Source: Tellurirhabdus rosea
Lineage (GTDB): Bacteria; Bacteroidota; Bacteroidia; Cytophagales; Spirosomataceae
Assembly (NCBI RefSeq): GCF_026278345.1
Contig: NZ_CP111085.1
Location: forward strand, 2,492,001 to 2,556,000
Direction: 5' to 3'
DNA: 64,000 bases
Below, in pieces: positions 1 to 64,000 of the stretch. The number at the start of each line of letters is the position of its first letter. Position 1 is the stretch's first letter. The position numbers were made by a program, and so were the translations under genes. Below the pieces are notes generated by a model. It searched no databases. It was not told the DNA's origin and was given only the letters and a program-made list of their open reading frames with translations.

Positions 1-1
1 C

Positions 2-262
2 ACGTCGGTGACCAAGACCGACGGCGCCAACCGGACGGATATCGAACCCATCAAAGGCGGCATTTCCGACGCCATGAAGCGCTGCGCCGTGCAGTTCGGA
101 CTGGGTCGTGATCTATACACCTATCCCCGGGTTTTTGTCGAAACGGCCGATAAGTACATTCCCGACTGGGCGCACCAGCAGCTCGACGCCCTGGTTCGCA
201 AGATCAACGACGGGACCTACAAAGGAGGCGATATTGTGACGCTGAAGGCGTCTTACCGATAA
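2..262 (+). CDS. Rad52/Rad22-like single-strand annealing protein, 3' end only
   Basis: The gene enters from the left edge, so only the last 86 residues are visible and the real start lies outside the window. The segment around DIEPIKGGISDAMKR and FGLGRDLY matches the end of the Rad52/22 (Sak-type) annealing domain, where an acidic residue, a lysine-glycine turn and a [SA]DA[ML]KR[AC]A helix precede a GhGRxLY motif. Such proteins bind single-stranded DNA and promote annealing in recombination. The tail is only about 45 residues long, so no second domain follows. A GTG at position 8 is an internal codon rather than a supported start. A bidirectional hairpin terminator follows the stop codon. 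The family call rests on motif recognition only. Confidence 0.65.
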   Translation, partial: TSVTKTDGANRTDIEPIKGGISDAMKRCAVQFGLGRDLYTYPRVFVETADKYIPDWAHQQLDALVRKINDGTYKGGDIVTLKASYR

Positions 263-263
263 G

Positions 264-293
264 AAAAACGGCTGAGCAATCTCAGCCGTTTTT
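264..293. terminator. Bidirectional intrinsic terminator
   Basis: A perfect 13-bp stem (264-276 with 281-293, loop CAAT) has A-runs on the left and T-runs on the right. It sits between the convergent ends of the Rad52-like gene and the OPT transporter gene and can serve both. Confidence 0.85.
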
Positions 294-301
294 CATTTAC
301 C

Positions 302-2350
302 CTAATCGTGGCTTCTGACCGCCACCCGGTACAGCAGCAGCGCGAGCCCTACAAAGGCCGCCGCTCCCAGCAGCATGTAGCCCCCTTCGCCCAGAGCACC
401 GGCCAGCGCCGGTTCAACGGACAGGCTCGTGAGCGTGTTGTAAACCGAATCGTTGACCGACAGCAGCGCGACCAGAACTCCCGCCAGCGCGCCGCCCGCC
501 ACCAGACCCGTCGAGAACAGGTTGCCCCGACCCAGGTCCGCATCTTCTTCCACAACTCCCTTCCGCTTCGCGTTCCAGTCTACCAGCGCCTTCACGCAGC
601 CTCCGGCAAAGATGGGCAGCGTCGTGGACAGCGGCAGGTACAGCCCCACGGCAAACGCCAGCGCGCTCACGCCGCAAAGTTCGAAGACAAACGCCGTAAA
701 CGCCCCGACGAGCACAAACTGCCAGTCGAGGTTGAAGGACAGCAGGCCCTTGATGAGCGTCGCCATGAGCGTTCCCTGCGGCGCCGGAAATTTGTCGGAG
801 CCAATGGCGTGAGTGATGCCCTGCGCCACCAGGTCAGGCGTCGGCGTGTCGAGCAGTTTGACGGTCGCGCCGATCACCAGCGATGACACAATAACCCCGA
901 TGAACAGGGCCATCTGCTGGTATTTGGGCGTTGCCCCGACCAGATAACCCGTTTTGAGGTCCTGCGAAGTCGCTCCGGCCGTCGCCGCCGCGATGCAGAT
1001 CATGCCGCCGACGACGAGGACGGCCGGTTCGTAAATCCGCCCGGTCAGTCCGAAGGCGATGAAGACCAGGGACGTGCCCATGATGGTTGCGATGGTCATG
1101 CCCGAAACCGGCGACGAACTGGAGCCGATCAGGCCGACGATCCGGCTCGCCACGGTCACGAAGAAAAACCCGAACACGATCACCAGTACGCCGATCAGCA
1201 GCTTGGTCAGCAGGGAATCGCCGGGTATTTGTGGTAAAACGAGCATCAGAATCACCAGCGCGAGGCTTCCGAAAATGACCAGTTTGATCGAAAGGTCCTG
1301 CTCGGTGCGCAGGCGGCTGTCGGTCGTGGTGGCCCGACTCGCACCTGACCCGCCGAAGCTTTGCCGGAACGAAGAAACGATGGTCGGGATGGTCTTGATG
1401 AGCGTCATAAAGCCGCCCGCCGTCACGGCTCCGGCCCCGATCTGCCGGATGTAAGCCCGGTAAATGGCGGCGGCCGTGTCGCTGAAGGTATGCGTGGCCG
1501 GGTCCCAGCCGCCGGGCCCGCCGGCCGTCGTGACGCTGGTGAGGTAGCCGAGTTTGACGAGTTGCGCCGCAATGGTATCGCCCGGCACCAGCGTCGCCAG
1601 CAGCGGGATCAGGCCCAGCCAGGCCAGAATGCCGCCCCCGACGAGTACGGCCGAAATCCGGAAGCCGACGATGTAGCCCACCCCCAGGTATTCGGGCGTA
1701 ATCTCCCCGGCGACCTGCGCCGAAGGAAAATAGCGGTTGGTTTGTCGGGTAGCCCAGACCGGCACTTCGGCGATGACGTGCAGCACCTTTTGCAGCAAGG
1801 CGTAGAGCAGCGCGGCCCCGAGTCCCTGGTAAGCCGTTTTGGCGAAGTCACCGCCGCGTTCGCCCGCGATCAGCACCGAGCCGCAGGCGGTGCCTTCCGG
1901 GTAGGGCAGTTTGCCGTGTTCTTCCACGATGAGCGCCCGCCGCAGGGGAATCATCATCAGCGTTCCGAGCAAGCCGCCGAGAATGGCCAGCGTCAGGATG
2001 GTCCAGTAGTTGAAGAAATCCGCCCCGACGCCTTCGGTCAGAAACAGAAAACCCGGCAGCGTGAAGACCACGCCGGACGCGATGCTCTCGCCTGCCGAGC
2101 CAGTGGTCTGGATGATGTTGTTTTCAAGGATGGTCGTGTTCAGGAATCGCCGCCCGAGCGAAATCGCCAGGACGGCGATGGGGATGGAGGCGGACACCGA
2201 CAGTCCGGCCTTCAGGGACAGGTAGACCGTGGCGGCACCGAAGAGCACCCCGAACACGGCTCCGGTGATGACGGCTTTGAGGGTGAATTCGGCGGGCGAT
2301 TCGGCGGGGGGAATGTAGGGTTTGTGTTCGGTAGCGGTTTTTGTTTCCAT
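302..2350 (-). CDS. OPT family oligopeptide transporter
   Basis: This 682-residue polytopic membrane protein belongs to the OPT family, proton-coupled transporters of small peptides or metal chelates in the inner membrane. The N-terminus reads METKTATEHKPYIPP, followed by EFTLKAVITGAVFGVLFGAA, a typical first OPT membrane segment, then KAGLSVSASIPIAVLA and the TTGSAGESIASG loop seen in bacterial OPT proteins. About 14-16 hydrophobic segments are visible. The reading frame stays open further upstream, but residues before METKT read as non-membrane junk and would run through a fold-back element, so I chose the ATG at 2350. The substrate cannot be read from sequence. Confidence 0.9.
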   Translation of the reverse strand: METKTATEHKPYIPPAESPAEFTLKAVITGAVFGVLFGAATVYLSLKAGLSVSASIPIAVLAISLGRRFLNTTILENNIIQTTGSAGESIASGVVFTLPGFLFLTEGVGADFFNYWTILTLAILGGLLGTLMMIPLRRALIVEEHGKLPYPEGTACGSVLIAGERGGDFAKTAYQGLGAALLYALLQKVLHVIAEVPVWATRQTNRYFPSAQVAGEITPEYLGVGYIVGFRISAVLVGGGILAWLGLIPLLATLVPGDTIAAQLVKLGYLTSVTTAGGPGGWDPATHTFSDTAAAIYRAYIRQIGAGAVTAGGFMTLIKTIPTIVSSFRQSFGGSGASRATTTDSRLRTEQDLSIKLVIFGSLALVILMLVLPQIPGDSLLTKLLIGVLVIVFGFFFVTVASRIVGLIGSSSSPVSGMTIATIMGTSLVFIAFGLTGRIYEPAVLVVGGMICIAAATAGATSQDLKTGYLVGATPKYQQMALFIGVIVSSLVIGATVKLLDTPTPDLVAQGITHAIGSDKFPAPQGTLMATLIKGLLSFNLDWQFVLVGAFTAFVFELCGVSALAFAVGLYLPLSTTLPIFAGGCVKALVDWNAKRKGVVEEDADLGRGNLFSTGLVAGGALAGVLVALLSVNDSVYNTLTSLSVEPALAGALGEGGYMLLGAAAFVGLALLLYRVAVRSHD

Positions 2351-2351
2351 G

Positions 2352-2445
2352 TCTTGACCTCGGATTGCGCGGGTTAAGGGATTTGGGTTGGGATGCAGTT
2401 GACCAAAAATCACAATTAATCGCAGAATCCACGTAATCCGGGCCC
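2352..2445. repeat. Fold-back element E0, GGATT-word family
   Basis: On the minus strand one arm reads CCCGGATTACGTGGATTCTG (from 2442 down) and the other, near 2360-2385, is an imperfect inverted counterpart reading CTCGGATTGCGCGGGTTAAG on the plus strand. The words match elements at 23.5 kb and 51.2 kb. It lies between the OPT start and the tRNA, one of the few copies not beside a stop codon. Confidence 0.5.
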
Positions 2446-2450
2446 ATAAA

Positions 2451-2482
2451 TTTGACATTTTGGGAAATAGCCTTAATATTTG
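2451..2482 (+). promoter_or_regulatory. Bacteroidota-type promoter for tRNA-Gly
   Basis: TTTG at 2451-2454 is followed after 19 nt by TAATATTTG at 2474-2482, close to the -33 TTTG / -7 TAnnTTTG consensus of Bacteroidota sigma-ABfr. Transcription would start a few bases upstream of the tRNA at 2495. Confidence 0.6.
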
Positions 2483-2494
2483 CGTACCCTTCAA

Positions 2495-2567
2495 GCGGAA
2501 GTAGCTCAGTTGGTAGAGCGGCAGCTTCCCAAGCTGCAGGTCGCGAGTTCGAGACTCGTCTTCCGCT
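2495..2567 (+). tRNA. tRNA-Gly (anticodon CCC)
   Basis: A complete 73-nt cloverleaf is visible. The acceptor stem is GCGGAAG with CTTCCGC, the D arm contains AGCTCAGTTGGTAGAGC, the anticodon stem is GCAGC/GCTGC around loop TTCCCAA (anticodon CCC, reading GGG), and the T arm contains GTTCGAGAC. CCA is not encoded. A strong terminator follows at 2581. Confidence 0.95.
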
Positions 2568-2580
2568 CCGTTACAAACGT

Positions 2581-2615
2581 AAAGCGCCGCCCGGGAATCT
2601 CCCGGGCGGCGCTTT
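2581..2615. terminator. Very strong hairpin terminator
   Basis: A perfect 16-bp stem (2581-2596 with 2600-2615, loop ATC) is flanked by AAA on the left and TTT on the right. It separates the tRNA from the convergent response regulator gene. Confidence 0.85.
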
Positions 2616-2640
2616 GGGTAATGGCTCTATCGGTTGCGTT

Positions 2641-3063
2641 TTAATTCTGGACCGGGCTCCTCATCGCATCCTTGTAGCGGTAAAACAGCGCTTCCATTTC
2701 CTTTAGCTGGGACGGCTTGGTCAGGAACAGGTTGGCACCCAGCTCGTACGACCGGGCTTCGTCCCTTTTGTCCGACGAGGTGGTGAAAATTACCACCGGA
2801 ATTGCTCTCCACAAACGATGCTGCTTGAGCCGAACCAGCACCTCGAAACCGCTCAGAATCGGCATGTTCAGGTCCAGCAGAATCAGGCGGGGATAGTCCG
2901 CCGGATCGCAGACTTCCAGCCGCTGCAACATTTTGTCTCCACGATAAATGCAGTCAACGTCTACGCAGGGAGCCAGATTGCTCATGACTTTGCTCGTCAG
3001 AAAGCAATCATCCTCATCATCGTCTACCAGAAAAATTTTGTACGGCTGTTTCAATAAGTCCAC
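2641..3063 (-). CDS. Receiver-only response regulator (Rcp1-like)
   Basis: This 140-residue protein is a single CheY-like receiver domain with no output domain. The acidic pocket is VDDDEDD at residues 13-19, the phosphoacceptor is Asp64 in LLDLNMP, the switch Thr/Ser is in FTTSS at 93-97, and the conserved lysine is Lys116 in TKPS. It would relay a phosphate from a histidine kinase, probably to another protein. No kinase gene is adjacent, so it is an orphan here. The -7-like box at 3089-3096 on the minus strand lies 26 nt upstream of the ATG. Confidence 0.9.
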   Translation of the reverse strand: MDLLKQPYKIFLVDDDEDDCFLTSKVMSNLAPCVDVDCIYRGDKMLQRLEVCDPADYPRLILLDLNMPILSGFEVLVRLKQHRLWRAIPVVIFTTSSDKRDEARSYELGANLFLTKPSQLKEMEALFYRYKDAMRSPVQN

Positions 3064-3088
3064 TTGAGTAAATTCTATATCAGGTCTA

Positions 3089-3096
3089 CAAATTTA
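3089..3096 (-). promoter_or_regulatory. Probable -7 box of the response regulator gene
   Basis: TAAATTTG on the minus strand matches TAnnTTTG exactly. I see no good -33 TTTG at the expected distance, so the assignment is moderate. Confidence 0.45.
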
Positions 3097-3299
3097 CTGG
3101 GTTAGATATTAAAACTGCGTTAATGTTTAATCCGGACGCGGCCAGTGCCCCTTTTTTTTGGCAAATTTTTTCTGCGTCCTGATTTACAGGCACATCCTTC
3201 CCCAACGGCGCGGTGGGGTTTTCGGGGATTTTTCACAATTTTTTCACAAAAATCACAAAGCCCACAAGGAACCGGCGCTACTTTCGGTAAATTTCCGGA

Positions 3300-4796
3300 A
3301 TGAAACCACCTATGACCTTGACGAAACCCCGCCTGAGCTTCTGGCAGATCATTAACATGAACGTGGGGTTTTTCGGCATCCAGTACAGCTTCGGCCTGCA
3401 GCAGAGCGCCGTAAACCCCATCTACGACTTTCTGGGCGCCAGCCCGGACGAGATTCCGCTGCTCAACCTGGCCGGGCCGCTCACCGGGCTTATCATCCAG
3501 CCGATCATCGGGGCGTTGAGCGACAAAACGTGGACGCCGGGCCTGGGCCGTCGGAAGCCTTATTTTCTGGTGGGCGCCATTCTGTGCAGTCTGGCGCTGC
3601 TGCTGTTTCCCTTCAGTTCGGCGCTCTGGATGGCCGCTGGTCTGCTCTGGATTCTGGACGCGGGCAACAATACCGCGATGGAACCGTACCGCGCCTTTGT
3701 CGCCGACAAGCTCGATACTTCGCAGCAGGCCGTTGGTTTTCAGGCGCAAAGCTTTTTTACCGGCTTCGGGCAGACGCTGGCCAACTTCTCCCTCGCTCTT
3801 TTTCCGGCCCTGTTCGTCGGGTATTCGGGTAAGCTGCCCAACTGGGTGTTTGCCTCTTTCTTTCTGGGTGCATTCTGCTCCATTGCTTCCGTGTTGTGGA
3901 GCATGAAAACCACGTCCGAAATTCCGCCTACGGAAGGGGAAATTGGGGAAATCCGCCGCAAAAACGAAGGCATGCCGCCGCTGGTGGTGCAGTTTTTTCT
4001 GTCCATCGTCACCACCCTCGTCGCGTATGTCGCCATCGCCCTGCTGCTGATTCCGGCGCTTTTTGTCCGCGGGCTGTTCCCGGCACTGATTCGGCGCATC
4101 GAAGCCAACCGGACCGCCCGGCTGCTGTTTGCCCAGAACATCGAAATCATCGAAGCCATCACCGAAATGCCCCGGGTGATGTGGCAGCTGGCGCTGGTCT
4201 ACCTGTTTCAATGGTACGCGCTGTTTTGTTACTGGCAGAACAGCTCCAAAAGCATCGCGCTTTCGGTCTTTAACGCCACGCCGGACAACAAGGATCTCTA
4301 CGAAAAAGCGGTCAGTCTGGCCGGGTCGGTCAACGGCTGGTACAACATCGTGACGTTTCTGTCGGCCTTCGCGCTGGTCGGTTTCGCCCGGAAGATTGGG
4401 GCCAAATGGGTGCATTTTGCCTGCCTGCTGCTGGCGGCCGTGGGCTTCATCGCCTTTCCGTTTATCCGGCAGACGCCGCTTCTGTTTGTGGCCATCACCG
4501 GGTTCGGCATCGGCTGGGCAAGCATGATGGGTATTCCGTATCTGATGGTAGTCAGCCACATTCCGAAGGCGCGCTACGGCGTGTACATGGGCGTGATCAA
4601 CATGATGATTGTGATTCCGATGTTTCTGCAAACCATCACCTTCGGGTATGTACTCAAGTATTTGCTGAACAACCACGCGGGTTACGCGATTCTGTTCGCG
4701 GGAATTCTGCTGCTGCTGGCGGCCTTTTTTACCCTGTTTATCAAAACCGAAAAACAAACCGAACTGACGGCCGTTCCGGTCGGCGGCGGACATTAA
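3300..4796 (+). CDS. MFS sugar transporter, SLC45/sucrose-permease type
   Basis: This 498-residue major-facilitator protein has about 12 membrane helices. The loop SDKTWTPGLGRRKPYF, about residues 74-89, is the RRKPY signature of SLC45 and plant/proteobacterial sucrose-maltose permeases. The N-terminal helix MNVGFFGIQYSFGLQQS is also typical of that group. The neighbouring gene 88 nt downstream encodes an amylosucrase, so the probable substrate is sucrose taken up with protons (inference). The start at 3300 is used; ATG codons a few residues in are possible alternatives. A weak TACTTTCG box lies at 3279-3286, very close to the start. Confidence 0.88.
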   Translation: MKPPMTLTKPRLSFWQIINMNVGFFGIQYSFGLQQSAVNPIYDFLGASPDEIPLLNLAGPLTGLIIQPIIGALSDKTWTPGLGRRKPYFLVGAILCSLALLLFPFSSALWMAAGLLWILDAGNNTAMEPYRAFVADKLDTSQQAVGFQAQSFFTGFGQTLANFSLALFPALFVGYSGKLPNWVFASFFLGAFCSIASVLWSMKTTSEIPPTEGEIGEIRRKNEGMPPLVVQFFLSIVTTLVAYVAIALLLIPALFVRGLFPALIRRIEANRTARLLFAQNIEIIEAITEMPRVMWQLALVYLFQWYALFCYWQNSSKSIALSVFNATPDNKDLYEKAVSLAGSVNGWYNIVTFLSAFALVGFARKIGAKWVHFACLLLAAVGFIAFPFIRQTPLLFVAITGFGIGWASMMGIPYLMVVSHIPKARYGVYMGVINMMIVIPMFLQTITFGYVLKYLLNNHAGYAILFAGILLLLAAFFTLFIKTEKQTELTAVPVGGGH

Positions 4797-4884
4797 TTTT
4801 TTCACGAACGGCAAAGGAGCGAACCCGGTTTGCCCCGGCATTTTGTGCCTTTTCCGGGTTATCTTTGCGACTTTGCGCTGACTT

Positions 4885-6777
4885 ATGACGGACTTTACGA
4901 CACGTTACGAAGCCCTTTCCTCCGAAATTACCCGCCTTTACGACCAGCTCTACGGCCAGCATCCCCGGCGCGACGAATGCCTGGCGGACCTGTACGCCAC
5001 GCTAAAACGGGCTTTTGAAAACCGCCCCGAAGCCCTCCGCCGACGGGACGGGGAAAAGGCGGCGCAGGAATCGGACCGGTGGTTTACCAGCAACCAGCTC
5101 GCCGGCATGAGCTTGTACGTGGACCGCTTCTGCGAAAATTTGCCCGCCCTGCCCGCCCGACTGGCTTACCTTCAGGACCTGGGCGTGAATCTGCTGCACC
5201 TGATGCCCCTGTTTGAAAGTCCGGCCGGGGAAAGCGACGGCGGCTATGCCGTTTCGGATTTCCGGAAAGTTGACCCCCGGTTCGGTACGCTCGACGACCT
5301 GAAAAGCGTCCAGTCAGCCTTGCAGGAGCAGGATATGTACCTGATGCTGGATATCGTCCTGAACCATACCTCGCACCGCCACGCCTGGGCCGAAAAAGCC
5401 AGGCAGGGCGACCCGGTCTATCAGGACTATTTCTATTTTTTCCCCGACCGCACCCTGCCGGACCAGTTTGAAGCCAGCATGCCGGAGATTTTTCCGGAAA
5501 GTGCGCCGGGCAGCTTTTCGTACGTGCCGGAATGCGGAAAATGGGTGATGACCGTCTTTCACAATTACCAGTGGGACCTCAATTACGCCAATCCGCGGGT
5601 GTTTGTCGAAATGCTGGACACGATCTTTTTTTACGCCAATCTGGGCGTGGACGTGCTGCGCATCGATGCCCCGGCCTTCATCTGGAAACAAGTGGGCACT
5701 TCCTGCCAGAACCTGCCCGAAGCGCACCAGTTGCTGCGGCTGATCCGCCAGTGCGTGGCCGTCGCCACCCCTGGCATGGCCCTGCTCGGCGAAGCCATTG
5801 TGGCCCCGGCCGAAATCATGAAATATTTTGGCGAAGGCCCGTATGCTGCCCGCGAGTGCGATTTTGCCTACAACGCGACCCAGATGGCCCTCCAGTGGGA
5901 TGCGCTGGCCACGGGCAAAACGCAGGTCATGCTGGCCGCCCAGCCGGAATTACAGCGCAAGCCCCGGGGTACCTCCTGGATTACCTACACCCGCTGCCAC
6001 GACGATATCGGGCTAGGTTACGACGACGCCATGATCCGTCAGGCCGGTTTTGAGCCGTATCCGCACCGGCGGTTTCTGATGAACTATTACTCGGGGCAGT
6101 TTCCCGGCAGTCCGGCCAGCGGGGCCCTGTTTTCGGTCAACGACAAAACCGGCGACGCCCGAATCAGCGGGTCGCTGGCTTCTCTCTGCGGACTGGAAAA
6201 GGCCCTGGCGCAAGGCAACGGGCAGCAGATTGAGCTGGCAATCCGTAAAATTCTGCTGATGCAGGCGCAGAGCATCTTTGCCGGGGGGCTGCCTATGCTG
6301 TTCTACGGCGATGAAGCGGGCTACACCAACGACTACAGCTACCTCGGCGATCCCGGAAAAAATTACGACAACCGCTGGATGCACCGGCCCGTGATCGACT
6401 GGGAGAAAAACCAGCGGGTCTACCAGCCGGATACGATTGAAAACCGGGTCTTTGCGGGCACCCAGAAGCTGCTGGCGCTGCGCAAAAAACTGGATGTGGT
6501 CACCGACCGGAGCAACCAGGTCTGGCTGTCTCCGCACAACAGCCACGTTACCGGTTATCTGCGCGAGTGGGAAGGGCAGCGGCTCTACTGCGTCTTCAAC
6601 TATTCCGATCAGGCGGCTTATCTGACCTGGTACGCTTACAAGGAGCACGGCTTTACACCGGCGCGGCTGGTGGACCACTGGCAAGGCACCACCCTTACGG
6701 TCGGGCTGGATCACGAATACCACGTCATCGAGCCATATGGATTTTGTATTTTGGAGGTGAGCGAAACCCGGAACTAG
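4885..6777 (+). CDS. Amylosucrase (GH13 subfamily 4)
   Basis: This 630-residue enzyme resembles amylosucrase along its full length. Amylosucrase splits sucrose and adds the glucosyl unit to an alpha-1,4-glucan, releasing fructose. An N-terminal helical domain (about 1-70) precedes the (beta/alpha)8 barrel. The barrel carries YVDRFCENLPAL, PLFESPAGESDGGYAVSD (about 108-125), the nucleophile Asp261 in VLRIDAPAFIWK, the acid/base Glu303 in LGEAIV and His372-Asp373 in RCHDDIG. A C-terminal beta domain ends in GFCILEV. No signal peptide is present, so it acts in the cytoplasm. It lies 88 nt after a sucrose-type permease. A sucrose hydrolase of the same subfamily cannot be excluded from sequence alone. 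Confidence 0.9.
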   Translation: MTDFTTRYEALSSEITRLYDQLYGQHPRRDECLADLYATLKRAFENRPEALRRRDGEKAAQESDRWFTSNQLAGMSLYVDRFCENLPALPARLAYLQDLGVNLLHLMPLFESPAGESDGGYAVSDFRKVDPRFGTLDDLKSVQSALQEQDMYLMLDIVLNHTSHRHAWAEKARQGDPVYQDYFYFFPDRTLPDQFEASMPEIFPESAPGSFSYVPECGKWVMTVFHNYQWDLNYANPRVFVEMLDTIFFYANLGVDVLRIDAPAFIWKQVGTSCQNLPEAHQLLRLIRQCVAVATPGMALLGEAIVAPAEIMKYFGEGPYAARECDFAYNATQMALQWDALATGKTQVMLAAQPELQRKPRGTSWITYTRCHDDIGLGYDDAMIRQAGFEPYPHRRFLMNYYSGQFPGSPASGALFSVNDKTGDARISGSLASLCGLEKALAQGNGQQIELAIRKILLMQAQSIFAGGLPMLFYGDEAGYTNDYSYLGDPGKNYDNRWMHRPVIDWEKNQRVYQPDTIENRVFAGTQKLLALRKKLDVVTDRSNQVWLSPHNSHVTGYLREWEGQRLYCVFNYSDQAAYLTWYAYKEHGFTPARLVDHWQGTTLTVGLDHEYHVIEPYGFCILEVSETRN

Positions 6778-6925
6778 CTTCGGTTTCGGGTCCGGCGGTG
6801 GAGAAAACTTCGGGGGATTTTTGAAAAAGGTGTTTGCCTGCGTCCGGTTCCCGGCGACTAAGCAGGGCTGGGCGGAGGTCCGGACTGTTGCCAGAGGCGT
6901 TTTTACCCTTTAATCCTGCGAAACC

Positions 6926-7090
6926 ATGAATGATCTCATCTACACCCTGCTCCTGTGGGTATTGATTTTCGGCCTCACGGCTGGTTTTGTGACCGGCATT
7001 GTTGTGGATACTTACTTTCGCCAGCGGGCGGATGCTTTGCTGAAAATGAAAAAAGTGCTGACCCCGCTGCGAGGTTCAGCACCACTGTGA
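6926..7090 (+). CDS. Small single-pass membrane protein, 54 aa
   Basis: An open frame of 54 codons starts at ATG 6926 and ends at TGA 7088-7090. The product begins MNDLIYTLLLWVLIFGLTAG, a clear hydrophobic helix of about 22 residues, followed by a basic tail with FRQRADALLKMKK. I do not recognise a family. Support comes from the balanced start, one strong membrane segment and a charged cytoplasmic tail. It is convergent with another small membrane protein gene starting at 7417. It could still be a chance frame. Confidence 0.5.
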   Translation: MNDLIYTLLLWVLIFGLTAGFVTGIVVDTYFRQRADALLKMKKVLTPLRGSAPL

Positions 7091-7159
7091 AGTTCCGTCC
7101 GGTCAGGCAAATCCGGCTTACGCGGCCCGGCCTGCGCGGCCCGGCCTACGCGGCGCGAC

Positions 7160-7417
7160 TCAGCTTTTGACCACTTCCACGGCGTTCCGGCGGGCCCTGG
7201 CCGGCTGACGAACCTGCTGACGGCGGTCCAGCTCCTGCTGAAACGCCTGCTGCCACTCGGGCTGGCTTTGTTCTTCCATGCGCAGCCGGTGCTCCCGGCT
7301 GGTGCGGGCGGCATCTTCCGCGGACCGGCGCTCCGATGCGCTCTGCTGACTTAGCAGCGGGATGCCGATAAAGGCCAAAAGGCCTAAAACAATAAAAATA
7401 ACGCTAAGTACGATCAT
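7160..7417 (-). CDS. Small membrane-anchored protein with coiled-coil tail, 85 aa
   Basis: The protein begins MIVLSVIFIVLGLLAFIGIP, a single N-terminal membrane helix, followed by a strongly polar helix rich in Glu, Gln and Arg (residues 25-70). No family is recognised. It resembles the small one-helix proteins common in Bacteroidota. It is convergent with the 54-aa gene at 6926 and is separated from the next minus-strand gene by a terminator. Confidence 0.6.
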   Translation of the reverse strand: MIVLSVIFIVLGLLAFIGIPLLSQQSASERRSAEDAARTSREHRLRMEEQSQPEWQQAFQQELDRRQQVRQPARARRNAVEVVKS

Positions 7418-7508
7418 GAGTTGTTACGGTGGGCACGCCTTCATATGAAGCGGCCTTGAAAGATACACACAAAAATAGGGCCGGATCGGGTGCCGCTTTC
7501 CGGAAAAT

Positions 7509-7550
7509 CATAAAAAATCCCGGCTACGCTCGTAACCGGGATTTTTTATG
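7509..7550. terminator. Intrinsic terminator
   Basis: CATAAAAAATCCCGG at 7509-7523 pairs perfectly with 7536-7550, and the inner TACG/CGTA extends the stem. T-runs on both strands allow bidirectional use. It lies just beyond the stop codon of the 486-aa gene. Confidence 0.85.
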
Positions 7551-7565
7551 ATTTATCAGGGAGCA

Positions 7566-9026
7566 TCAACTGCCCAGTGCCGCCTGGCGAACCTGTTCGG
7601 ACAGGGGCGTGTAGTGCACTTCGCAGGGGTAGCCAAACAGGCAGTTATCCTTGATTTGCCGGGCTACTTCTTCGGGAACCATTGTTTCCCAGCCTTCTTC
7701 CCCCGCCTTGACCATCTGCAGTACGCGGTCGGTGGAAATGTGGAGGTTCGCTTCGTTGTAATCCGTGATGTCCTCAATCTTGTCGTTGGCCAGCAGATAC
7801 TGATACAGCGGTTCGAGATGCGGCGGTACCTGGAACGTGCCGCAGTGGTAGATGCCGCCTTCCTGCCCCAGCGTCGGATAGACAAAGAGCTTCACTTTCC
7901 GGCTGAAAAGCGTCGCAAAGGACTCCAGAATGCCGCCCGGCAGGCTTTTGTAATGTTCCTCCTCGAAGATGTATTCCAGATTCGGAATGCCCAGAATCAG
8001 GCCGATCTTCATCCGGGTCATGCGGGAGAGGTACGACACCAGCCTGAAATATTCCAGAAAATTGGAGATCATCACCGTCTGGCCCAGCTTGCAGAGAATA
8101 TCGACCCGGTCGAGGAAGTCCTTCTCGTCGATGCGGTGGTCGTGCGCGGCCAGGTTGTGCAGGGTCAGTTCGGCGATAGTCACCACGCGGCCGGGTTCCA
8201 CGTCCGGCTCTTCCAGAAACTGCTTCGTGCCGTTGTCGAGCATGTCCAGGTGAACGTTCGTAACGGGCCGGAGCCGTCCCCGCAGCAGCAGGATGTTCTT
8301 TTTGTAAAGCGCCTCCGACGGCTGCAGCACGTCGCCGTCCGGTCCGAACAGGGCCGCGTTGGTGAAGCCGTTCTTCACCAGGTGCATGCTCATCAGCCGG
8401 TTGTCCACCCCGGCAAAGTCGGGGCCGCTGAACCGGACCATGTCGATCTCGATCCGTTCGGGGGAGAGGTCGTCCATCAGCGACAGCAGCAGCGTTTCGG
8501 GCGTTTTGGCGTAATAGAAGCAGCCGTAAATCAGGTTGACGCCGATCACGCCGAGCGCCTGCTGCTGGAGCACGTTTTCGTTGTCGAGCATCTTCACGTG
8601 TACAATCACGTCATTATACGGGCTGCGCGGCGTCAGCTGGAAGCGCAGGCCAATCCAGCCGTGGCCTTCGTTGGTTTTCTGGTAGTTGAGCGCCACCACG
8701 GTATTGGCGAAGGCAAAGAACGTCGTGTTTTCGCCCCGTTTTTCGTCCAGACGCTTTTCGAGCAGGCTGTACTCCTTGCTCAGCATTTTTTTCAGGCGCG
8801 ATTCCACCACGTAACGGCCGCTTTCTTCCGGCCCGTAAATGGCGTCGCTGAAGGTCATATCGTAGGCCGACATCGTTTTGGCAATCGTGCCGGAAGCGCC
8901 GCCTGCTTTGAAAAACATCGCCGCCGTTTCCTGCCCCGCCCCGATTTCGGCAAAGGAGCCGTAAATCCGCCGGTCGAGGTTGATCCGCAGCGCTTTCTGT
9001 TTCGTACCTATCGTTTTATCGTACAT
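7566..9026 (-). CDS. Conserved Bacteroidota protein of unknown function, 486 aa
   Basis: The N-terminus reads LRINLDRRIYGSFAEIGAGQ and continues with FFKAGGASGTIAKTMSAYDM, blocks I recognise from a conserved cytoplasmic family of about 480 residues in Bacteroidota and some other bacteria. Family members have carried database names such as nicotinate-nucleotide adenylyltransferase, but I see no HxGH nucleotidyltransferase motif here and do not support that name. No signal peptide or membrane helix is visible. It is monocistronic, with a terminator downstream and the divergent cyclotransferase-like gene 141 nt upstream. Confidence 0.8.
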   Translation of the reverse strand: MYDKTIGTKQKALRINLDRRIYGSFAEIGAGQETAAMFFKAGGASGTIAKTMSAYDMTFSDAIYGPEESGRYVVESRLKKMLSKEYSLLEKRLDEKRGENTTFFAFANTVVALNYQKTNEGHGWIGLRFQLTPRSPYNDVIVHVKMLDNENVLQQQALGVIGVNLIYGCFYYAKTPETLLLSLMDDLSPERIEIDMVRFSGPDFAGVDNRLMSMHLVKNGFTNAALFGPDGDVLQPSEALYKKNILLLRGRLRPVTNVHLDMLDNGTKQFLEEPDVEPGRVVTIAELTLHNLAAHDHRIDEKDFLDRVDILCKLGQTVMISNFLEYFRLVSYLSRMTRMKIGLILGIPNLEYIFEEEHYKSLPGGILESFATLFSRKVKLFVYPTLGQEGGIYHCGTFQVPPHLEPLYQYLLANDKIEDITDYNEANLHISTDRVLQMVKAGEEGWETMVPEEVARQIKDNCLFGYPCEVHYTPLSEQVRQAALGS

Positions 9027-9167
9027 ACTTGTCTCAGGAAAGAAGGTCGGTATCGCGGGGTCAGGCGGCAGGACCGAGGTGGAGCGGGCCTTGCCTGGCT
9101 CGGCGACACAACTCTGTGAACTCTTTATGCCGTAAATTTACACACTCCGCCGAACGGACATCACAGA

Positions 9168-9566
9168 ATGCTTACTAATCCAACGTCAAACGACCACCTT
9201 TTTGTCTACGGAACGCTCCTCCGGGATTCTGCGCACCCGATGGCGGCCTTTTTGCGCCAGCACAGTACGCCGGTCGGGCCGGGCTGGTTTCCCGGCCGTC
9301 TGTACAACCTGGGCTGGTATCCCGGTGCGCATTACGAACCGCAATCCGAAGGAAAAGTTTACGGCGACATCGTTAAACTGACGGAAAGTCAGATAGTTCT
9401 GGCCGAACTCGACCGCTACGAAGGACTGGACGAAACGCCGCCCGAATACAGCCGGGTCCTTGTTCCGGTCCAGACCGGGTCCGGGGCGCTGGTCTGCTGG
9501 ACCTATCTGTACCGGGGTCCGGTATCGGCCGGGCAGCTGATTCCTTCGGGAAAATACAGCCTTTAA
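9168..9566 (+). CDS. Gamma-glutamylcyclotransferase-fold (AIG2-like) protein
   Basis: This 132-residue protein has the GGCT fold. The glycine-rich loop is VYGTLLRD (YGTL at 14-17), and the expected catalytic acid is Glu80 or Glu85 in AELDRYEG. Family members convert gamma-glutamyl amines or peptides to 5-oxoproline, but specificity varies and is not readable here. A clear terminator follows the stop codon. Confidence 0.85.
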   Translation: MLTNPTSNDHLFVYGTLLRDSAHPMAAFLRQHSTPVGPGWFPGRLYNLGWYPGAHYEPQSEGKVYGDIVKLTESQIVLAELDRYEGLDETPPEYSRVLVPVQTGSGALVCWTYLYRGPVSAGQLIPSGKYSL

Positions 9567-9569
9567 CGA

Positions 9570-9596
9570 AAAAACCGCTCAAACTGAGCGGTTTTT
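9570..9596. terminator. Bidirectional intrinsic terminator
   Basis: AAAAACCGCTCA at 9570-9581 pairs perfectly with TGAGCGGTTTTT at 9585-9596 around a 3-nt loop, directly after the cyclotransferase-like gene. Confidence 0.9.
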
Positions 9597-9639
9597 CGCA
9601 AATCCAACAACTAAATTCTTTTGTAATCAAGAAGTTCGC

Positions 9640-9740
9640 TGTTTATAGTTTAGAGTTTATGACTTATAGATAACGCACTGAAGAACAGACCATTGCGGAT
9701 TTTAACTGTAAACGATAAACCCTAAACTTTAAACTATTTA
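9640..9740. repeat. Fold-back element E1, TTTAGAG/TTTATAG word family
   Basis: The left arm (9641-9668) reads GTTTATAGTTTAGAGTTTAT. The right arm (9711-9740) is its imperfect inverted counterpart with TAAACCCTAAACTTTAAAC. The stop codon of the S41 protease gene (9738-9740) lies inside the right arm. The words are the same as those in the element at 18.4 kb. Confidence 0.75.
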
Positions 9741-11165
9741 TTTCAGTTTCGGAGCGGCTTCGAACATGTTGCTGCCACCCGCCTTGCGTTCGATGGACGA
9801 CCCAACTTCCGGCAGTACCGTTTCGTTGCGGGCGGCGCGGCGGGCCGAGCGGTTGCCCGTGATCTGGAACAGCGCCTCGTTCAGCAGGGCTTCGTTCACG
9901 TCGCCGAGCGGCTTCGTGCGCGACTCTACCGTTTCGGCCACCTCAAAGGCGGGCTTGAACCCGGCCGAGTACTCGGACGTACCCTCGCTGTTGAACGATT
10001 TGAAGACAATCGGCTGGATGCCCCACTTGATCTTGCCCTTGTCGTCCGTAAGCGTGATCGAACCCACGTTCTTACCCGTCGTCGTGCCTCCGATGGTCAC
10101 GACCGGCATGAACGGCTTCAGACCGTTGATGATCAATTCACTGGCAGAAGCGGTGCGGCCGGTTGTCAGCACAAACACGCGCTGGAGGTTGCCGCCGATG
10201 TTGTTGGCCTTATTGGAGAAGCGCGTAATCAAATCGCCTGTCTGGCCGGCGGCCTGCACTTCCTTCATAATGTCTTTATTGTACTCCATCCGGTAATACA
10301 CCTTCGAATTATCGACTCCCTTTCCGACCAGGCTGGCAATATTGACCGAAGAGGAAACGTAACCGCCCGGATTGTACCGGAAATCAAGAATCAGTTCGTT
10401 GACGCCCTGCGCCTTGAACTTGCTGAAAATCTGGTCGATGCGACGATCATACTCGGGCGTAGACGAGCCGTTGGGACCCGGAATAAACTGGTTGTAGACC
10501 AGATAACCGATCGTTTTGCCGTTGCGGACGTAAATCGAATCCAGATAAACCGGGTTTTCCTGAATCGTGGAAGCCGTCACCGAACGCGTTTCGTCCGTAT
10601 CCACCAGCGTCCGGTTTTCCAGCTTAGCCAGTCCGTAGGTAAACGCGGTAGGCGAGAAAAGCAGGTTCTGGTAGTTGTTGACGGTCAGTTTCTGCCCGTT
10701 GACTTTGTAGATAATGTCGCCGCGCTTGACGCCCGCCGCCGCGCCCGGAGAGCCCGGCTGAACGTACAGCACCTGAGCAATCACGTCGTCGGAGCCGGAG
10801 GCGCGCCGCAGGAGCGTAAACTCCACGCCGGTCGATTTCACTTCTCCGCTCAGGCTGGCTTTCAGTTCGTCGGCGCTTTCCTGAATCCAGGAAAAACGGT
10901 CGCCGTCGGGCCGGGCCACGGCATCGTATTTATAGAGCAGAGAGCTGAAAAAGTCAGCGGGTTTGAGGGCTTTATTGGGATTAGCCGGGAGCTTATCATT
11001 CCAATAATAATATTTTTTCATTTCCGACAAAACCCAGTCGTTGACCGTCTGGTCCTCGGTAGAGGTAACGGGCTGCGTCGGAGCAATGGTTTCGTCCTTT
11101 TTGCAGGAAGTCATCCAGAGACCGGCGATGGCTGCCAATACCCAGGTGTTCCGGCGTACATTCAT
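9738..11165 (-). CDS. S41 family C-terminal-processing-type serine protease, lipoprotein
   Basis: This 475-residue secreted protease has a lipobox WMTSC with Cys21. An N-terminal helical region contains YYYWNDKLP. A PDZ domain at about 110-165 contains GSPGAAAGVKRGDIIYKVNG, and a tail-specific protease domain at about 210-420 follows. The catalytic serine lies in GRTASASE (340 or 342) and the likely lysine is Lys365 in TTTGKNVG. It should degrade or trim periplasmic or surface proteins. The start at 11165 gives the best lipoprotein signal; ATG 11177 adds four residues. Its stop codon lies inside a fold-back element. No partner gene is adjacent. Confidence 0.9.
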   Translation of the reverse strand: MNVRRNTWVLAAIAGLWMTSCKKDETIAPTQPVTSTEDQTVNDWVLSEMKKYYYWNDKLPANPNKALKPADFFSSLLYKYDAVARPDGDRFSWIQESADELKASLSGEVKSTGVEFTLLRRASGSDDVIAQVLYVQPGSPGAAAGVKRGDIIYKVNGQKLTVNNYQNLLFSPTAFTYGLAKLENRTLVDTDETRSVTASTIQENPVYLDSIYVRNGKTIGYLVYNQFIPGPNGSSTPEYDRRIDQIFSKFKAQGVNELILDFRYNPGGYVSSSVNIASLVGKGVDNSKVYYRMEYNKDIMKEVQAAGQTGDLITRFSNKANNIGGNLQRVFVLTTGRTASASELIINGLKPFMPVVTIGGTTTGKNVGSITLTDDKGKIKWGIQPIVFKSFNSEGTSEYSAGFKPAFEVAETVESRTKPLGDVNEALLNEALFQITGNRSARRAARNETVLPEVGSSIERKAGGSNMFEAAPKLK

Positions 11166-11402
11166 GGAAACTTGCATAGGTGTTTGTTGATTTTTACAGG
11201 CTGTTGTAAAAACGTTGATTAAAGGCAAATAGTCTAAGCAGTTGATTCTTAAAGAGCAATAAATGCACCACTCTTCAACGGTGTACGGCGGAACGGAATC
11301 CAATCTCAGGGCACTGCAACCAGCATCAGCGTCTGTAGATAGTAAACGCAATTCTGACCGGGAAAAATCCATTTCTCACCCTACATTAACCAGATTTTAA
11401 TA
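11166..11402. other. Upstream region of the S41 protease gene, no gene seen
   Basis: Together with the terminator and fold-back element that follow, this makes a 471-bp gene-free stretch. The segment next to the protease is AT-rich and contains ACTATTTGCC on the minus strand near 11230, an imperfect -7 box. I see no small open frame with support. Confidence 0.4.
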
Positions 11403-11460
11403 CAAAAAAAGCTGAGCAATCCAGCAGGCCGAAAGCCTCCGAAATGCTCAGCTTTTTTGA
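11403..11460 (-). terminator. Intrinsic terminator
   Basis: CAAAAAAAGCTGAGCA pairs with TGCTCAGCTTTTTTGA around about 26 nt that include a small inner stem. On the minus strand it ends in a T-run and lies downstream of the secreted protein gene at 11637, beyond the fold-back element. Confidence 0.7.
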
Positions 11461-11636
11461 ATGACTGAATGATCGAATGACTGAATGATTGAATAGCTTC
11501 GCAGTGCTGGAATTAGCGAATCAAATCAGTCATTCAGTCACTCAATCATTCAGTCATTCAAAATTCAGTCATTCAAAATTCAGTCATTCAAAATTCAGTC
11601 ATTCAAAATTCAGTCATTCAAAATTCAGTCATTCCA
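11459..11636. repeat. Fold-back element E2 with a 15-nt tandem expansion
   Basis: The left arm (11459-11494) consists of 8-nt words GAATGACT, GAATGATC, GAATGACT, GAATGATT. A spacer holds AGCTTCGCAG and AGCGAA. The right arm (11526-11560) is the inverted word series, followed by five tandem copies of AAATTCAGTCATTCA (11561-11635), the last with one change. The stop codon of the 11637 gene abuts the element. Confidence 0.9.
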
Positions 11637-12302
11637 TCATTTCCTCTGCGCTGTCGCGCCGCTGCTCCAGTTGACGTTGAACGCGCCGCTGCTGATGACC
11701 ATTTCTTCTTTGGTTTCGGTGCGGCGGGTGTTTTCGTGGTCGTGCGGCCCGGATTTGGTCAGCATCCCGCCGCCGGCGGCCGTGATGGCTTTTTCTTCCA
11801 GGTTCCGGCGGAGGCCGAAGCCCGTTACGGTGTCCAGCGCGCGTTTTTTGTAGGTGACGACTTTCAGCGTGGCTTCAAACGTGCCTTCGATGCTGGTGTC
11901 GGTCACTTTGGTGATGGTGATGGTGCCTTTCAGGGATTCGCCGTCGCGGAAGGCGTGGCCGAGGCCTTTGGTTTCTTCCGAATAATCAACGAGCGCCCAG
12001 ACGACCCCGCCGTTTTTGTAGTTGGCCTTGTTTTCCCAGTACTTTTCGTCCTCGCTCACGATCTGGTAGGTGCCCGGCGTCAGTTTGTCGGTAAAAATGA
12101 ACCGAATCCAGGTTTCCACATCCGGATTGACCGCCATCCCGGCGATGGCCAGGTACTTGACGCCCGTAAACGGCAGGTTGAGCCGCTGGGCTTTGGCCTT
12201 CCATTCTTTGCCGTCGATTTTGGCGGAAACCGTGTTGTCAGAGGTTTGTGCGGCGGCCCAGAGGCTCGTCAGCAGCAGGGTAAGGGTAAAGAGCTTTTTC
12301 AT
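11637..12302 (-). CDS. Secreted protein of unknown function, 221 aa
   Basis: A signal peptide MKKLFTLTLLLTSLWAAAQ is followed by SAKIDGKEWKAK, which resembles the start of DUF6252-type secreted Bacteroidota proteins (a small beta-sandwich with AKhnGxxW). The rest is predicted mostly beta. The C-terminal quarter contains KSGPHDHENTRRTE. The start at 12302 was chosen over upstream codons because it gives a clean signal peptide. Its stop codon is immediately followed by the 8-nt-word fold-back element. Function unknown. Confidence 0.75.
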   Translation of the reverse strand: MKKLFTLTLLLTSLWAAAQTSDNTVSAKIDGKEWKAKAQRLNLPFTGVKYLAIAGMAVNPDVETWIRFIFTDKLTPGTYQIVSEDEKYWENKANYKNGGVVWALVDYSEETKGLGHAFRDGESLKGTITITKVTDTSIEGTFEATLKVVTYKKRALDTVTGFGLRRNLEEKAITAAGGGMLTKSGPHDHENTRRTETKEEMVISSGAFNVNWSSGATAQRK

Positions 12303-12463
12303 GGCGTATGGATGTTTTTCGTGGTCAGTAATGTGTTGCTTGCCGCCCGATCTGCCACAGCCCGTCCGGAAGCGCCTTACAAACGTAGACACGTCCGCTC
12401 CCGAAACCTTGGGCATCTTGCATCGCCTGCGTATTTTGCCGGTTGAACCCGCATTTTTGCTTC

Positions 12464-13522
12464 ATGAACCTGTTTCGCGCCTTCGGCTGTCTCAGCTTTT
12501 TTCTGCTCTTTTCTTCTGCCCCCCTCCTCGCCCAGTGGCAGCCGCAGCAGAGCGGCACCACGGCCAGCTTCCGCGCCGTCAGCGCCGCCAGCCGGAATGT
12601 AGTCTGGGTCGGCGGCACCCGGGGTACGTTTGTCCGCACGACCGACGGCGGCCAGACCTGGCAGGCCGGACGGGTACCGGGCGCCGATTCGCTGGATTTC
12701 CGGGATGTCTACGCCGTGAATGCCAATATGGCCTACCTGATGAGCGCCGGTCCCGCCGAACGCGGCCAGGCCCGGATTTACAAAACCACCGACGGCGGCC
12801 AGACCTGGAACCTAATGTACGAAACCCGGCAGAAAGGTGTCTTCTTCGACTCGATGGATTTTTACAACCGCCGCGAGGGGATGCTTTTCAGCGACCCCAT
12901 CGACGGCAAATGGGTCGTTCTGCGGACCACCAACGGCGGGCAGACCTGGAAGCCCATTCGCCCGGACCGGCTGCCGCCTGTCAAACCCGGCGAAGCAGCC
13001 TTTGCCGCCAGCGGCAGCAGTCTGATCTTTCACGGCATGGATTCGCAACATTCCCACACCCGTTTCGCCCGCATTGCCTCCGGCGGGGCCGATACCGCTC
13101 GGGTGTTTTACACACAAAACAACATTCTGCGGCGCTGGAAAGTCAGCAACACCCCCATTCCGGCCGGGCCGACAGCGGGTATTTTTGGCCTTTGGTTCGA
13201 CCGGATGGGTCGGCGGGGCATGGCCGTCGGCGGCGATTACAAGGCCGAGAAAGCCAGCAGTCAGAACGTGGCCGTCACGCGCAATGGCGGCCGGACCTGG
13301 GAGGCCGCCACGCCTACCAACCCCCCGGGCCTGAAAGAAGGCATCGGCAACATTCGCGGGCGGCGGCTCGTGCTGGTCGGCCCGTCGGGAAGCTGTTACA
13401 CCGACGACTGGGGGAAAACCTGGACCAAAATCGACGACTCGGCCTACCACGCCATTTCCTGCACTGGAGGGCAGTGCTGGGCGGTCGGCGCCGGGGGAAA
13501 GATTGGCTTTCTCCGTCAATAA
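12464..13522 (+). CDS. Secreted beta-propeller protein with BNR/Ycf48-like repeats
   Basis: This 352-residue protein has a signal peptide (MNLFRAFGCLSFFLLFSSAP...LLAQ) and repeated TTDGGQTW or TTNGGQTW motifs (Asp-box, BNR type) at about residues 60, 110 and 155. Later variants RNGGRTW and DDWGKTW complete a six- or seven-bladed propeller. Such proteins often bind ligands or partner proteins at the surface; no catalytic function is evident. ATG 12464 is preferred over the upstream TTG at 12443. It lies 31 nt upstream of a zinc-finger gene and may be cotranscribed with it. Confidence 0.8.
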   Translation: MNLFRAFGCLSFFLLFSSAPLLAQWQPQQSGTTASFRAVSAASRNVVWVGGTRGTFVRTTDGGQTWQAGRVPGADSLDFRDVYAVNANMAYLMSAGPAERGQARIYKTTDGGQTWNLMYETRQKGVFFDSMDFYNRREGMLFSDPIDGKWVVLRTTNGGQTWKPIRPDRLPPVKPGEAAFAASGSSLIFHGMDSQHSHTRFARIASGGADTARVFYTQNNILRRWKVSNTPIPAGPTAGIFGLWFDRMGRRGMAVGGDYKAEKASSQNVAVTRNGGRTWEAATPTNPPGLKEGIGNIRGRRLVLVGPSGSCYTDDWGKTWTKIDDSAYHAISCTGGQCWAVGAGGKIGFLRQ

Positions 13523-13553
13523 CGCCTAACTTGGTTTGCTAATTTCCCACACC

Positions 13554-13832
13554 ATGATCCGGATCAAGAACTGCGAACACCTGGCGGCCATCACGGAAGT
13601 CCGCCCGGCCAAAGCCTATCAATGCGAAGAGTGCCTGAAAACGGGCAGTGAATGGGTCCACCTGCGCACCTGCCAGACCTGCGGCGTCACGCTCTGCTGC
13701 GATTCCTCGCCCAACCGCCACGCAACCCGGCATTTCCACGAGACCGGCCACCCGGTCATCGCCTCCGCCGAACCGGGCGAACAATGGCTCTGGTGCTTCA
13801 TAGACGAGCAAGTCACACCCTTTGGGAGTTAA
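13554..13832 (+). CDS. UBP-type zinc-finger protein, 92 aa
   Basis: The whole protein is a ZnF-UBP domain. Likely metal ligands are Cys7, His9, Cys24, Cys27, Cys40, Cys43, Cys48 and His56/His60 in CEHL, CEEC, CQTCGVTLCC and HATRHFHETGH. In eukaryotes this fold binds the ubiquitin C-terminus; the bacterial role is unknown. The last coding bases and the stop codon are part of the left arm of fold-back element E3. Confidence 0.88.
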   Translation: MIRIKNCEHLAAITEVRPAKAYQCEECLKTGSEWVHLRTCQTCGVTLCCDSSPNRHATRHFHETGHPVIASAEPGEQWLWCFIDEQVTPFGS

Positions 13833-13928
13833 GAATTAAGAGTTATGAGTTAAAAATTGACGCAGCGAAGCTGACTGCGTGGCGGGCCGCTTTTAATTCA
13901 TAACTCTTAATTCTTAACTCCCAAAGGG
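13818..13928. repeat. Fold-back element E3, GAGTTAA/GAATTAA word family
   Basis: The left arm (13818-13855) and right arm (13891-13928) are 38 nt each with one mismatch. The left arm starts 12 nt inside the zinc-finger gene and includes its TAA (13830-13832). The 35-nt spacer contains ACGCAG, CGAAGC and CTGCGT and can form an inner hairpin. Confidence 0.95.
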
Positions 13929-13941
13929 GCAACTTTTTCCG

Positions 13942-13949
13942 TAATTTTG
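13942..13949 (+). promoter_or_regulatory. Probable -7 box of the uvrD/pcrA gene
   Basis: TAATTTTG matches TAnnTTTG, 39 nt before the ATG and just beyond the right arm of E3. No clear TTTG is seen 19-21 nt upstream. Confidence 0.5.
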
Positions 13950-13988
13950 ACTGTTATTCTCAGAAGAGAGTGTGCTAACGAGCTGTTG

Positions 13989-16259
13989 ATGACCAACTAT
14001 ATTTCCACCCTGAACGACCCGCAGCGGGAGGCCGTGCTGCACGGCAACGGGCCGTTGATGATTATTGCCGGAGCCGGCTCGGGGAAGACCCGCGTGCTGA
14101 CGTTCCGGATTGCCCACCTGATTCACCAGGGCGTCGATCCGTTCCGGATTCTGGCGCTGACGTTTACCAACAAGGCGGCGGGCGAGATGCGCCACCGGAT
14201 TGAGAGCGTGATCGGCAACGAAGCCCGCAACATCTGGATGGGCACGTTCCACTCGGTGTTTGCCAAAATTCTGCGCATCGAGGCGAAGTCTCTCGGCTAT
14301 ACGAGCAATTTTTCGATTTACGATACCGACGATTCGAAGTCGCTGCTGCGGAGCATCATCAAGGAATTCGGACTCGACGACAAGCTGTACAAGGCCAACG
14401 TGGTCTTCAACCGCATTTCGGGTGCCAAAAACCGCCTCGTCGGGCCGGACGATTACATCAGCAATCCGCTGATTCAGGCCGACGACGCGGCGGCGCGCAT
14501 CCCGGAGGTCGGGCGGATTTACAAAGCCTACGCACGGCGCTGCTTCGGGGCCAACGCGATGGACTTCGACGACCTGCTGTTCAACACCAACGTCCTGTTC
14601 CGCGACCACCTCGACATCCTGCACAAGTACCAGCACAAGTTTCAGTACGTGCTCGTGGACGAGTTTCAGGATACCAACGTTTCGCAGTACCTGATTACCC
14701 GCAAGCTGTCGGCGGTCCACCAGAATATCTGCGTCGTGGGCGACGATGCGCAGAGTATCTACGCCTTCCGCGGGGCCAACATCGAGAACATTCTGAATTT
14801 CGAAAAGGACTTTCCGGACGTCCGGACGATCAAGCTGGAGCAGAATTACCGCTCGACGAAGACCATCGTGGAAGCGGCCAACTCCATCATCGCCCGCAAC
14901 CGCGCCCAGCTGAAGAAGAACGTCTTCACGGACAACGAGGACGGTACGCTCATCGATGTCCTCAAGGCGGCGTCGGACAACGAGGAAGGCCGTCTGGTCG
15001 CCTCGGCCATTTTCGACCAGAAGGTCAACGAAGGGCTGAGTAACAACGATTTCGTGATTCTGTACCGGACCAACGCCCAGTCGCGGGCCTTTGAAGAAGC
15101 CCTGCGGAAGATGAGCATCAAGTACCGCATTGTGGGCGGCCTGTCGTTCTACCAGCGCAAGGAAATCAAGGACCTGCTGGCGTACCTCCGTTTTACGGTC
15201 AACCAGAACGACGAAGAGGCGTTCAAGCGCATCATCAACCTGCCCAAACGCGGCATCGGCGACACCACGGTGGCGAAAATTTCGGTCATTGCGGCCGAAA
15301 ACAGCGAACCGATCTGGGAAGTTGTGGCCGACATCAACAAGTTCGTGGCCGGCCGGGCGGCGGTGGCGATTGAAGGCTTTGCCGATCTGATCAAAAGCTA
15401 CCGGCTGCTGCTGGACAAAAAAGACGCCTACGAGGTGGCCGCGCATATCGCCAAAACCTCCGGGCTGCTGAAGGAACTGTACGACGACAAAACCGTCGAG
15501 GGGCTGGCCCGGTACGAGAACGTCCAGGAATTGCTGAACGCCATCAAGGAATTTGTCGATAACCCCGACAACGACGACAAGAGCCTCAGCGCCTTCCTCC
15601 AGGCCGTTTCGCTGCTGACCTCCGCCGACGAGAAGGAGGACGACGACGATAACGATAAGGTGACCCTGATGACCATCCACGCCGCCAAGGGGCTGGAGTT
15701 TCGGAACGTGTTCATCGTCGGGCTGGAAGAAGATTTGTTTCCCTCGCAGATGATGCTCGAAAGCCGGGCCGATCTGGAAGAAGAGCGGCGGCTGTTTTAC
15801 GTGGCCATCACCCGCGCCGAGAAAAAGCTGACGCTTTCGTATGCCGAATCGCGCTACCACTACGGCCGCCTGAAAACCTGCGAACCCAGCCGGTTCCTGC
15901 TCGAAGTGAACACCGACTACCTGAAAATGGCCAAACGCCCCCGCTCCGAAGCCGAGCCGAACGGGCGCTCCGAACGCGATACGCCTTCGGGCGGTTCGAT
16001 GGCCTTTGTCCGGAGCCTGGCCCAGAAAACGGCCCGCCAGCAGCCCCAGATGAACGTGGCCCACACGCCCTCGGCGGATTTTGCGCCCAGCGACACCGCG
16101 GCCCTGGCCGTCGGCATGAAGGTCGAGCACGCCAAATTCGGCTTCGGCACCGTCAAGGCGCTGGACATCAACGGCACCGAACGAAAAGCCGTCATTGCCT
16201 TCGACAAAGCCGGCGAAAAGACGCTGCTGCTGAGCTTTGCGAAATTGAGAATTGTATAA
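13989..16259 (+). CDS. UvrD/PcrA-type superfamily 1 DNA helicase
   Basis: This 756-residue ATP-dependent 3'-5' helicase is used in repair and in clearing DNA-bound proteins. The Walker A motif is AGAGSGKT (27-34), motif Ia is TFTNKAAGEM, Walker B is VDEFQDTN, motif III is GDDAQSIYAFRGA, motif V is TIHAAKGLEF and motif VI is RRLFYVAITRA. The C-terminal 50 residues (VGMKVEHAKFGFGTV...) form the Tudor-like domain that in PcrA contacts RNA polymerase. ATG 13989 gives the normal PcrA N-terminus; the open frame upstream runs into the E3 region. A fold-back element follows the stop codon. Confidence 0.95.
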   Translation: MTNYISTLNDPQREAVLHGNGPLMIIAGAGSGKTRVLTFRIAHLIHQGVDPFRILALTFTNKAAGEMRHRIESVIGNEARNIWMGTFHSVFAKILRIEAKSLGYTSNFSIYDTDDSKSLLRSIIKEFGLDDKLYKANVVFNRISGAKNRLVGPDDYISNPLIQADDAAARIPEVGRIYKAYARRCFGANAMDFDDLLFNTNVLFRDHLDILHKYQHKFQYVLVDEFQDTNVSQYLITRKLSAVHQNICVVGDDAQSIYAFRGANIENILNFEKDFPDVRTIKLEQNYRSTKTIVEAANSIIARNRAQLKKNVFTDNEDGTLIDVLKAASDNEEGRLVASAIFDQKVNEGLSNNDFVILYRTNAQSRAFEEALRKMSIKYRIVGGLSFYQRKEIKDLLAYLRFTVNQNDEEAFKRIINLPKRGIGDTTVAKISVIAAENSEPIWEVVADINKFVAGRAAVAIEGFADLIKSYRLLLDKKDAYEVAAHIAKTSGLLKELYDDKTVEGLARYENVQELLNAIKEFVDNPDNDDKSLSAFLQAVSLLTSADEKEDDDDNDKVTLMTIHAAKGLEFRNVFIVGLEEDLFPSQMMLESRADLEEERRLFYVAITRAEKKLTLSYAESRYHYGRLKTCEPSRFLLEVNTDYLKMAKRPRSEAEPNGRSERDTPSGGSMAFVRSLAQKTARQQPQMNVAHTPSADFAPSDTAALAVGMKVEHAKFGFGTVKALDINGTERKAVIAFDKAGEKTLLLSFAKLRIV

Positions 16260-16266
16260 GCACGGA

Positions 16267-16386
16267 AAGAATGAACACTGAACCGCGGCAGCGGACTGTA
16301 ATGAATGATGAAGGCTTGGTAAGCGAAAGTTCTGGCCCTGCGAAGCCTTCATTGCGGTCCACCGCGGTTCATTATTCATTCTTTTC
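16267..16386. repeat. Fold-back element E4, GAATGAATAATGAAGG family
   Basis: The left arm (16267-16317) contains AAAGAATGAA, CTGAACCGCGG and GAAGGCTT. The right arm (16343-16386) is an imperfect inverted counterpart. The inner words GAAGGCTT...AAGCG...GCGAAGCCTTC are the GCTTCGC core shared with other elements. It begins 7 nt after the helicase stop codon. Confidence 0.75.
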
Positions 16387-16424
16387 CCCGTCATAACCGC
16401 CTGCGTTTCATAATTTCTTAAAAA

Positions 16425-16862
16425 ATGCTCCGTTTCTTTTCCGAAGACATCAAATTTTCTCTCCCTGAAAAGCCCCAGACCCGTACCTGGCTCAAAGAGC
16501 TGGCGGCGCAGGAAGGCTTCAAAATCGGGGAGCTCAACTACATTTTCTGCTCCGACGACTACCTGTTGCAGGTCAACCGCGACCACCTCGACCACGACTA
16601 TTACACGGACATCATCACCTTCGATAACTCGGAGGACGAGGACCGGCTGGAAGGCGACATTTTCATCAGCGTGGACCGGGTGCGCGACAACGCCCAAACC
16701 CTGAACGTGCCCGAAGAACAGGAACTGCGGCGCGTGCTGGCCCACGGCCTCCTGCACCTGAGCGGCTACGGCGACAAGACCGAGACCGAAGCGACCGAAA
16801 TGCGCCGGAAGGAAGAAGAGGCGCTGGCAGCCTGGTCGGCCTATCAGATAAAAAAGGCTTGA
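16425..16862 (+). CDS. ybeY: Endoribonuclease YbeY (16S rRNA maturation)
   Basis: This 145-residue metal-dependent RNase acts in 16S rRNA 3'-end processing and ribosome quality control. The signature is HGLLHLSGYGD with His107 and His111. The third ligand position, usually His in the HGxLHLxGYDH motif, is Asp117 here; I recall this variant from other Bacteroidota, so it is probably a lineage feature and not damage. The segment YYTDIITFD at about 59-67 is also conserved. It lies downstream of the helicase gene, with E4 between them. Confidence 0.92.
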   Translation: MLRFFSEDIKFSLPEKPQTRTWLKELAAQEGFKIGELNYIFCSDDYLLQVNRDHLDHDYYTDIITFDNSEDEDRLEGDIFISVDRVRDNAQTLNVPEEQELRRVLAHGLLHLSGYGDKTETEATEMRRKEEEALAAWSAYQIKKA

Positions 16863-16925
16863 TTCCCTGCCCCAAAATCCCGTATTTGCCGCGCAACAAT
16901 CAATCCTATCCGCTTCTTATCGCGT

Positions 16926-18395
16926 ATGCAGTTTACGGAACAAGACGAGTCCCAGATTCTGGCACAGGGCGCTTCCCTCGCGCTTGTTGAAGAACAGATA
17001 CAAAATTTTGTCAACGGTTTTCCCTTCCTGAACGTCATCAAGGCCGCTACGGTCGGCGACGGTATCATCCGGGTGGAAGAATCCCAGGCCGGCGAGCTGG
17101 TGAGCCGCTTCGACCGGCAGGCCGACAGCCTCTCGCTGCTCAAGTTCGTGCCCGCTTCGGGGGCCGCTACGCGGATGTTCAAGTCCCTGTTTGCGGCGCT
17201 GGAAGGCAAGAACGACAAGTCGGTGGATGAGTTTTTCGCCCGGCTGAAAGACTTTGCCTTCTACGATGCCCTCGGCCAGCCCGAGAATCTGGACCGGCAG
17301 TCCGTCCTCTCCATTCTCCTGACCGACGAAGGGCTGGATTACGGCAACCTGCCCAAGGGACTTCTGCTGTTTCACCAGTACCCCGACGGGCCGCGCACGC
17401 CGGTAGAAGAGCATCTGGTGGAAGGAGCGGCCTATGCCAATTCCGACGGGCTCGTCCGGATTCACTTCACCGTTTCGCCCGAACACCGCGACCGCTTCGA
17501 GGAGCTGATTCAGCGGGTGCTGCCGACGTATGAGGAAAAACTCGGGGCCCGCTTCGAGATCACCTTTTCGGAGCAGAAAAAGGCGACCGATACGATCTCG
17601 GTCAATCCGGACAATTCTCCGTTCCGCAACGGCGACGGGTCGCTGCTGTTCCGTCCGGCGGGCCACGGGGCGCTGATCGAAAACCTCAACGACATCGACG
17701 CCGATGTGGTGTTCATCAAAAACATCGACAACGTGGTGCCCGACCGGCTGAAGGAGCCGACCGTTACCTACAAAAAAGTGATTGGGGCCGTGCTGCTCGA
17801 CGTGCAGCAGCAGCTTTTCCGGTTCCAGCAGCTGCTCGACAGCCCGGACGTGAGCGAAGGTTATCTGACGGAAATTGACGAATTTCTGAAAACAACGCTC
17901 TGCACCCTTCCGCCGAACGGCTTCGAAAGCCTGTCCCAAGAAGACAAAATAACCTACTACCGCCGCAAGCTCGACCGGCCGGTGCGCGTCTGCGGTATGG
18001 TGCAGAACGTGGGCGAACCCGGCGGCGGGCCGTTCTGGGCGCAGAATGCCGACGGTTCGGTGTCCCTGCAAATCGTGGAATCGGCGCAGATCGACCTCGG
18101 CGATGCCGGTCAGAAGCAGATTTTCGACACGGCTACGCACTTCAATCCGGTGGATCTGGTGTGTTCGATGAAGAATCGGAATGGGGAGAAGTACAACCTC
18201 GTCTCGTACCGCGACCCCAAAACGGGCTTTATCACGGCCAAATCAAAAGACGGAAAGGAACTGAAAGCGCAGGAATTGCCTGGCCTCTGGAACGGCGCCA
18301 TGGCCGACTGGAACACGCTCTTCGTGGAAGTCCCGCTGATCACGTTCAACCCGGTAAAGACGGTGAACGATTTGCTGCGGAAGGAGCATCAGTAG
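16926..18395 (+). CDS. DUF4301 family protein
   Basis: This 489-residue cytoplasmic protein matches the DUF4301 family by size and by blocks such as FVPASGAATRMFK (about 74-86), where SGAATRMF resembles a sugar-nucleotidyltransferase-like glycine loop, GLLLFHQYPDGPRTPVEEHL and RVCGMVQNVGEPGGGPFW. The function is not established. The GAATRM loop and GGGPFW block suggest a nucleotidyltransferase-like fold, but this is inference. It is convergent with the Rrf2 gene, with fold-back element E5 between the stop codons. Confidence 0.85.
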   Translation: MQFTEQDESQILAQGASLALVEEQIQNFVNGFPFLNVIKAATVGDGIIRVEESQAGELVSRFDRQADSLSLLKFVPASGAATRMFKSLFAALEGKNDKSVDEFFARLKDFAFYDALGQPENLDRQSVLSILLTDEGLDYGNLPKGLLLFHQYPDGPRTPVEEHLVEGAAYANSDGLVRIHFTVSPEHRDRFEELIQRVLPTYEEKLGARFEITFSEQKKATDTISVNPDNSPFRNGDGSLLFRPAGHGALIENLNDIDADVVFIKNIDNVVPDRLKEPTVTYKKVIGAVLLDVQQQLFRFQQLLDSPDVSEGYLTEIDEFLKTTLCTLPPNGFESLSQEDKITYYRRKLDRPVRVCGMVQNVGEPGGGPFWAQNADGSVSLQIVESAQIDLGDAGQKQIFDTATHFNPVDLVCSMKNRNGEKYNLVSYRDPKTGFITAKSKDGKELKAQELPGLWNGAMADWNTLFVEVPLITFNPVKTVNDLLRKEHQ

Positions 18396-18401
18396 TCGTT
18401 T

Positions 18402-18499
18402 AAAAGTTTAGAGTTTATAGTTTAGGGTTTATAGCTGCTCCGCAAGGCTTAGAAATGGCGAAGCAACTATAAACCCTAAACTATAAACTTTAAACTTTA
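18402..18499. repeat. Fold-back element E5, TTTAGAG/TTTATAG word family
   Basis: The left arm (18403-18443) and right arm (18458-18498) are 41 nt with three mismatches, closed by a 14-nt loop. The inner end is GCTCCGC on the left and GCGAAGC on the right. It lies between convergent genes, and the Rrf2 stop codon (18497-18499) overlaps the right arm. Confidence 0.95.
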
Positions 18500-18961
18500 T
18501 ACCGTTACCGCCGAATCCGTCGGGGCGGTGTTCTCCACCGGGGCTTCGGTTTTGGGGATAAAGGTCTTCAGCGTTGTGTTTTCGTAGACGGCGAGGTTGG
18601 CGTCGCGCACCTGTTCCATGATGGGGCGGATGGCGCAGGTCAGCTCGTCGGTGCAGTCGTCGCAGCGGACGTAGAAATGCTTGGACACGCAGGGCGTCGG
18701 GGCGATGGGGCCGTCGATGACCCGCAGCACCTGCGCCAAGTTGACGCGCTCGGGGTCTACGCGCAGCAGGTAGCCGCCGCCCTTGCCCTTCTGGCTCTGG
18801 AGAATACCGTGGTTACGCAATTCGAGCAGAATTGCCTCCAGAAACTTCTTCGGAATATTTTCTTTCGCCGAAATATAAGAAATCAGAACCGGGCCTTTCC
18901 CGAACTCTTCGGTCAGAACCTTCAGTGCTTTAATGGCGTACTTTGCTTTCTTGGAAATCAT
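18497..18961 (-). CDS. Rrf2 family transcriptional regulator
   Basis: This 154-residue regulator has an N-terminal winged helix (MISKKAKYAIKALKVL, with RNHGILQSQKGKGGGYLL as the wing) followed by Cys91, Cys100, Cys103 and Cys109 in a CxxxxxxxxCxxCxxxxxC pattern. Those cysteines match the Fe-S-binding loop of IscR/NsrR-type members, although spacing varies in the family. It may sense iron-sulfur status, nitric oxide or sulfur supply. No target gene is obvious; the diheme cytochrome gene ends 40 nt upstream on the same strand. It could be cotranscribed with that operon. Confidence 0.9.
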   Translation of the reverse strand: MISKKAKYAIKALKVLTEEFGKGPVLISYISAKENIPKKFLEAILLELRNHGILQSQKGKGGGYLLRVDPERVNLAQVLRVIDGPIAPTPCVSKHFYVRCDDCTDELTCAIRPIMEQVRDANLAVYENTTLKTFIPKTEAPVENTAPTDSAVTV

Positions 18962-19001
18962 CCGCGTTACGGTGTTTAAAAAAATATACGGTAAGACTGA
19001 T

Positions 19002-20048
19002 TCAAGGTTTCAGGTTCTTAATCCACTCCTTTACCAGTTCCACACTTTCCTCATGGACTAATTGGCGGGATAATTCCGGCATCCGGATGCCCGGGTCGAC
19101 CGATTCGAGCCGATACACCAGGATGGATTTTTCGGGATGCCCCGCCACAATATCAAATTGCCGTCCGCCCGAACCGCGTCCGGCGGCAACCGGTGTCTTG
19201 TTGATACCCAGCAGCGTAGGGTCATTCTGCCGAATCCGCAAATCCAGTCCCGACGTGCGGGCCGGCCCCTGCGGACTGTGGCAATGCGCACAGTTAATAT
19301 CCAGCCATGCTCTCGCCCTTTCTGCTACTGTACCCGTCGCAGGATCATTCCAAATTGCCAATTTAGGCACTTCTGCCAACTCAGGCAACTTTTGCAGCCA
19401 TTTTAAGCGGCTCCAGCGGCTCAATTGGTTTTCGGACCCGTCCGAGTAAGTAAAAATACCGTTCAACTGACGAGCCGACGGGCCAATCGGCACCATTTTA
19501 TTACCGGAAACGTGGCAGCCTTTGCATTGGTTCATGTTCGGAACCGTGTACATCAGTTTGCGCCGCGTGCCGCTTCCATCCGTCCAGCCCACTTCTTTCC
19601 GGTCGCCGGCCACTTCGAGCACGGCGTCGGTCTGCTCGTCGTTCCAGACGTACGGATACGCCTTCCAGCCCTGCGATTCGTGAACCAGCAGGCGGGTTTC
19701 CAGCAGCCGCCGTCCTTTGGCCGGGTCGCGGGCATCGTTCGGGTAATAAAACGTTTTCGCCAGCACCGTTCCGACCGGGAATCCGAGCACGCTGTCCGGG
19801 TTGTAGGCCACGGTCTCGCCTTCCGGCATGCGGACAAAACGCAGCTTTTCGGCATAATCGCTGAACAGCGGCGTATTCAGCCCGTACGGCAGAACGCCTT
19901 CCGCCGGCTTCTGGTCCGCCAGTCGCCCGGCAAAAAGACCGTACGCCGATAATGTTTCAAAAGGCGGCGGCTGGGGCTTTTTACTTTCCAGTGACATCGC
20001 ACCCAGGCCGGGCACCGCCAGCGCCAGCATCCACAGCAGTCGTTTCAT
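19002..20048 (-). CDS. SO2930/HNE_0200-type diheme c-type cytochrome
   Basis: This 348-residue exported protein has a signal-like N-terminus MKRLLWMLALAVPGLGAM and two haem-binding motifs, CKGCH (175-179) and CAHCH (253-257). The order and surrounding text (PYGLNTPLFSDYAEKLRFV; NCAHCHSPQGPARTSGLDL) match the SO2930/HNE_0200 family, which is regularly paired with a parallel beta-helix protein, as here. The ATG overlaps the stop codon of the upstream beta-helix gene by 4 nt, so the two are translationally coupled. It probably acts in the periplasm or at the outer membrane as an electron carrier; substrate unknown. Confidence 0.88.
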   Translation of the reverse strand: MKRLLWMLALAVPGLGAMSLESKKPQPPPFETLSAYGLFAGRLADQKPAEGVLPYGLNTPLFSDYAEKLRFVRMPEGETVAYNPDSVLGFPVGTVLAKTFYYPNDARDPAKGRRLLETRLLVHESQGWKAYPYVWNDEQTDAVLEVAGDRKEVGWTDGSGTRRKLMYTVPNMNQCKGCHVSGNKMVPIGPSARQLNGIFTYSDGSENQLSRWSRLKWLQKLPELAEVPKLAIWNDPATGTVAERARAWLDINCAHCHSPQGPARTSGLDLRIRQNDPTLLGINKTPVAAGRGSGGRQFDIVAGHPEKSILVYRLESVDPGIRMPELSRQLVHEESVELVKEWIKNLKP

Positions 20049-21259
20049 GGCTCGCGGCGGACTACCGTTTCCTGCAGGGGCGTATGCGTACAATCGTACG
20101 GGCCCACGTCCCGCGACAGGTTCCGGAAGTTATTCCCGGCGTCCAGATTCACAAACGTAGCGTTGCGGTTGTTGCGGATGCAGATGCGCGCGTCCGGACG
20201 GATCTGGCCGCTCGCGCTTCGTACCTTCGGATCCACGATTCCGTCGTACACAATGTCCGGCACCCTCTTCCCAAAACGCAGCTTCAGCCGGAACAACTGA
20301 CCGATTCGCCCTTTTCCCACAAACCGCACCGGGTCCCGTTCGTAGAGGTTATCGTGAACGGAAATCGCTGTGGGATACGGGTAATAGGCCGAATCCTTCA
20401 AAGGATTTTCGGTCATATAATAGCTTACAATACTCGTGCCGATGCTGTTGTTTTTCCGGATTTCATTGCCAAAAATTTCAACCTGGTTGGTGGCCAGAAC
20501 CATTACGCCCGTCCCGGCGGGCACTTTGGCGACGATATTTCCCTTCGGCGCGAAGTTCGGATAATTGTTGTTCGTAATCCGGTTATTGAAAACCCGCACG
20601 TTTCCGCCCCGCTTCTGCACCAGGTCGGGCAGGTCGAAAATGAGGATACCGCCGGTGTTGTCGTAGGCGTCGTTGTCATACACATCGGCCATCAGTGAGT
20701 TTTCAATCTCGATGCCCGCCACGTTGTGCGTCGCCCGGCACTTCCGGACGATGATGTTCTTCGACTGCCCGACGTAAATTCCGGCATCCGAAGCGCCCAT
20801 GGCGGTGCAGTTTTCGATGAGGACGTTCTGACACTGGACCGGATACAGCCCGTAGGAGCCGTTGTCCGGCCCCGGCAGGCCCGTCCATTCGACCGTGACG
20901 TTGCGGAAGGTGATGCCGTTGACGTTCATGGTCTTGATGCAGTCGCCTTTGGTATCCTGAATCGTCAGGTCCTCGATGGTGATGTTCTCCGAATTATCGA
21001 CGCGGATGCCCTCGGCCCCTTCGGTCTGGCCTTTGAAGTTCAGGATGGTTTTCTGCTGCCCTTTTCCGCGGATGGTCACGCGCTTTTTCCCGTCCATCGA
21101 CAGGCTGCCCGTAAACCGGAATGTGCCCTCGTCGAGGGTAATCACTTCGCCGTCTTCGGCCATAATCAGGGCTTTCTGAAACCGTTTCTGGGCGTCGCCC
21201 TGGGCGTGGGCCGTCGCCAGCAGACAACAGAAGAGGAGCGTAAAAAAGATGGATTTCAT
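20045..21259 (-). CDS. Secreted parallel beta-helix repeat protein
   Basis: This 404-residue protein has a signal peptide (MKSIFFTLLFCCLLATAHAQ) followed by a right-handed parallel beta-helix: repeated turns such as NITIEDLTIQDT, GITFRNVTVEWT, NVLIENCTAMGAS and NIIVRKCRATHN between about 80 and 270. It matches the family paired with HNE_0200-type cytochromes. Beta-helix proteins of this kind often bind or cleave polysaccharides, but no catalytic residues are evident. It is first in a two-gene operon with the cytochrome. Confidence 0.85.
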   Translation of the reverse strand: MKSIFFTLLFCCLLATAHAQGDAQKRFQKALIMAEDGEVITLDEGTFRFTGSLSMDGKKRVTIRGKGQQKTILNFKGQTEGAEGIRVDNSENITIEDLTIQDTKGDCIKTMNVNGITFRNVTVEWTGLPGPDNGSYGLYPVQCQNVLIENCTAMGASDAGIYVGQSKNIIVRKCRATHNVAGIEIENSLMADVYDNDAYDNTGGILIFDLPDLVQKRGGNVRVFNNRITNNNYPNFAPKGNIVAKVPAGTGVMVLATNQVEIFGNEIRKNNSIGTSIVSYYMTENPLKDSAYYPYPTAISVHDNLYERDPVRFVGKGRIGQLFRLKLRFGKRVPDIVYDGIVDPKVRSASGQIRPDARICIRNNRNATFVNLDAGNNFRNLSRDVGPYDCTHTPLQETVVRREP

Positions 21260-21285
21260 GGTTTTGGACCGGTGGCAAACCGGCG

Positions 21286-22593
21286 TTACCGACGTTTCAT
21301 TTCCCGTTCGAGACTTTGTTTATACGGATGAAAATCGACCTGCAGCGTGTGGCGCGGTGAGTGCTTGTACCGCCGCAGGTTCCGTTGCTTTTCGGCTTCG
21401 AGCGATTGCAGCATGGCCTGTCGGTCGGGCAGGCGGCATTCGCCCGTAATCAGCCGGGCAATCCAGCGGGCCTGCGCCTCCGCCAGCGGCATGATGGCCC
21501 CCAGCGGCTGGACCAGCCCCAGAAAAAACAGGCCCGGATAGTCCGGATGCACGACGCGGCGGTAAAGCTGCAGGTCGTTCGAGTTTTCGACGTTAAAAAA
21601 GCCGTTTCCAAAAAACGGAAACGAGACCTTGTACCCCGTCGCGTAGATGACCATATCGAACGCTTCGGTGGTATGGTCTTCAAAAGTTACGTTTTTTCCC
21701 TTAAACTCGCGGACATTCGGTTTGAAACCAATCAGTCCGCGGCCCGCCAGATTCAGCAGATCCTGCGAAATGGTCGGGTGCTCGCTCAGAAGCGGCCGTT
21801 TGGGCACCGGCACGCCGTAGGCCGACTGCCGCCCGCGGGCCAGCCAGAGCGACATGCCCAGCAAACCCCGCTGCAGCGGCAGGGGCAGCTTCGCCGTCAG
21901 CGGGTTGGCCAGCGAATCAAAAGGCATGCCCATCAGCCAGTTCGGGACGATGTAGGCGCCGCTGCGGGTCGAAATGACCACGCGGCCCGAATACAGCCGG
22001 GCGGCCTCGCAGGCGATATCGACGGCCGAATTGCCGATGCCGACGATCAGCAGGTTTTTGCCCCGAATCTGCTCCGGCACCTTGTAGTCGTGCGAGTGGA
22101 GCGTTTCGCCCGTAAACGTACCCGGAAATGGCGGGTCCGGGTAGCGGGGATTCCAGTGGTGGCCGTTGGCGACGATGACGTACTTGTAATCGCGTTCGAG
22201 GCCCGTGTCGGTCGTGACCCGGTATCCGCAACCGTCCGCACTCCGGCGAACGTCCGTGACCGCCGTGCGGAACGTGATGTGCTCGTAAAGGCCGAAGTGC
22301 CGGGCGTAGGATTCAAAATAGTGCAGAATCTGACGGTGGTGCGGAAACATCGGGTAATCGCGCGGCATCGGGAAGTCGCTGTAAGCCATCACGTCCCGGT
22401 TGGTGTTGATGTGCAGCGAACGGTAGGCCGACGACAGGCCGTTGTCGTTGTCGTAGCGCCAGTTTCCACCGATGTCCGACCCTTTCTCAAAGCAGTCGAA
22501 CGCAATCCCGTGCTGTCTGAGGGTCTTGGCCGCTGTCACTCCCGACGAGCCGGCACCGATAATGCAGACGGTTGGAGTCAGATGGGTAGTCAT
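21286..22593 (-). CDS. Flavin-containing monooxygenase
   Basis: This 435-residue NAD(P)H/FAD monooxygenase has the FAD loop CIIGAGSSGVTAAK (GAGSSG at 13-18), GGNWRYD, a central NADPH loop VGIGNSAVDIA (about 190) and the FMO fingerprint region HSHDYK. ATGY in VIYATGYKVSFPF is the late conserved block. It would oxygenate soft nucleophiles or ketones. Start 22593 removes 24 upstream residues with no homology. It is divergent from an SDR gene, 127 bp apart, a pairing that suggests shared substrate metabolism. Confidence 0.9.
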   Translation of the reverse strand: MTTHLTPTVCIIGAGSSGVTAAKTLRQHGIAFDCFEKGSDIGGNWRYDNDNGLSSAYRSLHINTNRDVMAYSDFPMPRDYPMFPHHRQILHYFESYARHFGLYEHITFRTAVTDVRRSADGCGYRVTTDTGLERDYKYVIVANGHHWNPRYPDPPFPGTFTGETLHSHDYKVPEQIRGKNLLIVGIGNSAVDIACEAARLYSGRVVISTRSGAYIVPNWLMGMPFDSLANPLTAKLPLPLQRGLLGMSLWLARGRQSAYGVPVPKRPLLSEHPTISQDLLNLAGRGLIGFKPNVREFKGKNVTFEDHTTEAFDMVIYATGYKVSFPFFGNGFFNVENSNDLQLYRRVVHPDYPGLFFLGLVQPLGAIMPLAEAQARWIARLITGECRLPDRQAMLQSLEAEKQRNLRRYKHSPRHTLQVDFHPYKQSLEREMKRR

Positions 22594-22720
22594 GTCGATA
22601 GGATGCTCCGATAATTGTACTAAAGTGAGGAAAAATTTAACGGATTTCCGAAAATAATCGGGCAATGTTTTATGCTTGTATTTTAATACGCTGATCTACA
22701 TAACACTAACCGATTTACTC

Positions 22721-23542
22721 ATGATGTACATCTGCCTCCTGACAGGATGCGCCAACGGGATTGGACTGTATCTGACGGATGTGCTCCTGCGGAAAGGCCA
22801 TTGCGTGGTGGCCACCGATATTGATGAAACCCAGCTCCGCCGGGCGGCGGCCGAGCGCGGCTGGCCTCCGGACCGGCACCGCCTGCTGAAACTCGATGTG
22901 ACCTGTGCCTCCGACTGGCAGCAGGCGCTCGACGAAGTGATGAGTTCGTGGGGGCGCCTTGATATTGGAATGAACATCGCGGGCGTCATCCGCCCCGGCT
23001 ACGTGGCCAAATTTCCGCCGGAAGACATTGATTTCATGGTAGACATCAACCTGAAAGGGGTCATGCTCGGGACCCGGCTGATGGCCGAAGCCATGATTCC
23101 GCAGCGCTTCGGCCAGATTGTCAACATCGCCTCGCTGGCCGGCGTGGCCCCGATCGAAGGGCTGGCGGTTTATTCGGCCACCAAGGCCGCCGTCCGGTTT
23201 TTCTCGCTGGCGGCAGCATCGGAGCTGAACCGCCACCGGGTGGGCGTGTCCGTCGTCTGTTCGGACGTGGTCGATACCAACATGTTCCGGCAGCAGCTCC
23301 CGCACGAAGCGGCGGCGCTGACGTTTTCGGGCGACCGGATTTTGACCGTGGAAGAAGTGTGCCAGACGATTCTCCGGGAGGCGCTGGAACGAAAAAGGGC
23401 CGAGATTCTGATTCCGCCGGGAAGAGGCTGGCTGGCGAAACTGGGCAATTTGTTTCCGGAAACGGCCCGGCACCTGACCGAACGGCTCAGGAAGCGGGGA
23501 AACGAGAAGCGAATGTCTTTGAACCGGGATTCGGGGGATTAA
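22721..23542 (+). CDS. Short-chain dehydrogenase/reductase
   Basis: This 273-residue Rossmann enzyme has TGCANGIG (8-15), the NNAG-equivalent NIAG (85-88), Ser138 and the YSATK motif with Tyr151 and Lys155. The C-terminal RGWLAKLGNLFPETARHL tail is like SDRs acting on lipid or steroid-like substrates, but the substrate is not readable. ATG 22721 or 22724 is the likely start; the earlier TTG is not supported. Its last codons and stop lie in the left arm of fold-back element E6. Confidence 0.88.
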   Translation: MMYICLLTGCANGIGLYLTDVLLRKGHCVVATDIDETQLRRAAAERGWPPDRHRLLKLDVTCASDWQQALDEVMSSWGRLDIGMNIAGVIRPGYVAKFPPEDIDFMVDINLKGVMLGTRLMAEAMIPQRFGQIVNIASLAGVAPIEGLAVYSATKAAVRFFSLAAASELNRHRVGVSVVCSDVVDTNMFRQQLPHEAAALTFSGDRILTVEEVCQTILREALERKRAEILIPPGRGWLAKLGNLFPETARHLTERLRKRGNEKRMSLNRDSGD

Positions 23543-23609
23543 CGGATTTACCAGGATGCGTCGCCGTTTTGGAATCACAGTAAATCCATTAATCCGTGTA
23601 ATCCCGGTC
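23522..23609. repeat. Fold-back element E6, GGATTAA word family
   Basis: The left arm (23522-23551) includes the last seven codons of the SDR gene region with its TAA. The right arm (23580-23609) is an imperfect inverted copy reading, on the minus strand, GACCGGGATTACACGGATTA. Words match E0 and E12. Confidence 0.85.
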
Positions 23610-23615
23610 TAAAAG

Positions 23616-23644
23616 AAAAACCGGGAGTAAAACCCCCGGCTTTT
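23616..23644 (-). terminator. Intrinsic terminator of the IPT/TIG gene
   Basis: AAAAACCGGG pairs with CCCGGCTTTT with one mismatch around 9 nt. It lies just past the stop codon of the minus-strand IPT/TIG lipoprotein gene and has A/T runs at both ends. Confidence 0.7.
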
Positions 23645-23675
23645 CGTGCGACACCAATATGAAATTAAAAAGAGC

Positions 23676-25379
23676 TTAGTTATAGTCAGTGTTCTGCGGA
23701 TCGAAGTTGGTCCAGCCCTGCGCCCAGTTGGTGGCGCCGAAGGCCCCGCGGAAGGCACCCGTCGTGAAGAACGCGTCCAGCTTCGTCGACGTGACGGCTC
23801 CCTGCAACAGAGGCGAACCGGTGCCCGGCAGTAAGGTCGGCGTAGTCAGGTTGAACGTAGCGGCGGGCAGCAGCAGCGTGGCGGCGTCGGTTACGACGTT
23901 GTTGTTACGGGCGGCTTCCGAGAAATACGCCAGAGCCTGTTCGTTGGTGATGGCACCCGCGCCCCGCACCGGAATCGACGTGGTGGAACCGGAGATGCCG
24001 ACGTTCGCCATCGTAATGCCGCGGAGGTCGAGGCGACCCGCCGTGGCGTTGGCCAGCGTACCGGTAGCCGTGCCATCGAGGCGCAGCCCTTCCGGGAAAC
24101 CGACAAATACCGAGTTGTAGATGCTGATGGCCGTGTTGCGACGCAGGTGCATGGCCGACTGGTAGCCGCCGCTGCCCTGGGCCGTAGCCGTCGAAGGCGT
24201 GGTTCCCGGCGCGAAGGCAAACGCACTCACGTTGGCGAAGACCGGAGCCGTCAGCGGCAGGCCGTTGTTGGCGGCCGTAGCCGGTTCGCCCGGGTTGAAG
24301 TTGTCGGATTCAAAAATGTTGGAGCCGGACTGGTCAGCAAAGGCCGGGTCGCGCAGGGCCAGCGCATACTGCACTTTACCCACATAACCGAAGTCCGTAT
24401 CGAAGTCGTCGTCAAAGGTGCGCAGGGCCACCAGGTTCTTGGCGTTTACCGTACCACCGAACCACTCATACGCATCGTCACCGCTGTAGGAAACCTGCAC
24501 GTTTTCAATCGTCGTGCCTGAGCCGACCCCGTACAGCGTCAGACCGTTGATTTCCGAGTTCGTGGCCGTTGACAGGGCAATACCCGGGAACTCGATGCGA
24601 ACGTAGCGCAGCGTACCTGAATTGTCGGCCGCTTCGTTGTCCGTGCCGAACGTACCGGCGATACCCCCTTCGAACGTGCGGGAAGCCGCCTGGTTGTGCG
24701 GTGCTTTACCGATGATGACGATACCACCCCAGTCGCCGTAGTTCCGCTGTCCGCGGGCCTTGTTCGACGTAAAGACGATCGGCTCCTGGGCCGTACCATC
24801 CGCCACGATACGGGCACCTTTTTCGATGATCAGCGTACCGCCGCGCTGGTTGCCCGACGGGTCCTGCTCGCGGGTTCCGCCCTTGATGATGGTTCCCGGC
24901 TGAATCGTCAGCACGGCACCACTCTTGACGTATACAAAGCCGCGGATGACGTAAATCGTCCCTTTGGACCAGGTGGTGTTCTGCGTAATATCACCCTGCA
25001 CTTCCTGTACCGGACGGGCGCTGATAGAGAAAGCAGTTGCACTCTGCACCGTAGCGCCACCGGAAGTTACTGAAATCGGGCCGTTCTGGGCACCAGCCGG
25101 AACTGTCACGACCAGCTGGGTAGCCGTGGCCGACTGAACTGCCGCCCGGACATTGCCGCTGAACGTAACGGTATTGCTTTCCGGGGTCGTGCTGAATTGG
25201 GTCCCTGTAATGGTGACGGTGCTGCCAACCGGAGCAGACGTCGGCGACACATTCGTGATGCTCAACACCGGGTCGGGTGTACTGTCATTCTCACAAGCCG
25301 TCAGACCGGCAAACAGGCTGAGTGCTATCAGCAGAGAGAGCGGCCAGTTTGCCAAACGGCAGGATTTCAGAAATTGCAT
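23676..25379 (-). CDS. IPT/TIG-domain surface lipoprotein, partner of the TonB receptor
   Basis: This 567-residue lipoprotein (lipobox LTAC with Cys29) carries an IPT/TIG immunoglobulin-like domain at about 35-120 (ITNVSPTSAPVGSTVTITG) followed by a beta-solenoid-like region with IQPGTIIKGG, ERGxRI-type turns, YGDWGGIVIIGKAP and DDDFDTDFGYVGKVQY. It lies 41 nt downstream of the TonB-dependent receptor gene and should be cotranscribed with it. A SusD-like role, capturing a substrate for the receptor, is possible although the fold is different. A PHO-box-like promoter upstream of the operon suggests phosphate-starvation control. Confidence 0.82.
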   Translation of the reverse strand: MQFLKSCRLANWPLSLLIALSLFAGLTACENDSTPDPVLSITNVSPTSAPVGSTVTITGTQFSTTPESNTVTFSGNVRAAVQSATATQLVVTVPAGAQNGPISVTSGGATVQSATAFSISARPVQEVQGDITQNTTWSKGTIYVIRGFVYVKSGAVLTIQPGTIIKGGTREQDPSGNQRGGTLIIEKGARIVADGTAQEPIVFTSNKARGQRNYGDWGGIVIIGKAPHNQAASRTFEGGIAGTFGTDNEAADNSGTLRYVRIEFPGIALSTATNSEINGLTLYGVGSGTTIENVQVSYSGDDAYEWFGGTVNAKNLVALRTFDDDFDTDFGYVGKVQYALALRDPAFADQSGSNIFESDNFNPGEPATAANNGLPLTAPVFANVSAFAFAPGTTPSTATAQGSGGYQSAMHLRRNTAISIYNSVFVGFPEGLRLDGTATGTLANATAGRLDLRGITMANVGISGSTTSIPVRGAGAITNEQALAYFSEAARNNNVVTDAATLLLPAATFNLTTPTLLPGTGSPLLQGAVTSTKLDAFFTTGAFRGAFGATNWAQGWTNFDPQNTDYN

Positions 25380-25420
25380 AAACTATAGATAGGTTGGTTG
25401 TTAATTACCCCTTCAGACCC

Positions 25421-28315
25421 TTACGGAATCAGCGTCCGGCGACCGAACGTGTAGACCCCGGTGAGGGTGAAGTAACTGCCCCGGCGGAACTTCCGGATGT
25501 CCTGATCCGCACCGGCCGACCGTGAGGTCACGTCGCTGCCGATTCGGGCGTCCCGGCTGAAGTCCTGCGCAAAGCGCACCGGCTGGTTCAGAATGTCCTG
25601 AATACCCAGGCGTACTTCAAACTGTTTGTTGAATGTCCTGCTGATGTTCAGATCGACCACGTGGCGCGGCATCTCGTACACGGTCGGGCTTTCGACGTTA
25701 CCCACGGCGAAAATCCGCTGGCCGAAGACGTTGTACAGCACGTTCCACTGCAGGCCGCTGGTCGGGTGCGCGTAGTACACCCCGGCATTGATCAGGTAAG
25801 GCGACTGGCCCGCGAGCGGACGCTTGGTATCGGTAACGCCCGTCAGGTCAAAGCGCTGGATGGTGCCGCTTAGGTCCGGAGCAGTTACAAACGAGCCCAG
25901 ATTGATCTGGCTGCGGATGATCGAGGCGTTCCCCACCAGCGTGATGTTCTGCAGGAAGGCGCTGGCCGAATTGGCAAACCCTTTGCGAATCTCCAGTTCC
26001 AGACCGTAGTTCCGGGCCGAGTTGGCGTTCGTGAACGTATACGAAAGGCCGTTTACGCTCGGCAGCAGGAAGGTCTCGATCGGGTTCCGGAAATATTTGT
26101 AGAAAGCCGTCACCGAAATCAGTTCGTTCGGGGTCGGGTACAGTTCCCACTTGGCGTCGATGTTCTGAATGTTGGCGGTCTTCAGCTCGGGGTTGCCCTG
26201 CACGTCCGACTGCGTGTTGAAATCGTAGAACGCAAACGGAGCCAGCTCGCGGAACTCCGGCCGGTTGACCGTCGAGGAGAACGCCAGACGGACGTTCTGC
26301 TGTTCGTTCAGCTTGTAGGTAAAGTTCAGCGAAGGCAGCGGGCTGAAGATCGGATTGTCCACCCGTTGTTCACGGACGTTTACCGGCGTGGTGTACAGGT
26401 TCTGGTCGTTGTATTCGCCCCGGAAACCCAGCGTCAGGTTGGCGCGCGGTCCGAAATTGACATCGCCGCTGACGTAAGCCGCCGCGTAATCCTGGCTGGC
26501 TTCGTAGGAGTCGATGCCTTTGGTACCGTCCTGCAGCGAGAGCGCGCCCGGCTGGCCCGTCAGGTTGCGGGGATTGAATACGCTGCCAATCTCCTGACCG
26601 ATGATGCTCGTGGCGTTGCCAATAGTCTGGTAGCCGTAGAAGCGGGCGCCGAAGTCACGGTTTTTGCGTTCGGCGTAGATACCGGCCCGCAGGCGGTTCG
26701 GCTCGCGGTCGGCGGGGTTGCCAAACGAATGTTCGAGGTTACCGGAAAACGTCAGGGTGCGCTCGTCCAGTTTCGAATAGAAACGGCCTACGTCGATCGG
26801 GTTCGGCTGCTGAGGCACCGTAATCTGGTAAGCCGCTTCCTGGCCATCCGGGCCCATCGCCCCTGTCGCGCGCTGGTAGCGAACCCGCTTCCAGTCCGGC
26901 TCCCAGCGGCCGGTGTACCCGTAACCCGCTACCCAGTTTACCCGGGTCAGGTCGGAGAGGGTGTGCTCGCCGGCAAGCTGCGTCGTCACGATGCTGCGGT
27001 TTTCGAAGCGCTGCGAATACGCCCGGACGTCGAAGCCGTCCACCACGCGCTGGCCCACCCGGTTGATGGTTTCCGTAGAGCTCAGCTGGTTGAACAGCGT
27101 TTTCCATTCCAGATTGAAGGCCGGAGAGATGCGGGCCGACCAGTTGTGCAGGATACCCAGACGGGTGTTGCGATTGTAACTGGCGTCCTGATAGGTTTCA
27201 AACTGGTCGTTGGCCGTGGCCCCGTTCTGGTAGATATTCAAGGCTACGTCGGCGTACTGGTGCGACATCGCGTAGTTGACGCTCGTGAGGTTGCTCAGCC
27301 GGACGTTGCCAATATCAAACCGGCGGCCGGTGTTCAGCGCAAAGCGAATGTCCGGCGAAACCGTGACGTTCTGGAGGCCCCAGGTGTTGGGCAGCAGGCG
27401 GGCATAGGCGGCGCGCTGCAGCGGGTTCTGGGCGTTGAAGGCGTTGGAGGAAGTCGGAAAGCTGTTCGGCACCTGCTGGTCGGCACCCCAGAGGCCCAGC
27501 CAGTTGGCGCCGCTGCGCTCGTGCGTCTGCACGTTCTGGAAAGTGGTATTCTGGCGGTAACCCAGCGTCAGACCCACGTCCAGGAAGTTCTGTTCGGGGC
27601 GGCGCTTCGTGTAAATCTTGATGACGCCACCGGCAAAATCGCCCGGCAGTTCGGCCGAACCGGATTTGTAGACGATCATCCGGTCAATAATGTTGCTCGG
27701 CACCAGGTCGAACGAGAACGAGCGCGTATCCACTTCCGTAGACGGCGTAATCACGTCGTTGATCAGCACTGAGTTGTAACGGGCCGAAAGGCCGCGGATC
27801 AGGACAAAGCGGTTATCGACGATGCTCACGCCCGGCACGCGGCGGATGGCGGCGGCGGCGTCGCGGTCCTGCGATTTCTGGATCTGCTGGGCCGAGATAC
27901 CCACCGCAATGGGCTTCATCTGCTTGATTTCGGTGATAACGGCGATTTCGGTGTTGGTCGTGCGGCTGGCCTTCACGACTACTTCCTGAAGGTTCTGGCC
28001 GCCTTCTTCTTCGAGTTCGGTTTCAACAACCGTCGTGTTCCCCGACTCGACCCGGACACCCGGAATTTCTTTGGTTTTGTAGGAAACGTAAGAGAGGATA
28101 AGCTTGTGCGTACCGGCCGGGACATTGGCAATGACGAAGGCTCCTTCAACGTCGGCGGCGGCTCCGAGGGTGAGTCCGTCGATGCGGACCGTGGCCCCGA
28201 TCAGGGCTTCCTTGGTTTTAGCGTCTTTGAGTGTGCCCCGGATGGTTCCGTTCTGGGCGAAGGCGGTGGTGATACCGACCAGGATAAGTGCAAGTAGCTT
28301 TACGACAGTTTTCAT
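25421..28315 (-). CDS. TonB-dependent outer-membrane receptor
   Basis: This 964-residue receptor has a signal peptide (MKTVVKLLALILVGITTAFA), an N-terminal CarboxypepD-regulatory domain at about 22-110 (GTIRGTLKDAKTKEALIGAT), a plug at about 120-240 containing RRVPGVSIVDNRFVLIRG and SAELPGDFAGGVIKIYTK, and a 22-strand-type beta barrel ending in YFTLTGVYTFGRRTLIP, close to the usual aromatic-rich end. It imports a large or scarce ligand using the proton motive force. The downstream lipoprotein gene is its partner. Repeats at 28354-28397 look like a PHO box, which points to phosphorus acquisition. Confidence 0.92.
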   Translation of the reverse strand: MKTVVKLLALILVGITTAFAQNGTIRGTLKDAKTKEALIGATVRIDGLTLGAAADVEGAFVIANVPAGTHKLILSYVSYKTKEIPGVRVESGNTTVVETELEEEGGQNLQEVVVKASRTTNTEIAVITEIKQMKPIAVGISAQQIQKSQDRDAAAAIRRVPGVSIVDNRFVLIRGLSARYNSVLINDVITPSTEVDTRSFSFDLVPSNIIDRMIVYKSGSAELPGDFAGGVIKIYTKRRPEQNFLDVGLTLGYRQNTTFQNVQTHERSGANWLGLWGADQQVPNSFPTSSNAFNAQNPLQRAAYARLLPNTWGLQNVTVSPDIRFALNTGRRFDIGNVRLSNLTSVNYAMSHQYADVALNIYQNGATANDQFETYQDASYNRNTRLGILHNWSARISPAFNLEWKTLFNQLSSTETINRVGQRVVDGFDVRAYSQRFENRSIVTTQLAGEHTLSDLTRVNWVAGYGYTGRWEPDWKRVRYQRATGAMGPDGQEAAYQITVPQQPNPIDVGRFYSKLDERTLTFSGNLEHSFGNPADREPNRLRAGIYAERKNRDFGARFYGYQTIGNATSIIGQEIGSVFNPRNLTGQPGALSLQDGTKGIDSYEASQDYAAAYVSGDVNFGPRANLTLGFRGEYNDQNLYTTPVNVREQRVDNPIFSPLPSLNFTYKLNEQQNVRLAFSSTVNRPEFRELAPFAFYDFNTQSDVQGNPELKTANIQNIDAKWELYPTPNELISVTAFYKYFRNPIETFLLPSVNGLSYTFTNANSARNYGLELEIRKGFANSASAFLQNITLVGNASIIRSQINLGSFVTAPDLSGTIQRFDLTGVTDTKRPLAGQSPYLINAGVYYAHPTSGLQWNVLYNVFGQRIFAVGNVESPTVYEMPRHVVDLNISRTFNKQFEVRLGIQDILNQPVRFAQDFSRDARIGSDVTSRSAGADQDIRKFRRGSYFTLTGVYTFGRRTLIP

Positions 28316-28336
28316 ATTGGTTGTTGAAACACGTCG

Positions 28337-28397
28337 CAAAACTACTTGACCAATGTTACGTCAGTGTTATGGCAGTATTATGGCACCGTTATATTTG
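28337..28397 (-). promoter_or_regulatory. PHO-box-like direct repeats with a -7 box for the TonB receptor operon
   Basis: On the minus strand, 7-mers GTGCCAT (28386-28380), CTGCCAT (28375-28369) and CTGACGT (28364-28358) recur with an exact 11-nt period and A/T-rich AATA and AACA spacers. This is the architecture of PhoB boxes, where CTGTCAT repeats every 11 nt. The -7 box TAGTTTTG (28344-28337) follows after 13 nt, and no -33 TTTG is present, as expected for an activator-dependent promoter. PhoB control is inferred. Confidence 0.6.
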
Positions 28398-28516
28398 AAA
28401 ATGAAAAATACCTGAAAATGAGCACTTTAATATTTTTTTAATATTCGTTCGATAACAATCAGAACCGGGCGGCCAACATTTTACGCCTGTTTTCCACCCG
28501 CCGAAGCGCCGGTCTT

Positions 28517-29980
28517 CTAGTCAATCGTGCCGTTCGTCAGCAGATTCTTCTGCGTTTCTGCATCGTACCAGAATCCGTTCACAAAAACGTACCGAATGCG
28601 GTTGCCCCGCTTGAGCAGGAAGGTGGCGCCCTGTCCGATCTGGGCCGGGCGGGAGGCTACCGTGCCCGGCTGAAGAAACTGCACCGGAGGCACTACGGCC
28701 GGTGTTTTCGTCGGTTTGGTCAGCCGGAACGAGGTCACTCCTTCCCGGTAAAGCGAATCCAGGTTCAGTTTCCGGACCAGCGCCAGCGAGTCCAGCGGCG
28801 TCCGGTGGACATGGCCGGGCACCAGCGTCAGGCCGTTGCCGTCGATTTCTTCGATGCCGAAAAACGTAGACAGGTCGCCGAGGTCTTCCACCACGCTGCG
28901 GTACTGAAAGGCAGTTGCTCCAGCAACGTTTACCTCGTTGCGGTTGATGCCCACGTCCATTTTGTACGGCTTCCCGTTGCGCATCACCTGCACGCCGCGA
29001 ATCAGGACGTCGAACAGGTAGCGCTCGTTTTCCGGAATCCGGGTGTAGTCCGCCCGGCTTTCCAGTTTATAGCCGTCGGTCGAAATGGATTCCAGCGCCG
29101 TCAGGATGGCGACATAGTTCAGCTTGCGGATGTACTGCTTTTCGGGATCATTCGGGTAGCCGCCGGATTCGATGAGGATCAGCGTCGTGCCCCATTTCTG
29201 AATATTGTCGCCAAACGCCCGCGGCTCGAACTCATCCGAATACCGCCCCACACCGCCCGGAATGAAGCGCTGTAATACCCGGTTCATGCCGATGATGAGC
29301 TGCATGGACCGTTCCCGAACCGGATTCACGTTGCGGGCTTCGTCGTAGGCCGTCGCCAGAAACGAGATCGTCGCCTGTCTGGGCGTGTGTCCGACGCTGT
29401 AGCGGGTACTCTGGTCGTGGAGGTTGAAGCCAAAGTCCGGCTTTAGCGTCTGCTGGAGGTTTTTCAGAATGCGCGACTCCGGCGACTGGAGCCGCAGGGC
29501 ATCCCGGTTCATGTCGATGTCGAGGGCGTTGCGGCGCTGGTAGCGTTCGGCCCCGTCGGGGTTGAGCATGGGGACGAAGTACAGCGTTGTTTCGCGCAGC
29601 AGTTGTTCGCGCAGCCCGTCAAACTCGTCGGTCTGACGCAGCCAGTTGAACAGATCGAACAGGGCCATCGTGGCGGTCGGCTCGTCACCGTGCATCTGCG
29701 ACCAAAGCAGCACTTTCCGGGGTCCGCTCCCGACTTTAATCAACTGAATTGGCCGTTTTTCGACGGATTCGCCCACCTGCGTTATTTCAAACCGGCTGTC
29801 GGCTTTCAGGCTGTCGATCAGGGGCAGGATGTCTTTCTGTTTGAACCGGCGGAACGAAAGGCTGGCTTCGCGGTACTGGTCGTGGGTCTCGAAGAGGCGT
29901 TGAGCGGTATCCTGAGCAAGGGCTGTATTCATCAAAAACAAAATAATTAACGCGACGGGAATCAGTCGATACGGTTTCAT
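28517..29980 (-). CDS. Secreted M14 family zinc carboxypeptidase
   Basis: This 487-residue protein has a signal peptide (MKPYRLIPVALIILFLMNTALA) and an M14 domain. The zinc ligands are His97 and Glu100 in MHGDE and His188 in NLHDQ; the MNRD segment at 157-160 is the substrate-binding Asn-Arg; the catalytic Glu is Glu271 in LIESGG. It should cleave C-terminal residues from peptides in the periplasm or at the surface. An upstream ATG at 30010 overlaps the crcB stop as ATGA and adds 10 residues. Translational coupling could favour that start; the signal peptide favours 29980. Confidence 0.9.
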   Translation of the reverse strand: MKPYRLIPVALIILFLMNTALAQDTAQRLFETHDQYREASLSFRRFKQKDILPLIDSLKADSRFEITQVGESVEKRPIQLIKVGSGPRKVLLWSQMHGDEPTATMALFDLFNWLRQTDEFDGLREQLLRETTLYFVPMLNPDGAERYQRRNALDIDMNRDALRLQSPESRILKNLQQTLKPDFGFNLHDQSTRYSVGHTPRQATISFLATAYDEARNVNPVRERSMQLIIGMNRVLQRFIPGGVGRYSDEFEPRAFGDNIQKWGTTLILIESGGYPNDPEKQYIRKLNYVAILTALESISTDGYKLESRADYTRIPENERYLFDVLIRGVQVMRNGKPYKMDVGINRNEVNVAGATAFQYRSVVEDLGDLSTFFGIEEIDGNGLTLVPGHVHRTPLDSLALVRKLNLDSLYREGVTSFRLTKPTKTPAVVPPVQFLQPGTVASRPAQIGQGATFLLKRGNRIRYVFVNGFWYDAETQKNLLTNGTID

Positions 29981-30006
29981 GAACGGAGGCAAAGTTCGGA
30001 AAGAAA

Positions 30007-30399
30007 TCATAGAATGCTCCTTAATTTATGCAGCCCGGCGGCAAAACCCAGCCACGAGACCAGCAGACACAAAACGACGTTGAGGAGTATATTCAGTATA
30101 GCCGACAAAATCCGTCCCTGCTGCAGCAGAGCCAGCGTATCGGTGCTGAAGGTCGAAAAGGTGCTCAGGCCGCCGCAAAAGCCCACGCCCACCAGCAGCC
30201 GGACGGTTTCGCCGCCCTGCCGCCCCGCCATCCAGCCCGCCACCAGCCCCAGCACCAGACTGGCCACCACGTTGACCAGCAGCGTACCCGCCGGAAACGA
30301 CGGCCCCAGCCACGGCTGAACATACCGGCTGACGGCGTACCGGGTCACGCTGCCCAGGCCACCGCCCAGAAAAACCAGAAAAAAAGAATTTTGTGCCAT
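30007..30399 (-). CDS. crcB: Fluoride efflux channel CrcB (Fluc)
   Basis: This 130-residue, four-helix membrane protein has the GGGLGSVTRY start, PAGTLLVN in helix 2 and GFCGGLSTFSTFSTD in helix 3, where the phenylalanine box and central Na-binding region lie. It works as a dual-topology dimer that lets fluoride leave the cell. Only one copy is visible. The start at 30399 excludes 52 upstream residues encoded by a fold-back element. I found no fluoride riboswitch upstream. Confidence 0.93.
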   Translation of the reverse strand: MAQNSFFLVFLGGGLGSVTRYAVSRYVQPWLGPSFPAGTLLVNVVASLVLGLVAGWMAGRQGGETVRLLVGVGFCGGLSTFSTFSTDTLALLQQGRILSAILNILLNVVLCLLVSWLGFAAGLHKLRSIL

Positions 30400-30418
30400 A
30401 GAATCAGCGGGTTGTATG

Positions 30419-30534
30419 GCTTCTCGCAGATTTCGGACGCAGACTTGCGGTTCGCCACTGCGACGCTGGGTTTTCTGCGTACATCTGCGTCCGAAATCAG
30501 CGTCGCAGCGGCGAACCGCAAATCTGCGAGAAAC
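30419..30534. repeat. Fold-back element E9, CGCAGAT/GCGGTTCGC word family
   Basis: Three inverted pairs are present: A TCTCGCAGAT (30422-30431/30522-30531), B TTTCGGACGCAGA (30431-30443/30484-30496, perfect) and C CTTGCGGTTCGCC-type (30444-30468/30498-30521). Their order is A-B-C then B'-C'-A', so B and C cannot all nest. It lies between divergent crcB and permease genes. Confidence 0.85.
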
Positions 30535-30616
30535 AACCTCCTGCAAAGATGTCAAACATTCCTGCTTGTTCGACTCCGTTCGTTATTGCGGTTAAAAAAT
30601 CTCTTATTTTAGCCCA

Positions 30617-31945
30617 ATGACATCTTCTGAGCCCAAATCATCCTCTGCCCTTCTTAAACTTCTCGGCGTCGGCTTCGGCATCGCCGTCACCATCGGCGGC
30701 ACCATCGGCACCGGCATCCTGCGCCGCCCCGGCACCATTGCTCAGGAACTGGGCGACCCCTGGCTGATTCTGCTGGTGTGGGTGCTGGTCGGACTTTTTG
30801 CGTTGCTGGGCTCGCTGTCGGTCATTGAGTTAGGCACCATGCTGCCCAAAGCCGGGGCCTGGTACGTGTTTGCGCGGCGGGCTTTCGGCGACTTTGCCGG
30901 GTTTCTGATCGGCATTGCCAGCTGGTTCGGAAGCGTGTCGGCCATGGCCTTTGGGGCTTCCGTCATGGGTGAGTACCTAGCATTGATTTTCCCGGTATTG
31001 TCCGGCTACGTCCGGCTCATCGGGGTGGGCATTCTGGTCGCCTTTGTCGCGTTTCACTGGCTGGGTGTACGGCTGGCGAGCCAGGCGCAGGAGGTGATGA
31101 GTTTTCTGAAGGCCGTCGGGCTGCTGGCGTTCGTGCTGGTCTGTTTTGCCTACGAACCGGACGTGCCGCTCGATTTTTCGGAAGCCAATAAAATTCCCGT
31201 GCAGGGGTCGCTCATTGTGGCGCTGCTGGCGGCTTTGCAGTCTGTTTTCTACACCTACGACGGCTGGCATACGGCCGCTTACTTCACGGAAGAAGACGTA
31301 AATCCGAACAAGAACCTGCCCCGCTCGATGATGGGCGGCGTGCTGCTCATTATTGCCATTTACCTGCTGGTCAATCTGGCGCTTTTTCACGTCCTGCCGA
31401 TCAACGAACTGGCGGCTTCCAAACTGCCCGCCGCCGACGCCATCCAGCGGATTTACGGTCCGGCCAGCGCCCGCGCCGTGACGGGCCTCCTGCTGATTTC
31501 CATCCTCGGCATCATCAACGCCCAGATCATGTTCAACCCGCGCGTGCTGTTCGCCATCAGCCGCGACGGGCTTTTCTCCCGGCGATTTGCCACGGTCAAC
31601 GCCGGAGGAACGCCCGGGGCGGCCATGCTGCTGACGGCCGGGCTGTCGTGCGTGATGATCCTGACGGGTTCCTACGGCCGGTTTTCCGACATCGCTTCGT
31701 TTTTCTTTGTCCTCTGCTACTTTTCGGGCTTCGCATCGCTGATTCGTCTGCGGCAGACGGAGCCCAACCTGCCCCGACCGTTCCGGGCGTGGGGCTATCC
31801 GGTGGTGACCTGGGTGCTGCTGCTGGCTTCGCTGGCCTTTCTGGTCGGCGTCATCATCGGCGACCAGACCAGCAGCCTGTATGCGGTGGTCTTTCTGGCG
31901 CTGAGCTATCCGGCGTATCGTCTGGTAAAACGCTGGAATGCCTAG
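30617..31945 (+). CDS. APC family amino acid permease
   Basis: This 442-residue transporter has about 12 helices. The first helix carries GGTIGTGIL, the unwound GxG[ST]GI segment that binds the amino-acid backbone in APC transporters. The EEDVNPNKNLPRSMMGG loop is also typical. It would import amino acids or exchange them at the inner membrane. The substrate cannot be read. The start at 30617 gives a short hydrophilic N-terminus before helix 1. Confidence 0.9.
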   Translation: MTSSEPKSSSALLKLLGVGFGIAVTIGGTIGTGILRRPGTIAQELGDPWLILLVWVLVGLFALLGSLSVIELGTMLPKAGAWYVFARRAFGDFAGFLIGIASWFGSVSAMAFGASVMGEYLALIFPVLSGYVRLIGVGILVAFVAFHWLGVRLASQAQEVMSFLKAVGLLAFVLVCFAYEPDVPLDFSEANKIPVQGSLIVALLAALQSVFYTYDGWHTAAYFTEEDVNPNKNLPRSMMGGVLLIIAIYLLVNLALFHVLPINELAASKLPAADAIQRIYGPASARAVTGLLLISILGIINAQIMFNPRVLFAISRDGLFSRRFATVNAGGTPGAAMLLTAGLSCVMILTGSYGRFSDIASFFFVLCYFSGFASLIRLRQTEPNLPRPFRAWGYPVVTWVLLLASLAFLVGVIIGDQTSSLYAVVFLALSYPAYRLVKRWNA

Positions 31946-32058
31946 GGCAATTCTTACCGTTCGTTAAATTCTTTGTCGCTTTTTGCTCAAATAAGGCCAC
32001 TGAGAGCCATCCCGAAATCCGTATTCCTCTTCACAAAAAATAATCTTCATATTTTAAT

Positions 32059-32066
32059 TAATTTTG
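32059..32066 (+). promoter_or_regulatory. Probable -7 box of the envelope operon
   Basis: TAATTTTG matches TAnnTTTG and lies 35 nt before the ATG of the TPR gene, so the leader would be about 28 nt. No convincing TTTG is seen upstream at the usual distance. Confidence 0.5.
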
Positions 32067-32101
32067 TAGAGGACGTTTGTCTGTTTACCTGCCGCATTCT
32101 T

Positions 32102-34246
32102 ATGAGATACCTCTACCTGCTGGTCTGCGTACTGACCGGTTTTTCTGCCCTTCAGGCGCAGAAAGTGGACCTGGACGAATTTTCCTTTCACGCGTCCTAT
32201 GTGCAGCTTCCCCGCAACCCGCTTCCGGCCGAACTGACGACTTACTCCACAGAATTTACGTCGGTGGGCGTGAACGTCCGGGCGCTGGGCTACAACATGG
32301 CGGATTTGCAGAACAGCTATTTCAACATCAGCGGCTTTCGGAAGGTAGCCCGCGGCGGCCATTTTACCATTAAGATTCAGATCGACAATCCGCAATTCGG
32401 CGATCTGAAGGAAGCGCCCAAAACGGAAACTTCGAAGGGCAAAGACGGCAAGGAAGTTAAAACGACCACCTACGCCTACAGCTACACCTACTACGTGCCC
32501 ATGCGGTACGTCATCACCGATTATCAGCAAAACATCCTGGAAGAAGGCGCCGTGGCCGACGGAAGCCAGCAGCAGGGCAGCTTCACGAGTTATTTTGCTA
32601 CCCAGGCGCAACTGGCCGAGTACTGGAAGAACAACCGCAACTCCGTGCTGCTCGAACGCTGGCAGAGCTTCACGTCCCAGGCTTTGCAGAACTTCAGCAA
32701 CCGGCTCAACGACAACTTCGGCTACGTGACCAAAAACAAGGTTCCCGGCACTCTCTGGGTACTCAACTCGTCGAAACACCCGGAATTTGAAGCCTACCAG
32801 AAGCAGTACAAACTCATCAGGGACGCCTTCGACGGCATGACCCCGGCCAAAGGACTTGACCCCGCCCTGCTCCAGCCCGCCTTGGACTACCTTGAATCCC
32901 TGCCCAAAAAATACCCGGCCGACGAGAAAGCCGACAAGAAACTGCGCTACTCAGCTTACTACAACCTCGGCACGATTTATTACTGGCTCGATGAATTCGA
33001 TAAATCGGCGGCCTACGCCGATGCCCTCATCAAAAACGACTACGACCGGCGCGACGGCGAAGTGATGAAAAACGCGGCCCTGAGCGCCAAAGCCCGGATG
33101 ACGGCCAACCGCCTGAGCAGCCGGCACTTCGTCCGCGACCTGAGCAAGGCCGAACCGCCCGCGCTGGCTCCGCCGCCGGTGGAAGTGCTGGCCGCCGCCC
33201 AGACCGCTGAACCCGTCAAAACAGAGCAGGAAAAAGCCTCCGAGTCGCTGTACAAGCTTCAGGGAGGCCTTGACCAACTGAAAGAGTTGGTTGCCAGGAT
33301 GGAAGCCCGTGAGAAAGCGATCAGGGAAGAAATCAAACATACCGACGGGCTCATTGTCAAGTACCCGACCGACGCGAAACTGTACATCACCCGCGGGCGG
33401 CTCAAGCGCAATGTTTATGACTGGCCGGGTTCCGTAGCGGACTTTGAAAAAGGCGTTTCGCTGAAACCAAAAGAGGCAATTTATCACTACGAACTCGGCT
33501 TCACGGCAGTAGCGACGGGCGAATACGACCGGGGCGTTAAAGCCCTCGACGCGGCCATCGCGCTGAATCCGAAGTATACAGAAGCGTATTATCAGAAAGG
33601 ACTGGCCCTCTCGCGCGCCAATCGGCCGGTCGAAGCCATTCCTGTCTTTGACAAGGCCATTGCCCTGCGACCGACGTACGCCGAAGCCCTCACCGAACGG
33701 GGCGTTTGCCGGGAGTATCTGCTGAAACATGCCGATGCCATTCAGGACTTCGACAAAGCCATTGCGGCCAACCCGAAATATGCCTACGCCTACAATTGCC
33801 GTGGCACGTCCAACTTCGGTCTGGGTAAATACCCCGAAGCGCTGACGGACCTGAACAAGGCCATTGAACTCGAAAAGTACACGCCCAACGCCTACGCCAA
33901 CCGCGCCATAGCGTACCTGAAGATGGGCCGTCTGGAGGAAGCCTCTAAAGACGCTGAAGACGTCGTGGCCAAAAACAAGAACTTCGCCAACGGATACCTG
34001 GCGCGGGCGCTCGTCCGGGTGCAGCAGAAAAACTTCCAGGGTGCTATCGAGGACGCCCGGCAGGCCCTGACGCTGAACCACCCCCGCCCGTACCGGGTGC
34101 ATACCGCGCTGGCCGATGCGCTGGCGGGCCTGGGGCTGCGCGACGAAGCCATTAAGAAATACGACGAAGCCCTTTCGCTGATGCCTGGCTACGCGGAAGC
34201 CGTGACCGGCAAGGCGCAGGCCCAGCAACTGAGCAGCAAATTTTAA
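32102..34246 (+). CDS. Exported TPR-repeat protein, first gene of a five-gene envelope operon
   Basis: This 714-residue protein has a signal peptide (MRYLYLLVCVLTGFSALQAQ), an N-terminal mixed region of about 340 residues containing KTTTYAYSYTYYVPMRYVI, a linker rich in Pro and Ala with a coiled coil (about 400-440), and then about eight TPR motifs to the C-terminus, for example AEALTERGVCREYLLKHADA and LGKYPEALTDLNKAIELEKY. TPR arrays hold multiprotein complexes together. Genes 2-5 follow at spacings of 20, 5, 4 and 3 nt. The protein probably scaffolds the small lipoproteins and CsgG-like protein in the periplasm (inference). Confidence 0.88.
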   Translation: MRYLYLLVCVLTGFSALQAQKVDLDEFSFHASYVQLPRNPLPAELTTYSTEFTSVGVNVRALGYNMADLQNSYFNISGFRKVARGGHFTIKIQIDNPQFGDLKEAPKTETSKGKDGKEVKTTTYAYSYTYYVPMRYVITDYQQNILEEGAVADGSQQQGSFTSYFATQAQLAEYWKNNRNSVLLERWQSFTSQALQNFSNRLNDNFGYVTKNKVPGTLWVLNSSKHPEFEAYQKQYKLIRDAFDGMTPAKGLDPALLQPALDYLESLPKKYPADEKADKKLRYSAYYNLGTIYYWLDEFDKSAAYADALIKNDYDRRDGEVMKNAALSAKARMTANRLSSRHFVRDLSKAEPPALAPPPVEVLAAAQTAEPVKTEQEKASESLYKLQGGLDQLKELVARMEAREKAIREEIKHTDGLIVKYPTDAKLYITRGRLKRNVYDWPGSVADFEKGVSLKPKEAIYHYELGFTAVATGEYDRGVKALDAAIALNPKYTEAYYQKGLALSRANRPVEAIPVFDKAIALRPTYAEALTERGVCREYLLKHADAIQDFDKAIAANPKYAYAYNCRGTSNFGLGKYPEALTDLNKAIELEKYTPNAYANRAIAYLKMGRLEEASKDAEDVVAKNKNFANGYLARALVRVQQKNFQGAIEDARQALTLNHPRPYRVHTALADALAGLGLRDEAIKKYDEALSLMPGYAEAVTGKAQAQQLSSKF

Positions 34247-34266
34247 CCGTACCCACCGTGACGTTT

Positions 34267-34722
34267 ATGCTGAAAAAAGGACTTCTGGCCCTGCTGTGCC
34301 TGAGTTTTCTGATTGCTTCCTGTCGGCGCGTGCCGGCGGGCGCCAACGTGGTGCTGACGGGCGAACCCGCCGCCGGACTAGTTTCTGTGGAAGCCACCGG
34401 GCAGGGCGGCAATTTTCCAGAAATGGAACAGAATGCCCTGCGCAAAACTTTCGAAACGATTCTGTTTGTGGGACTTCCCTCCGCCGCCACGACCGCCTAT
34501 CGCCAGCCCATGACCGACGCCCGGCAATTCAGCGCGGCGGACCTCGACCAGTTTTTCCGGCAGGAGCAGCACCGCCCCTTTGTCGTCCAGAGTCGGCGCT
34601 TTACGGGTCGCCGCCGCACCGCCGCCGGAGGCCGCAGCCTGCGTTTTGCCTTTACCATCAACCACGAAGCCCTGCGCCGCCACCTGGAGCAGCGGGGCCT
34701 GATCCGGCCGTTTGGCTATTGA
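34267..34722 (+). CDS. Small lipoprotein of the envelope operon
   Basis: This 151-residue lipoprotein has the signal MLKKGLLALLCLSFLIASC. The mature part carries VSVEATGQGGNFPEMEQNAL, a pattern like the LPP20/secretin-helper fold in which an ordered strand is followed by a helix (xxAxxxA). The C-terminal half is basic (RRFTGRRRTAAGGRSLRF). ATG 34267 is used; a GTG at 34258 is weaker. Function unknown. It lies 20 nt after the TPR gene and 5 nt before the DUF6175-like gene. Confidence 0.78.
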   Translation: MLKKGLLALLCLSFLIASCRRVPAGANVVLTGEPAAGLVSVEATGQGGNFPEMEQNALRKTFETILFVGLPSAATTAYRQPMTDARQFSAADLDQFFRQEQHRPFVVQSRRFTGRRRTAAGGRSLRFAFTINHEALRRHLEQRGLIRPFGY

Positions 34723-34727
34723 TCGCA

Positions 34728-35696
34728 ATGCGTCCGACACTTTTTCTTTTCGCCCTCGGCAGCGCCCTGACGTTGTCCCTGACGGCTTCCGGCCAGCGCC
34801 GGGCCGCCAAAGCGCCGGACCCAGCTACCCTGCCGCCGACCCCGGCGGTCGCTCCGGCCGATACGTCCCGAAACCAGCTTGCCACCCGCCCGACCATCAT
34901 GGTGTTTCCCTTTTTCCGGGAAGGCCAGAACCTGCGTCAGGTCGTGGAAGACGATGCCAACAACCGCGTCGTGATGGCCAAAGTCAAAGAGGCGTTCGAC
35001 AAGCGGGGGTATTCTACGCTGGATTACCTTTCCAAAGTCCGGAACCTGAACGTCAGCGACGTGCTGACCGGCGACACCAAAAGCGACCTCAAATCGCAGC
35101 TGATTCAGTCGTCGGGGGCGGATATCTGCGTGGAGGTGGAATACCGGTACACCGAAAGTCCGACGGGTAACGAAGTGAGCGTGGTGCTGAATGCCTACGA
35201 ATCCAGCACGTCTTCCTCGCTTTCCAACAAGGTCGGCAGCAGCGGCAAATTCTATTCGCAGGACGTTGCCAAACTCACCAGCCGGGCCGCTGATCCGATT
35301 CTGGACGATTTTCTGAACGTGATGCAGCAGAAGTTTACCGACATCGTGCAGAACGGCCGCTACCTGAGCCTGGAAGTAGGTCTGGCTGAAGGCAGCGACC
35401 TGACCATGAACACCGAAGTCGGGGCGGACGGGCTCGCGCTGTCGGATGCCCTCGAAGTCTGGATCGGCGAGCATACCAAAAGCTACCACATTCTCGGCGT
35501 CAGTGCGCTCAAAACCACCTTCGACGTGCTGCGGGTGCCGCGCCTCGACCCGCAGGGCCGCCCGCTGACGACCACCCGGTACGCGCTGGACATCCTCCGG
35601 TTCTGCAACAGCCTTTACACCACCAAAAAGCCCGACCGCAAGCTGAAAACCAGCCGCCTCGTCAAGGGCAATACCATCTTCATTACCTTACAATAA
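34728..35696 (+). CDS. DUF6175-like exported protein
   Basis: The protein is 322 residues with a signal peptide (MRPTLFLFALGSALTLSLTASGQ), a proline-rich linker and a domain starting TIMVFPFFREGQNLRQVVED. A first strand ending in a conserved P-F pair, then a helix and DxRGYSTLDYL, is what I recall from DUF6175. It resembles the CsgG/TolB-N type fold that binds other envelope proteins. Start ATG 34728 was chosen because it follows the previous stop by 5 nt and has a signal peptide. Confidence 0.75.
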   Translation: MRPTLFLFALGSALTLSLTASGQRRAAKAPDPATLPPTPAVAPADTSRNQLATRPTIMVFPFFREGQNLRQVVEDDANNRVVMAKVKEAFDKRGYSTLDYLSKVRNLNVSDVLTGDTKSDLKSQLIQSSGADICVEVEYRYTESPTGNEVSVVLNAYESSTSSSLSNKVGSSGKFYSQDVAKLTSRAADPILDDFLNVMQQKFTDIVQNGRYLSLEVGLAEGSDLTMNTEVGADGLALSDALEVWIGEHTKSYHILGVSALKTTFDVLRVPRLDPQGRPLTTTRYALDILRFCNSLYTTKKPDRKLKTSRLVKGNTIFITLQ

Positions 35697-35700
35697 AGCC

Positions 35701-36585
35701 ATGCGTACTTATTTCGGGCTGTTCCTTCTGTTTCTCCTCCCGCTGACCGGCTTCGGTCAGGAACGGGACGTTATCGGTATTTCTCCGTTCAGTTATGCGT
35801 CGTATATCGAGGCCAAATACGTGGGCGAGATTACGGAGGCCGTTTCCAACGAATTTGTCAAAGCCAAACGCTTCACCATCGTTGACCGTACCAAACTCGC
35901 CGCGGTGACTAGCGAACGGGAACTTCAGAAAAGCGAAGAGTTCATCGACAGCCGCGTCATTGCCCAGGGCAAAAGCATCGGTGCCCGCTACATCGTGACG
36001 GGTCATCTGGCATCCATCGGCACCAGCAATTACTTTTCGGCTGAACTGAAACGGTATATTTATTCGGCTAAAATCGCTTTTTCGCTCAAAATCATTGATG
36101 TAGAAACCGGCGAAGTGGTCCATGCCGAAACGTTTGGCAAAGGCACTGCCGCCGGCAGTACGGGCGGCGGATTCTTCTCGGCCACCCGCTGCGACCAGCC
36201 CGGCTCGGGGTCATCCACCGAACAGGCCATCCGCGACGCCATCGCCAACATTGGCTGCGCCGTGGACCGCTGGATTAAAGTGGCGTTTCCGGTGATGGTC
36301 AGCATCGTGGAAGTGCAGGAAATGCACAAGCGGAAAGGCGCGCAGACGGTCCTGCTGGCGGCGGGGAAGATGTACGGCCTGAGCCGGTACAAAAAATTAA
36401 AAGTGATTGAACTCGTGAAAGTTACCGTCGACGGCAAGGAACTCACCCGGCAGAAGGAAGTGGGCATTCTGTCGGTGCAGAAGGTGGAAGACGATAATTT
36501 CTCGATCTGCGACGTCATCGACGGCGGCGAGACTATTGCCGAAAAACTGGGCCAGAAAACGCCGTTAAAAGTTGTCATTCAATAA
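35701..36585 (+). CDS. CsgG-like envelope protein
   Basis: This 294-residue exported protein (signal MRTYFGLFLLFLLPLTGFGQ) reads VIGISPFSYASYIEAKYVGE, then FTIVDRTKLAAVTSERELQK and GKSIGARYIVTGHLASIG, which is the CsgG core pattern (hhhhPF, TxxLxxxGxFxVVDR, GxxxGAxYhhxGxh). It lacks the lipobox of true CsgG, and the stretch GSTGGGFFSATRCDQPGSG is unusual. CsgG forms the curli secretion pore; relatives act in other envelope machines. A pore is not proven here. The gene sits 4 nt after the DUF6175-like gene. Confidence 0.82.
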   Translation: MRTYFGLFLLFLLPLTGFGQERDVIGISPFSYASYIEAKYVGEITEAVSNEFVKAKRFTIVDRTKLAAVTSERELQKSEEFIDSRVIAQGKSIGARYIVTGHLASIGTSNYFSAELKRYIYSAKIAFSLKIIDVETGEVVHAETFGKGTAAGSTGGGFFSATRCDQPGSGSSTEQAIRDAIANIGCAVDRWIKVAFPVMVSIVEVQEMHKRKGAQTVLLAAGKMYGLSRYKKLKVIELVKVTVDGKELTRQKEVGILSVQKVEDDNFSICDVIDGGETIAEKLGQKTPLKVVIQ

Positions 36586-36588
36586 GCC

Positions 36589-37539
36589 ATGAACCGCATC
36601 CGCCTTTTTCTGCTGGCTCTTTATGCTTTCGTAAGCGCCCCCCTGCTGGCCCAGACAACCGGGCCGGGGCTGTTCGGCAAACTGAATCTGGTGCTGGTCA
36701 TGCCGCCCTATTCGGCGGACCTGAATGAGGTCCAGTTGGATAAACTGCAAACCGTCCTGACTGACCTGCTGACTCAAAACGGGCTGGCGTCGTACCGGAT
36801 GCAAAGCAATCTGGTGCTGTACCCGAGCCTGCGGATCGTCAACGAGCAGACGCTGAACCCCGGCGTTCAGACGCTGAAACTGGTAGAAGCGGAACTGAGC
36901 CTGACCATCCGGCAGGCCGATAACGGGGTTATTTTCTCGACCGTCACCAAACGCCTGCGCGGCAGCGGACGCAGCCGCGACCTCGCCATGAACGGGCTGC
37001 TGAACGAGGTATCCGCCTCGGACCCGGCACTCACGGAGTTTATGGAGAAAGGAAAAGCGAAGGCGCTGGCGTACTACCGCCAGAATTGCCCGGCGATTCT
37101 GAATCAGGCGACGCAGTTGAGCCGCCGCAACCAGTTTGCCGAAGCGCTGGGCCTGCTGCTGAGTATTCCTAAAGAAACGGACTGCTTTTCGGAAGCCGAA
37201 CGGAAGACCGGCCAAGTATTTGCTTTGTATCAAAAACAGGCCTGCCAGCGCCTGCTGACCGAAGCCCGCGCCCGGGTGGCGGCCCGCGACTTCGACACGG
37301 GGCTGGCGCTGATCGCCCAGATCGACCCGGCCTCTCCCTGCGCCGGCGAGGCAAAAAAGGTCATCGAACAGGCGGGCCGGGAAGTGAGCGGCGACAACCA
37401 GCAGCGCTGGAATCTGTTGAAAGTAGCGTTCACCGATTACCGCGAACTGGAGCGCTACCGTCTCACGCTGGTCAGTGAATTTCTGACGGCTTATTATCTG
37501 TCGCGGCCGCTCTACCCATACGAGAGTCTGGCCCGCTAG
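36589..37539 (+). CDS. LPP20-like exported protein, last gene of the envelope operon
   Basis: This 316-residue protein has a signal peptide (MNRIRLFLLALYAFVSAPLLAQ). The domain LNLVLVMPPYSADLNEVQLD and VEAELSLTIRQADNGVIF resembles the LpoB/CsgG-like fold of genes 3 and 4. Its C-terminal half (about 150-300) has two alpha-hairpin units around QNCPAILNQATQLSRRNQFA, like TPR repeats. No family is recognised with confidence. It lies 3 nt after the CsgG-like gene and is convergent with the next gene, with 3 nt between the stop codons. Confidence 0.72.
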   Translation: MNRIRLFLLALYAFVSAPLLAQTTGPGLFGKLNLVLVMPPYSADLNEVQLDKLQTVLTDLLTQNGLASYRMQSNLVLYPSLRIVNEQTLNPGVQTLKLVEAELSLTIRQADNGVIFSTVTKRLRGSGRSRDLAMNGLLNEVSASDPALTEFMEKGKAKALAYYRQNCPAILNQATQLSRRNQFAEALGLLLSIPKETDCFSEAERKTGQVFALYQKQACQRLLTEARARVAARDFDTGLALIAQIDPASPCAGEAKKVIEQAGREVSGDNQQRWNLLKVAFTDYRELERYRLTLVSEFLTAYYLSRPLYPYESLAR

Positions 37540-37542
37540 CCT

Positions 37543-37869
37543 TTACAGACCGTAGACGTAACTTTCTACAAAGAGAATCCCGAAAGCGCCCAGGCTGACC
37601 AGCAACCCCCAGTTGATGATTCGCCTGGGTAAATCTTTGGTATCCGTCTGGTTCTGGTAAGCGCCGATGAGGTGTTCGGCCAGATCGGCCACGGCGAAAT
37701 TAGAGGCAAACTGAAGCAGGTGCCAGGCATAATCAAAGCCGTCGATGCAGCGCGCCCAGACAAGCGGCTGAGCAATGACATAAACCAGCACGACCCACTC
37801 CTTCAACCCAAAGTCATCCAGATTGAACTGGAACCGACGCACAAGACTGGTAAAAAATTGCTTCAACAT
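37543..37869 (-). CDS. Small membrane protein, 108 aa
   Basis: The protein begins MLKQFFTSLVRRF and has two hydrophobic helices, roughly 25-45 (WVVLVYVIAQPLVW) and 88-105 (WGLLVSLGAFGILFVESYVYG). No family is recognised. It has an AT-rich leader with a palindrome at 37882-37917 that resembles an operator and overlaps its likely promoter. Confidence 0.65.
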   Translation of the reverse strand: MLKQFFTSLVRRFQFNLDDFGLKEWVVLVYVIAQPLVWARCIDGFDYAWHLLQFASNFAVADLAEHLIGAYQNQTDTKDLPRRIINWGLLVSLGAFGILFVESYVYGL

Positions 37870-37881
37870 GGTGTACGGTGA

Positions 37882-37917
37882 GTTTCCTACTACAAAGTTG
37901 CACGTTTGTAGGAAAAC
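37882..37917. promoter_or_regulatory. Operator-like inverted repeat
   Basis: GTTTCCTACTACAAA on the left and TTTGTAGGAAAAC on the right form an imperfect palindrome around GTTGCACG, 13 nt before the start codon of the small membrane protein gene. It is about the size of a dimeric repressor site. Confidence 0.4.
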
Positions 37918-38004
37918 TTACCGCCTGCTCCCGATTAAAAAAGCGTTAAGAACGAAGGACTTACCGAATTTTATGGCTGGCCACGACCCGCCGGGGCGGT
38001 TCCC

Positions 38005-39276
38005 CTAGTACCGCTGGTGAAGCTCCGTCAGGAACGCTTCGGTGCGCTTCCGCATCTCGGAAACGGTCGCCGTAAAGTTGTTGTGCATCATGCTGAACAG
38101 CATCAGCTTTCCTTTCCGGGTGATCAGATAGCCGCTGAGGTTGTACACGCCGCTCATGGACCCCGATTTGGCATAAATAAACGGTTTGTCGGCCTTGTAC
38201 CCGCTGCGCAGGTTGCCCGTTCGGCCTCCCGCTGATAGAATGTTGAAAAGACGGTCCTGCGGCACGGTCCGGTAGATTTTCTGCAGCAGCACCACAATCG
38301 ACCGCGGCGTAAAGAGATTGTACCGCGACAGTCCCGAGCCATCGACCCAGACCGGCCGGTCGGGCAGGTCTTTCAGGTGATTTTTGACAATGAACCGGAT
38401 GCTCGCCTTCGTGTTTAGGGTGTCGCGGCCGTTGGCGGCCAGCAGCACGAGGTGTTCCGCCAGCAGGTTGTCGCTCACCAGCATCATGCGTTTGTAAAGC
38501 GAATCGGCGGGAATGCTGTAGAAGGTCCGGGCCGCCCGGTTCAGCGGAAGATTTGCCACCCCGACGGGCCGGTTCAGCGTATCGGCCAGCAGTTGGGCGG
38601 CCAGCTCCGGCGACCAGCGGAAGGGTACGTCCCTCACCCCCGGCTTCAGTACGGCTCCCTGCCGGAACCGGTTGCCGAACTCATCCCGCTGGATACCGGT
38701 ACTCCGGGGGTCGCCCGCCACCAGACTATCCCGGAAAAGCGCCGGAGAGGCGTTCACCCGCGTCACCCGGTCCGCCACGGAAAACCGGACCACGTTCCCG
38801 AAAATCGGAAAGGGCGTCACTTCGGCCGAATAATCATCATTGTAATCATCCCAGGCCCAGCCGGAGCCGAAACGCGGGCCGCTGTAATTGGCCGCCGACA
38901 GAAAAATCCGTTCGGGCCGGTTCCGCAGAAACGCCAGGGCGGCCGTGTCGGTCAGGTCGGGGTTCAGAAAAGCAGCGTTGCCTGTTCCCCAGATAATAAG
39001 CGAATCGCCCCGCTGCTGGTAACGCAGGGCCGGAACCGAGTCTTTGAGCGACACCAGTCCGGCGTAAAGACTGAACAGTTTGGTGTTGGAAGCGGGCGTG
39101 AAATACTTGTCGGCGTTGTGCTGCACGACGGTTTGCTGCTTTTCCCAGTCGTAGAGCGCAAACCCGGTGAAGTGGTCGGTGTACAGCGGGTTTCGGGCCA
39201 GGTCGCGTTTGACGGGACGGTAAGCGGCGCAGCCGGTCAGAAAGGCAAAAAGGAAGAGGTACAAGACGGTTCTCAT
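38005..39276 (-). CDS. D-alanyl-D-alanine carboxypeptidase / endopeptidase (PBP4, DacB family)
   Basis: This 423-residue lipoprotein (lipobox LTGC, Cys16) has the class C penicillin-binding protein motifs: Ser63-xx-Lys66 in PASNTK, Ser268-Asp-Asn270 in VSDN and Lys370-Ser-Gly372 in AKSG. It trims or cleaves peptidoglycan cross-links in the periplasm. It is slightly shorter than E. coli PBP4 (about 477), mainly in the insert domain. The start at 39276 gives the lipobox. It lies 28 nt upstream of a terminator that ends the LruC gene. Confidence 0.92.
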   Translation of the reverse strand: MRTVLYLFLFAFLTGCAAYRPVKRDLARNPLYTDHFTGFALYDWEKQQTVVQHNADKYFTPASNTKLFSLYAGLVSLKDSVPALRYQQRGDSLIIWGTGNAAFLNPDLTDTAALAFLRNRPERIFLSAANYSGPRFGSGWAWDDYNDDYSAEVTPFPIFGNVVRFSVADRVTRVNASPALFRDSLVAGDPRSTGIQRDEFGNRFRQGAVLKPGVRDVPFRWSPELAAQLLADTLNRPVGVANLPLNRAARTFYSIPADSLYKRMMLVSDNLLAEHLVLLAANGRDTLNTKASIRFIVKNHLKDLPDRPVWVDGSGLSRYNLFTPRSIVVLLQKIYRTVPQDRLFNILSAGGRTGNLRSGYKADKPFIYAKSGSMSGVYNLSGYLITRKGKLMLFSMMHNNFTATVSEMRKRTEAFLTELHQRY

Positions 39277-39310
39277 GCCCGAAAATAACGGTTTTACGAC
39301 AGGAACGCAT

Positions 39311-39340
39311 AAAAAAAGCCCCGTTCGCACCGAACGGGGC
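39311..39340 (-). terminator. Intrinsic terminator of the LruC gene
   Basis: GCCCCGTTCG at 39318-39327 pairs perfectly with 39331-39340, loop CAC. On the minus strand it ends in a run of seven T (39317-39311), 20 nt after the LruC stop codon. Confidence 0.9.
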
Positions 39341-39360
39341 CTGGCTGTCGGTCCGGTTGG

Positions 39361-41526
39361 TTATTTGAATACTTTATCCGGGTTGATGTAGCCGGCTTTG
39401 TCTTCAAACCAGTCCTGGTTCTGCGCGCCTTTGCTCGCCACCCAGGTATTGAATTTATTGAACGCTTTGTTGATGGCAACGGTCTCAACCGGATAGCGGA
39501 ACTGGTTCGGAATCTCCAGTGCCCACGGGAAGTTCTGGGCCGTTTTGTAGTAGCGATTTTCTGAGGGTTTCGTGGCGTCAGCGCCGGTGCCGAAGAGCGT
39601 CGCGTCGGCCAGGGCCGTCGGCAGGTAATTCGGCAGGTGGACTTCCTTCTTCCGGTTGCTGTTGACGAACAGGAACGGGTTGAGCCTGTCCTGCGTAAGC
39701 TTGGCCGGGTCCTGCGGCGTCGCGAACGTCACGAGCAGTTCCAGTTCGCCCGGAGCGGCCACGGGCGTCGCCTTCACCGTGTTGAACATGGAGCCTTGGG
39801 CGCGTTTGATGAGCGATTCCGGCGAATCGTAGGCAATGATCACCGCTTTGGACTGCCCGGCCTCCGTTTTGTTGGCGTTCAGCGTGACCATGCCTTTGGT
39901 CAGCACCGAACCCGTTACGCTGGCGACATCCGCGCTGCTGACGCCGTCGAGCTGGAAGCCGAAGCCGTTGTCGAACGACGCCCCGATGGCGCTGATGGTC
40001 AGGTTTTGTTTGAGGTCCACCACTTTGTTATCGGCGTTCAGCACGCGGGTGACCCGGAAGTTGACGACCAGGTCGTTGAAGTCGTAATCACCCTGCAGCG
40101 GCCACATGTCTTCAAAAGCGTAGGTCGATGTGCCGGAAGCCGACGGGTAGAAGGTCCGGAAAGCCCGTTTGGCATCGTCCGGGAAATCGTCCAGCGAATC
40201 GGGTACGCCGTCCTTATCGCGGTCGGCTACCGGTGCCTGCCCGAAGCCTTCGGGGTTGCAGGCCGAGGTCGCGATGTAGTTGCTGCAACTCAGGAAAGTC
40301 GGCGCAATCGAGGCGTTGTTGGTTTCCACGCCGTTCAGGTCGCAGAGGTTGATGTTACCGGAAATCACCGCCCCGCCGTTGATGGTCGTGTTGCCCGCTA
40401 CTTTCACCGTCGATTTGGCCGCGCCTTCGCCGGAGATGGTACCATTTTCCATCAAATCGTGCGTGCTCAGCAGCGCCCCGTCGTACTGCCGCAGGAAGGT
40501 TCCGCCGTTGACCGTGGTCGTGGTCGTCACTTTCACGTATGAGCGGTTGTGCAGGTTGCTGTTGATGGTCAGCTGGTTGGCGAAAAGGCTGCAGGTGTTG
40601 ACGTTCATCGAGCCGCCGTTGGCCTGATAATGGCCTGAAACGACGATCGTTTTGTTGTTGGTCAGGCTGCGGTTATTGTTCAGGTTGCCGCTGACGGTGA
40701 GGGTGCCGTTGTTGGTCAGGGCGTTGGAACTGTTGTTGTTGATGTTCAGATCGCCCTTGACGGTCATCGTGCCGTTGTTTTCCACCGAACCGCCGAACGA
40801 AACGCCGTTGGGGAACTCCAGCTTTGACGAATAGTTATACAGCGTCGTGGCGGCGTTGTTCATGTTAAAGTTGGAAGCCGTTACGTCCGCGCTTTCGAGA
40901 ATGTAAATGGCCGAACCGGGGTTGTTCATCGTCACGCCCGTGATGGTTGCCTTGCCGCAGATACGGACCGTACCGCCGTTCATGTTGATGCTGCCGTTGA
41001 ACGTTCCCGACAGGGCGACCACGTCCCCGGGGTTGACATCGACCGAGCCGTTGAAGTTGGCAAGAGGCCGGTTGACGCCCGTGGAGCAGTCCGGACCGGT
41101 CGCTGCCAGCCGGGCTCCCGAACGGGTCACGCCGAAGTCAGCCGTCATTTTTTCCGATACCGGCACCTTCAGAACTTCGGCGACGCCGTAGGCGCTGATC
41201 TTTTGAATGTACAAAAACTGGAGTGGCGCCGGAGTCCGCAGAGCGAGCTTTATCTGCTGGTTAGCGTCGGTCAGACCGGCCGTCATGAGGCTGGCTGGCG
41301 ACGGGACATCGTTGTAGACGTTGATGCGAAAACGCTCACCCGGCGCACCGGCATTGCTCACTTTCACGCTCAGTTCGATGTCCCGTGTCGACTGGTAATT
41401 GAATGAAAAGTCGGTGGCAGGCAGTTCCGCAGAAGCACTCTCTGTCGGCTCAATGGTCGTATCGGCACAGCCAAACATGGTGGTAACCAGCCCCGTTACC
41501 AATAGGTTACGCAGAAAAGAATTCAT
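39361..41526 (-). CDS. LruC domain surface lipoprotein with beta-solenoid repeats
   Basis: This 721-residue lipoprotein (lipobox TMFGC, Cys20) has three parts. The N-terminal part is beta-rich. Residues about 170-400 hold short asparagine-rich turns such as NNGTLTVSGNLNNN, NNKTIVVSGHYQ and NNGTMTVKGDLNIN, typical of a beta-solenoid with an Asn ladder. Residues about 440-700 form an LruC domain with DKDGVPDSLDDFPDDAKRA (calcium-binding type III repeat) and FEDMWPLQGDYDFNDLVVNF. Such proteins may be adhesins or outer-surface scaffolds. A strong terminator ends the gene. Confidence 0.88.
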   Translation of the reverse strand: MNSFLRNLLVTGLVTTMFGCADTTIEPTESASAELPATDFSFNYQSTRDIELSVKVSNAGAPGERFRINVYNDVPSPASLMTAGLTDANQQIKLALRTPAPLQFLYIQKISAYGVAEVLKVPVSEKMTADFGVTRSGARLAATGPDCSTGVNRPLANFNGSVDVNPGDVVALSGTFNGSINMNGGTVRICGKATITGVTMNNPGSAIYILESADVTASNFNMNNAATTLYNYSSKLEFPNGVSFGGSVENNGTMTVKGDLNINNNSSNALTNNGTLTVSGNLNNNRSLTNNKTIVVSGHYQANGGSMNVNTCSLFANQLTINSNLHNRSYVKVTTTTTVNGGTFLRQYDGALLSTHDLMENGTISGEGAAKSTVKVAGNTTINGGAVISGNINLCDLNGVETNNASIAPTFLSCSNYIATSACNPEGFGQAPVADRDKDGVPDSLDDFPDDAKRAFRTFYPSASGTSTYAFEDMWPLQGDYDFNDLVVNFRVTRVLNADNKVVDLKQNLTISAIGASFDNGFGFQLDGVSSADVASVTGSVLTKGMVTLNANKTEAGQSKAVIIAYDSPESLIKRAQGSMFNTVKATPVAAPGELELLVTFATPQDPAKLTQDRLNPFLFVNSNRKKEVHLPNYLPTALADATLFGTGADATKPSENRYYKTAQNFPWALEIPNQFRYPVETVAINKAFNKFNTWVASKGAQNQDWFEDKAGYINPDKVFK

Positions 41527-41649
41527 AGGAAAGTAGGACAGATAATGGCGGGGCCGGAGGCGAGTTACGGTAAGTAGCTTACAGAACCGGCTGCCTGTTA
41601 ACTATTCATTTACGGGCTTTTGACTGTCCTACCCAAAACGCGTCACAAT

Positions 41650-41707
41650 AAAAAAACGAATTAGCCAGACAAAACGGCAAAACCTGCTGTTTTACTGGAC
41701 TAATTCG
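41650..41707 (-). terminator. Intrinsic terminator of msrB
   Basis: CGAATTAG (41657-41664) pairs with CTAATTCG (41700-41707), with further inner pairing CAG/CTG and AAAAC/GTTTT. On the minus strand the stem is followed by a run of seven T, 24 nt after the msrB stop codon. Confidence 0.8.
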
Positions 41708-41730
41708 CTCCTTTTCTTTAAAATATCCTA

Positions 41731-42126
41731 TTATTCTCGTTTCAATTTCAGGGCTACCGAGTTCAGGCAGTAGCGCAGACCCGTCGGCGGGGGGCCGTCG
41801 GGGAAGACGTGGCCGAGGTGCGCGTCACAGACGGCGCAGAGCACTTCGGTGCGGATCATGCCGTAGGCGTAATCCTGCTCTTCGTGGATGAGTTCGGGAT
41901 TCAGCGGCTCGGTAAAACTGGGCCAGCCGGTGCCGGATTCGAATTTCTTCTTCGACTCAAAGAGGTCGGTGCCGCAGCAGACGCACTGGTAGATGCCGGG
42001 TTCGTGGCTTTCGCAGTATTCGCCGGTGAAGGCGCGCTCGGTTCCCTTCTGGCGGGTCACGTAATATTGTTCGGGCGTCAGGATGCGGCGCCATTCTTCG
42101 TCGGTTTTCTGAACTTTCGTGATCAT
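41731..42126 (-). CDS. msrB: Peptide methionine-R-sulfoxide reductase MsrB
   Basis: This 131-residue enzyme repairs oxidised methionine (R epimer). The zinc site is Cys48/Cys51 in QCVCC and Cys97/Cys100 in CAVC, the conserved SGTGWPSF lies at 64-71 and the catalytic cysteine is Cys120 in RYCLNS. There is no signal peptide. Start 42126 was chosen because residues upstream are encoded by repeat words. The gene is divergent from recQ. Confidence 0.95.
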   Translation of the reverse strand: MITKVQKTDEEWRRILTPEQYYVTRQKGTERAFTGEYCESHEPGIYQCVCCGTDLFESKKKFESGTGWPSFTEPLNPELIHEEQDYAYGMIRTEVLCAVCDAHLGHVFPDGPPPTGLRYCLNSVALKLKRE

Positions 42127-42130
42127 GGGG

Positions 42131-42183
42131 TTGGTTTCTCGCAGATGTTCGCAGATTGAGAACGCAGATTGACGCGGATAGGT
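42131..42183. repeat. Half element E10, CGCAGAT word family
   Basis: TTCTCGCAGATGTTCGCAGA, then GAACGCAGATTGACGCGGAT repeats the word CGCAGAT three times plus CGCGGAT. The same words form the outer arm of E9. Only a poor counterpart (AACCGTTTCTCGGCAGG near 42211) is present, so this looks like a single arm or a decayed element, in the divergent msrB/recQ spacer. Confidence 0.55.
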
Positions 42184-42283
42184 TTTGGGCGACATCGGCG
42201 GCACGGCGGCGAACCGTTTCTCGGCAGGAAACTCTTTCGTCAGCCGGTAGTCCTTATCTTTACAACAGAATACCACCTGACCG

Positions 42284-44188
42284 ATGACGATTCATCAAAT
42301 CCTTAAGCAAGTCTGGAACTACGACGCCTTCCGCCCCGTGCAGGAAGACGTGATCAATAACGTGCTGCAGGGCCGCGATACGCTCGTGCTGATGCCGACC
42401 GGCGGGGGCAAATCGCTTTGTTTTCAGGTTCCGGCGCTGGCGATGGGCGGCGTCTGCATCGTGGTGACGCCCCTGATTGCGCTGATGAAAGACCAGGTCG
42501 AACAGCTGCGGCGGCGGGGTATTTCGGCGGTGGCCGTGTATTCGGGCATGCACTACCGGGAAATCGACACGGCGCTGGATAACTGCGTCTACGGCAACAT
42601 CCGGTTCCTGTACGTCTCGCCCGAACGCCTGCGGACCGAAATCCTCATCGAACGCGTCAAGCAGATGAAGGTGAGCCTGCTCGCCGTTGACGAAGCGCAC
42701 TGTATATCGGCCTGGGGATACGATTTTCGGCCGCCTTATCTTCAGATTGCGGAATTCCGGAAACTGGTGCCGGGCGTTCCGGTCATTGCCCTGACGGCCA
42801 CCGCGACCCCGGACGTGCAGGTGGATATTGTCGAAAAACTCGAAATGCAGAATCCGGGGGTGTTCCAGACGACCTTCGCCCGGCCGAACCTTTCGTACTC
42901 CGCCATTCTGGAAGAAAATAAGGCCGCCCGGCTGCTGAAAATCCTCAACGGCGTGCCCGGAACGGCGATTGTCTACGTCCGGAACCGCCGACAGACGCAG
43001 GACGTGGCCGAATGGCTCCACCACCAGGGCATCCGCGCCGATTACTACCATGCCGGGCTCAACACCAAACAGCGCTCCGAAAAACAGGATAACTGGCTGC
43101 ACGACCGTCGGCGGGTGATGGTGGCGACCAACGCCTTCGGGATGGGAATCGACAAACCGGACGTGCGGGTGGTGGTGCACCTCGACGTGCCGGACAACCT
43201 CGAAGCCTATTACCAGGAAGCCGGGCGGGCGGGCCGCGACGGCCATAAATCGTACGCCGTGCTGCTCTACAATCAGAAAGACCTGACCGACATCGAGCAG
43301 CGGGTCATCCAGCAGTTTCCGCCGGTCGAGGCGCTGAAGCGGACTTACCAGGCGCTGGCCAACCAGGCGAATCTGGCCATCGGCAGCGGGGAGTTCACGA
43401 GCATTGATTTCGACCTGAACGCGTTTTGCCAGACCTTCCAGCTGCCCGTTTCGGAAACGCACTTTGCCATCCGCCAGCTTCAGCTGACGGGCTTCGTTGA
43501 ACTGAGCGAAGCGTTCTACAATCCGTCCAAAGTGATGCTTTCGCTCGATAACCGGGCCATTTACGAATTTCAGGTACTAAATCCGACCTTTGACCCGTTC
43601 ATCAAGTTGCTGCTGCGGATGTACGGCGGCGAGTTGTTCACGCGGTTCATGACCATTTCGGAAGCGTCCATTGCCAAAGCGGCGCTGCGTCCGGAAACCG
43701 ACGTGGTGGCCGTGCTCGACCAGTTGCAGCAGCGCGGCGTGCTGGTGTACGACAAACAGAAAGACAAACCGCAGCTGACGTTCCTGACGCCCCGGTTTGA
43801 TGCCCGGCAGCTGCCTATCAACGTCCTGGAATACGAGGAAAGCAGGCAGCGCAGCGTCGGAAAAGTGCAGGCGATGCTGGCCTACGTACAGAATCCGGTT
43901 CAGTGCCGGACGCGGCTGTTTCAGGCCTATTTCGGCGAAGAACCGGGCGAAGCCTGCGGCATCTGCGATACCTGTTTACAGAATAAATCGGGCAAAACGC
44001 CCAATGTGGAAGGCATTCGGCAACGGATTCAGCACCTGCTGGCCGGGCAGGAGGCGGGCCTTTCGCCGCGTCACCTCGCCGACCGCCTGAACCTGCCGGA
44101 CGAACACGTGGCCGCCGTCGTCCGTGAACTGCTGGCCGTTAAGGTCCTGCATTACGACGAGGCGGGGAATTTGCATGCGACGGAATGA
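42284..44188 (+). CDS. recQ: RecQ-family ATP-dependent DNA helicase
   Basis: This 634-residue 3'-5' helicase has Walker A TGGGKS (39-44), the DEAH box at 136-139, ALTATAT (motif III), FGMGIDKPDVR (motif V) and QEAGRAGRDG (motif VI). A RecQ-Ct zinc site with CRTRLFQAYFGEE and CGICDTC follows, then a winged helix. It lacks an HRDC domain but carries a C-terminal helical extension from about 570. A TATCTTTA box lies 22 nt upstream of the start. The next gene follows at 12 nt. Confidence 0.93.
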   Translation: MTIHQILKQVWNYDAFRPVQEDVINNVLQGRDTLVLMPTGGGKSLCFQVPALAMGGVCIVVTPLIALMKDQVEQLRRRGISAVAVYSGMHYREIDTALDNCVYGNIRFLYVSPERLRTEILIERVKQMKVSLLAVDEAHCISAWGYDFRPPYLQIAEFRKLVPGVPVIALTATATPDVQVDIVEKLEMQNPGVFQTTFARPNLSYSAILEENKAARLLKILNGVPGTAIVYVRNRRQTQDVAEWLHHQGIRADYYHAGLNTKQRSEKQDNWLHDRRRVMVATNAFGMGIDKPDVRVVVHLDVPDNLEAYYQEAGRAGRDGHKSYAVLLYNQKDLTDIEQRVIQQFPPVEALKRTYQALANQANLAIGSGEFTSIDFDLNAFCQTFQLPVSETHFAIRQLQLTGFVELSEAFYNPSKVMLSLDNRAIYEFQVLNPTFDPFIKLLLRMYGGELFTRFMTISEASIAKAALRPETDVVAVLDQLQQRGVLVYDKQKDKPQLTFLTPRFDARQLPINVLEYEESRQRSVGKVQAMLAYVQNPVQCRTRLFQAYFGEEPGEACGICDTCLQNKSGKTPNVEGIRQRIQHLLAGQEAGLSPRHLADRLNLPDEHVAAVVRELLAVKVLHYDEAGNLHATE

Positions 44189-44200
44189 AAACTAACTTTT

Positions 44201-45583
44201 ATGCGCCATTCACACCTGATTTGCTTTCTCTTCCTCTTTTTTTCGCCTTTGCTGAAAGCCCAGCCGCTGCCCGGCCTGTCGTCGAGCAATTACGGCGGGC
44301 TGTACCGCGTCCTCCAGAATCCATCCGCGGCGGCCGGTTCGCGGTACCGGTACCACCTCATTCCGGCGGCGGGTATCTCGACCGTTAATCCGACCCTGTT
44401 TCGGTATTTCAACAGCAACGACTATTTCGGCCAGTTGCGTCTTCCGTACAGCGACCAGCTGGCGCGGGACCTGCGCGGCATCGGTTCGGTGACGAATGCG
44501 CCCGCCACCAACGGCTGGTCCGAGCTGATCGGGCCGTCGGTGCTGGTCAGTCTAGGGCGGGCCCACGCCATCGCGGTGCATACCCGCATCCGGAGCTACC
44601 TGACGGGCTCCTCCCTGCCCGAGCCGCTGACCAACGCCTACCGACGCGGCCTTTACAGCCGGGTGCTCCAACCGGCGGAAGGGTCGTTTGATTTTAATCT
44701 GGCGAATGAGAGTTATGCCGAGGCAGGCCTGACCTACGGGTTGCAGGTCTTCAATGGGGAACTGCACCGGCTGCGCATCGGCGGAACCCTTCGCCGGATT
44801 GTGGCGGCCCAGCGACGGACGCTGACGGCCGCGGGACAGTACGCCATCCAAACCAATGCGGGCACGAACGAAAAGACGCTTTCGATCCAGAATGCAGCGT
44901 TTATGAGCCAGTCCTCGGTGCCGCGACAGGGCTTCCGCCTGTCGGGCGACGACCTCGGTACGGGCTGGGCCTACGACCTGGGGGCGACTTATGAAATCGG
45001 CTACCAGACCTCGGACCGTCGGAACCGCTCGGCCGCCGGGCTGGACGATCTGCGTCCGGCTTACATCCTGCGTCTGTCGGCGGCGCTGCTCAACAATGGC
45101 CAGATTGATTACCGGTCCGGCACGTCCCAGAGCGGGAGTTTCTCACAGGATTTCAATCAGGACGAATTGGACCGCTTCGGAAACGCGCCGCTGGAGTATC
45201 TGGCCTCGCGCAGCAACAGCACCGGCCAGTATCTCGCTGAGACCGTGAATCTGCCGCGCACGATGCATCTGGAAGCCGACCTGCGGCTTTCCCCGGCGTT
45301 TTACGTCAACGCCCTGCGGGTGCAGAACCTTGGCGGGCGCGAGGTTTACCCCAGCCAGTTGATTATCACCCCGCGTTTTGAAGACGAAGATTCGGAAATA
45401 GCCCTGCCCGTTTCCTTTATCGGGCCGGACAACCGGGTAGCCGTGGGCCTCTCCGCCCGGCTCGGACCGATTGCCGTGGGCATGAGCGATCTCAATCACT
45501 TCTTCAACCGCAGCGCCGAAAACCGCAGCACCGTTTTCTGGCTCGGCATTTCGGCCTGGAAACTACAATCAGTTAAAAATTAA
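44201..45583 (+). CDS. Outer-membrane beta-barrel protein, DUF5723-like
   Basis: This 460-residue protein has a signal peptide (MRHSHLICFLFLFFSPLLKAQ), an SSNYGGLYRVLQNPSAAAGS motif near the N-terminus, as in Bacteroidota OM proteins of the PorV/DUF5723 type, and alternating amphipathic beta strands throughout, ending in FWLGISAWKLQSVKN. The last codons GTTAAAAAT TAA belong to the left arm of fold-back element E11. It starts 12 nt after recQ and may be cotranscribed. Function unknown. Confidence 0.75.
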   Translation: MRHSHLICFLFLFFSPLLKAQPLPGLSSSNYGGLYRVLQNPSAAAGSRYRYHLIPAAGISTVNPTLFRYFNSNDYFGQLRLPYSDQLARDLRGIGSVTNAPATNGWSELIGPSVLVSLGRAHAIAVHTRIRSYLTGSSLPEPLTNAYRRGLYSRVLQPAEGSFDFNLANESYAEAGLTYGLQVFNGELHRLRIGGTLRRIVAAQRRTLTAAGQYAIQTNAGTNEKTLSIQNAAFMSQSSVPRQGFRLSGDDLGTGWAYDLGATYEIGYQTSDRRNRSAAGLDDLRPAYILRLSAALLNNGQIDYRSGTSQSGSFSQDFNQDELDRFGNAPLEYLASRSNSTGQYLAETVNLPRTMHLEADLRLSPAFYVNALRVQNLGGREVYPSQLIITPRFEDEDSEIALPVSFIGPDNRVAVGLSARLGPIAVGMSDLNHFFNRSAENRSTVFWLGISAWKLQSVKN

Positions 45584-45669
45584 GAGTTAAGAGTTAAAAG
45601 TAGGCTCCGCTTAGTCAGGTTATGACCAAGCGGAGCCTACTTTTAACTCTTAACTCTTAATTCTTAACT
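45571..45669. repeat. Fold-back element E11 spanning both stop codons
   Basis: Left arm 45571-45617 and right arm 45623-45669 are 47 nt with two mismatches around a 5-nt loop. The arms contain AGTTAAxAATTAAGAGTTAA and end in AGGCTCCGCTT. The TAA of the outer-membrane gene (45581-45583) and the TAA of tpiA (45657-45659) each lie in one arm, so the hairpin covers the whole space between convergent genes. Confidence 0.97.
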
Positions 45670-46418
45670 CCTTTGACAACGGTCGTGAAGTCCCGGGACT
45701 TGAGGGAAGCGCCGCCGATGAGGCCGCCGTCCACGTCGGGGCAGGCGAAGAGTTCTTCGGCGTTCTGGGCGTTGGCGCTGCCGCCGTACAGAATCGTCGT
45801 GTTGTCGGCTACTTCGGGGCCGTATTTTGCGGCGATATGCTGGCGCAGGGCCGCATGCATCTCCTGGGCCTGGGCGGCCGAAGCGGTCAGTCCGGTGCCG
45901 ATGGCCCAGATGGGTTCGTAGGCGATCACGATTTTGCCGAACTCCTCCGGCGAGAGGTGGAACAGGCTATCGGTCAGCTGGCTGGCGACAAAGCCGACAA
46001 AATCGCCGCTCTGGCGGAGGTCGAGCGATTCGCCGCAGCAGAAGATCGGCGTCAGGTTATTGGCCAGCGCGATGTTGACCTTCTCGGCCAGCTGCTCATT
46101 GGTTTCGTTGAAATACTGACGGCGCTCGCTGTGGCCGAGAATGACGTACTGCACGCCAATCGACTTCAGCATCGGGGCGGAAACCTCGCCGGTGTAGGCA
46201 CCGGAGGCTTTTTCGTGGCAGTTCTGGGCACCCAGCGCCACGCGGCCGGTCAGGTACTGCCGAAGGGTGGTCAGGTAGACAGACGGCACGCAGAGTACCA
46301 CCTGCACATCGCCCGTCACCTCATCGCCAATCATGTTTACGACCTCGGAGGTCAGGGCTACGGCCTCTTCCGCCGTTTTGTTCATTTTCCAGTTACCGGC
46401 AACAATCTTTTTTCGCAT
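45657..46418 (-). CDS. tpiA: Triosephosphate isomerase
   Basis: This 253-residue glycolytic enzyme interconverts dihydroxyacetone phosphate and glyceraldehyde 3-phosphate. The active-site residues are Lys11 (GNWKMN), His96 (LGHSERR) and Glu168 in AYEPIWAIGTG. Its C-terminal codons GTT AAG AAT TAA fall in the right arm of fold-back element E11, so the protein ends in VKN, like the convergent outer-membrane protein. It is otherwise normal in length. Confidence 0.97.
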   Translation of the reverse strand: MRKKIVAGNWKMNKTAEEAVALTSEVVNMIGDEVTGDVQVVLCVPSVYLTTLRQYLTGRVALGAQNCHEKASGAYTGEVSAPMLKSIGVQYVILGHSERRQYFNETNEQLAEKVNIALANNLTPIFCCGESLDLRQSGDFVGFVASQLTDSLFHLSPEEFGKIVIAYEPIWAIGTGLTASAAQAQEMHAALRQHIAAKYGPEVADNTTILYGGSANAQNAEELFACPDVDGGLIGGASLKSRDFTTVVKGVKN

Positions 46419-46618
46419 AACTTTTGTTTACTTACTGAACTTTTACTCAAGTGAAAAGCCTTCTGAAATTTGGTGTAAACCAGGTTTTTTCAGAAAGTTG
46501 ACGCGCGAAATTAGCAGTTTTCCCCGTGCCGCCCATCAACCGGTGCAACCCTTTGCATACTATTGTGTTTTTACCGTTAAAAATTGTATATTTTCACATG
46601 GTTTGACTCTTTACTGCC

Positions 46619-47878
46619 ATGAAACGGCTCCTCTTAGTACTAGTCTGGATTACCGGCTGGCTCACTGGCTACGCCGGTGACGATAAAAAGGAGCAGGATC
46701 GATATGGGTTCTACCTCACGCAGAACCGCAAAATCACCCGTATTCCCTTCCAGCTCCACTCCAACCTGATTATCGTTCCCGTTTTTATCAACAATTCGGA
46801 CACGCTGCATTTTATTCTGGACACGGGCGTCAGCTCGACCATCATTACCGATCCGGAGGCGGTCCGGAAAATGTCGCTGAAATACACCCGCAAAGTGAAG
46901 CTCTCCGGCGCGGGCGAAGGCGGGCAGCTTCAGGCCTCCGTTGCCATCGACAACGTGATCAACATGGGAGCCATGCGCGGGGCTCATCAGAACATTGTCG
47001 TGCTGGACCAGGATATTCTGAAACTGTCGGAATATGTCGGTATTCCGGTTCACGGCATTTTCGGCTTTGAGGTCTTCAACAACTTTGTGGTCACTATCGA
47101 CTTCATGCGGAAGGAGCTCATCCTGAAACAGCCGACCACGTACCGGTACCGGCGTTCGCACGGCATCCGGTACCCGATCATGATTCAGGACACCAAGCCA
47201 TATACGGACGTTCTGGCGCTGGTCGACAACGGCAAAACCATGCCGATCCGGGTGGTGATCGACACCGGCGCGGGCCACGCGCTGCTCATTAACCGGCGGG
47301 GTACCGGCGACGACATCCGCCTGCCCGACAAGGTCATCCGGGCGCAGCTGGGCCGGGGGCTGAGCGGCGTCATCAACGGCAATCTGGGCCGGATACAGAA
47401 AATCAAGTTCGGGAACTACGAAATGGAAAACGTGGTGGCGTCGTTTCCGGACAGCGTGGCGTTCGGCATGAAGATTCAGGCCGGCAACACCGAGCGGAAC
47501 GGGAATATCGGCTGCGAGATTCTCCGCCGTTTCCGCGTGACGCTGAACTATGCCGATAAATACTTAGTGCTGAAGCCGGTGAAGCGGATGCTCAAGGAGT
47601 CGTTTGAACACGACATGAGCGGCATGGAACTGAAGGCCCGGGGCACCGACCTGCGCAACTACGTGGTCGAACGGATCATCGACGATTCCCCCGCCGCCCA
47701 GGCCGGACTGGAAGAAGGCGACGAGCTTTTGTTTATCAACAACGCCCCGGCCGGGCAACTGAATATCAGCGAGATCTACAAAATCATGCAGAAAGGAGAA
47801 GGCAAGGCCGTTGGGCTGATCGTCCGCCGAAGCGGCCGGGTCTTCTTTACCGAGATTGTTCTCAAACGAATGATTTAG
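46619..47878 (+). CDS. Retropepsin-like aspartic protease with PDZ domain
   Basis: This 419-residue protein has a signal-like N-terminus (MKRLLLVLVWITGWLTGYAG) and two DTG aspartic motifs, Asp68 in LDTGVSSTI and Asp215 in IDTGAGHALL, which together make a two-lobed protease. A C-terminal PDZ domain (about 335-415) contains IDDSPAAQAGLEEGDELLFI. The arrangement occurs in many Bacteroidota. It probably works in the periplasm on misfolded or regulatory proteins. A weak promoter with TATATTTT sits about 18 nt upstream of the ATG. A terminator follows. Confidence 0.9.
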   Translation: MKRLLLVLVWITGWLTGYAGDDKKEQDRYGFYLTQNRKITRIPFQLHSNLIIVPVFINNSDTLHFILDTGVSSTIITDPEAVRKMSLKYTRKVKLSGAGEGGQLQASVAIDNVINMGAMRGAHQNIVVLDQDILKLSEYVGIPVHGIFGFEVFNNFVVTIDFMRKELILKQPTTYRYRRSHGIRYPIMIQDTKPYTDVLALVDNGKTMPIRVVIDTGAGHALLINRRGTGDDIRLPDKVIRAQLGRGLSGVINGNLGRIQKIKFGNYEMENVVASFPDSVAFGMKIQAGNTERNGNIGCEILRRFRVTLNYADKYLVLKPVKRMLKESFEHDMSGMELKARGTDLRNYVVERIIDDSPAAQAGLEEGDELLFINNAPAGQLNISEIYKIMQKGEGKAVGLIVRRSGRVFFTEIVLKRMI

Positions 47879-47899
47879 GCTTTTTGTCTTCCGCTTACA

Positions 47900-47945
47900 G
47901 CCGTTCGTGCACCGCTTCTGACGCCGGTGCGCGAACGGTTTTTTT
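47900..47945 (+). terminator. Intrinsic terminator after the aspartic protease gene
   Basis: GCCGTTCGTGCACCG pairs with CGGTGCGCGAACGGT with two mismatches or wobbles, followed by a run of seven T at about 47939. Confidence 0.8.
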
Positions 47946-48080
47946 ACGTTAAATAAAATCTCGGCGGCCCTAACGTACACATATGAAAATGTTTTTGAAT
48001 GGCATTGATTTTGTCTTACATTTATATCTCTCCCGCTCAGCCCGCTCATCATCACGTAACTGTACTTAACAGACCATAAA

Positions 48081-49127
48081 ATGAACCGCAAAGTTGACGT
48101 TTCCCTTTCTTTTTTTGGGAAACCGTATCAGACCATCGTCACCCTTCACAGCCTGTTTCAGCACAGTCGACAGCATATCGACAAGGTCTACCTGAGTATC
48201 GAACGGCAGCAGCCTCACGAAGACTGGGACGGCATTTATAAAGTGGTGGACTTCTTTCGGGAGAAAAACATTCGCTTCAAACTCTTTCAGCCCCGGTATT
48301 TTCTTAACCCGAACGTCAACGACTACGAGCGGACACGCTCCGACAAAGAGTACCGCCAGAGCATCATGTTCCAGCACTCGCTGGAAGACAGCGACAAAAA
48401 GTACGTGTGTGTGCTGCACAACGACCTGCTTTTTCACGGCGACATGATCGGGGCCATGCTCGAAAAGCTGAAGCAGTCGCCCGAAGAACTGGCGGGCATC
48501 GGTTCGATTGGGCAGTGCTGGAGTTGCCCGGCCTCCTGGGCCAAGGTCTGCACGCCTTCTACCTTCGAACAGTATAAACCCAGCCCCAACGCCGCCATCG
48601 AACTGCACGAAGCCTTCGACACGCCGCGCCAGGAGCGGGATATCGACGTCATCAAAGCCGGGCGGGTCCACCCCCTGCCCGAATGCCGCCTGAACGAATA
48701 CTGCTGCCTGATCAACGTTCCCCTTTACCGGCAGAACACGCTTCCCGCCGGCGACATTGGCTGCTACGGCGGCGGCTGGGACGGCGTTGACCTGGGCACG
48801 GTCTGGTCGCACGACATGTACAACCGGGGCTACCGGTTTCAGCACGTTCCGCTGGAGGACTACGTGCGTCACGCTCCGTTCGACGACTCAGGCAGCGGAA
48901 CTTTATCGTACACGCGCAATGAGCAGTACTGGAAGGCCGAAGCGAACGCCAGAGCCTACATCGAAAAGTACCTGGGAAAAGTTGAACTGAGTCCGTCCTC
49001 ACAGGTTCGCGTGAGCGTTAACCGGCTCAAAAGGCGGCTGAAACCGATGATTCTCCAGGCGCTGGGCGTTATCAAACCGGCCTCAAAACCCAAACCGGCG
49101 GTCAAAGTACCCGAACTGAAGGAATAA
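48081..49127 (+). CDS. Glycosyltransferase-like protein (GT-A fold, family 2 type)
   Basis: This 348-residue cytoplasmic protein starts VDVSLSFFGKPYQTIVTLHS, the beta-strand plus helix entry of GT-A glycosyltransferases, and contains VCVLHNDLLFHGDM (about 109-122), where HND takes the place of the DxD metal site. Cysteines at CWSCPASWAKVC and CRLNEYCCLI and the GGGWDGVDLGTVWSHDM block may bind the acceptor. No membrane helix is visible. It may decorate a polysaccharide. No sugar gene cluster is adjacent. A TACATTTA box near 48017 could be its promoter. Confidence 0.65.
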   Translation: MNRKVDVSLSFFGKPYQTIVTLHSLFQHSRQHIDKVYLSIERQQPHEDWDGIYKVVDFFREKNIRFKLFQPRYFLNPNVNDYERTRSDKEYRQSIMFQHSLEDSDKKYVCVLHNDLLFHGDMIGAMLEKLKQSPEELAGIGSIGQCWSCPASWAKVCTPSTFEQYKPSPNAAIELHEAFDTPRQERDIDVIKAGRVHPLPECRLNEYCCLINVPLYRQNTLPAGDIGCYGGGWDGVDLGTVWSHDMYNRGYRFQHVPLEDYVRHAPFDDSGSGTLSYTRNEQYWKAEANARAYIEKYLGKVELSPSSQVRVSVNRLKRRLKPMILQALGVIKPASKPKPAVKVPELKE

Positions 49128-49164
49128 GACCGGGGCGGCTTCGACCGATCCCGCCTGAAACAAC

Positions 49165-49195
49165 AAAAGCCGCTTCCGAAAGGAAGCGGCTTTTT
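49165..49195. terminator. Bidirectional intrinsic terminator
   Basis: AAAAGCCGCTTCC (49165-49177) pairs perfectly with 49182-49194 around the GAAA tetraloop, between the glycosyltransferase-like gene and rpmB, which converge. Confidence 0.93.
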
Positions 49196-49221
49196 CGTTG
49201 AAATCTTTAACGGAGGGCAAC

Positions 49222-49461
49222 TTAGAAAGACAGCGTGCCTTTTTCGTAAGCCTTGCGGAGGGTAGCTTCCACGCCGTTCTTGTTGATCGTACGCATAGCG
49301 GAGGTAGACACCTTCAGGGTGATCCACTCGCCCGACGACTCCAGGAAGAACCGCTTCTTCTGCAGATTCGGATAGAACTTGCGCTTGGTTTTATTGTTAG
49401 CGTGAGAAACGTTATTACCTACCCGCGTCCGTTTTCCAGTGATTTGACAAACTCGTGCCAT
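49222..49461 (-). CDS. rpmB: 50S ribosomal protein L28
   Basis: This 79-residue protein has the L28 signature [20 protein letters not shown], then [14 protein letters not shown] and [13 protein letters not shown]. It binds 23S rRNA in the large subunit. In many Bacteroidota rpmB is followed by rpmG and a DUF4295 gene; here a terminator and a convergent gene follow directly, so that arrangement is broken. DUF5522 lies upstream on the same strand. Confidence 0.97.
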
Positions 49462-49629
49462 GACTAAACTCGGTTTCTGAATGAGCGTGCAAAGTTCTTA
49501 AATAGTTGGTAACAATGCAACTAACCGCGCGGAAATTCTGAATTATTAATGCGGCGTCCGGCAGGATATTCCGGCTTAAAGCCGTGTTTGGAAGCGGCAA
49601 AGGCTTCTTCAGTCTTTCTCAATCATGCT

Positions 49630-49800
49630 TTATAACTTCTTTTTGAAGCCGTACGGACAGTGCAGGCAGCCGTTTTTGCAGCAGTAGCCGCGTTTGAGGT
49701 GGTAAGCAGCCGTCAGCACCACGTAGCCTTCCTCACTGATGTAATAGTCCTCATCTTCGAGGCCCGGGACCTTTCGTTTCTTACGGCGGAATTCAAGCAT
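49630..49800 (-). CDS. DUF5522 family small cysteine-rich protein, 56 aa
   Basis: The frame encodes MLEFRRKKRKVPGLEDEDYY followed by ISEEGYVVLTAAYHLKRGYC and a C-terminal CCKNGCLHCPYGFKKK. The Y[YF]-x-x-EG-x-hVxTxxYHLKRGYCCxxxCxxCPYG pattern is the DUF5522 signature, which probably binds a metal through four cysteines. It is too short for a usual ORF cut-off but well conserved in Bacteroidota and proteobacteria. It lies 168 nt upstream of rpmB and is divergent from rocD. Confidence 0.88.
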   Translation of the reverse strand: MLEFRRKKRKVPGLEDEDYYISEEGYVVLTAAYHLKRGYCCKNGCLHCPYGFKKKL

Positions 49801-49802
49801 GA

Positions 49803-49834
49803 TTTGGGCGACTGTTTAACTATTTGTACTTTTG
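49803..49834 (+). promoter_or_regulatory. Strong Bacteroidota promoter of the ornithine aminotransferase gene
   Basis: TTTG at 49803-49806, 20 nt, then TACTTTTG at 49827-49834. Both elements and the spacing match the consensus. Transcription would start near 49841, giving a leader of about 95 nt. Confidence 0.75.
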
Positions 49835-49935
49835 AGCCTAACCTTCCGTTGAGTCTGCAGGTTTGGACTTACCTTGAAAAATAATCATCAACCTGCTAAA
49901 AATCAACCCCTTCCTTACCGGAATCCGTTATTTTT

Positions 49936-51195
49936 ATGGAAAGTTTAACCTCACTTACGGCTACCCAGCGGGCTATCCAACTCGAAGAGCAATACGGTGC
50001 CCACAACTACCATCCGATTCCTGTGGTGCTCGAACGCGGGCAGGGCATTTTTGTCTGGGATGTGGAAGGACGGCAATATTACGACTTTTTATCGGCCTAC
50101 AGTGCCGTCAGCCAGGGCCACTGCCATCCGCGCATCGTGGACGCCATGATCCGGCAGGCCCAGCGCCTGACGCTCACCTCCCGGGCCTTTCATACCGATA
50201 TTCTGGGCCAGTGCGAAAAATACCTCTGTGAGTACTTCGGCTTCGACAAGGTGCTGATGATGAACTCCGGCGCAGAAGGCGGCGAAACGGCCCTGAAACT
50301 AACGCGCAAATGGGCTTACAAGGTGAAAGGCATTGCGCAGGACGCGGCTAAGACCGTCTACGCCACTGGCAACTTCTGGGGCCGGACGATGGCCGCCATC
50401 TCCTCCTCGACCGATCCCTCCTCAACCAGCGACTACGGTCCGCTGCTGCCGGGCTATCAGCTGGTGCCTTACAATGACCTTTCCGCGCTGGAAGAAGCGT
50501 TCAAAGCCGATCCGGACATTGCCGGGTTTATGGTGGAGCCCATCCAGGGCGAAGCGGGCGTAGTCGTGCCGGATGCGGGCTACCTCCGCGGCGTTCGGGA
50601 GCTTTGTACCCGGTACAACGTGCTGTTCATTGCCGACGAGGTGCAGACGGGCATCGGCCGGACGGGCCGCCGGCTGGCCTGTGACCACGAGGCCGTCAAG
50701 CCGGACATTCTGGTCCTCGGCAAAGCGCTTTCGGGCGGTACGATGCCGGTGTCGGCCGTGCTGGCCAGCGACGAAATCATGCTTACTATCCGCCCCGGCG
50801 AACACGGCTCGACCTACGGCGGCAATCCGCTGGCCTGCGCCGTCACGATGGCGGCCCTGCAGGTGGTGGAAGACGAGGGACTGGCCGAAAACGCCGAAGT
50901 CATGGGCCAACTTTTCCGCGACCGCATGAACGCCCTGATCGACAAAACCCCTCTGGTAAAGCTGGTGCGCGGCAAAGGTCTGCTGAACGCCATCGTGATC
51001 GAAAACCTGCCGCAGTACGGCTCCGAAACCGCCTGGGCACTGTGCATGCAGCTGAAAGAGGCCGGCCTGCTCTGCAAACCCACGCATGGCGACAAAATCC
51101 GCTTCGCCCCGCCGCTGGTGATTACGGAAGAACAGATGCACCAGGCATGCGACATTATCGAGAAAACGGTTCTGAACCTGAATTCAGCCGATTAA
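49936..51195 (+). CDS. rocD: Ornithine aminotransferase
   Basis: This 419-residue class III PLP aminotransferase turns ornithine plus 2-oxoglutarate into glutamate semialdehyde plus glutamate, linking arginine and proline metabolism. The N-terminus [18 protein letters not shown] is diagnostic for ornithine--oxo-acid transaminase. The PLP lysine is Lys263 in [10 protein letters not shown], with [12 protein letters not shown] (about 233-244). No arginine catabolism genes are adjacent. The 3' end overlaps the left arm of fold-back element E12. Confidence 0.95.
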
Positions 51196-51330
51196 AGGAT
51201 TCACTATGAATGCTTCGCAGCCTTAGAACTTCTTAGGTGGAGCCTAAATTTAAGGAGTCAGTGATTGACCGCAGGCTGATTCAGGCGAAGCATCACAGTT
51301 AATCCATAAATCAGCGAAATCCAGGTTCAG
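51173..51330. repeat. Fold-back element E12, GGATT words with GCTTCGC core
   Basis: The left arm (51173-51218) begins inside the rocD coding end (CTGAACCTGAATT) and ends in GCTTCGC. The right arm (51285-51330) is an imperfect inverted counterpart that includes the same CTGAACCTG on the opposite strand. The stop codon (51193-51195) is in the left arm. Confidence 0.75.
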
Positions 51331-51345
51331 ACATTCCATTCGTCC

Positions 51346-51379
51346 GCCCCTGACGCCGTTAAACGGCCGGGGGCTTTTT
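51346..51379 (+). terminator. Intrinsic terminator after rocD
   Basis: GCCCC-TGAC-GCCGTT pairs with AACGGC-CG-GGGGC, followed by TTTTTT. It lies beyond E12, about 150 nt after the stop codon, so E12 itself would be transcribed. Confidence 0.65.
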
Positions 51380-51447
51380 TCATTATATTTTTTGAAAGAA
51401 TTTTTCGGGCTGCATGCAACAGGTACTAATTAACCGGTGTCATTACC

Positions 51448-52041
51448 ATGAATTTAAGCCGACCCGATTCCTCAGCCCGCTTGGAAACAAAAGTTTACAT
51501 TGACCGCCATGTCGAACTGGTAGAACGTTGCAAACAGGGTGACCGGAAAGCGCAGTACGAGTTGTATAAGCACTATTCTAAAGCCATGTTTAACGTATGT
51601 CTGCGCATTCTGAACCACGTGGGTGAGGCAGAAGACGTGCTGCAGGAGGCGTTTATTGACGCTTTTGGCAACCTGCATACATTTCGTTCACAATCGACAT
51701 TCGGGGCGTGGCTGAAACAGATCGTCGTCAACCGGTCCATCAACCACCTGCGCAGCCGCCGGGTGCAATGGGTGGACATCGACTCGTACCGGCTGGGCGA
51801 GGACGACGGCCCGGACGTGGCGGATTCGGAACCGTTTGACGAAGAAGGCATCCAGCTCGAAGTGGACCGCGTGCGCCGGGCCATGCAGAGCCTGCCAGAA
51901 GGATACCGGGTGGTGTTATCGCTGTACCTGTTCGAGGGCTACGATCATGAGGAAATCGGGGCTGTCCTCGGCATCAGCGAGACCACCTCCCGGACTCAGT
52001 ACATGCGGGCAAAAAAGCGGCTTTTGGAATTATTGAAATAA
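51448..52041 (+). CDS. ECF-type RNA polymerase sigma factor
   Basis: This 197-residue sigma-70 protein has region 2 (KQGDRKAQYELYKHYSKAMF and EDVLQEAFIDAFGNLHTFR) and region 4 (MQSLPEGYRVVLSLYLFEGY plus DHEEIGAVLGISETTSRTQY). It is first in an operon with a membrane anti-sigma-like protein and a DUF4097 protein, a common Bacteroidota arrangement for envelope signalling. A hairpin element sits between it and the second gene. Confidence 0.93.
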   Translation: MNLSRPDSSARLETKVYIDRHVELVERCKQGDRKAQYELYKHYSKAMFNVCLRILNHVGEAEDVLQEAFIDAFGNLHTFRSQSTFGAWLKQIVVNRSINHLRSRRVQWVDIDSYRLGEDDGPDVADSEPFDEEGIQLEVDRVRRAMQSLPEGYRVVLSLYLFEGYDHEEIGAVLGISETTSRTQYMRAKKRLLELLK

Positions 52042-52046
52042 AAAGG

Positions 52047-52134
52047 AATAGTGAATGGGCGAATAGCGGACAGGCTCCGCAGTTTCTGCCTCCCAGCAAA
52101 GCAGCGCCTGTTCGCTATTCGCCCATTCACTATT
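52047..52134. repeat. Fold-back element E13 within the sigma operon
   Basis: Left arm 52047-52075 and right arm 52106-52134 are 29 nt with one mismatch; the words are AATAGTGAATGGGCGAATAG. The 30-nt loop contains TCCGCAG and AAAGCAGC. It starts 6 nt after the sigma stop codon and ends 15 nt before the next ATG. Confidence 0.95.
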
Positions 52135-52149
52135 GCCATTGAACGAATT

Positions 52150-52731
52150 ATGAAAAGCAAATTGGAACGCTTCGTCCGGGACAACCGGGAAGATTTCGAC
52201 ACGTTTGAGCCCCGTGCCGACCTGTGGGATTCCATCGCGCAGGAACTGGGACACCAGCCCGAGCGGCGCTGGGCCGGTTCGGTATGGGTGAACAACACGT
52301 TCGGCAACCGCCGGCGGATGTGGCAGATTGCGGCATCGGTGTCGGTGATTGTCGGACTGGCGGGCGGTTTCCTGTACTTTAACAACCAGTACGGGGTTAC
52401 CCGGCAGCCCGATGTGGTGGCCGCGGCTCCAGCCCATGCCAGAGAGTTTGTTCAGTATACCCGGCTGATTGACGAAAAACGGGCTGAACTCAAAACCCTG
52501 ACCGCCAGCAACCCAGTGCTCTATCAGGAGTTCTCCACCGAGCTGAACCAGCTGGAAGCCAGTTACAAAAACCTGAGAAAAGAATTGCCCGAGAATCCCA
52601 ATCAGGAAGTGCTGATTCAGGCGATGGTGCAGAACCTGCAACTCCAGATCGACCTGCTCAACCAGCAGCTGATGATCATTCAACGAATTAAACAACAAAA
52701 CAATGAACCGAAAACGGATCAACTTATATAA
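52150..52731 (+). CDS. Membrane anti-sigma-like protein
   Basis: This 193-residue protein has a short N-terminal cytoplasmic part (RDNREDFDTFEPRADLWDSI) whose helix and W residue look like an anti-sigma interaction segment, a membrane helix at about 58-77 (MWQIAASVSVIVGLAGGFLY), and a periplasmic coiled coil (about 100-180). The position after an ECF sigma gene supports an anti-sigma role, but the zinc-binding HxxxCxxC motif of classic ZAS anti-sigmas is absent. Its last 29 nt overlap the next gene. Confidence 0.78.
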   Translation: MKSKLERFVRDNREDFDTFEPRADLWDSIAQELGHQPERRWAGSVWVNNTFGNRRRMWQIAASVSVIVGLAGGFLYFNNQYGVTRQPDVVAAAPAHAREFVQYTRLIDEKRAELKTLTASNPVLYQEFSTELNQLEASYKNLRKELPENPNQEVLIQAMVQNLQLQIDLLNQQLMIIQRIKQQNNEPKTDQLI

Positions 52732-53800
52732 TGTCCTTTTGCTTTCCCTCCTGTCGATGACCTGGGCAACGGCAAAAGACCCCGAAGTGCTGGCCGAACG
52801 CCGGAAATCAGTTGTCAAGGTTTACGACGTCAACGCCCGCAACGAACTGCATATCGAAAATCAGTTCGGACACGTGAAGGTCAACCTCTGGGACCGCAAC
52901 GAAATCCGGGTGGACATCTCCATTCTGGCCAACGCCACCAGCGACGACCGGGCGCAGCAGTACCTCGACGGCGTCGAAATCATTGAGCGCCGCCAGGGCG
53001 ACCAGATCTTTCTTCGGACGTCTATCGATAAAACCAACTTCAACGGCAACAGCTGGTCCACCAACGTCTGGCGGAAAGACGGCAAAAAAGAAGAAAATAA
53101 AAACGGCATTCAGATCGACTACACGATTTCCATGCCGAAAAACAACGCCCTGTCCGTCAAAAACCAGTTTGGCAACACCAGCATTCCCAGCTTCCACGCG
53201 CCGCTGACGGTCGTCAACAAGTTCGGCAACTTTTACGCCACCGACCTGAAAGGAGACAAAGTGGACATCGACGTGCAGTTTGGAGCCGGCGAAATCCGGG
53301 AAATGGACAACGGAAAGCTGGATTTTCAGTATTCGAAACTGGTGCTCGACAAAGCCAACGTCATCATTCTGAACAACAAATTCGGGAAGATGCAGATTGG
53401 CGAAGTGAATAAAATTGACGCTAACATCGGTTACTCGGGTGCCCGAATCGGTACCTTACGGGAAACCTGTAAAGTCAAACTAGAGTTCTCGGGTGGCTTC
53501 CGGATCGAGCAACTGCCCCGCTCCGCCGAGATGGTGGATATCCTGGCTAACTACTCGTCGGTGGTTCTACCGGTCGCCGAAAACGTAAATAGTAACTTCG
53601 ACGTAACGGTGCAATACGGCAACTTTCGCTATCCGTCCGACAACAGCCGTATCATCCTGAAAACGCAGCCCAACACCGATGAGTCCGGCCAGCGACACTA
53701 CCACTACCGGACCACTAAGCAGTACACCGGCCAGATCGGTAAAGGCGCCGGCCCCAAAGTGCGGATCGTCTCGAAGTTTGGAGACGTGAAGTTTCAGTGA
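52703..53800 (+). CDS. DUF4097-type exported beta-repeat protein
   Basis: This 365-residue protein has a signal peptide (MNRKRINLYNVLLLSLLSMTWATA) and many short strands with recurring NQFGxVxxxxW / NKFGNF-type turns, for example HIENQFGHVKVNLWDRN, SVKNQFGNTSIP and VNKFGNFYATD, as in DUF4097. These solenoid-like proteins are exported and typically sit in ECF-sigma operons. It overlaps the preceding frame by 29 nt. The last base of its stop codon precedes fold-back element E14 by 10 nt. Confidence 0.8.
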   Translation: MNRKRINLYNVLLLSLLSMTWATAKDPEVLAERRKSVVKVYDVNARNELHIENQFGHVKVNLWDRNEIRVDISILANATSDDRAQQYLDGVEIIERRQGDQIFLRTSIDKTNFNGNSWSTNVWRKDGKKEENKNGIQIDYTISMPKNNALSVKNQFGNTSIPSFHAPLTVVNKFGNFYATDLKGDKVDIDVQFGAGEIREMDNGKLDFQYSKLVLDKANVIILNNKFGKMQIGEVNKIDANIGYSGARIGTLRETCKVKLEFSGGFRIEQLPRSAEMVDILANYSSVVLPVAENVNSNFDVTVQYGNFRYPSDNSRIILKTQPNTDESGQRHYHYRTTKQYTGQIGKGAGPKVRIVSKFGDVKFQ

Positions 53801-53810
53801 AATGAGTAAA

Positions 53811-53879
53811 GGAATGAATAATGAAGGCTCCGCCTCAATCCAAATCGGATAAAGAGGCGGAGCCTTCATTATTCATTCC
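53811..53879. repeat. Fold-back element E14 with perfect 26-bp stem
   Basis: GGAATGAATAATGAAGGCTC continues to 53836 and pairs perfectly with 53854-53879, loop 17 nt. The core is GGCTCCGCCTC. It fills the gap between convergent genes, and the stop codon of the cupin gene (53869-53871) is inside the right arm. Confidence 0.97.
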
Positions 53880-54381
53880 CTTCCTTCGTCAACTCCCTGA
53901 CAACTTCCTCCAGCTCCGGAAATTCATTCAGCATCGTCGTCCGGTCGGCCATTTCGAAATCGGCGAAATCGAAGCCGGGGGCGACGGTGCAGCCCACTAG
54001 TGAATAGTCGGTTCCCTCGGCCGGTCTGGAGCCGAACCAGCATCCGGCAGGCACCACGGCCTGAAACACCTCGCCAGCCTCCGGATTGCTCCCCAGCCGA
54101 ATAATTTCCAGCGTTCCTTCAGGCGTAATCACGTACACGTTCAGCGGGCCACCGGCGTAAAAATGCCAGACTTCGTCCGCCTGGATGCGGTGCAGGGCCG
54201 AAACATGGTGACTCTCCAGCAGAAAATAAATGGCCGTGCTAAAACGGCGCGGGCCGGAAAAACGGGTCGGCAGTGCTTCGTGCGGAATGGTTTCCTCGGC
54301 GCGGTAAGTTTCCGTAAAATAGCCACCCTCGGGATGCGGCTGCATGTTGTACTTTTCGACCCAGTAAGAGGCTGGCAGCAT
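53869..54381 (-). CDS. DUF985/cupin_5 family protein
   Basis: This 170-residue cupin starts SYWVEKYNMQPHPEGGYFTE, a near-diagnostic DUF985 N-terminus, and has the barrel motif IQADEVWHFYAGGPL and the late VVPAGCWFGSRP block. The function is not established; relatives bind sugar nucleotides or small metabolites. It is downstream of recF on the minus strand, with element E15 in between. Confidence 0.88.
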   Translation of the reverse strand: MLPASYWVEKYNMQPHPEGGYFTETYRAEETIPHEALPTRFSGPRRFSTAIYFLLESHHVSALHRIQADEVWHFYAGGPLNVYVITPEGTLEIIRLGSNPEAGEVFQAVVPAGCWFGSRPAEGTDYSLVGCTVAPGFDFADFEMADRTTMLNEFPELEEVVRELTKEGNE

Positions 54382-54385
54382 GGTT

Positions 54386-54547
54386 CAATGAGTGATTGAG
54401 TGGATTTTGATTGAGTGATTTGTGAATGAGCGATTGAGTGGATTTTTGATTGAGTGAATTGCGAATGAGTGATTGAGTAAACGGCTACGACAGGTGAATG
54501 CTAGCTCTTTCACTCAACCGCTCAATCACTCATTCACTCAATCAATT
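54386..54547. repeat. Fold-back element E15, ATTGAGTG/AATGAGTG words
   Basis: The right arm (54510-54545) is CACTCAACCGCTCAATCACT plus more of the same words. The left side (54387-54479) has three partial copies of the opposite-strand words ATTGAGTG, AATGAGTG and ATTGAGCG separated by TTTTGA-like links. It lies between recF (stop TGA in the arm) and the cupin gene. Confidence 0.85.
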
Positions 54548-55630
54548 ATCTTCCGTTCGGAAATAGGCTACTTCGGTTTTCACCGACCCCAGCAGTTCCT
54601 GCGTTCGCTCGGGGCGGGCATCGGTGACGAAAATCTGACCAAAGGCCCCCTGCTCCATCAGTTCGATAAGCTTGGCGATGCGGCGGTCGTCGAGTTTATC
54701 AAAAATATCGTCCAGCAGCAGGATGGGCTTGATGCCTTTCTCGGCGTACAGTTGCTCAAACTGGGCCATCTTCAGGGCGATAACAAACGTTTTCTGCTGG
54801 CCCTGCGAGCCAAATTTCTTGAGCGCCACGCCATTGGCCTCGAACACGTAATCGTCTTTGTGTACCCCTTTCGTCGTGCGCTGTAGCTGAATGTCCTTGT
54901 GGCGGCTCCGGCGAAACTCCTGGGCAAACTCCTCGTTGGCCACCTCCGATTCATAAATGATGTCCACGGCTTCCCGGGCGTCGCTCAGGTAGGCGTAATG
55001 TTTCTGGACAATGGGCAGAAAATCGGCGATAAAGGTTTTGCGGCGCTGGTGGATGCGTTCGGCCAGTTGGAGCAGCGGTTCGTTGTACGTTTCGAGCAGG
55101 TCCTCGTCGTGGTAGCGCTGTTCGGCAAAGATCTTCAGCAGGCCGTTCCGCTGCTTCAGCACGTGCTGATACGTCAGGTAGTCGCGGAGGTAATCGTTGT
55201 CGAGCTGCGAGAGTACGCCGTCGAAAAAGTGGCGGCGGTCTTCGCTGTGTTCGCGCACCAGGTCCGTATCGTTGGGCGCCAGCAGCACCACCGGGAAGCG
55301 GCCGATGTGTTCGCTGATGCGTTCGTAAGGCTTTTTGTCCGACAGCACGGCCTTGCGCTGGCCGCGCTGGAGGCTGATGGTAATCTGCGTAGCCCGGTCG
55401 TCGTGGCGAAACGTACCGTCGACAATGAAAAAATCCGCTTCGTGTTCAATGCTCAGGGCATCCTGGTTGTGAAACGCACTTTTGGTCAGCGACAGAAAAT
55501 AAATGGCGTCCAGCAGGTTGGTTTTGCCGCTGCCATTGGGCCCGATGATGCAGTTCAATTGCGGACTAAAGCGAAAACTAGCGTCCTCATAATTCTTGAA
55601 GCTGGTCAGGGCCATTTTTTCCAAATGCAT
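54542..55630 (-). CDS. recF: DNA replication and repair protein RecF
   Basis: This 362-residue SMC-like ATPase loads RecA at gaps and repairs stalled replication. Walker A is GPNGSGKT (30-37), the signature-type GSQGQQKTFVIAL is at about 276-288, and Walker B is PILLLDDIFDKLD (about 305-317). Start 55630 excludes upstream residues without homology. A promoter sits 67 nt upstream. In most bacteria recF follows dnaN; here the neighbours are a cupin gene and pdhA. Confidence 0.95.
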   Translation of the reverse strand: MHLEKMALTSFKNYEDASFRFSPQLNCIIGPNGSGKTNLLDAIYFLSLTKSAFHNQDALSIEHEADFFIVDGTFRHDDRATQITISLQRGQRKAVLSDKKPYERISEHIGRFPVVLLAPNDTDLVREHSEDRRHFFDGVLSQLDNDYLRDYLTYQHVLKQRNGLLKIFAEQRYHDEDLLETYNEPLLQLAERIHQRRKTFIADFLPIVQKHYAYLSDAREAVDIIYESEVANEEFAQEFRRSRHKDIQLQRTTKGVHKDDYVFEANGVALKKFGSQGQQKTFVIALKMAQFEQLYAEKGIKPILLLDDIFDKLDDRRIAKLIELMEQGAFGQIFVTDARPERTQELLGSVKTEVAYFRTEDN

Positions 55631-55696
55631 CGGTATGGTTGTTAACAACGAAATCAGTAATTTCGCGGCGGCGTCCGGGCGTGTGCTTAGTGGCAA

Positions 55697-55725
55697 CAAA
55701 GATAAAGACCCTTTCGTTGTAACAA
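55697..55725 (-). promoter_or_regulatory. Bacteroidota promoter of recF
   Basis: On the minus strand TTG (55725-55723) is followed after 18 nt by TATCTTTG (55704-55697), a full TAnnTTTG match. The spacing is 1 nt below the usual 19-21. Confidence 0.6.
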
Positions 55726-55802
55726 GCTTTGGATTCGTTCGTCCCGGCACGTGAACGATTTCCGTTTCCGTCGGTTATCTTATTCTACGTTCACCAAAGA
55801 AC

Positions 55803-56849
55803 ATGGCAGTAAAAGAAAAATCAAAGCGGGGTGCCGAGGCGGAACAAACGCCGGCCGCCGCCAAAGCGACCCATCCGAAAGAGCGTTACCTGTACTGGTA
55901 CGAGTCGATGCTGCTGCAACGCAAGTTTGAGGAAAAAGCCGGTCAGCTGTACGGGCAGCAGAAGATTCGTGGTTTCTGCCACCTATACATCGGTCAGGAA
56001 GCCTGCTCGTCAGGTGCCTACACGGCGCTGACCAAAGACGATAAATGGATTACGGCCTACCGCGACCACGGCATTCCGCTGGCGCTGGGCTCGGACCCGA
56101 AGGCCGTGATGGCCGAACTGTTTGCCAAGCAGACGGGCTCGTCGAAAGGCAAGGGCGGTTCCATGCACATATTCGACAAATCCGTCAACTTCGTAGGGGG
56201 CCACGGAATCGTTGGGGCCCAGATTCCCCTCGGTGCCGGGATTGCTTTCGCGGAGAAATACAACAAAACCCAGAACCTCTGCATCTGTTTCTTCGGAGAC
56301 GGAGCCGTGCGTCAGGGTGCCCTGCACGAAGCCTTCAACATGGCCATGACCTGGAAACTGCCGGTTATTTTCGTGGTGGAGAACAACGGCTACGCCATGG
56401 GAACGTCCGTGGCCCGTACGTCGAACGTAACGGAGTTGTACACCATCGGCGAAGCGTACGACATGCCTTCTGAGCCGGTTGACGCCATGGACGTCGAAAC
56501 GGTGCACGAAGCCGTCGGCCGTGCCGCCGCCCGTGCCCGCGCCGGAGAAGGCCCGACCTTCCTCGAATTCCGGACGTACCGCTACCGGGGCCACTCGATG
56601 TCGGACCCGCAGAAGTACCGCACCAAAGAGGAGGTTGAGCAGTACAAGCAGCGTGACCCGGTCGAACTCATCAAAGCCCGCATTCTGGAGCGCAACATCG
56701 CGACCGAAGAAGAACTGGCCGAAATCGACCGCAAGATCAAAGCCCAGGTAGACGAATCGGTGAAGTTCGCCGAAGAATCGCCCCTGCCGCCGGCCGAAGA
56801 AGCGTTCAAGGACGTTTACATGGAAGATTATCCGTTCCTGATGGAATAA
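55803..56849 (+). CDS. pdhA: Pyruvate dehydrogenase E1 component, alpha subunit
   Basis: This 348-residue thiamine-diphosphate enzyme subunit has the TPP motif CFFGDGAVRQGALHEAFNMA (about 163-182) closing in ENNGYAMGTSVAR, plus TYRYRGHSMSDPQKYR, the phosphorylation-loop region. It decarboxylates pyruvate within the pyruvate dehydrogenase complex to feed acetyl-CoA. The beta subunit and E2 genes are not in the window. A long purine/pyrimidine-rich element follows. Confidence 0.95.
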   Translation: MAVKEKSKRGAEAEQTPAAAKATHPKERYLYWYESMLLQRKFEEKAGQLYGQQKIRGFCHLYIGQEACSSGAYTALTKDDKWITAYRDHGIPLALGSDPKAVMAELFAKQTGSSKGKGGSMHIFDKSVNFVGGHGIVGAQIPLGAGIAFAEKYNKTQNLCICFFGDGAVRQGALHEAFNMAMTWKLPVIFVVENNGYAMGTSVARTSNVTELYTIGEAYDMPSEPVDAMDVETVHEAVGRAAARARAGEGPTFLEFRTYRYRGHSMSDPQKYRTKEEVEQYKQRDPVELIKARILERNIATEEELAEIDRKIKAQVDESVKFAEESPLPPAEEAFKDVYMEDYPFLME

Positions 56850-56860
56850 ATGGGATTTTG

Positions 56861-57065
56861 GTTTAGAGAAAAGACAGGGGAGTTTAGACAATAGACAAGG
56901 GACAAAGAAACTCCAGTCAGAAAGAGAGTGAGTGCAATTCCGGCTTCCGGTCCTGCCTCACTCTCTTTTCTTTTCTCCGGTCCCCCTTTCCTTGTCTCTT
57001 GTTTCTTTCCTCTTATCCCCTCTCATCTCTTTTCTCTCATCTCTTGTCTCTTGTCTCTCGTCTAA
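56861..57065. repeat. Fold-back element E16, AGACAAGAGAC words
   Basis: The left arm contains AGAGAAAAGACAGGGGAGTT, then TAGACAATAGACAAGGGAC and AAAGAGAGTGAG. The right arm (56958-57062) holds the inverted words, with TTGTCTC repeated three or more times. The core is GAGAGTGAG/CTCACTCTC around TTCCGGCTTCCGG. It is strongly purine-rich on one side and pyrimidine-rich on the other. Confidence 0.75.
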
Positions 57066-57113
57066 TACTCAAAACTTTGTCCGGCTTTTTCTTTTTACTA
57101 TGCAATAATCTTG

Positions 57114-57121
57114 TAATTTTG
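57114..57121 (+). promoter_or_regulatory. -7 box of the TPR protein gene
   Basis: TAATTTTG matches TAnnTTTG and lies 23 nt before the ATG. The upstream T-rich stretch CTTTTTC has no strict TTTG. Confidence 0.55.
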
Positions 57122-57143
57122 CACCTCAAATTTGTCAGTTTAC

Positions 57144-57845
57144 ATGAGTAAGCAAAACACAGGCTCTAAGCTGGAGTTTCTGGAAGATCCGGACGCATTG
57201 GCGGATCAGTTGGGCAAAGCCGAATTTTTCTTTGAAAAGAACCGGAATGTCGTTCTGGGCATCGTCGGGGCCATTGTGCTGGCGATTGTTGGCTATTTCG
57301 GCTATCGCTATTACCTGAGCAGCCAGAATGAGGAAGCCCAGGCGGTTATGTATCCGTCTGTCCACGAATGGGAAGCGGATTCTGTGAAGAAAGCCCTGAG
57401 CGGCAACGGAGCGAATCCGGGTCTGCTGGCCGTGGCTGACGATTACAGCGCGACCAAGGCGGGGAAACTGGCCAGCTTTTATGCCGGAGTAGCTCTGCTG
57501 AAACAGGGTAAATTCGATGAGGCTATCGAGAAGCTGAAAAACTTCAGCTCAGACGACCTGCTGGTGCAGGCGCGCGCCTACTCGCTCATCGGAGATGCGT
57601 ACTCTGAGAAAAAAGCCTACGGCGAAGCCATTGATTACTACAAAAAAGCCGCTGATTATCAGCCGAATAAGTTCTTTACACCGGGTTATCTGATGAAACT
57701 GGCTGTTGCGTACGAGCAGAACAAGCAGACCAGCGAAGCCATCGAGACCTACAACCAGCTGCTGGAGAAGTACCCGACTTCGGCCGAAGCGGTGACCGCC
57801 AAGAAATATAAATCCATGCTCGAAAGCATGGCCGGCGAGTCGTAA
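57144..57845 (+). CDS. Membrane-anchored tetratricopeptide protein
   Basis: This 233-residue protein has one membrane helix at about 36-57 (NVVLGIVGAIVLAIVGYFGY) and then TPR motifs (ASFYAGVALLKQGKFDEAIE, ARAYSLIGDAYSEKKAYGEA, and KLAVAYEQNKQTSEAIETYN). The layout, with the N-terminus inside and TPRs outside, resembles YfgM/BamD-like helper proteins of the Sec pathway or outer membrane. Start 57144 follows the promoter box closely. A terminator follows. Confidence 0.85.
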   Translation: MSKQNTGSKLEFLEDPDALADQLGKAEFFFEKNRNVVLGIVGAIVLAIVGYFGYRYYLSSQNEEAQAVMYPSVHEWEADSVKKALSGNGANPGLLAVADDYSATKAGKLASFYAGVALLKQGKFDEAIEKLKNFSSDDLLVQARAYSLIGDAYSEKKAYGEAIDYYKKAADYQPNKFFTPGYLMKLAVAYEQNKQTSEAIETYNQLLEKYPTSAEAVTAKKYKSMLESMAGES

Positions 57846-57872
57846 CCGTATCGAAGCAGCAAGCAACATACG

Positions 57873-57906
57873 AAGGACAAAGCCGGCGGGCTTTGTCCTT
57901 TTTTTA
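57873..57906 (+). terminator. Intrinsic terminator
   Basis: AAGGACAAAGCC (57873-57884) pairs perfectly with 57889-57900, loop GGCG, followed by a run of T, 28 nt after the TPR stop codon. Confidence 0.92.
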
Positions 57907-57918
57907 TGATCAGCTTTT

Positions 57919-58006
57919 GAATGGTTCAACGGGTATAGGCTAAACGGTCAAACTTACGGACCGAAACGTATGAGGCAACGCTGACCATTTAGCCGCTCAA
58001 CCATTC
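57919..58006. repeat. Fold-back element E17, GAATGGTT/GCTAAA words
   Basis: The left arm (57919-57950) GAATGGTTCAACGGGTATAG plus GCTAAACGGTCA is matched by the inverted right arm (57982-58006) with GCTAAATGGTCA and GAATGGTTGAGCGG on the other strand. It lies between a terminator and the ribH start. Confidence 0.75.
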
Positions 58007-58024
58007 GACCATAAAAAAACAACC

Positions 58025-58525
58025 ATGGCAACCGAACTCAAAAACCTTAGCGAATTTTCTACCGAAAACCTGCCGGACATCAGCCACCGGCGCTTCGCCC
58101 TCGTCGTGGCGGAATGGAATGCCGAAGTGACCGAAGCCCTGGCCAGAGGGGCCTACGATACGCTTATCCAGTACGGCGCCAAACCCGGCAACATCCTCCG
58201 GGGCAACGTCCCGGGCAGTTTTGAACTGACGCTGGCTTCGCAGTGGTTTGCCCAGCGGGACGACATCGACGCCGTTATTGCCATCGGCTGTGTCATCCAG
58301 GGCGAAACCAAGCACAACGACTACATCAACCACGCCGTGGCCCAGGGCCTGACCAACGTGGGGCTGAAGACCGCCAAGCCCGTCATTTTCGGCGTCCTCA
58401 CCCCCAACAACCAGCAGCAGGCCCTCGACCGCGCCGGCGGCAAACACGGCAACAAAGGCGACGAAGCCGCCATGACCGCGATCAAAATGCTCGGACTGCA
58501 GAAGTTCGTGTACAGTAAATATTGA
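58025..58525 (+). CDS. ribH: 6,7-dimethyl-8-ribityllumazine synthase
   Basis: This 166-residue enzyme joins 5-amino-6-ribitylamino-uracil and a 4-carbon phosphate in riboflavin synthesis. Diagnostic blocks are VPGSFELTLA, AIGCVIQGETKHNDYI (catalytic His in KHND) and FGVLTPNNQQQALDRAGG. The core is preceded by about 20 extra residues. Other rib genes are not adjacent, and no FMN riboswitch is visible. The last codon and TGA overlap the left arm of element E18. Confidence 0.95.
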   Translation: MATELKNLSEFSTENLPDISHRRFALVVAEWNAEVTEALARGAYDTLIQYGAKPGNILRGNVPGSFELTLASQWFAQRDDIDAVIAIGCVIQGETKHNDYINHAVAQGLTNVGLKTAKPVIFGVLTPNNQQQALDRAGGKHGNKGDEAAMTAIKMLGLQKFVYSKY

Positions 58526-58640
58526 TTGAGCGAATGAGTGATTGAGTGGCGTGTATCGTCACAACTCACTCATTCACTCAATCACTCAACAGAGTTATCG
58601 TCAACAAACCGCCCATTCACAATTCACTAATTCACTATTG
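58521..58640. repeat. Fold-back element E18, ATTGAGTG words
   Basis: Left arm 58521-58548 (ATTGAGCGAATGAGTGATTG...) and right arm 58564-58590 (ACTCACTCATTCACTCAATC...) are inverted counterparts. A single extra arm of ATTCACTAATTCAC-type words, related to E13, follows at 58611-58640, just before the aspartate kinase ATG. The ribH TGA (58523-58525) lies in the left arm. Confidence 0.85.
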
Positions 58641-58646
58641 TAAACA

Positions 58647-59972
58647 ATGCAAGTCTGGAAATTTGGCGGAACCTCGGTGGGTAAGCCTGAGCGGATGCAC
58701 TCAATTCGCAACCTGATTACCGGAGACAACGGACAGAAAATGGTCGTGCTGTCTGCCCTGTCGGGAACAACCAACGCCCTGCTGTCTATCGCCGAGTCGC
58801 TGAAGGCCGGTCAGGACGACGAGGCGACCGAGAAAATCGAACACCTGAAGGCCCATTACGATTCGTTCATTCGCGAGCTTTACAAATCGTCAGCCGGACT
58901 GAGCCGCGGGCAGCAGATCATCGAGAACGAATTCTCGTTCATCCGTTCGCTGGTCCGCATTAAACCGTTTACACTCAAACACGAAAAGGAACTGGTAGCT
59001 GAGGGCGAATTGCTGAGCACGCAGATGTTTCAGGCTTACCTCGATGAACAGGGTGTTTCGTCGCTGCTGCTGCCCGCGCTGGAGTTTATGCGGATCGACA
59101 CGGACGGCGAGCCGGAGCTGGATTATATCGAACGGAAACTGCGCGAAATGCTGCGGCCGCACCTCGACAAGCACATCATCGTGACCCAGGGCTTTATCTG
59201 CCGCAACCCGCGCGGAGAAGTCGATAACCTCAAGCGTGGTGGTTCTGACTACACGGCCTCGCTCATCGGCGGCGCCATCCGGGCTGAAGAAATCCAGATC
59301 TGGACGGACATCGACGGTATGCACAACAACGACCCGCGCATCGTGAAAAACACGTTCCCGATTCGGGAGCTGACCTTCGAGGAAGCGGCTGAACTGGCGT
59401 ATTTCGGGGCCAAAATCCTGCACCCGTCGACCATCACGCCCGCCCGCAAATACGGCGTGCCCGTCCGGCTGAAAAATACGATGGACCCTTCGGCACCGGG
59501 AACGCTGATTGCCGACAAGACCTCCGACCAGGTGTTCAAAGCCGTAGCGGCCAAGGACGGCATCACGGCGCTCTACATTCACTCGCTGCGGATGCTGAAT
59601 GCGTACGGCTTCCTGCGCCGGATTTTCGAAATTTTCGAGAAATACAAAACGCCGGTCGATATGCTGGCCACCTCGGAGGTGTCGGTTTCGGTTACGATCG
59701 ACGACCTGTCGAACCTGAAAGACATTCAGGCGGAACTGGGCCAGTTCTGCGACCTCGAAGAGCCGGATTACGACCAGACGATTATCTGCGTGGTGGGCAA
59801 CTTCAGCGCCGACATGCCGGGCATTGCCGCCCAGGTGCTGAATGCGCTGAAGGATATTCCGGTCCGGATGATCTCCTACGGCGGAACCGAGCACAATATC
59901 TCGCTGCTGCTGCACTCCCGTTACAAAGCCGAAGCGCTGAATGCGCTGAACACGGGGCTGTTCAGTCTGTAA
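58647..59972 (+). CDS. Aspartate kinase
   Basis: This 441-residue enzyme phosphorylates aspartate, the first step to lysine, threonine and methionine. The N-terminus QVWKFGGTSVGKPERM (KFGGTS at 5-10) and GFICRNPRGEVDNLKRGGSD are the substrate motifs; two C-terminal ACT domains (VSVSVTIDDLSNL, ICVVGNFSADMPGIAAQVLN) bind regulatory amino acids. No homoserine dehydrogenase domain is fused, so it is monofunctional. It lies after ribH with E18 between. Confidence 0.95.
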   Translation: MQVWKFGGTSVGKPERMHSIRNLITGDNGQKMVVLSALSGTTNALLSIAESLKAGQDDEATEKIEHLKAHYDSFIRELYKSSAGLSRGQQIIENEFSFIRSLVRIKPFTLKHEKELVAEGELLSTQMFQAYLDEQGVSSLLLPALEFMRIDTDGEPELDYIERKLREMLRPHLDKHIIVTQGFICRNPRGEVDNLKRGGSDYTASLIGGAIRAEEIQIWTDIDGMHNNDPRIVKNTFPIRELTFEEAAELAYFGAKILHPSTITPARKYGVPVRLKNTMDPSAPGTLIADKTSDQVFKAVAAKDGITALYIHSLRMLNAYGFLRRIFEIFEKYKTPVDMLATSEVSVSVTIDDLSNLKDIQAELGQFCDLEEPDYDQTIICVVGNFSADMPGIAAQVLNALKDIPVRMISYGGTEHNISLLLHSRYKAEALNALNTGLFSL

Positions 59973-59974
59973 AA

Positions 59975-60068
59975 TAATTATGAGTTAAGAGTTGTGAATT
60001 AAGAGTTAGTCCAAGCAAATCTTACCGCTAACTTTGAATTCATAACTCCTGACTCCTGGTTCATAATT
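59975..60068. repeat. Fold-back element E19, GAGTTAA/GAATTAA words
   Basis: The left arm (59975-60010) ATAATTATGAGTTAAGAGTT and following GAATTAAGAGTTAG is matched by the inverted right arm (60029-60068). The arms are less perfect than in E3 and E11. The right arm runs into the -7 box of serS. It starts 2 nt after the aspartate kinase stop codon. Confidence 0.75.
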
Positions 60069-60071
60069 TTG
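60064..60071 (+). promoter_or_regulatory. -7 box of serS
   Basis: TAATTTTG matches TAnnTTTG, 42 nt before the ATG. Its first bases are part of element E19. No TTTG at the usual -33 distance is seen. Confidence 0.5.
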
Positions 60072-60113
60072 CGAAACTACATGGCCACTACCAAGTGGCT
60101 TTTTAACTACGCT

Positions 60114-61388
60114 ATGCTACAACTATCCTTCATCCGCGATAACAGAGACCTCACCCTGGCGGGCCTTCGAAAGAGAAACTTCGCCAATGCCGAAACGGCC
60201 GTTGATCAGGTGCTGAACCTTGACCAGCAGCGCCGCGAAACGCAGAAAGAACTCGACAACGTCCTGGCCCGCGCCAACGCCAAAGCCAAAGAAATCGGGG
60301 CGCTGATGAAAAACGGCCAGAAGGAAGCCGCCGAAACGGCCAAAGCCGAAACCGCCGACCTGAAAGTCGTTTCCAAAGGACTGGAAGACGACCTGAAAGC
60401 GCTTGAAAAACAGGTACAGGAGGTGCTGGTGACGCTGCCCAACCTGCCCCACAGCAGCGTACCGGAAGGCCGCTCGGCCGAAGACAACGAGGTGGTGCTC
60501 GAAAACGGAGCCATCCCGACCCTGCCGGAAGGAGCCCAGCCGCACTGGGAATTGATCAAAAAGCTGGACATCATCGACTTCGAACTCGGCGTCAAGATTA
60601 CCGGCGCGGGTTTCCCGGTTTACAAAGGCAAAGGCGCCCGGCTGCAACGGGCACTGATCAACTTTTTTCTGGACAACGCTCTCGAAGCCGGATACTTCGA
60701 GATTCAGCCGCCCATTGTCATCAACGAAGAGTCGGGTTTCGGAACGGGGCAATTGCCGGACAAGGAAGGACAGATGTACTACGCCAAAGAGGACAACCTG
60801 TACCTGATTCCGACGGCAGAAGTGCCCATCACGAACCTGTACCGCGATGTGATTCTGGCCGAAAGCGACCTGCCCGTAAAGAACGTCGGCTACACGCCCT
60901 GCTTCCGGCGCGAAGCGGGCTCGTGGGGTGCGCACGTCCGCGGCCTCAACCGGCTGCACCAGTTCGACAAGGTGGAGATCGTGCAGATTCGCAAGCCGGA
61001 GGAATCGTACGCGGCGCTGGAGGAAATGAGCCGGTACGTGCAGGGATTGCTGCAAAAGCTCGAACTGCCCTACCGCGTCCTGCGGCTTTGCGGCGGCGAC
61101 ATGGGCTTTACGTCGGCCCTGACGTACGATATGGAAGTCTGGTCGGCAGCCCAGCAGCGCTGGCTGGAAGTGAGTTCGGTGTCCAACTTCGAAACCTATC
61201 AGGCCAACCGCCTGAAACTGCGGTACAAAGCCGAAGGAAGGACCCAGCTTCTGCACACGCTCAACGGCTCGGCGCTCGCGCTGCCGCGCATCGTGGCGTC
61301 GATCCTCGAAAACAACCAGCAGCCCGACGGCAGCATCCGCATTCCGGCGGTGCTGGTGCCGTACTGCGGTTTTGACAAAATCGGATAA
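60114..61388 (+). CDS. serS: Seryl-tRNA synthetase
   Basis: This 424-residue class II synthetase has the N-terminal long coiled-coil arm (about 30-100) and the catalytic domain with GFPVYKGKGARLQRALINFF, TAEVPITNLYRD, motif 2 PCFRREAGSWG and motif 3 LNGSALALPRIVASILEN. ATG 60114 gives the standard start MLQLSFIRDN; a longer frame from 60069 is not supported. A palindromic terminator follows. Confidence 0.97.
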   Translation: MLQLSFIRDNRDLTLAGLRKRNFANAETAVDQVLNLDQQRRETQKELDNVLARANAKAKEIGALMKNGQKEAAETAKAETADLKVVSKGLEDDLKALEKQVQEVLVTLPNLPHSSVPEGRSAEDNEVVLENGAIPTLPEGAQPHWELIKKLDIIDFELGVKITGAGFPVYKGKGARLQRALINFFLDNALEAGYFEIQPPIVINEESGFGTGQLPDKEGQMYYAKEDNLYLIPTAEVPITNLYRDVILAESDLPVKNVGYTPCFRREAGSWGAHVRGLNRLHQFDKVEIVQIRKPEESYAALEEMSRYVQGLLQKLELPYRVLRLCGGDMGFTSALTYDMEVWSAAQQRWLEVSSVSNFETYQANRLKLRYKAEGRTQLLHTLNGSALALPRIVASILENNQQPDGSIRIPAVLVPYCGFDKIG

Positions 61389-61391
61389 AAC

Positions 61392-61421
61392 AAACCTCCC
61401 CGGTCGGCCGACCGGGGAGGT
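61392..61421. terminator. Bidirectional intrinsic terminator
   Basis: AACCTCCCCGGTCGG at 61392-61406 and CCGACCGGGGAGGTT at 61407-61421 form a perfect 15-bp palindrome with A- and T-rich flanks, between serS and the convergent TonB/MORN gene. Confidence 0.9.
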
Positions 61422-61425
61422 TTTG

Positions 61426-62868
61426 TTATTGAATCGCGAAGTTAATAGGCAGACTGTATTTGACTCTGACCGGCCGTCCACGCCGAAAACCGGGCTTCCA
61501 CTTGCCGTTCATGGCCTTCACCACCCGGACGGCTTCTTCATCCAGCACCGGGTGAGCGCCTCTGAGCACTTCATAATCACAGAGCGACCCGTCGGTGCAG
61601 ACCACAAAACTGACAAACACCCGTCCCCCCGTCCGACTCCGCGCCAGTTCGACGGGATAACGGATTGTCTGGGACATAAACTGGTACATGGCCTGTTGGC
61701 CTCCCTGAAATTCGGGCTGCTGCTCAGGCTCATTGTACACCAGAGAATCTCCGTTAGCGCCATAGGAAACGCCGCTGAGAAAACGGCCATTGTCCCAGGC
61801 TTCCCGGTAAAACGGCTTTCCGCCCGCAGTGAAACCAGCCCAGACACTGTCACGCAATCCCTCGGCGACGTGCCCGGTCTCAGTAATCCAGCCGAGTTCG
61901 CCCAGCCTGCCGGTCAACTGACAAGCCCCGTTTCCGTCTTTGACCACCTGTTTGCCCGTTTCTTCCCACAGATTCAGGAGCACAAACGACGGCTTCGGGT
62001 GAAAACTGCGCAGGGCCACCTGCCGGAGCTGGCCGTTTGGATACCAAAGCCATTCGCGGGTAGCGCCCTGTTCCAGCTGGTCTTCGGCCTTCCGCACCAT
62101 TCCATTTGGATAAAAGTACAGGGCGGTACCGGCCGCTTTTCCATCGACATAGCTTTCCTCCGAGTACAACTGGCCGCTTTCGTAAAAAGTATACACTTTT
62201 CCCTGAAGCTGGTTTCCCGTGTTCAGCATGCTCAGCCGCTGAACACGACTCGAATCGGGCATAACCGGGTCTTCGTAATTGTACCGGATGTAGTCTTTGC
62301 GGCTCAGCACAAACCGCTCATTGGCAGTCTTCCACGAGCCGCCTTTCTTTCGGGTAAACACCGGATTGCCGGTCGGGTAGCCCAGCGAGTCAACGGGAAT
62401 GAACAGGCGTAGCTGGGCGGTGGCTTCGTCCGATACCTGCTGTCCTTCGGCATCGTAGTACGTTGTCATCCCTTCCGGCGTGCAGTCCGAGCGAGTGGGC
62501 GCAAAACGGACGCCGTACGTGAATTCCATCGGCACGGGCTTCCCATCCTTCTGGGCCGGCTCCCATGCGTTGAACAGACTGAGTAAACGCACGGCTTCAC
62601 GGTCGCAGGCCGGCTGTAGTCCCCGCGCGACCCGCACGTTGGTCATCTTGCCATCGATGCCGACAATTCCCGTCACAAAAACACTGCCTTTGACCTTGGC
62701 CACTTCGGCGCTGTAGGGCATGCGGCGGTTGATGTCGATAAATCGCTCCAGCAGCGCCAAACCGCCTTTAGGCTCGGCGGGCGTCTGCACTTCGAATGGC
62801 TTGAACGCTTCCTGAGCAAAAACATTGAGCTGGAAAAGAAGTAAGAGAAAAGTAAGGCAGGGTTTCAT
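61426..62868 (-). CDS. Exported protein with two TonB C-terminal domains and MORN-type repeats
   Basis: This 480-residue protein has a signal peptide (MKPCLTFLLLLFQLNVFAQ). A first TonB-C domain (about 30-125) contains AKVKGSVFVTGIVGIDGKMT. A middle region holds MORN-like antitoxin-type repeats (KVYTFYESGQLYSEESYVDG, TALYFYPNGMVRKAEDQLEQ, REWLWYPNGQLRQVALRSFH). A second TonB-C domain (about 390-478) contains TGGRVFVSFVVCTDGSLCDY. It lacks the N-terminal anchor of TonB, so it cannot transduce energy in the classic way. It may dock to receptor plugs or stabilise envelope complexes. Confidence 0.85.
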   Translation of the reverse strand: MKPCLTFLLLLFQLNVFAQEAFKPFEVQTPAEPKGGLALLERFIDINRRMPYSAEVAKVKGSVFVTGIVGIDGKMTNVRVARGLQPACDREAVRLLSLFNAWEPAQKDGKPVPMEFTYGVRFAPTRSDCTPEGMTTYYDAEGQQVSDEATAQLRLFIPVDSLGYPTGNPVFTRKKGGSWKTANERFVLSRKDYIRYNYEDPVMPDSSRVQRLSMLNTGNQLQGKVYTFYESGQLYSEESYVDGKAAGTALYFYPNGMVRKAEDQLEQGATREWLWYPNGQLRQVALRSFHPKPSFVLLNLWEETGKQVVKDGNGACQLTGRLGELGWITETGHVAEGLRDSVWAGFTAGGKPFYREAWDNGRFLSGVSYGANGDSLVYNEPEQQPEFQGGQQAMYQFMSQTIRYPVELARSRTGGRVFVSFVVCTDGSLCDYEVLRGAHPVLDEEAVRVVKAMNGKWKPGFRRGRPVRVKYSLPINFAIQ

Positions 62869-63030
62869 GAATCAAAAAGTTGCTGTCCGGAAAATACGAC
62901 AAAAGCGCTTTCTGATGCCGAATCACCCGCACCTTTTCGTGAACGGCAATGGCCTTTTCATCTACCCGAATGGGCTGTTAAAGTATGTTAATTCCGTTGG
63001 GCAAAAGTTCTTTCTGCCTAGCTTGGCCGC

Positions 63031-63348
63031 ATGGATGTCCGTCAACTTCGCGCCATCGGGTTCTTTTACCGGCAACTTTGTCCGGTAACGCTCCCGGTTT
63101 CCATCCTGCTCTGGTCACTTGGCCGCTCACGGGTCGAGAGTCCGGACAGTTACCAGTTCTTCCTGACGGCTTTCGTCTGGCTCCGGATACTGCTCCAGCT
63201 GATCATTTATTACCTGCACCGGCTGCTGAACGGCAATCACCTGACTTTTTATCAGAACCTTGGTCTCTCGGAGGGAAAACTTTACCTGAGCGCCTCCCTC
63301 ACCGATGCGCTGGTCTGCCTGCTGCTCATCCATTTCACTGGCTACTGA
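63031..63348 (+). CDS. Small membrane protein preceding an ABC ATPase
   Basis: This 105-residue protein has about three hydrophobic segments (LPVSILLWSLG, FVWLRILLQLIIYYLH and ALVCLLLIHFTGY). The stop codon overlaps the start of the ABC gene by one base (TGATG). No family is recognised; it may be a subunit or assembly factor of the transporter whose genes continue beyond the window. Confidence 0.65.
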   Translation: MDVRQLRAIGFFYRQLCPVTLPVSILLWSLGRSRVESPDSYQFFLTAFVWLRILLQLIIYYLHRLLNGNHLTFYQNLGLSEGKLYLSASLTDALVCLLLIHFTGY

Positions 63349-64000
63349 TGAGGAAAAATATCCTGGAAGCGGACAGCATCTGGCTCGAATACGGAGGGCG
63401 GAAGATTTTGCAGAATATCTATGTACGCCTCGAAACAGGTGCGATCACCGGTTTGCTGGGTCGGAATGGGGCGGGGAAGTCCTGCCTGATGCAGGTCATG
63501 TTCGGGTCGCGGAGCGCCGAAAACCGATCGGTCCGGCTTAATGGTCAGTACCTGAAGAAGGCCTATCCGCATTCCGGGCTGGTGGCTTACCTGCCCCAGA
63601 AGCATTTCGTTCCGGCGGGCATGACGGTCCGGCAGGCGTTTTCGCTCTATGCCGCTTCTTTCGAATCCCTGGAGCTGTTTTTCCCGGACATTCTTCCCAC
63701 CACCAGCCAAACCTTCGGTCGGTTGTCGGGCGGCCAGCGGCGGCTGTGGGAGACCCTGCTTATTCTGGCCAGTCCCTGCCGGTTCGTGCTGCTCGACGAG
63801 CCTTTTTCCAACCTGTCGCCCGTGCTGGTCGAACGGCTGAGGGCGTTTCTCCTGTCGGTTAAAACGGAAAAAGGCATTCTGCTATCGGATCATTACTACC
63901 GGGATGTGCTGGCCCTGAGCGATCAGCTTTACCTCCTGACCGGCGGGCGGACCGTTGCCATTCAGGAACCGGACCGCCAACTGGTCGATTTTGGCTATCT
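63348..64000 (+). CDS. ABC transporter ATP-binding protein, 5' part
   Basis: The gene runs off the right edge after 217 codons. The product MRKNILEADSIWLEYGGRKI contains Walker A GRNGAGKS (38-45), a Q-loop in LPQKHF, the signature LSGGQRR (126-132) and Walker B FVLLDEP (146-152). Substrate binding cannot be judged because the permease lies outside. The start ATG overlaps the previous stop by one base, so the two genes are translationally coupled. Confidence 0.92.
   Translation, partial: MRKNILEADSIWLEYGGRKILQNIYVRLETGAITGLLGRNGAGKSCLMQVMFGSRSAENRSVRLNGQYLKKAYPHSGLVAYLPQKHFVPAGMTVRQAFSLYAASFESLELFFPDILPTTSQTFGRLSGGQRRLWETLLILASPCRFVLLDEPFSNLSPVLVERLRAFLLSVKTEKGILLSDHYYRDVLALSDQLYLLTGGRTVAIQEPDRQLVDFGY

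Follow-up and report, generated by a model that had tools for sequence, protein, structure and literature searches.

It is already known that template switching can create and maintain hairpins, leaving reverse-complement stems, mirrored multi-base changes and inverted loops (Monttinen and Loytynoja 2022, PMC8794818), and homogenisation of the arms together with inversion of the spacer has been described at inverted repeats (Abraham and Hazkani-Covo 2021, PMC8604942); this combination is the signature of template switching by DNA polymerase at such repeats (PMC8794818, PMC8604942). The palindromes described here share the hallmarks of both systems, but the former concerns microRNA and rRNA genes and the latter short repeats inside yeast genes, whereas here they are found at bacterial 3′-end palindromes, which also capture coding ends. 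The same two hallmarks are known for quasipalindrome mutations in E. coli, studied in mutation assays (PMC7202029). Compared with PMC8604942 and PMC7202029, the arms considered here are 30–45 nt long and lie at many gene ends, and loop inversion is frequent.

Other systems resemble these elements in position or in composition. REP elements associated with RAYT proteins are also small palindromes outside genes, and Y1 transposases are present in G000 and in three genomes of a neighbouring genus (G136, G139 and G142, about 92.5% identical, 250–267 kb aligned; hereafter the trio). However, the repeats at several Y1 transposase loci are of the GTCGCGTTAGCGAC type and not the word palindromes, whose arm sequence varies from copy to copy. 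RAYT-driven REP elements were rejected as a family assignment, since the Y1 loci examined had other repeats or none, and the word classes differ per locus. At L332 and L334, GTCGCGTTAGCGAC repeats lie close to Y1-type (RAYT-like) transposase genes; the best-scoring of these copies in the window genome is interrupted by two stops within its match. TAACTGA heptamers form direct-repeat arrays in Beggiatoaceae, Cyanobacteria and five Bacteroidetes (PMC4679880); these are likewise 7-nt words between genes in bacteria, but most of them are direct repeats ahead of start codons, whereas our elements have mirrored arms at 3′ ends. Intrinsic terminators also form hairpins at the 3′ ends of genes and, like the elements here, are enriched between convergent genes, but the arms here exceed the length needed and often have no adjacent U run. 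These word palindromes were not found described in the literature that we searched.

The element studied, E3, lies in a window of 64,000 nt of the Tellurirhabdus rosea genome, this being the whole stretch of DNA analysed, between a zf-UBP zinc-finger gene and uvrD. Its parts and neighbours are the following:

12464–13522, plus strand: YCF48-like gene, which lies directly before uvrD in G141
13554–13832, plus strand: zf-UBP zinc-finger gene of 92 aa (PF02148, E = 1.5e-11), with its last 15 nt, CCC TTT GGG AGT TAA, in the left arm
13818–13855, plus strand: left (gene-side) arm of E3
13818–13828, plus strand: CCCTTTGGGAG, locus-specific outer stem within the coding sequence
13856–13890, no strand: loop of E3, 35 nt, with an inner GCAGCGAAGCTGACTGC stem in the RNA fold
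13891–13928, minus strand: right (distal) arm of E3, which complements the left arm at 37 of 38 positions
13918–13928, minus strand: CTCCCAAAGGG, inverted copy of the zf-UBP gene tail, which ends the right arm
13929–13988, plus strand: uvrD upstream region GCAACTTTTTcCGTAATTTTGAcTGTTAT, homologous to that of the neighbouring genus and directly abutted by the distal arm

The preliminary description had claimed that the far arm is an inverted copy of the 3′ end of the gene over 37 of 38 nt, and that the left arm begins 12 nt inside the zinc-finger gene. Both points were confirmed: the arms are 38 nt each, with 37 positions paired around the 35-nt loop, and the left arm takes in 15 nt of the gene, namely its last 12 coding bases (CCC TTT GGG AGT) and the stop codon. 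The RNA fold of positions 13810–13945 reached −69.3 kcal/mol (z = −12.5 against shuffles, single strand), GGGGCAACTTTTT comes after the stem, and the position of E3 fits an intrinsic terminator. Since 90% of the elements adjoining a 3′ end begin between −15 and +25 nt from the stop codon, a function as transcription terminator or mRNA 3′-end stem is a likely setting, and a candidate role, for the hairpin of E3. Rfam 15, searched across the window at the gathering score, gave a tRNA as sole match, and E3 itself had no match there.

To establish which arm is older, the 3′ ends of orthologues were compared, the nearest of them having about 66–75% protein identity to the window gene. The protein ends in ..QVTPFGS in the window genome, in ..QQIMPY in G001, of the same genus, in ..QIMPY plus a short tail in the three Larkinella-like genomes of the trio, and in ..QITPYTI in Larkinella soli. 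The CCC-TTT (Pro-Phe) of the window aligns with the Pro-Tyr codons of the relatives; it therefore represents the original end of the gene, in which Tyr was changed to Phe, and the coding arm of E3 is the older copy. The unambiguously older part is 6 nt long (CCCTTT), as the GGGAG which follows could belong to the element; the diagnostic bases are thus 6 if counted strictly, and 11 if GGGAG is included.

On the distal side, the comparison was with G141, from the genus nearest by uvrD (81% over uvrD), in which the YCF48-like gene is followed by uvrD with CCTTCCGCAACTTTTTT / CTCCTTCCGCAACTTTTTTCGTAATTTTGA in between, and the window reads CCCAAAGGGGCAACTTTTT / CTCCCAAAGGGGCAACTTTTTCCGTAATTTTGA at the corresponding site. 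The far AAAGGG of E3 adjoins GCAACTTTTT, while the relative shows CC followed directly by GCAAC before uvrD. AAAGGG is missing at the YCF48-uvrD gap of G141, and is therefore no part of the old uvrD flank, so that the distal bases are new relative to that flank. The check on orthologues proposed in the preliminary description thus came out in its favour on both sides. The zf-UBP gene itself was moved between the YCF48-like gene and uvrD in the window lineage. In the window (12464–16259) it stands between these two genes, which are neighbours to each other in G141; in several Spirosoma genomes, as well as in G001 and L. soli, an egtB-like gene appears to follow zf-UBP, as read from sequence.

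These observations bear on the possibility that a ready-made palindromic element was inserted beside the stop codon, with both arms including GGGAG, and that its outermost 6 nt match the gene by chance. In the 5.58-Mb genome, CCCTTTGGGAG is found in three copies, namely the two arms of E3 and a 424-codon ORF at 430155. Since it occurs elsewhere only once, inside a long ORF, it is not the stock end sequence of a repeated element. Moreover, a chance match of 6 nt on the same fixed axis has a probability of about 2e-4 per element, or about 0.03 over the approximately 119 elements scanned, and an extension of 11 nt one of about 2e-7. We consider such an insertion unlikely at E3, even though whole palindromes have been inserted cleanly at gene ends in relatives and two further elements of the window speak for it:

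23518–23613, no strand: palindrome taken as E6, 79% paired, sharing 22 coding bases with the gene 22721–23542
45571–45669, no strand: E12, from whose words two convergent genes get their stops, with a 13-nt overlap on each side

E6 and E12 had been presented as showing the same mirroring of coding bases before the stop codon. For E12 the description is right, including the 13-nt overlap, but the cause is different. The 22 coding bases shared by E6, which we assumed to be the palindrome at 23518–23613 and for which members of the short-chain dehydrogenase family overwhelmed the search for orthologues, match the consensus of a multicopy TCTGAACCGGGATT...GGATTAA element; the palindrome at 51171–51331 also starts with a TCTGAACCGGGATT-type sequence. 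At E12 the gene end consists of the words AGTTAAAAATTAA. Among the orthologues of this gene, some have their ends at other places and some finish in comparable words (AAG AAT TAA), and most run directly into word palindromes of their own. The genes at these palindromes run into an element and use its stop codon, and do not speak for the copying of gene tails; the coding bases of E6 and E12 fit a ready-made element that was inserted and from which the stop codon was borrowed. As these bases are element sequence, E6 and E12 were rejected as further examples of the E3 type.

The same caution comes from a survey of 860 kb around the window, with 554 gene ends. It contained 120 inverted repeats with arms of at least 18 nt (119 intergenic), and the density of those with arms of at least 20 nt was 2.95 per kb of gap between convergent genes, 0.8 between co-directional and 0.18 between divergent ones. 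The arms belong to different word classes (GAATGACT, TTAAGAGT, GTTTAGA, GTCGTAA, CGCAGATTT and others). At least 12 coding nt were exactly mirrored downstream at 6 gene ends, against 0.6 in permuted pairings; E3 is among these 6, and several of the other 5 are element sequence. Symmetry extended at all past the word boundary in 12 of 112 elements of the window genome. Most elements thus stop at the word boundary, which makes E3 unusual, favours ready-made insertion and leaves outward mirroring of the unique flank unsupported as a general property. The rarity of outward extension past the words counts against template switching at E3, and for the class as a whole fold-back copying is not needed to explain every element.

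Evidence for copying between arms came from the trio, which carries the same word class as the window genome in quantity. In 90 comparisons of homologous palindromes we counted 66 mirrored compensatory changes, where about 5 would be expected if the two sides were independent, and the count fell to 1–4 when the register was shifted by 1–4 nt. Mirrored changes beyond chance, a hallmark of template switching, are therefore present in the trio, and so is the second hallmark: loops were reverse-complemented at 5 loci (8 pairwise comparisons), against 10 comparisons in which the orientation was the same and the arms measured at least 15 nt. In P86257, compared with R, the word order was altered in both arms around an identical loop. 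Arm-to-arm copying is thus independently evident in the trio. One-sided changes on the mRNA strand comprised 22 G-U and 31 A-C, and the lack of a G-U preference argues against RNA pairing as the driver. This concerns also the possibility that the outer stem of E3 is an intrinsic terminator stem, built base by base by selection, into whose loop a word element was put later. Terminator-like stems beginning inside the coding sequence are common here, GGGGCAACTTTTT follows the stem of E3, and some gene-end stems have an element inside their loop, e.g., P25065; nevertheless, selection for RNA pairing alone would not be expected to give one-sided changes without G-U preference, multi-base mirrored changes and inverted loops, and this origin seems to us decidedly improbable.

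The inverted loops, on the other hand, could also stem from recombination between the arms, by gene conversion from arm to arm or by inversion, instead of polymerase template switching. Arms of 31–42 nt and the 5 loci with inverted loops would agree with it, but RecA pairing has its lower limit at about such lengths, and a new inverted copy beside a single-copy coding end needs synthesis and not exchange, so that we hold this explanation to be very unlikely.

Some further palindromes were observed in the same genomes and in Spirosoma. In G139 (C1, about 32291) a convergent-gene gap holds a word palindrome unlike that in the sisters G136 and G142, and the stop codon of the upstream gene is TAA, TGA and TAG across the three species. 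Other palindromes (P88796, Q64972 and Q153071 in G136, G139 and G142) are MITE-like, with CCCCTAAATCCCCTAAAGGGGACTT flanked by ends of the TAGGACTTACG type; they occur in some sisters and are missing from others, and their loops are found in either orientation. In the Spirosoma pair G187/G188 there was no excess of mirrored coding ends, which indicates that the effect is not universal, and we observed clean insertions of another palindrome class. Some Spirosoma palindromes of 70–110 nt, which have CGTGCCACGGTT at the apex and arms specific to each locus, occupy sites that are empty in the 93%-identical sister (L202–L221 of G188 against L182–L201 of G187).

The clearest parallel to E3 is a locus of G139 (C1:280527), where the perfect reverse complement of the coding end TCCCGGTTTTGCTAAAAAAGAACC (..IPVLLKKNPVSG) lies 27 nt further on. 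The inverted copy of this conserved coding end (IPVLL..) is perfect over 24 nt in G139 and over 22 nt in G136, while the same coding end stands without it in G142, G138 and G140 (..IPVLLKKNPVSG, ..IPVLLEKKKG and ..IPVLLQNPVSG, each before the stop codon). The head-on neighbour gene has the same mirroring over 26–30 nt; as the tails are mirrored copies, both convergent genes of G139 end in NPVSGRRP (second reading frame read by hand; L252:527–600, from G139:C1:280527 on). An arm that is the reverse complement of an older neighbouring sequence was found, therefore, both at E3 and at this G136/G139 locus. Close relatives show the same kind of event at their orthologous sites, with mirrored arm changes, inverted loops and a new inverted copy of a coding end that is conserved.

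On these grounds we suggest that the distal arm of E3 is, with fair probability, the product of inverted-repeat template switching (quasipalindrome correction) at the hairpin of the gene 3′ end, and we infer that the copy in E3 itself arose by such switching in one step. E3 belongs to a multi-word family of 3′-end hairpin elements, and its distal arm would once have been synthesised anew with the gene-side arm as template. While the DNA was being replicated, the nascent strand would fold back, or the polymerase would switch strand, at the inverted repeat; the gene-side arm would be copied through the words and 6–11 nt further, into the last codons of the gene, and the polymerase would then return to the original template just short of the uvrD promoter region. 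The earlier proposal of fold-back synthesis or gene conversion, in place of the insertion of a ready-made element, accordingly holds in part: the older coding side of E3 and the arm copying in the trio speak for it, but E6 and E12 are derived from the element, the class stops at the word boundary, and no more than 6–11 nt of E3 are diagnostic, which is a chief reason for doubt.

The mutational mechanism is already known; its apparent intensity at these 3′-end palindromes and the occasional capture of gene tails were not found described in the literature searched. Perfect hairpin arms in spite of sequence change are usually explained by selection for RNA pairing. Among species that differ by a few percent, the elements provide numerous natural cases of joint arm changes, flipped loops and mirrored conserved coding ends without G-U preference, which makes the template-switch account directly testable and shows a route for template switching to edit protein ends and stop codons. 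A wider reading, which we advance only tentatively, is that the 3′-end palindromes of these Cytophagales are self-templating: frequent template switching may keep the arms identical and flip the loops, so that each site would evolve its own word order, and copying that now and again continues into the gene may place its final codons on the opposite side, or on a convergent neighbour. If true, they would represent a natural and quantifiable system of quasipalindrome mutagenesis that reshapes protein C-termini.
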